Assembly (NCBI GenBank): GCA_030603495.1
Contig: JAUVXR010000053.1
Coordinates: forward strand, 1 to 7,390
Origin: a bacterium
GTDB lineage: Bacteria; Armatimonadota; Zipacnadia; Zipacnadales; Zipacnadaceae
Length of the DNA stretch: 7,390 bases
Reading direction: 5' to 3'
The notes under the pieces were generated by a model. It saw nothing but the letters and a program-made list of their open reading frames with translations, searched no databases and was not told the origin of the DNA. Shown here one piece after another: positions 1-7,390 of the stretch; the stretch's first letter is position 1; the number at the start of each line of letters is the position of its first letter. Both the position numbers and the translations under genes were made by a program.

Positions 1-1
1 C

Positions 2-307
2 CGCGCCCTACGAGTTCATTTGGACGAGGCCGAAGCGATCTTTACGAGACAGGGTAAATACGTGAAGAGCCTCGAGATCACTTTTTTTCGGGGCCTGCTT
101 CATCAGGAGCTGGGTGAATATGAGCAGGCCGAAGAAGTCTACAGCGGCCTCCTCGATGAATTCGAACGCTCGCGACACGTGCTCTACACGGCCAAGGTCG
201 CCAGAGCCCTGTCCACTGTGCAGGAACAGCTCGTGGGTCGTGAAACCGACGCGTTGATCAATCTTGAAAAAAGCGTGCAGAACTATGACAACTTCATCCG
301 GCTGCTG
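2..307 (+). pseudogene. 3' part of a TPR-repeat protein gene, interrupted by a transposon
   Basis: The frame is open from the left window edge, so the true start lies outside. The translation is helical and rich in the alternating small, aromatic and acidic pattern of tetratricopeptide repeats: AEAIFTRQGKYVKSLEITFF, then RGLLHQELGEYEQAEEVYSG, then VARALSTVQEQLV and DALINLEKSVQNYDNFIRLL. TPR units form superhelical scaffolds for protein-protein contacts. No enzymatic domain is visible in this portion. After about residue 100 the frame runs on to a stop at 416-418, but that tail is arginine- and cysteine-rich, looks unlike a TPR and probably lies inside the transposon. If the transposon is removed at the shared GCTGCTG, the frame continues from 4726 as TLYTHLGSA before reaching the IS3 element at 4753. 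The TPR assignment is from sequence pattern; the exact family is not recognised. Confidence 0.6.
301..307. repeat. Candidate target-site duplication, left copy
   Basis: GCTGCTG here is repeated at 4719-4725 across the GC-rich transposon. The left copy falls where the TPR-like translation ends, and joining the copies leaves the reading frame open. The sequence is low in complexity and seven bases long, so chance is possible. A duplication of five bases (GCTGC), common for this transposase class, would fit inside it. Confidence 0.35.
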
Positions 308-330
308 TTGCGTTGCGCGCCCAGAGACGT

Positions 331-360
331 AGGCGGTTGCAGGCGGAGTGACACGGAGTG
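331..360. repeat. Three 10-bp direct repeats in the transposon left end
   Basis: Three consecutive decamers read AGGCGGTTGC, AGGCGGAGTG and ACACGGAGTG. The first two share AGGCGG and the last two share CGGAGTG. They lie about 25 bp inside the presumed left terminus. One-helical-turn spacing would place each unit on the same DNA face, as expected for sites bound by a transposase or accessory protein. The repeat is seen directly; binding is inference. Confidence 0.4.
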
Positions 361-370
361 TGGCAGATGG

Positions 371-414
371 CCGTTCCGTTCCGAGCGAGCCCCTGGTGCG
401 GAACAGCGGAACGG
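371..414. repeat. Inverted repeat downstream of the operon, within the transposon left end
   Basis: CCGTTCCGTTCCG at 371-383 is complementary to CGGAACAGCGGAACGG at 399-414, apart from a 3-base bulge (AGC) in the second arm. The loop is 15 bases. It starts 40 bp after the stop of the last operon gene, so it could fold in the transcript as a 3' end. No T-run follows on the minus strand, so a factor-independent terminator is not supported. It could equally be a protein-binding site at the transposon end. Confidence 0.45.
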
Positions 415-453
415 GTGATGGTTTCGCGGGGAGGCGTATCTACAACAGTGAGT

Positions 454-1422
454 TCAGCGGAAGAGGTCTGTCTGGGAAAATTCGTGCTCAAGAGGTAGGC
501 TCCAGCCGCCGGGGCCGCGTACGGCGAGTCCACGTTTTTCAAGGTTTTGCAGGGCGTCGCCGAGCCGGGCGTTGTTGACGCGTAGCTGTTTGCGTAGCGC
601 TGTCCTGAAGAGGGGCTTGTGGGAACGGCGCAGTTCGCAGCGTATCGCCTCGCCAAGAGGTGGTGGGGTAGCGTCGTTGCTGTCGATGAGGAGCCTGAGC
701 GGCTCGCCGTTGCCTGCAACGAGGCGCAACAGCACGGGATCGTGTGTAGGGGCGGCGCGGTGCTCGACGGTGAGGAGCAGGCGTTTATCATCGCGGCGGA
801 CCAGATAGCAGGCGGAGTCGATCCAGGCGTGGAGGTCGGAGCTGCCCCGCAGCGCCTGGCCGAGGTCGCGGCGGGAGCGCTTGGCCATGTGATGGACGAG
901 CACGATGGAGAGTTGGTGACGGCGGTTGATGTCGCGCAGGAAGCCCAGCAGACCGGAGACATCGGCTGCGCTGTTCTCATCCAGGCGGTGCAAGCGCACC
1001 AGTGGGTCCAGTACCAGCAGCTTGGGTTGGAGTTCCACCAGCGTCTGGTCCAGAGCGCGCTGGTCGTGCTCGAGGTCAAGGCGAAGGCTGGGTGCGGTGA
1101 CGACGTGAAGATTGAGGCTGCGCAGTGCGAGTCCTCGGTGCCGGCACAACTGAGCGACGCGGTCGCGGACGCGTGGCAGCGCGTCCTCGGCGAGGTAGAC
1201 GACCACCGGCCCCGGGGTGTGGACCTCGAAGTGGCCTAGGCAAGCGGTACCGGAGGCCACAGAGACCGCCAAATCCAGCGCCATCATCGACTTGCAGGTT
1301 TTGGGCGCGCCACCGATCACGCCGACAGCACAGGCGCTCCAGAGGTCCTGGACGAGCCACTGAGGCCCGTCGGGCTCGGGATTGATAGCATGGACCAGAA
1401 GCGTTGGCAGGGGCTTGCTCAT
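454..1422 (-). CDS. RepA-like RecA-fold ATPase (AAA_25 type), transposon accessory protein
   Basis: This is the last gene of the transposon operon, 322 residues. A P-loop GGAPKTCKS lies at residues 37-45 with a cysteine where the classical motif has its last glycine. Walker B LLVLDP follows at about 135-140, and LVHHM near 176 resembles the RecA/DnaB-fold segment after strand 4. Residues 40-225 match the hexameric plasmid-RepA helicase type. Residues 255-310 look like a winged helix that could bind DNA. I chose ATG at 1422 because it overlaps the upstream stop as ATGA, exactly like the other two junctions; a GTG at 1428 adds two residues. From memory, relatives sit beside ExeA-like ATPases and DDE transposases in many bacteria, and a cysteine in the P-loop is common among them. 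The role in transposition is unknown; target choice or replication at the junction is conceivable. Confidence 0.85.
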   Translation of the reverse strand: MSKPLPTLLVHAINPEPDGPQWLVQDLWSACAVGVIGGAPKTCKSMMALDLAVSVASGTACLGHFEVHTPGPVVVYLAEDALPRVRDRVAQLCRHRGLALRSLNLHVVTAPSLRLDLEHDQRALDQTLVELQPKLLVLDPLVRLHRLDENSAADVSGLLGFLRDINRRHQLSIVLVHHMAKRSRRDLGQALRGSSDLHAWIDSACYLVRRDDKRLLLTVEHRAAPTHDPVLLRLVAGNGEPLRLLIDSNDATPPPLGEAIRCELRRSHKPLFRTALRKQLRVNNARLGDALQNLEKRGLAVRGPGGWSLPLEHEFSQTDLFR

Positions 1423-2225
1423 GACCACAGTAGGTTGCGTGCCGCGATCACTTCGGTCGCGGAGACGGCCGAGGAGGCAGCTTTGGATGCGAGTTCTAGG
1501 GACTTGAGCGCGAGGCGGTCGATGGCGCGCAAGTTGCCGCGGCTCATTTCGAAGAGAGCCTCGTGGGCGTCGGTGTCGAAGGGGTCGGAGTGTGCCCCAG
1601 CGACGGTGCAGCGATGGACGACGTAGGAGCGAGTCTCATCGCGGGAGAGCAACCGCAGGGTGGCGAAGTGGGCCAAGCGCTGGGCCATCGCCGTCTGTTC
1701 AGGGCGGCCGAGGAGGGTCTTGAGCGGCGGCTGTCCCGCGAGTATCAGCGACACGACGAGGCGGCTGTCCATGTCGAAGTTGGTCAGCAGGCGCAGCATG
1801 GCCAGAGACTCGGGGCGTAGGTCGTGGGCCTCGTCCAGCACGATCACGGAGCGCATCCCGTCGGCGCCCGAGATGTGTTCGAAGGCGTCCTGCAGCTTGC
1901 GCACCAGGGCCGGGTAGATGCCCGTCGGCGAGAGTCCACAAGCGGCGGCGATCTCCTTGCACAGGTCGCGTTTGGACAGCCCGGTCACCTTGACGTAGCG
2001 GACTTGGTAACGGGTCTCGGGCAACAGTGAGACCAGCACCCGCAAGGCGACGGTCTTGCCGGTGCCGGCCGGCGCGATGAGAGCGGCACTCATACGCCGC
2101 CGGACCGCTTCGGCCAGGGCCTCAGCCGCCTCGGCCTGGTAGGGGAGCACAAAGCGTTCGGCGACGGACAACTCACGGGTGAAGGGGGTTTTACGGAAGC
2201 CCAACGGGCTCAGGTCGATGCTCAT
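1419..2225 (-). CDS. ExeA/TniB/MuB-type AAA+ ATPase, transposition partner
   Basis: The protein has 268 residues and starts MSIDLSPLGFRKTPFTREL, the PFxxxP-like opening typical of ExeA-family ATPases. Walker A APAGTGKT is at residues 51-58, Walker B VIVLDEAH at 127-134, and the sensor-1 strand LILAGQP at about 160-166. An arginine-rich segment (RLLSRDETRSYV) and a C-terminal helical lid (MSRGNLRAIDRLAL) complete an AAA+ module. In Mu, Tn552, Tn5053 and Tn7 the equivalent ATPase polymerises on target DNA and activates or directs the transposase; that role is inferred here from family and operon position. The ATG overlaps the transposase stop as ATGA and its own stop overlaps the repA-like start the same way. 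The gene appears intact. IstB-type ATPases of IS21 are a more distant alternative. Confidence 0.88.
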   Translation of the reverse strand: MSIDLSPLGFRKTPFTRELSVAERFVLPYQAEAAEALAEAVRRRMSAALIAPAGTGKTVALRVLVSLLPETRYQVRYVKVTGLSKRDLCKEIAAACGLSPTGIYPALVRKLQDAFEHISGADGMRSVIVLDEAHDLRPESLAMLRLLTNFDMDSRLVVSLILAGQPPLKTLLGRPEQTAMAQRLAHFATLRLLSRDETRSYVVHRCTVAGAHSDPFDTDAHEALFEMSRGNLRAIDRLALKSLELASKAASSAVSATEVIAARNLLWS

Positions 2226-3595
2226 AGGTCGTTCTCCTTATCCTGCTCATCGCGGAAGCCTCCATCGGAGTCGACCAGCGGTCGCAGGTCGTGGTCGAAG
2301 GCCAGACGAGCAGCGGTGTTTGGGATGCCCTCGGAGGACAGGGGCTGCTCATCGCCGAGGGAGCTGCGGCGTTCGGTTGCGTTGGCGTGCGGGTCAAGCT
2401 CGGCCAGCTGCACCATACGGCCCTCGTGCAGGACCCAGAACCGGCCATCCAGGACGTGGCGGGTCACTTGGACCCAGCTATCTCCCATGCCACGCGGGGC
2501 CTCCCACAGCCGACCGTCAGCCCTGATGACGTGGTCGGTGGAGACCTTGCGCGGCTCACGTACGACGAAGCGGCGGTAGAGATCGGCCTCATCTGCGGGG
2601 AAGCGCAGGGGCCGTCCGGCTTCCCAGTGCTGTCTGGGAGGGTCGCCTCCTAGCGTCTCGTGAGGGGCGTCGTTATAGCGGTCAAGGAAGTGCCGAGCTC
2701 GCAGGGTGAGGGCGTGGCAGTCGGGATCGACGTCGACGCTGCCGTCCAGGGACCTCAGCAGCTGATCGCCGGCGGTGCGGTTGAAGCGTTCCAGGGCGCC
2801 GTGCCCCTGGGGGTACTTGGCCTTGCCGTGGATGAGCCAGGCCCCCAGTCCGCCCTGCACCACGGCAAGCGTGTCGTTGGAGATGAAGCCGGGGCCCCGG
2901 TCCAGATACACCAGGTCTGGCAGCCCATGCTTGGTGACCATGCCGTAGAGCCCGTGCAGGAACAACTCCGTGGATTCCGCGGTGCCCACCAGCGCTTCCA
3001 GCCCATAGCGGGTGGCATCGTCGAGGAAAAACAACACTACCCGACGCAGGCGGGTACCGCCGGCTCGAAAGTGCTTGCCGTCGGCGAGCACGCACTGCAT
3101 GCGGTGGGGGTAGCGCCATCTACGCATGTCGCCCTCGCTCTTGCTGGGACGCGCGCGGGTCGGCAGCCCCATCCGCCGGCAGGCCCTCCAGGCCGTGGTC
3201 CGGTCGATGGGCAGATCGGCGGCGATGATGCCGCGGGTCTTAGCCCGGCGCAGCAACTCGGGGACCGAAGCCCGTGGGTCACACTGTTTCTCGGTGCGGA
3301 GGAAGGCGACGAGCGCCTCGCTGAGAGCTACCGAGGTTTCGGTCCGCTTGCGGCTTCGGGGTGCGAGGGCCTCGATGTCGCCGGTCGCGTACGCGGCTCG
3401 CCAGCGCTGCAAGGTACGCACGCTCACCTGCACGGGGCGACCGTCGGGGTAGGCATGCTGTCGGTCGGCGACCTCGCGCACCGCAGCACTCTGCGGCGAG
3501 CCGCTCTGCACGAGCGCCTCGACCTGGGCAAGCACCGAGTAGCGCAGCAGCGCCTCTGGGGAAACAGATGGCAGTGGACGGTGTTGATTGTTCAT
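2222..3595 (-). CDS. DD(36)E transposase, Mu/TniA-like with integrase core
   Basis: The protein has 457 residues. Residues 20-75 contain a helix-turn-helix region ending VSVRTLQRWRAAYA, and 100-150 a second one (TTAWRACRRMGLP), both expected to bind transposon ends. The integrase core gives D172 in ADGKH, D232 in YLDRGPGF and E269 in GALERFNR, with 36 residues between the last two, the retroviral-integrase/Mu arrangement. Residues 340-400 resemble the beta-barrel that follows the core in Mu and TniA transposases (VIRADGRLWEAP). The protein would cut the 3' ends of the element and join them to target DNA. All catalytic residues are present and no frameshift is visible, so it could be active. 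The start ATG overlaps the upstream stop as ATGA. It belongs to the rve/Mu-transposase group; I cannot assign a named IS or Tn. Confidence 0.9.
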   Translation of the reverse strand: MNNQHRPLPSVSPEALLRYSVLAQVEALVQSGSPQSAAVREVADRQHAYPDGRPVQVSVRTLQRWRAAYATGDIEALAPRSRKRTETSVALSEALVAFLRTEKQCDPRASVPELLRRAKTRGIIAADLPIDRTTAWRACRRMGLPTRARPSKSEGDMRRWRYPHRMQCVLADGKHFRAGGTRLRRVVLFFLDDATRYGLEALVGTAESTELFLHGLYGMVTKHGLPDLVYLDRGPGFISNDTLAVVQGGLGAWLIHGKAKYPQGHGALERFNRTAGDQLLRSLDGSVDVDPDCHALTLRARHFLDRYNDAPHETLGGDPPRQHWEAGRPLRFPADEADLYRRFVVREPRKVSTDHVIRADGRLWEAPRGMGDSWVQVTRHVLDGRFWVLHEGRMVQLAELDPHANATERRSSLGDEQPLSSEGIPNTAARLAFDHDLRPLVDSDGGFRDEQDKENDL

Positions 3596-4425
3596 AACCC
3601 AGATGATAACACAACTCCAGGTGCCGCCGCATCAGGTAAATTCGTGGGTGGCGGACTGCGGCCCCGGGGGGCAGCGGCACCAGGGTGTTCCCTACGTTCG
3701 GAAGGGGCTATGACCCAGGTCCCTCGATCTGCATCCCAGCGCTGTGGGTGCCGCATGGCCCACAGCCCACTGACCGCACCGGCGGCCGGCATCCGGTCCA
3801 ACAGGGAGGCTTGGATGGGGATCGCCAGAAGCACGGCCTGGATCGCTGCGCCACGCATCTTCCAGCTGCCGGCCCAGGTCCTGGCCCCAGTGAAGAGCCT
3901 CATCGTCGCTACTGACAGGCGCGTAGCGATTCGCTCCCGAACCCCGTCATCCAGCTGCGGATGGACGCCCAGGAGGCGACCGCTCAACTGTAATCGAGAT
4001 CCCTGCGTCCGACGGCGCCGGGGGTCGTCCCACGGGCTTTCCGCCGGCCACCATTCGCCCTTGGCCGCATCCACAGCGGCAGCGAAGAGCGTCGTCTCCC
4101 AGAGCGGCTGCCCCGTCGCAGCGTCCAGCAGCAGCTCTCCCGACGGGCTGTACGGCGCCACAGGCTCGCGGCCATAGGGAAAATGCCCCGGCGGATACAG
4201 CGTGTAGCGCCCCTGCGGATGTGCCGAGCAGCCCACCACCGCAAGCGGGAAGCACGGGCCGGTCTTGCGTAAACGGTAGTGATCGACGAAAATAGAGCAC
4301 GTCTGCGCCCCTGTGGCGAAGACGCAGCGCGACGGCAGATCGGGGCGAAGCACACCATCGGTGTCCGCCTTGTATGTCGTCGTCGCGAACGGGAGGCGTT
4401 CCTGGGTTTGCGGCCTGGGGGACAC
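3592..4425 (-). CDS. Uncharacterised putative zinc-binding protein, first gene of the transposon operon
   Basis: The protein has 277 residues and I do not recognise it with certainty. Its N-terminal third has C34, C43, H49, C58, C66 and H69 within 36 residues, a likely zinc-ribbon or zinc-finger. The conspicuous stretch RYTLYPPGHFPYGREPV follows at about 73-89. Residues 145-210 are helical (RERIATRLSVATMRLFTGA), and the last 30 residues are proline- and alanine-rich and probably disordered. The zinc region reminds me of small transposon-associated zinc-finger proteins such as DUF6431, but this is memory, not a match. Start is GTG at 4425: an in-frame TGA lies immediately before it, and GAGAGG sits six bases upstream as a ribosome site. 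The stop overlaps the transposase start as ATGA. By position it may be a DNA-binding regulator or transposition accessory factor. Confidence 0.7.
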   Translation of the reverse strand: MSPRPQTQERLPFATTTYKADTDGVLRPDLPSRCVFATGAQTCSIFVDHYRLRKTGPCFPLAVVGCSAHPQGRYTLYPPGHFPYGREPVAPYSPSGELLLDAATGQPLWETTLFAAAVDAAKGEWWPAESPWDDPRRRRTQGSRLQLSGRLLGVHPQLDDGVRERIATRLSVATMRLFTGARTWAGSWKMRGAAIQAVLLAIPIQASLLDRMPAAGAVSGLWAMRHPQRWDADRGTWVIAPSERREHPGAAAPRGRSPPPTNLPDAAAPGVVLSSGL

Positions 4426-4487
4426 TCAAAGCCTCTCATTTGCCTCGGCCGGCCGTTACTACACGAACAGTCGAGGTCTCCTAAACA

Positions 4488-4522
4488 GTGAAGCCCGCAG
4501 CCTTCATCGCTGCGGGCTTCAC
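4488..4522. repeat. Perfect 13-bp hairpin in the operon leader
   Basis: GTGAAGCCCGCAG (4488-4500) pairs perfectly with CTGCGGGCTTCAC (4510-4522) around a 9-base loop. It sits 63 bases upstream of the first operon gene. Neither strand shows a following T-run: the minus strand continues TGTTTAGGAG and the plus strand ACTCTAAACT. A classical intrinsic terminator is therefore doubtful. Possible roles are a leader hairpin that limits read-through from outside transcription, or a protein-binding palindrome. Confidence 0.6.
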
Positions 4523-4600
4523 ACTCTAAACTCTCCACGCCGTTTCCACCACCCACCCAGGGCTGAGTCCGGATCAGAAGAGCCGGAGGTGGCGAGGTGG

Positions 4601-4664
4601 GTTATGCACATGGAACCCCGGCGGTCGGATTTTCAACGATTCGCCGCCACCCCCTATGCATAAC
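4601..4664. repeat. Imperfect inverted repeat near the transposon right end
   Basis: GTTATGCA (4601-4608) is complementary to TGCATAAC (4657-4664), and inside it GGCGG (4620-4624) is complementary to CCGCC (4644-4648). The intervening bases pair poorly. The structure lies about 55 bp inside the presumed right terminus, where end-binding sites would be expected. Confidence 0.35.
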
Positions 4665-4718
4665 AACTAGATGGGCGACTGTAAGGGGGGAGTCCTGGTT
4701 GTCGTCAGAGGAGGAAAT

Positions 4719-4725
4719 GCTGCTG
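4719..4725. repeat. Candidate target-site duplication, right copy
   Basis: This second copy of GCTGCTG matches 301-307. Reading on from here in the TPR frame gives LLTLYTHLGSA before the IS3 element starts, so about 27 bases of the original gene may survive between the two elements. Confidence 0.35.
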
Positions 4726-4752
4726 ACGCTTTACACACATCTTGGTTCAGCG

Positions 4753-4777
4753 TGAAATGTAATTTCTAGGTTCTCGG
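4753..4777. repeat. IS3 element terminal inverted repeat, left (3' of OrfB)
   Basis: TGAAATGTAATTTCTAGG and the following TTCTCGG align imperfectly with the other end read on the minus strand. The best matching blocks are TG, AAT, AATTT and TCTCG, with one gap each way. Confidence 0.5.
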
Positions 4778-4790
4778 ATAAGCAGTAGTA

Positions 4791-4811
4791 TTTGGGGGCT
4801 CTGCCCCCAAA
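4791..4811 (-). terminator. Perfect 9-bp G/C hairpin downstream of OrfB
   Basis: TTTGGGGGC (4791-4799) pairs with GCCCCCAAA (4803-4811) around the loop TCT. On the minus strand it lies about 200 bases after the OrfB stop and 14 bases before the element end, where it could end transcription or block read-through. It lacks a long T-run, so terminator function is inferred from stem strength and position. Confidence 0.45.
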
Positions 4812-4872
4812 CCCCCGAGGTTTTTGAGGCATGAGAGGCAACTCTGGATATCCTTTGTAGCGAATAGAAGGC

Positions 4873-4894
4873 GGGGAAACCCATAGGTTTCCCC
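4873..4894. repeat. Second hairpin in the IS3 3' tail
   Basis: GGGGAAACC (4873-4881) pairs perfectly with GGTTTCCCC (4886-4894) around CATA. It lies between OrfB and the G/C hairpin at 4791. The same tail holds two GGATATCC palindromes. Function is unknown; it may protect the transcript end. Confidence 0.4.
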
Positions 4895-5007
4895 TGACGG
4901 ATATCCGTCGTAGCCTCATCCGGTTATCCCTCAGCGGGTCGCTCCTCAGCGTTGCCCGCATCTGTTTCACCGGATAGGGATCACTATACATCATTAGCTC
5001 TTTCCTG

Positions 5008-5976
5008 TCAAAGCACTTCGGCTGGGAGGGGCTGAGAGGCCGGCTGTCGATTAGCACGTCTTCTCTCTCGAGCCTCCTGGAGTTTGTAATCTCTCTCTGC
5101 GAAGATGATATTCTCTCGCCCCAACAGCTTGTCCTGGGGTGTGAGGTAGCCGATGGCGCTGTGAAGCCGCACGGTGTTGTAGTGCTCAACATACCGAGTG
5201 ACCACACGAATCCCATCCCGCAGTGAGAGGGGAGTCTTGGGGCGGATGCATTCTTGCCTCAACGATTCGGTGAAACGCTCCAGCTTGCCGTTGCTTTGCG
5301 GGTAGAAAGGCGAGGTGCGGACATGGGTCATGCCACAGATGCGGATGAAGAGCTTGAACTCTCGGGCGATGAACTGTGGACCGTTGTCACTGATGATGCA
5401 AGGGCAAGCCCAGGGAAACTTCTCCCGAGCACGCTGGAGGATGATCTGCACATCTGCCTCGGTCATGCTGGTACGCATCTCCCAGTGGACCAAAAACCTG
5501 CTGTAGCCGTCCAGGATCGTGCACATGTAGAAGAACGTCCCGCAAATGTTTATGTAGCAGATATCTACGTGCCAGTGCTGGTGGGGCTTCGTCGGCTGCT
5601 GGAAGCCTGCGCCCTTCTTGGATGGTTTCTTATTCCACCTGCGGAGCAACCCGGCCCTCTTGAGCACGCGGTAGGTCGTGCTCGGACTCACCGCTACCAC
5701 ATCAGTATCCAGCATCATGAAGGTGACGCGTCGGTAGCCATCGTTTTGATGGGCCAGGTAGAAGACGATGATTGCCCTCTTCTCCCACTCCTGCAGCCAG
5801 AAGTCTCGGGGGACCAGGCGGTTATGCTCGTTTACCATGCCGTAACGCCTCTGCCGGCCATAGAACTTGCTGAGACCGATGCCCAGCCACCGAACAAGCC
5901 TGCTCTTGCCGATCCCAGTCCGTTGGGACCAGCGGAGCACGAAATCCACCACCTCATCTCGTCTATCATGAGGCAC
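5008..5976 (-). CDS. IS3-family transposase OrfB
   Basis: The protein has 322 residues. Residues 1-60 carry the N-terminal HTH_21-like region of IS3 OrfB (MPHDRRDEVVDFVLRWS, then GIGKSRLVRWLGI). The integrase core has D138 in WHVDICYI, D197 in ISDNGPQF and E233 in NGKLERFTE, a perfect DD(35)E triad. HYNTVRLHSAIGYLTPQDKL near 265-284 is the signature end of the core. The final ~35 residues are basic. The GTG at 5976 is only a nominal start; the frame is open upstream to an A8 run at 6004-6011, and IS3 elements normally make an OrfAB fusion by ribosomal frameshifting. The fused protein would catalyse copy-out/paste-in transposition. The core appears intact. Confidence 0.9.
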   Translation of the reverse strand: MPHDRRDEVVDFVLRWSQRTGIGKSRLVRWLGIGLSKFYGRQRRYGMVNEHNRLVPRDFWLQEWEKRAIIVFYLAHQNDGYRRVTFMMLDTDVVAVSPSTTYRVLKRAGLLRRWNKKPSKKGAGFQQPTKPHQHWHVDICYINICGTFFYMCTILDGYSRFLVHWEMRTSMTEADVQIILQRAREKFPWACPCIISDNGPQFIAREFKLFIRICGMTHVRTSPFYPQSNGKLERFTESLRQECIRPKTPLSLRDGIRVVTRYVEHYNTVRLHSAIGYLTPQDKLLGRENIIFAERDYKLQEARERRRANRQPASQPLPAEVL

Positions 5977-6304
5977 CCAGCAGCCTTTCAGATCTCGCCA
6001 CAGTTTTTTTTAACGCCACGTGCTCTTCCATGAGCTCCGAGAGGACCTCGTTCTTCGTTGCCGACTTCTGCTGCAGTTGAGAGATCTTCTTCTCGAGCTT
6101 GGCGTTGGTCTTGTCCGTGTCCTTTTGGAATACCAAGTGACCACCCTCGAAAAGCTCCTTCTGCCGGCGGTAGAACATCGAAGGATCCATGCCGTGCTGA
6201 TCGCAGAGATCCGAAATCGCCACCTGCTCCAAAAGGTGTCTCCTCAGAATGACCACCTTGTCTTTGAGTGTGTAGAATCTCCCCTTCGTAATCTTTACCT
6301 CCAT
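5966..6304 (-). CDS. IS3-family transposase OrfA (helix-turn-helix)
   Basis: The protein has 112 residues. Residues 12-55 form the IS3 OrfA HTH (LKDKVVILRRHLLEQVAISD, then GMDPSMFYRRQKELFEGG). Residues 68-95 are a heptad-rich coiled coil (NAKLEKKISQLQ, NEVLSELMEEHVALKK) for dimerisation. It binds the element ends. The terminal TVARSERLLGAS lies after the A8 run and looks like an out-of-frame tail: one frame over, the same DNA reads KKNCGEI and stops at 5988, which resembles the usual OrfA end in this group. The ATG at 6304 is immediately followed by GGAGG with no ribosome site in front of it, so translation may be leaderless or inefficient. Confidence 0.85.
   Translation of the reverse strand: MEVKITKGRFYTLKDKVVILRRHLLEQVAISDLCDQHGMDPSMFYRRQKELFEGGHLVFQKDTDKTNAKLEKKISQLQQKSATKNEVLSELMEEHVALKKTVARSERLLGAS
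6004..6011 (-). promoter_or_regulatory. A8 slippery run at the OrfA/OrfB junction
   Basis: The minus strand reads TTA AAA AAA ACT in the OrfA frame. IS3-family elements usually use an A-run for -1 frameshifting from OrfA into OrfB. Here a -1 shift leads to KKNCGEI and stop, while OrfB lies in the +1 (or -2) frame. Nine adenines would restore the usual -1 relation, and seven would fuse the two genes directly. Confidence 0.6.
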
Positions 6305-6313
6305 AGCGATATA

Positions 6314-6342
6314 ATGCTATCTCACGAGAGGGAAAATTCCAA
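6314..6342 (-). promoter_or_regulatory. Candidate promoter for OrfA, partly in the terminal repeat
   Basis: On the minus strand TTGGAA (6342-6337) and TAGCAT (6319-6314) are 17 bases apart and resemble a sigma-70 -35/-10 pair. The -35 lies inside the terminal repeat, a common IS3 arrangement. Transcription would begin only a few bases before the OrfA ATG. Confidence 0.35.
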
Positions 6343-6347
6343 TTCCA
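6325..6347. repeat. IS3 element terminal inverted repeat, right (5' of OrfA)
   Basis: Read on the minus strand from 6347 this end begins TGGAATTGGAATTTTCCC and then TCTCG. It pairs imperfectly with the end at 4753-4777. Confidence 0.5.
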
Positions 6348-6493
6348 TCTGAAGCAGCACACAAGCAGCCACCTTCGGATATATGCTTCGCAATCCTCCG
6401 TGTGCCTGCAGCATGTGGATAACCCCAGAGATGGGCGATTTGAATAGTAGCAAAGAGATCAGCCCAGCAGTCAATGACAATAAGCCGTTGAAT

Positions 6494-6509
6494 CAAAGTT
6501 GCCACTTTG
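6494..6509. repeat. Stem-loop in repeat unit 1
   Basis: CAAAGT (6494-6499) pairs with ACTTTG (6504-6509) around TGCC. The equivalent element in unit 2 keeps its stem although the outer base pair differs. Confidence 0.5.
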
Positions 6510-6696
6510 CTAATAGTAAGGAAGAGGAAACAGGATTATTAAATAGGTGGCAGTTTATTTCCGGAACGGGCGCCAATTTTCAGCGGAATATGCATTTTGG
6601 CAATCCTCCGTGTGCCTGCGTGTGGATAACCCCAGAGATGGGTGACTTGAATCAGCAAAGAGATCGGAACATCGGTCAATGCCAATGAGCCGTCGA

Positions 6697-6715
6697 GTAA
6701 AGGTTGCCACTTTAC
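6697..6715. repeat. Stem-loop in repeat unit 2
   Basis: GTAAAG (6697-6702) pairs with CTTTAC (6710-6715) around GTTGCCA. Compared with unit 1, the C-G pair has become T-A, so both partners changed, and an extra G-C pair is added outside. Confidence 0.5.
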
Positions 6716-6757
6716 GAATAGTACAGAATAGACAACTGAGTGAGTAAACAGCCGACA

Positions 6758-6799
6758 GCATATTTCCGGAATGGTTGGTAACTTTGCTTCGGAATATGC
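6758..6799. repeat. Inverted repeat at the unit 2 / unit 3 junction
   Basis: GCATATTTCCG (6758-6768) is complementary to CGGAATATGC (6790-6799) apart from one extra T, with a 21-base loop. A weaker version, TATTTCCG with CGGAATA, spans the unit 1/unit 2 junction. Confidence 0.5.
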
Positions 6800-6897
6800 A
6801 GTTGATATTTCATCTGGGTTGCATAAAAAAGGTGCCGATAAGATTGGCAAGACAATAAAAGGAATCTAGTTTAGATGCAGGGCATCACCACCAGAGG

Positions 6898-7167
6898 TTG
6901 GGAATCTTAATTACCTCGGGTGGCGAATATGATTACCCGCGACATTACACTCCTTACGCCATCACGACTGCAACCAGAACCCTCTCACGTCGACTTCGGG
7001 CGCGCAACGTAATAAGTGGGAGAGACCCTTTAGTTTGTAGATATTGTGGTGAGAAAATGGATATTTGGAGGATATGGCATCCTAAATATAGATTTCCTTG
7101 GGGCTTTTCTTATCCTATGGATAGAAAAGGCAGGAAGAATCGTGTATATTGGTATGAGAAGAAGTAA
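6898..7167 (+). CDS. Short ORF with one CxxC pair, hypothetical or remnant
   Basis: An 89-residue frame reads from a TTG to a TAA at 7165-7167; no ATG start with a ribosome site is evident, so the start is uncertain. The part from about residue 36 is the most protein-like: RDPLVCRYCGEKMDIWRIWH. A single CRYC pair followed by aromatic and basic residues suggests half of a zinc ribbon. The segment vaguely recalls the zinc-ribbon C-terminus of some transposases, such as IS91-like proteins, but I cannot confirm this. The C-terminus is basic and aromatic (GRKNRVYWYEKK). It ends 25 bases before the VapC-like gene and could be co-transcribed with it, but it does not look like a usual VapB antitoxin. 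It may be a decayed gene end. Confidence 0.35.
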   Translation: MGILITSGGEYDYPRHYTPYAITTATRTLSRRLRARNVISGRDPLVCRYCGEKMDIWRIWHPKYRFPWGFSYPMDRKGRKNRVYWYEKK

Positions 7168-7192
7168 ATTAGTGAAAAAGTACAGGTAAAGG

Positions 7193-7390
7193 ATGAATAA
7201 AAAAGTTTACATTGAAACAACTATACCAAGTTTCTATTATGAAATCAGGAAAGAAGCAGAAATGATTGCCCGTAGAAATTGGTCACGCGAATGGTGGGAT
7301 AATTATAGAAAGAATTATGTCAGCGTAACTAGTGAACCTGTTTTAGATGAACTAAGTAGAGGAGACTATCCAAATAAAGATGATACAATT
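7193..7390 (+). CDS. VapC-like PIN-domain toxin, N-terminal part (runs off the window)
   Basis: The frame opens with ATG at 7193 and continues to the window end, giving 66 residues. MNKKVYIETTIPSFYYEIRK is a characteristic opening of one VapC-like PIN-domain group, with the first acidic position as glutamate in YIETTIPS. SEPVLDEL, about 45 residues later, gives the next conserved acidic position of the PIN site. PIN domains are metal-dependent ribonucleases, and VapC toxins cut tRNA or rRNA and are held inactive by a partner antitoxin. AGG six bases before the ATG is the ribosome site. The gene is AT-rich with codon use unlike the transposon genes. No antitoxin gene is recognisable upstream; it may lie after the window end. 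The catalytic C-terminal half is not visible, so activity cannot be judged. Confidence 0.75.
   Translation, partial: MNKKVYIETTIPSFYYEIRKEAEMIARRNWSREWWDNYRKNYVSVTSEPVLDELSRGDYPNKDDTI

Follow-up and report, generated by a model that had tools for sequence, protein, structure and literature searches.

We found that the four head-to-tail genes CYS, TNP, EXEA and REPA, all on the minus strand, belong to a TnsB/TnsC-type transposon in which REPA and a GGAAC/GTTCC array form an optional module between the ATPase gene EXEA and the right end; REPA would then be a replication helicase encoded by the element, and we give this reading as a whole a probability of roughly 0.4. The sequences themselves show how the element is built, which ends it shares with others, that REPA spreads as a module and that REPA and the array are linked. 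The window (the entire stretch of DNA analysed) spans all 7390 bp of a contig from a metagenome-assembled genome, and for this reason its flanks and host are uncertain. The transposon runs from 306 to about 7014, bounded by matching inverted repeats and with an IS3-type insertion inside, so that its end does not lie near 4718, as a preliminary description of this DNA had it. The features are as follows.

306..329, plus strand: right terminal inverted repeat (REPA side), TGTTGCGTTGCGCGCCCAGAGACG; pairs with 6991-7012; same end in L007, L008, L009, L089, L090 and L094
371..414, no strand: inverted GTTCC/GGAAC iteron-like array, immediately past the REPA stop; linked with REPA presence across elements
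454..1428, minus strand: REPA, 324 aa, RSF1010 RepA-like RecA-fold ATPase; Pfam AAA_25 1.5e-33, RSF1010 RepA 1g8y E 1.4e-11
1419..2225, minus strand: EXEA, 268 aa, AAA+ transposition ATPase of the ExeA/TnsC/MuB kind; Pfam AAA_22 6e-20, TnsC and MuB in PDB, phrog_296
2222..3595, minus strand: TNP, 457 aa, DD(36)E transposase, IS481/TnsB-like; profile and PDB matches, invariant D172/D232/E269
3592..4425, minus strand: CYS, 277 aa, with a conserved Cys/His motif (C34, C43, C66, H69) invariant in six homologues
4488..4522, minus strand: leader hairpin upstream of CYS, a 14-bp perfect inverted repeat
4743..6356, minus strand: IS3-type insertion within the transposon's left end; orfA 6304-5966, orfB 5976-5008
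6991..7014, minus strand: left terminal inverted repeat (CYS side), TATTACGTTGCGCGCCCGAAGTCG; same end in L006 and L141

The terminal repeats of the window element share a 22-nt inverted repeat that is 82% complementary (308-329 with 6991-7012), and the 60 bp just inside the left one match L006, L007 and L008. L007 and L008, which come from two other metagenome-assembled genomes, carry a 4.49-kb version in which these four genes and no others lie between the identical inverted repeats, in support of the earlier proposal that all four belong to one mobile unit. Candidate ends of the IS3-type insertion are TGGTTCAGCGTGAAATGTAATTT and TGCTTCAGATGGAATTGGAATTT, and the transposon's left end also contains a tandem repeat. 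Target duplications of 5 bp were present at L091 of clade II (ACTGG) and L093 of clade III (TCTGT); none was seen at the window (GCTGC/AGTGG), L007, L008, L090 or L141, where short contigs may join different copies. The missing duplication at the window is not proof of replicative transposition, since its flanks differ strongly in G+C (0.55 vs 0.34) and each ends within 400 bp, and the contig may join two copies. Searches of the window's own genome, one of which took in the flanks together with a portion of the IS3 region, found no other copy of the element, and therefore no empty site.

The DD(36)E assignment of the transposase was borne out, as 15 diverse homologues all share D172, D232 and E269 of TNP, with 36 residues lying between the latter two, and EXEA matched the Mu-type "DNA transposition protein" family phrog_296. 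CYS had no Pfam, NCBIfam or PDB match; three of its motif residues (C43, C66 and H69) were invariant across ten homologues. We rejected CYS as a TniQ relative, for which profiles gave no support, and as a relative of DUF6431 (PF20020), for which there was no Pfam match with the window CYS or L141 and a negative profile comparison; the first gene does match Pfam DUF6431 in L058, L015 and L017. No resolvase, TniQ or TnsA was seen within the window with Pfam and NCBIfam, in agreement with the preliminary description. Of the three ATGA junctions that it listed, those at CYS/TNP and TNP/EXEA are present, and the one at EXEA/REPA exists if REPA begins at the ATG at 1422, which is its likely start. 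Such overlaps point to translational coupling rather than to the fixed stoichiometric unit that had been proposed, and clade III lacks the overlap.

The element shares with transposons of the Tn7/Tn5053/Mu type a TnsB-related DDE transposase (V-K CAST TnsB against TNP, E 8.9e-8) and a TnsC/MuB-related AAA+ ATPase (EXEA against VchTnsC, E 1.4e-7, MuB, E 1.8e-6, and the TnsC V-K model); the 5-bp target duplications of such transposons were seen in the relatives L091 and L093. It differs from them in that the window element has no detected TnsA, TniQ or resolvase, a zinc-motif gene in first position and the optional REPA module. The transposase core is also related to the IS481 family (NCBIfam IS481, 109 bits, E 2.5e-31), although 109 bits is far below the cut-off of 224 and the element, at about 4.5 kb, has accessory ATPases. 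Three-gene units on plasmids of actinobacteria and proteobacteria (Streptomyces, Rhodococcus, Pandoraea) have the same order of zinc-motif gene (DUF6431), related transposase and ExeA-like AAA ATPase, but they lack REPA and the GGAAC array, and the window CYS is not detectably homologous to DUF6431. Among viral contigs and annotated phages there was no close relative; plasmids yielded nothing beyond RSF1010-type RepA and distant transposases, which were below 60% identity and lay in three-gene or other units, and had no match to CYS. A literature search on DUF6431, ExeA-type or RepA-carrying transposons found no description; TnRErm46 of Rhodococcus equi, an IS481-type transposon, has no such set among its listed genes.

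Across relatives, the common core consists of three genes (first gene, transposase and ExeA), and REPA is an optional extra: of 59 transposase matches in 282 genomes, 11 have it as a neighbour. The preliminary description would by its own account be refuted if close relatives of the transposase usually lacked REPA and the cysteine-rich gene, its two "extra" proteins: most relatives do lack REPA, but in almost every relative examined the leading gene is one with a zinc motif, and the cysteine-rich gene is therefore core and not an extra. Nor are the four genes locked in one operon as a general rule, as there are complete sister elements without REPA; L141, a clade-I element, lacks REPA and has both ends, so REPA is dispensable. 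At least four transposase clades that have diverged from one another carry REPA downstream of EXEA, and because REPA identity between clades is 40-52%, against ~20-29% for the transposases, REPA has spread by moving between transposons. On a 50-row transposase tree the presence of REPA needs 8 changes, 7 of them forced by well-supported branches.

The array was found in 10 of 15 elements with REPA (those below the array criterion being L058, L090, L091, L094 and L095), in none of 26 elements without REPA and at none of three solitary REPA loci, although the motif was defined on the REPA-bearing set, which makes the statistical significance of this link optimistic. In L162, found later, the array is a perfect dyad directly after REPA. 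The stretch from REPA to the likely right end of L162 also codes for a DnaG-type CHC2 zinc-finger-like protein, which favours a replication role but is a single case, just under the Pfam cut-off.

REPA aligned with RSF1010 RepA over the motor core, including the Walker A Lys-Ser, the AED motif, LDxLxRxH, the HH motif and RGSS, and RSF1010 RepA was also its top fold match, from a low-confidence model (mean pLDDT was 48-49 for the AlphaFold models of CYS and REPA); of what these models matched we give this alone, as the sequence backs it independently. Against a helicase role, Walker A reads GAPKTCKS in the window and close relatives, Cys replacing in the window the usual Gly before Lys. PHROG matches included phage primase-helicases. 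From these resemblances to the plasmid RSF1010 helicase we predict that REPA is a hexameric-helicase-like ring ATPase; unlike RSF1010 RepA, it is transposon-encoded, has an extra C-terminal region and lacks RepB and RepC partners. Its C-terminal helical region may be a winged helix: in one low-confidence predicted model the C-terminal helices and strands follow a wHTH-like order.

A replication role, which the preliminary description had offered among others for the RepA-like ATPase, is the best remaining reading. The transposase, aided by the AAA+ ATPase, would join the 3' ends of the element to the target, and without a TnsA-like second nuclease the product would be a forked strand-transfer intermediate. 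REPA would be loaded at the array, with its C-terminal domain perhaps responsible, and might act as the helicase by which replication across the element is begun or resumed; the element would thereby depend less on the host restart pathway. A broader version, in which several DDE transposon lineages independently acquired a RepA-type ring helicase and an iteron-like loading site at the right end, and transpose replicatively with this helicase rather than by host PriA/DnaB restart, is conceivable but doubtful. In well-studied replicative transposons, Mu above all, the forked product is copied by host restart proteins. If our reading is true, a hexameric helicase with its own loading site, swapped among unrelated transposases, would be a new route to host independence for mobile DNA, and the conversion of strand-transfer forks to replication forks could be tested with a few well-defined components.

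REPA might instead, though we think it unlikely, regulate transposition as a DNA-binding ring ATPase at the right-end array, controlling transposase/ATPase assembly, expression or target immunity. The array lies near a site of transposase binding, the right end, which would suit this, as would the further GGAAC/GTTCC copies that L093 and L097 of clade III have near the left end and the wHTH-like order; however, EXEA already fills the TnsC/MuB role, sister elements without REPA have both ends, and the nearest known relatives of REPA are replicative helicases. Should REPA turn out to be a regulator, the exchangeable slot that follows the AAA+ gene is still general to these elements and apparently undescribed. 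In other elements that slot is filled by a small unnamed protein from one or the other of two families, and the array often folds as a hairpin, both of which could mean that REPA is cargo, such as a fitness or counter-defence gene, and the array its transcription terminator or mRNA hairpin. We consider this distinctly improbable, as REPA is found in this slot in each of four clades, often with its translation coupled to that of EXEA, matches no defence model (no PADLOC match), and has solitary copies without an array, and the array has no T run. It is very unlikely that REPA and the array are a small plasmid-like replicon maintaining an excised circular form of the element: RepA-type helicase and iteron-like repeats are a plasmid-like pairing, and L162 adds its CHC2 zinc-finger-like protein, but the window element has no primase or initiator gene, no circular junction was seen, and RSF1010 requires RepB and RepC. 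That the four-gene order is old and inherited, with REPA more alike between clades through stronger constraint, is hardly credible even though REPA groups II and III track transposase clades, because REPA presence flips between sisters and REPA diverges within clades as fast as the transposase (TNP/EXEA/REPA identity 66/68/57% for L091-L058 and 50/59/55% for window-L090), so that slow evolution does not explain the 40-52%.

Upstream of CYS, the leader hairpin varies in sequence, with its stem preserved in L006, L008, L009, L010 and L090 and carrying one mismatch in L007.

All four genes named in the preliminary description were found in the window, head to tail on the minus strand:

Genes of the operon (window coordinates)
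4425-3592, minus strand: CYS, the Cys/His-motif protein, first gene, head to tail with TNP
3595-2222, minus strand: TNP, the transposase, with rve and helix-turn-helix matches
2225-1419, minus strand: EXEA, the AAA+ ATPase, with an AAA_22 match
1428-454, minus strand: REPA, the RecA-fold ATPase, with an AAA_25 match; start probably the ATG at 1422

The ATGA overlaps proposed for all three junctions were present at the first two, and at the third only if REPA starts at the ATG at 1422. The description of the transposase as DD(36)E agreed with the invariance of D172, D232, and E269 in 15 diverse homologues; the IS481 family model was related to TNP, scoring far under the cut-off. Profile searches against solved structures matched TNP to TnsB, EXEA to TnsC and MuB, and REPA to the RSF1010 hexameric helicase RepA. 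We read the element most readily as a TnsB/TnsC-like transposon that lacks a second-strand nuclease and to which a REPA helicase module has been added.

The element does not end at 4718, as had been proposed; positions 308-329 and 6991-7012 form a 22-nt inverted repeat, and comparison of ends among relatives, whose left terminal pair varies (TG, TC, or TA), placed the termini just outside it. About 2.4 kb within the left end is foreign DNA.

Element ends and inserted DNA (window coordinates)
306-307: TG, right end (REPA side)
7013-7014: TA, left end (CYS side)
4743 and 6356: candidate ends of an IS3-type element (orfA/orfB) in the left non-coding end
6387-6803: two-copy tandem repeat (~205-nt unit, AT-richer) separating the IS3 insertion from the left inverted repeat

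A query with the part of the IS3-type element up to 5602 found no second copy in the genome. Because the window is an entire contig whose flanks beyond the element are short (305 and 376 bp) and diverge widely in G+C (0.55 and 0.34), the flanks and the assignment of the element to this genome should be treated with caution. A TPR-repeat gene (20-305) is truncated exactly at the right end, and we saw no continuation of it in the opposite flank. In the 34% G+C DNA, a small CxxC-motif ORF crosses the left end (6898-7167) and is followed by the first part of another ORF (7193-7390, MNKKVYIETTIPSFYYE), which may be PIN-like.

Exactly these four genes, inside the same inverted repeats, make up a 4.49-kb element in two other metagenome-assembled genomes, labeled Nitrospiraceae (L007) and Dehalococcoidia (L008), with identities to the window of ~86% for EXEA, 80–81% for TNP and REPA, and 68–74% for CYS. 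Strong REPA matches occurred in 11 of 282 genomes from the phylum to which G295 (the Myxococcales record L010) belongs, and in two more genomes of the window's phylum, which is also that of the Hebobacteria (Armatimonadota) record corresponding to L006. The order first gene, TNP, EXEA, REPA held at most of these REPA-match loci, and also in L162, a clade-IV-like element found later.

Transposase clades and REPA-less elements
Clade I: window, L006-L010, L089, L090, L094, L098 (L006 and L010 stop short of the REPA position, so that REPA is not observable); REPA-less, L141, L139
Clade II: L058, L091, L092, L103; REPA-less, L137
Clade III: L093, L095, L097; REPA-less beside it, L150, L155, L145, L133
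Clade IV: L101, L105; REPA-less, L143, L147

Both inverted repeats of the clade II element L092 (1-4161) coincide with the contig ends, as expected for a multi-copy element, and in L103 ~3.3 kb of inserted DNA (4130-7431) splits REPA.

Between clades, identity was ~20–29% for TNP and 21–32% for EXEA, yet 40–52% for REPA; inside a clade all three diverge about equally fast. REPA therefore entered these transposons later than the split of their transposases. On the transposase tree (50 rows) eight changes of REPA presence were needed, seven of them forced by well-supported branches, and REPA lay beside 11 of 59 transposase matches in the 282 genomes from the phylum of G295. Both clade-I-type ends are present in the REPA-less L141, which lies on a 101-kb contig, and only ~130 bp separate its EXEA from the right end; the same interval holds a 67-aa protein in L139 and two small proteins in L137. 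Two unnamed families of small proteins recur there across transposase clades (one in L137, L144, L147, and L155; the other in L139, L151, L153, and others), and neither was found in loci with REPA. Since its contents differ in this way (REPA, small proteins, or ~130 bp only), the position behind EXEA is an exchangeable slot. A large serine recombinase-like ORF lies just downstream of the three-gene element in L153 (1744-3102) and may or may not be part of it.

Just past the REPA stop lies an array of inverted GTTCC and GGAAC units, with the variants GGGAAC in clade III and GGAAAC in clade IV. Three or more copies within 90 nt were present in 10 of 15 elements with REPA, 0 of 26 without it, and none of three solitary REPA genes. 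The Fisher value for this association (2.7e-6) is optimistic, as the motif was picked on the REPA-containing set and the elements are related, but most of the REPA-less set served as an untouched control, and L162, detected only later, has a perfect dyad, GAGGACCGTTCCGTGTTCCC / GGGAACGGAACGGTCCTC, just past REPA. A DNA site travels with REPA; the array may work either through double-stranded binding sites or by forming a hairpin. L162 also encodes, in the interval from REPA to the likely right end, a 101-aa DnaG-type CHC2 zinc-finger-like protein (4191-4496, reverse strand; L162 665-970), whose match (22.8 bits) is under the cut-off of 24.9. The solitary REPA homologues (L099, L100, and L096) have neither a nearby transposase nor the GGAAC array, and in L099 there is a tyrosine recombinase-like ORF ~3 kb away.

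In a transposon with a helicase module of this kind, strand transfer would leave forks, there being no second-strand nuclease, and the module would provide a ring helicase and a loading site beside the right end; we infer that REPA would then bind and that the module would carry out or restart replication of the element. The rival explanations are that REPA is a regulator, that REPA and the array constitute a circular replicon, and that REPA is cargo. The transposition core is of a known kind, which the recurrent helicase-plus-site module varies in a new way; our literature search, which covered few subscription journals, found no published description of such elements.

Target duplications of 5 bp (ACTGG) and of TCTGT accompanied the terminal inverted repeats of L091 (clade II, TGTACCGCCCCG) and L093 (clade III, TGTTGCC), respectively, and none was found at the window, L007, L008, L090, or L141. 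Missing duplications would fit adjacent deletions by replicative transposition but, on short contigs, equally fit joined assembly copies, and we give them little weight.

The first gene is a DUF6431 zinc ribbon in clade II and in plasmid three-gene units, where it has a helix-turn-helix match as well. Every comparison made placed that of clade I in a different family, but a Cys/His motif is retained there, with C43, C66, and H69 invariant and C34 almost invariant. Having a zinc-motif protein encoded first is therefore a general feature, and we infer that it belongs to the transposition core or its regulation. Upstream of CYS, a leader hairpin is kept across clade I though its stem sequence changes, and perhaps blocks read-through expression.
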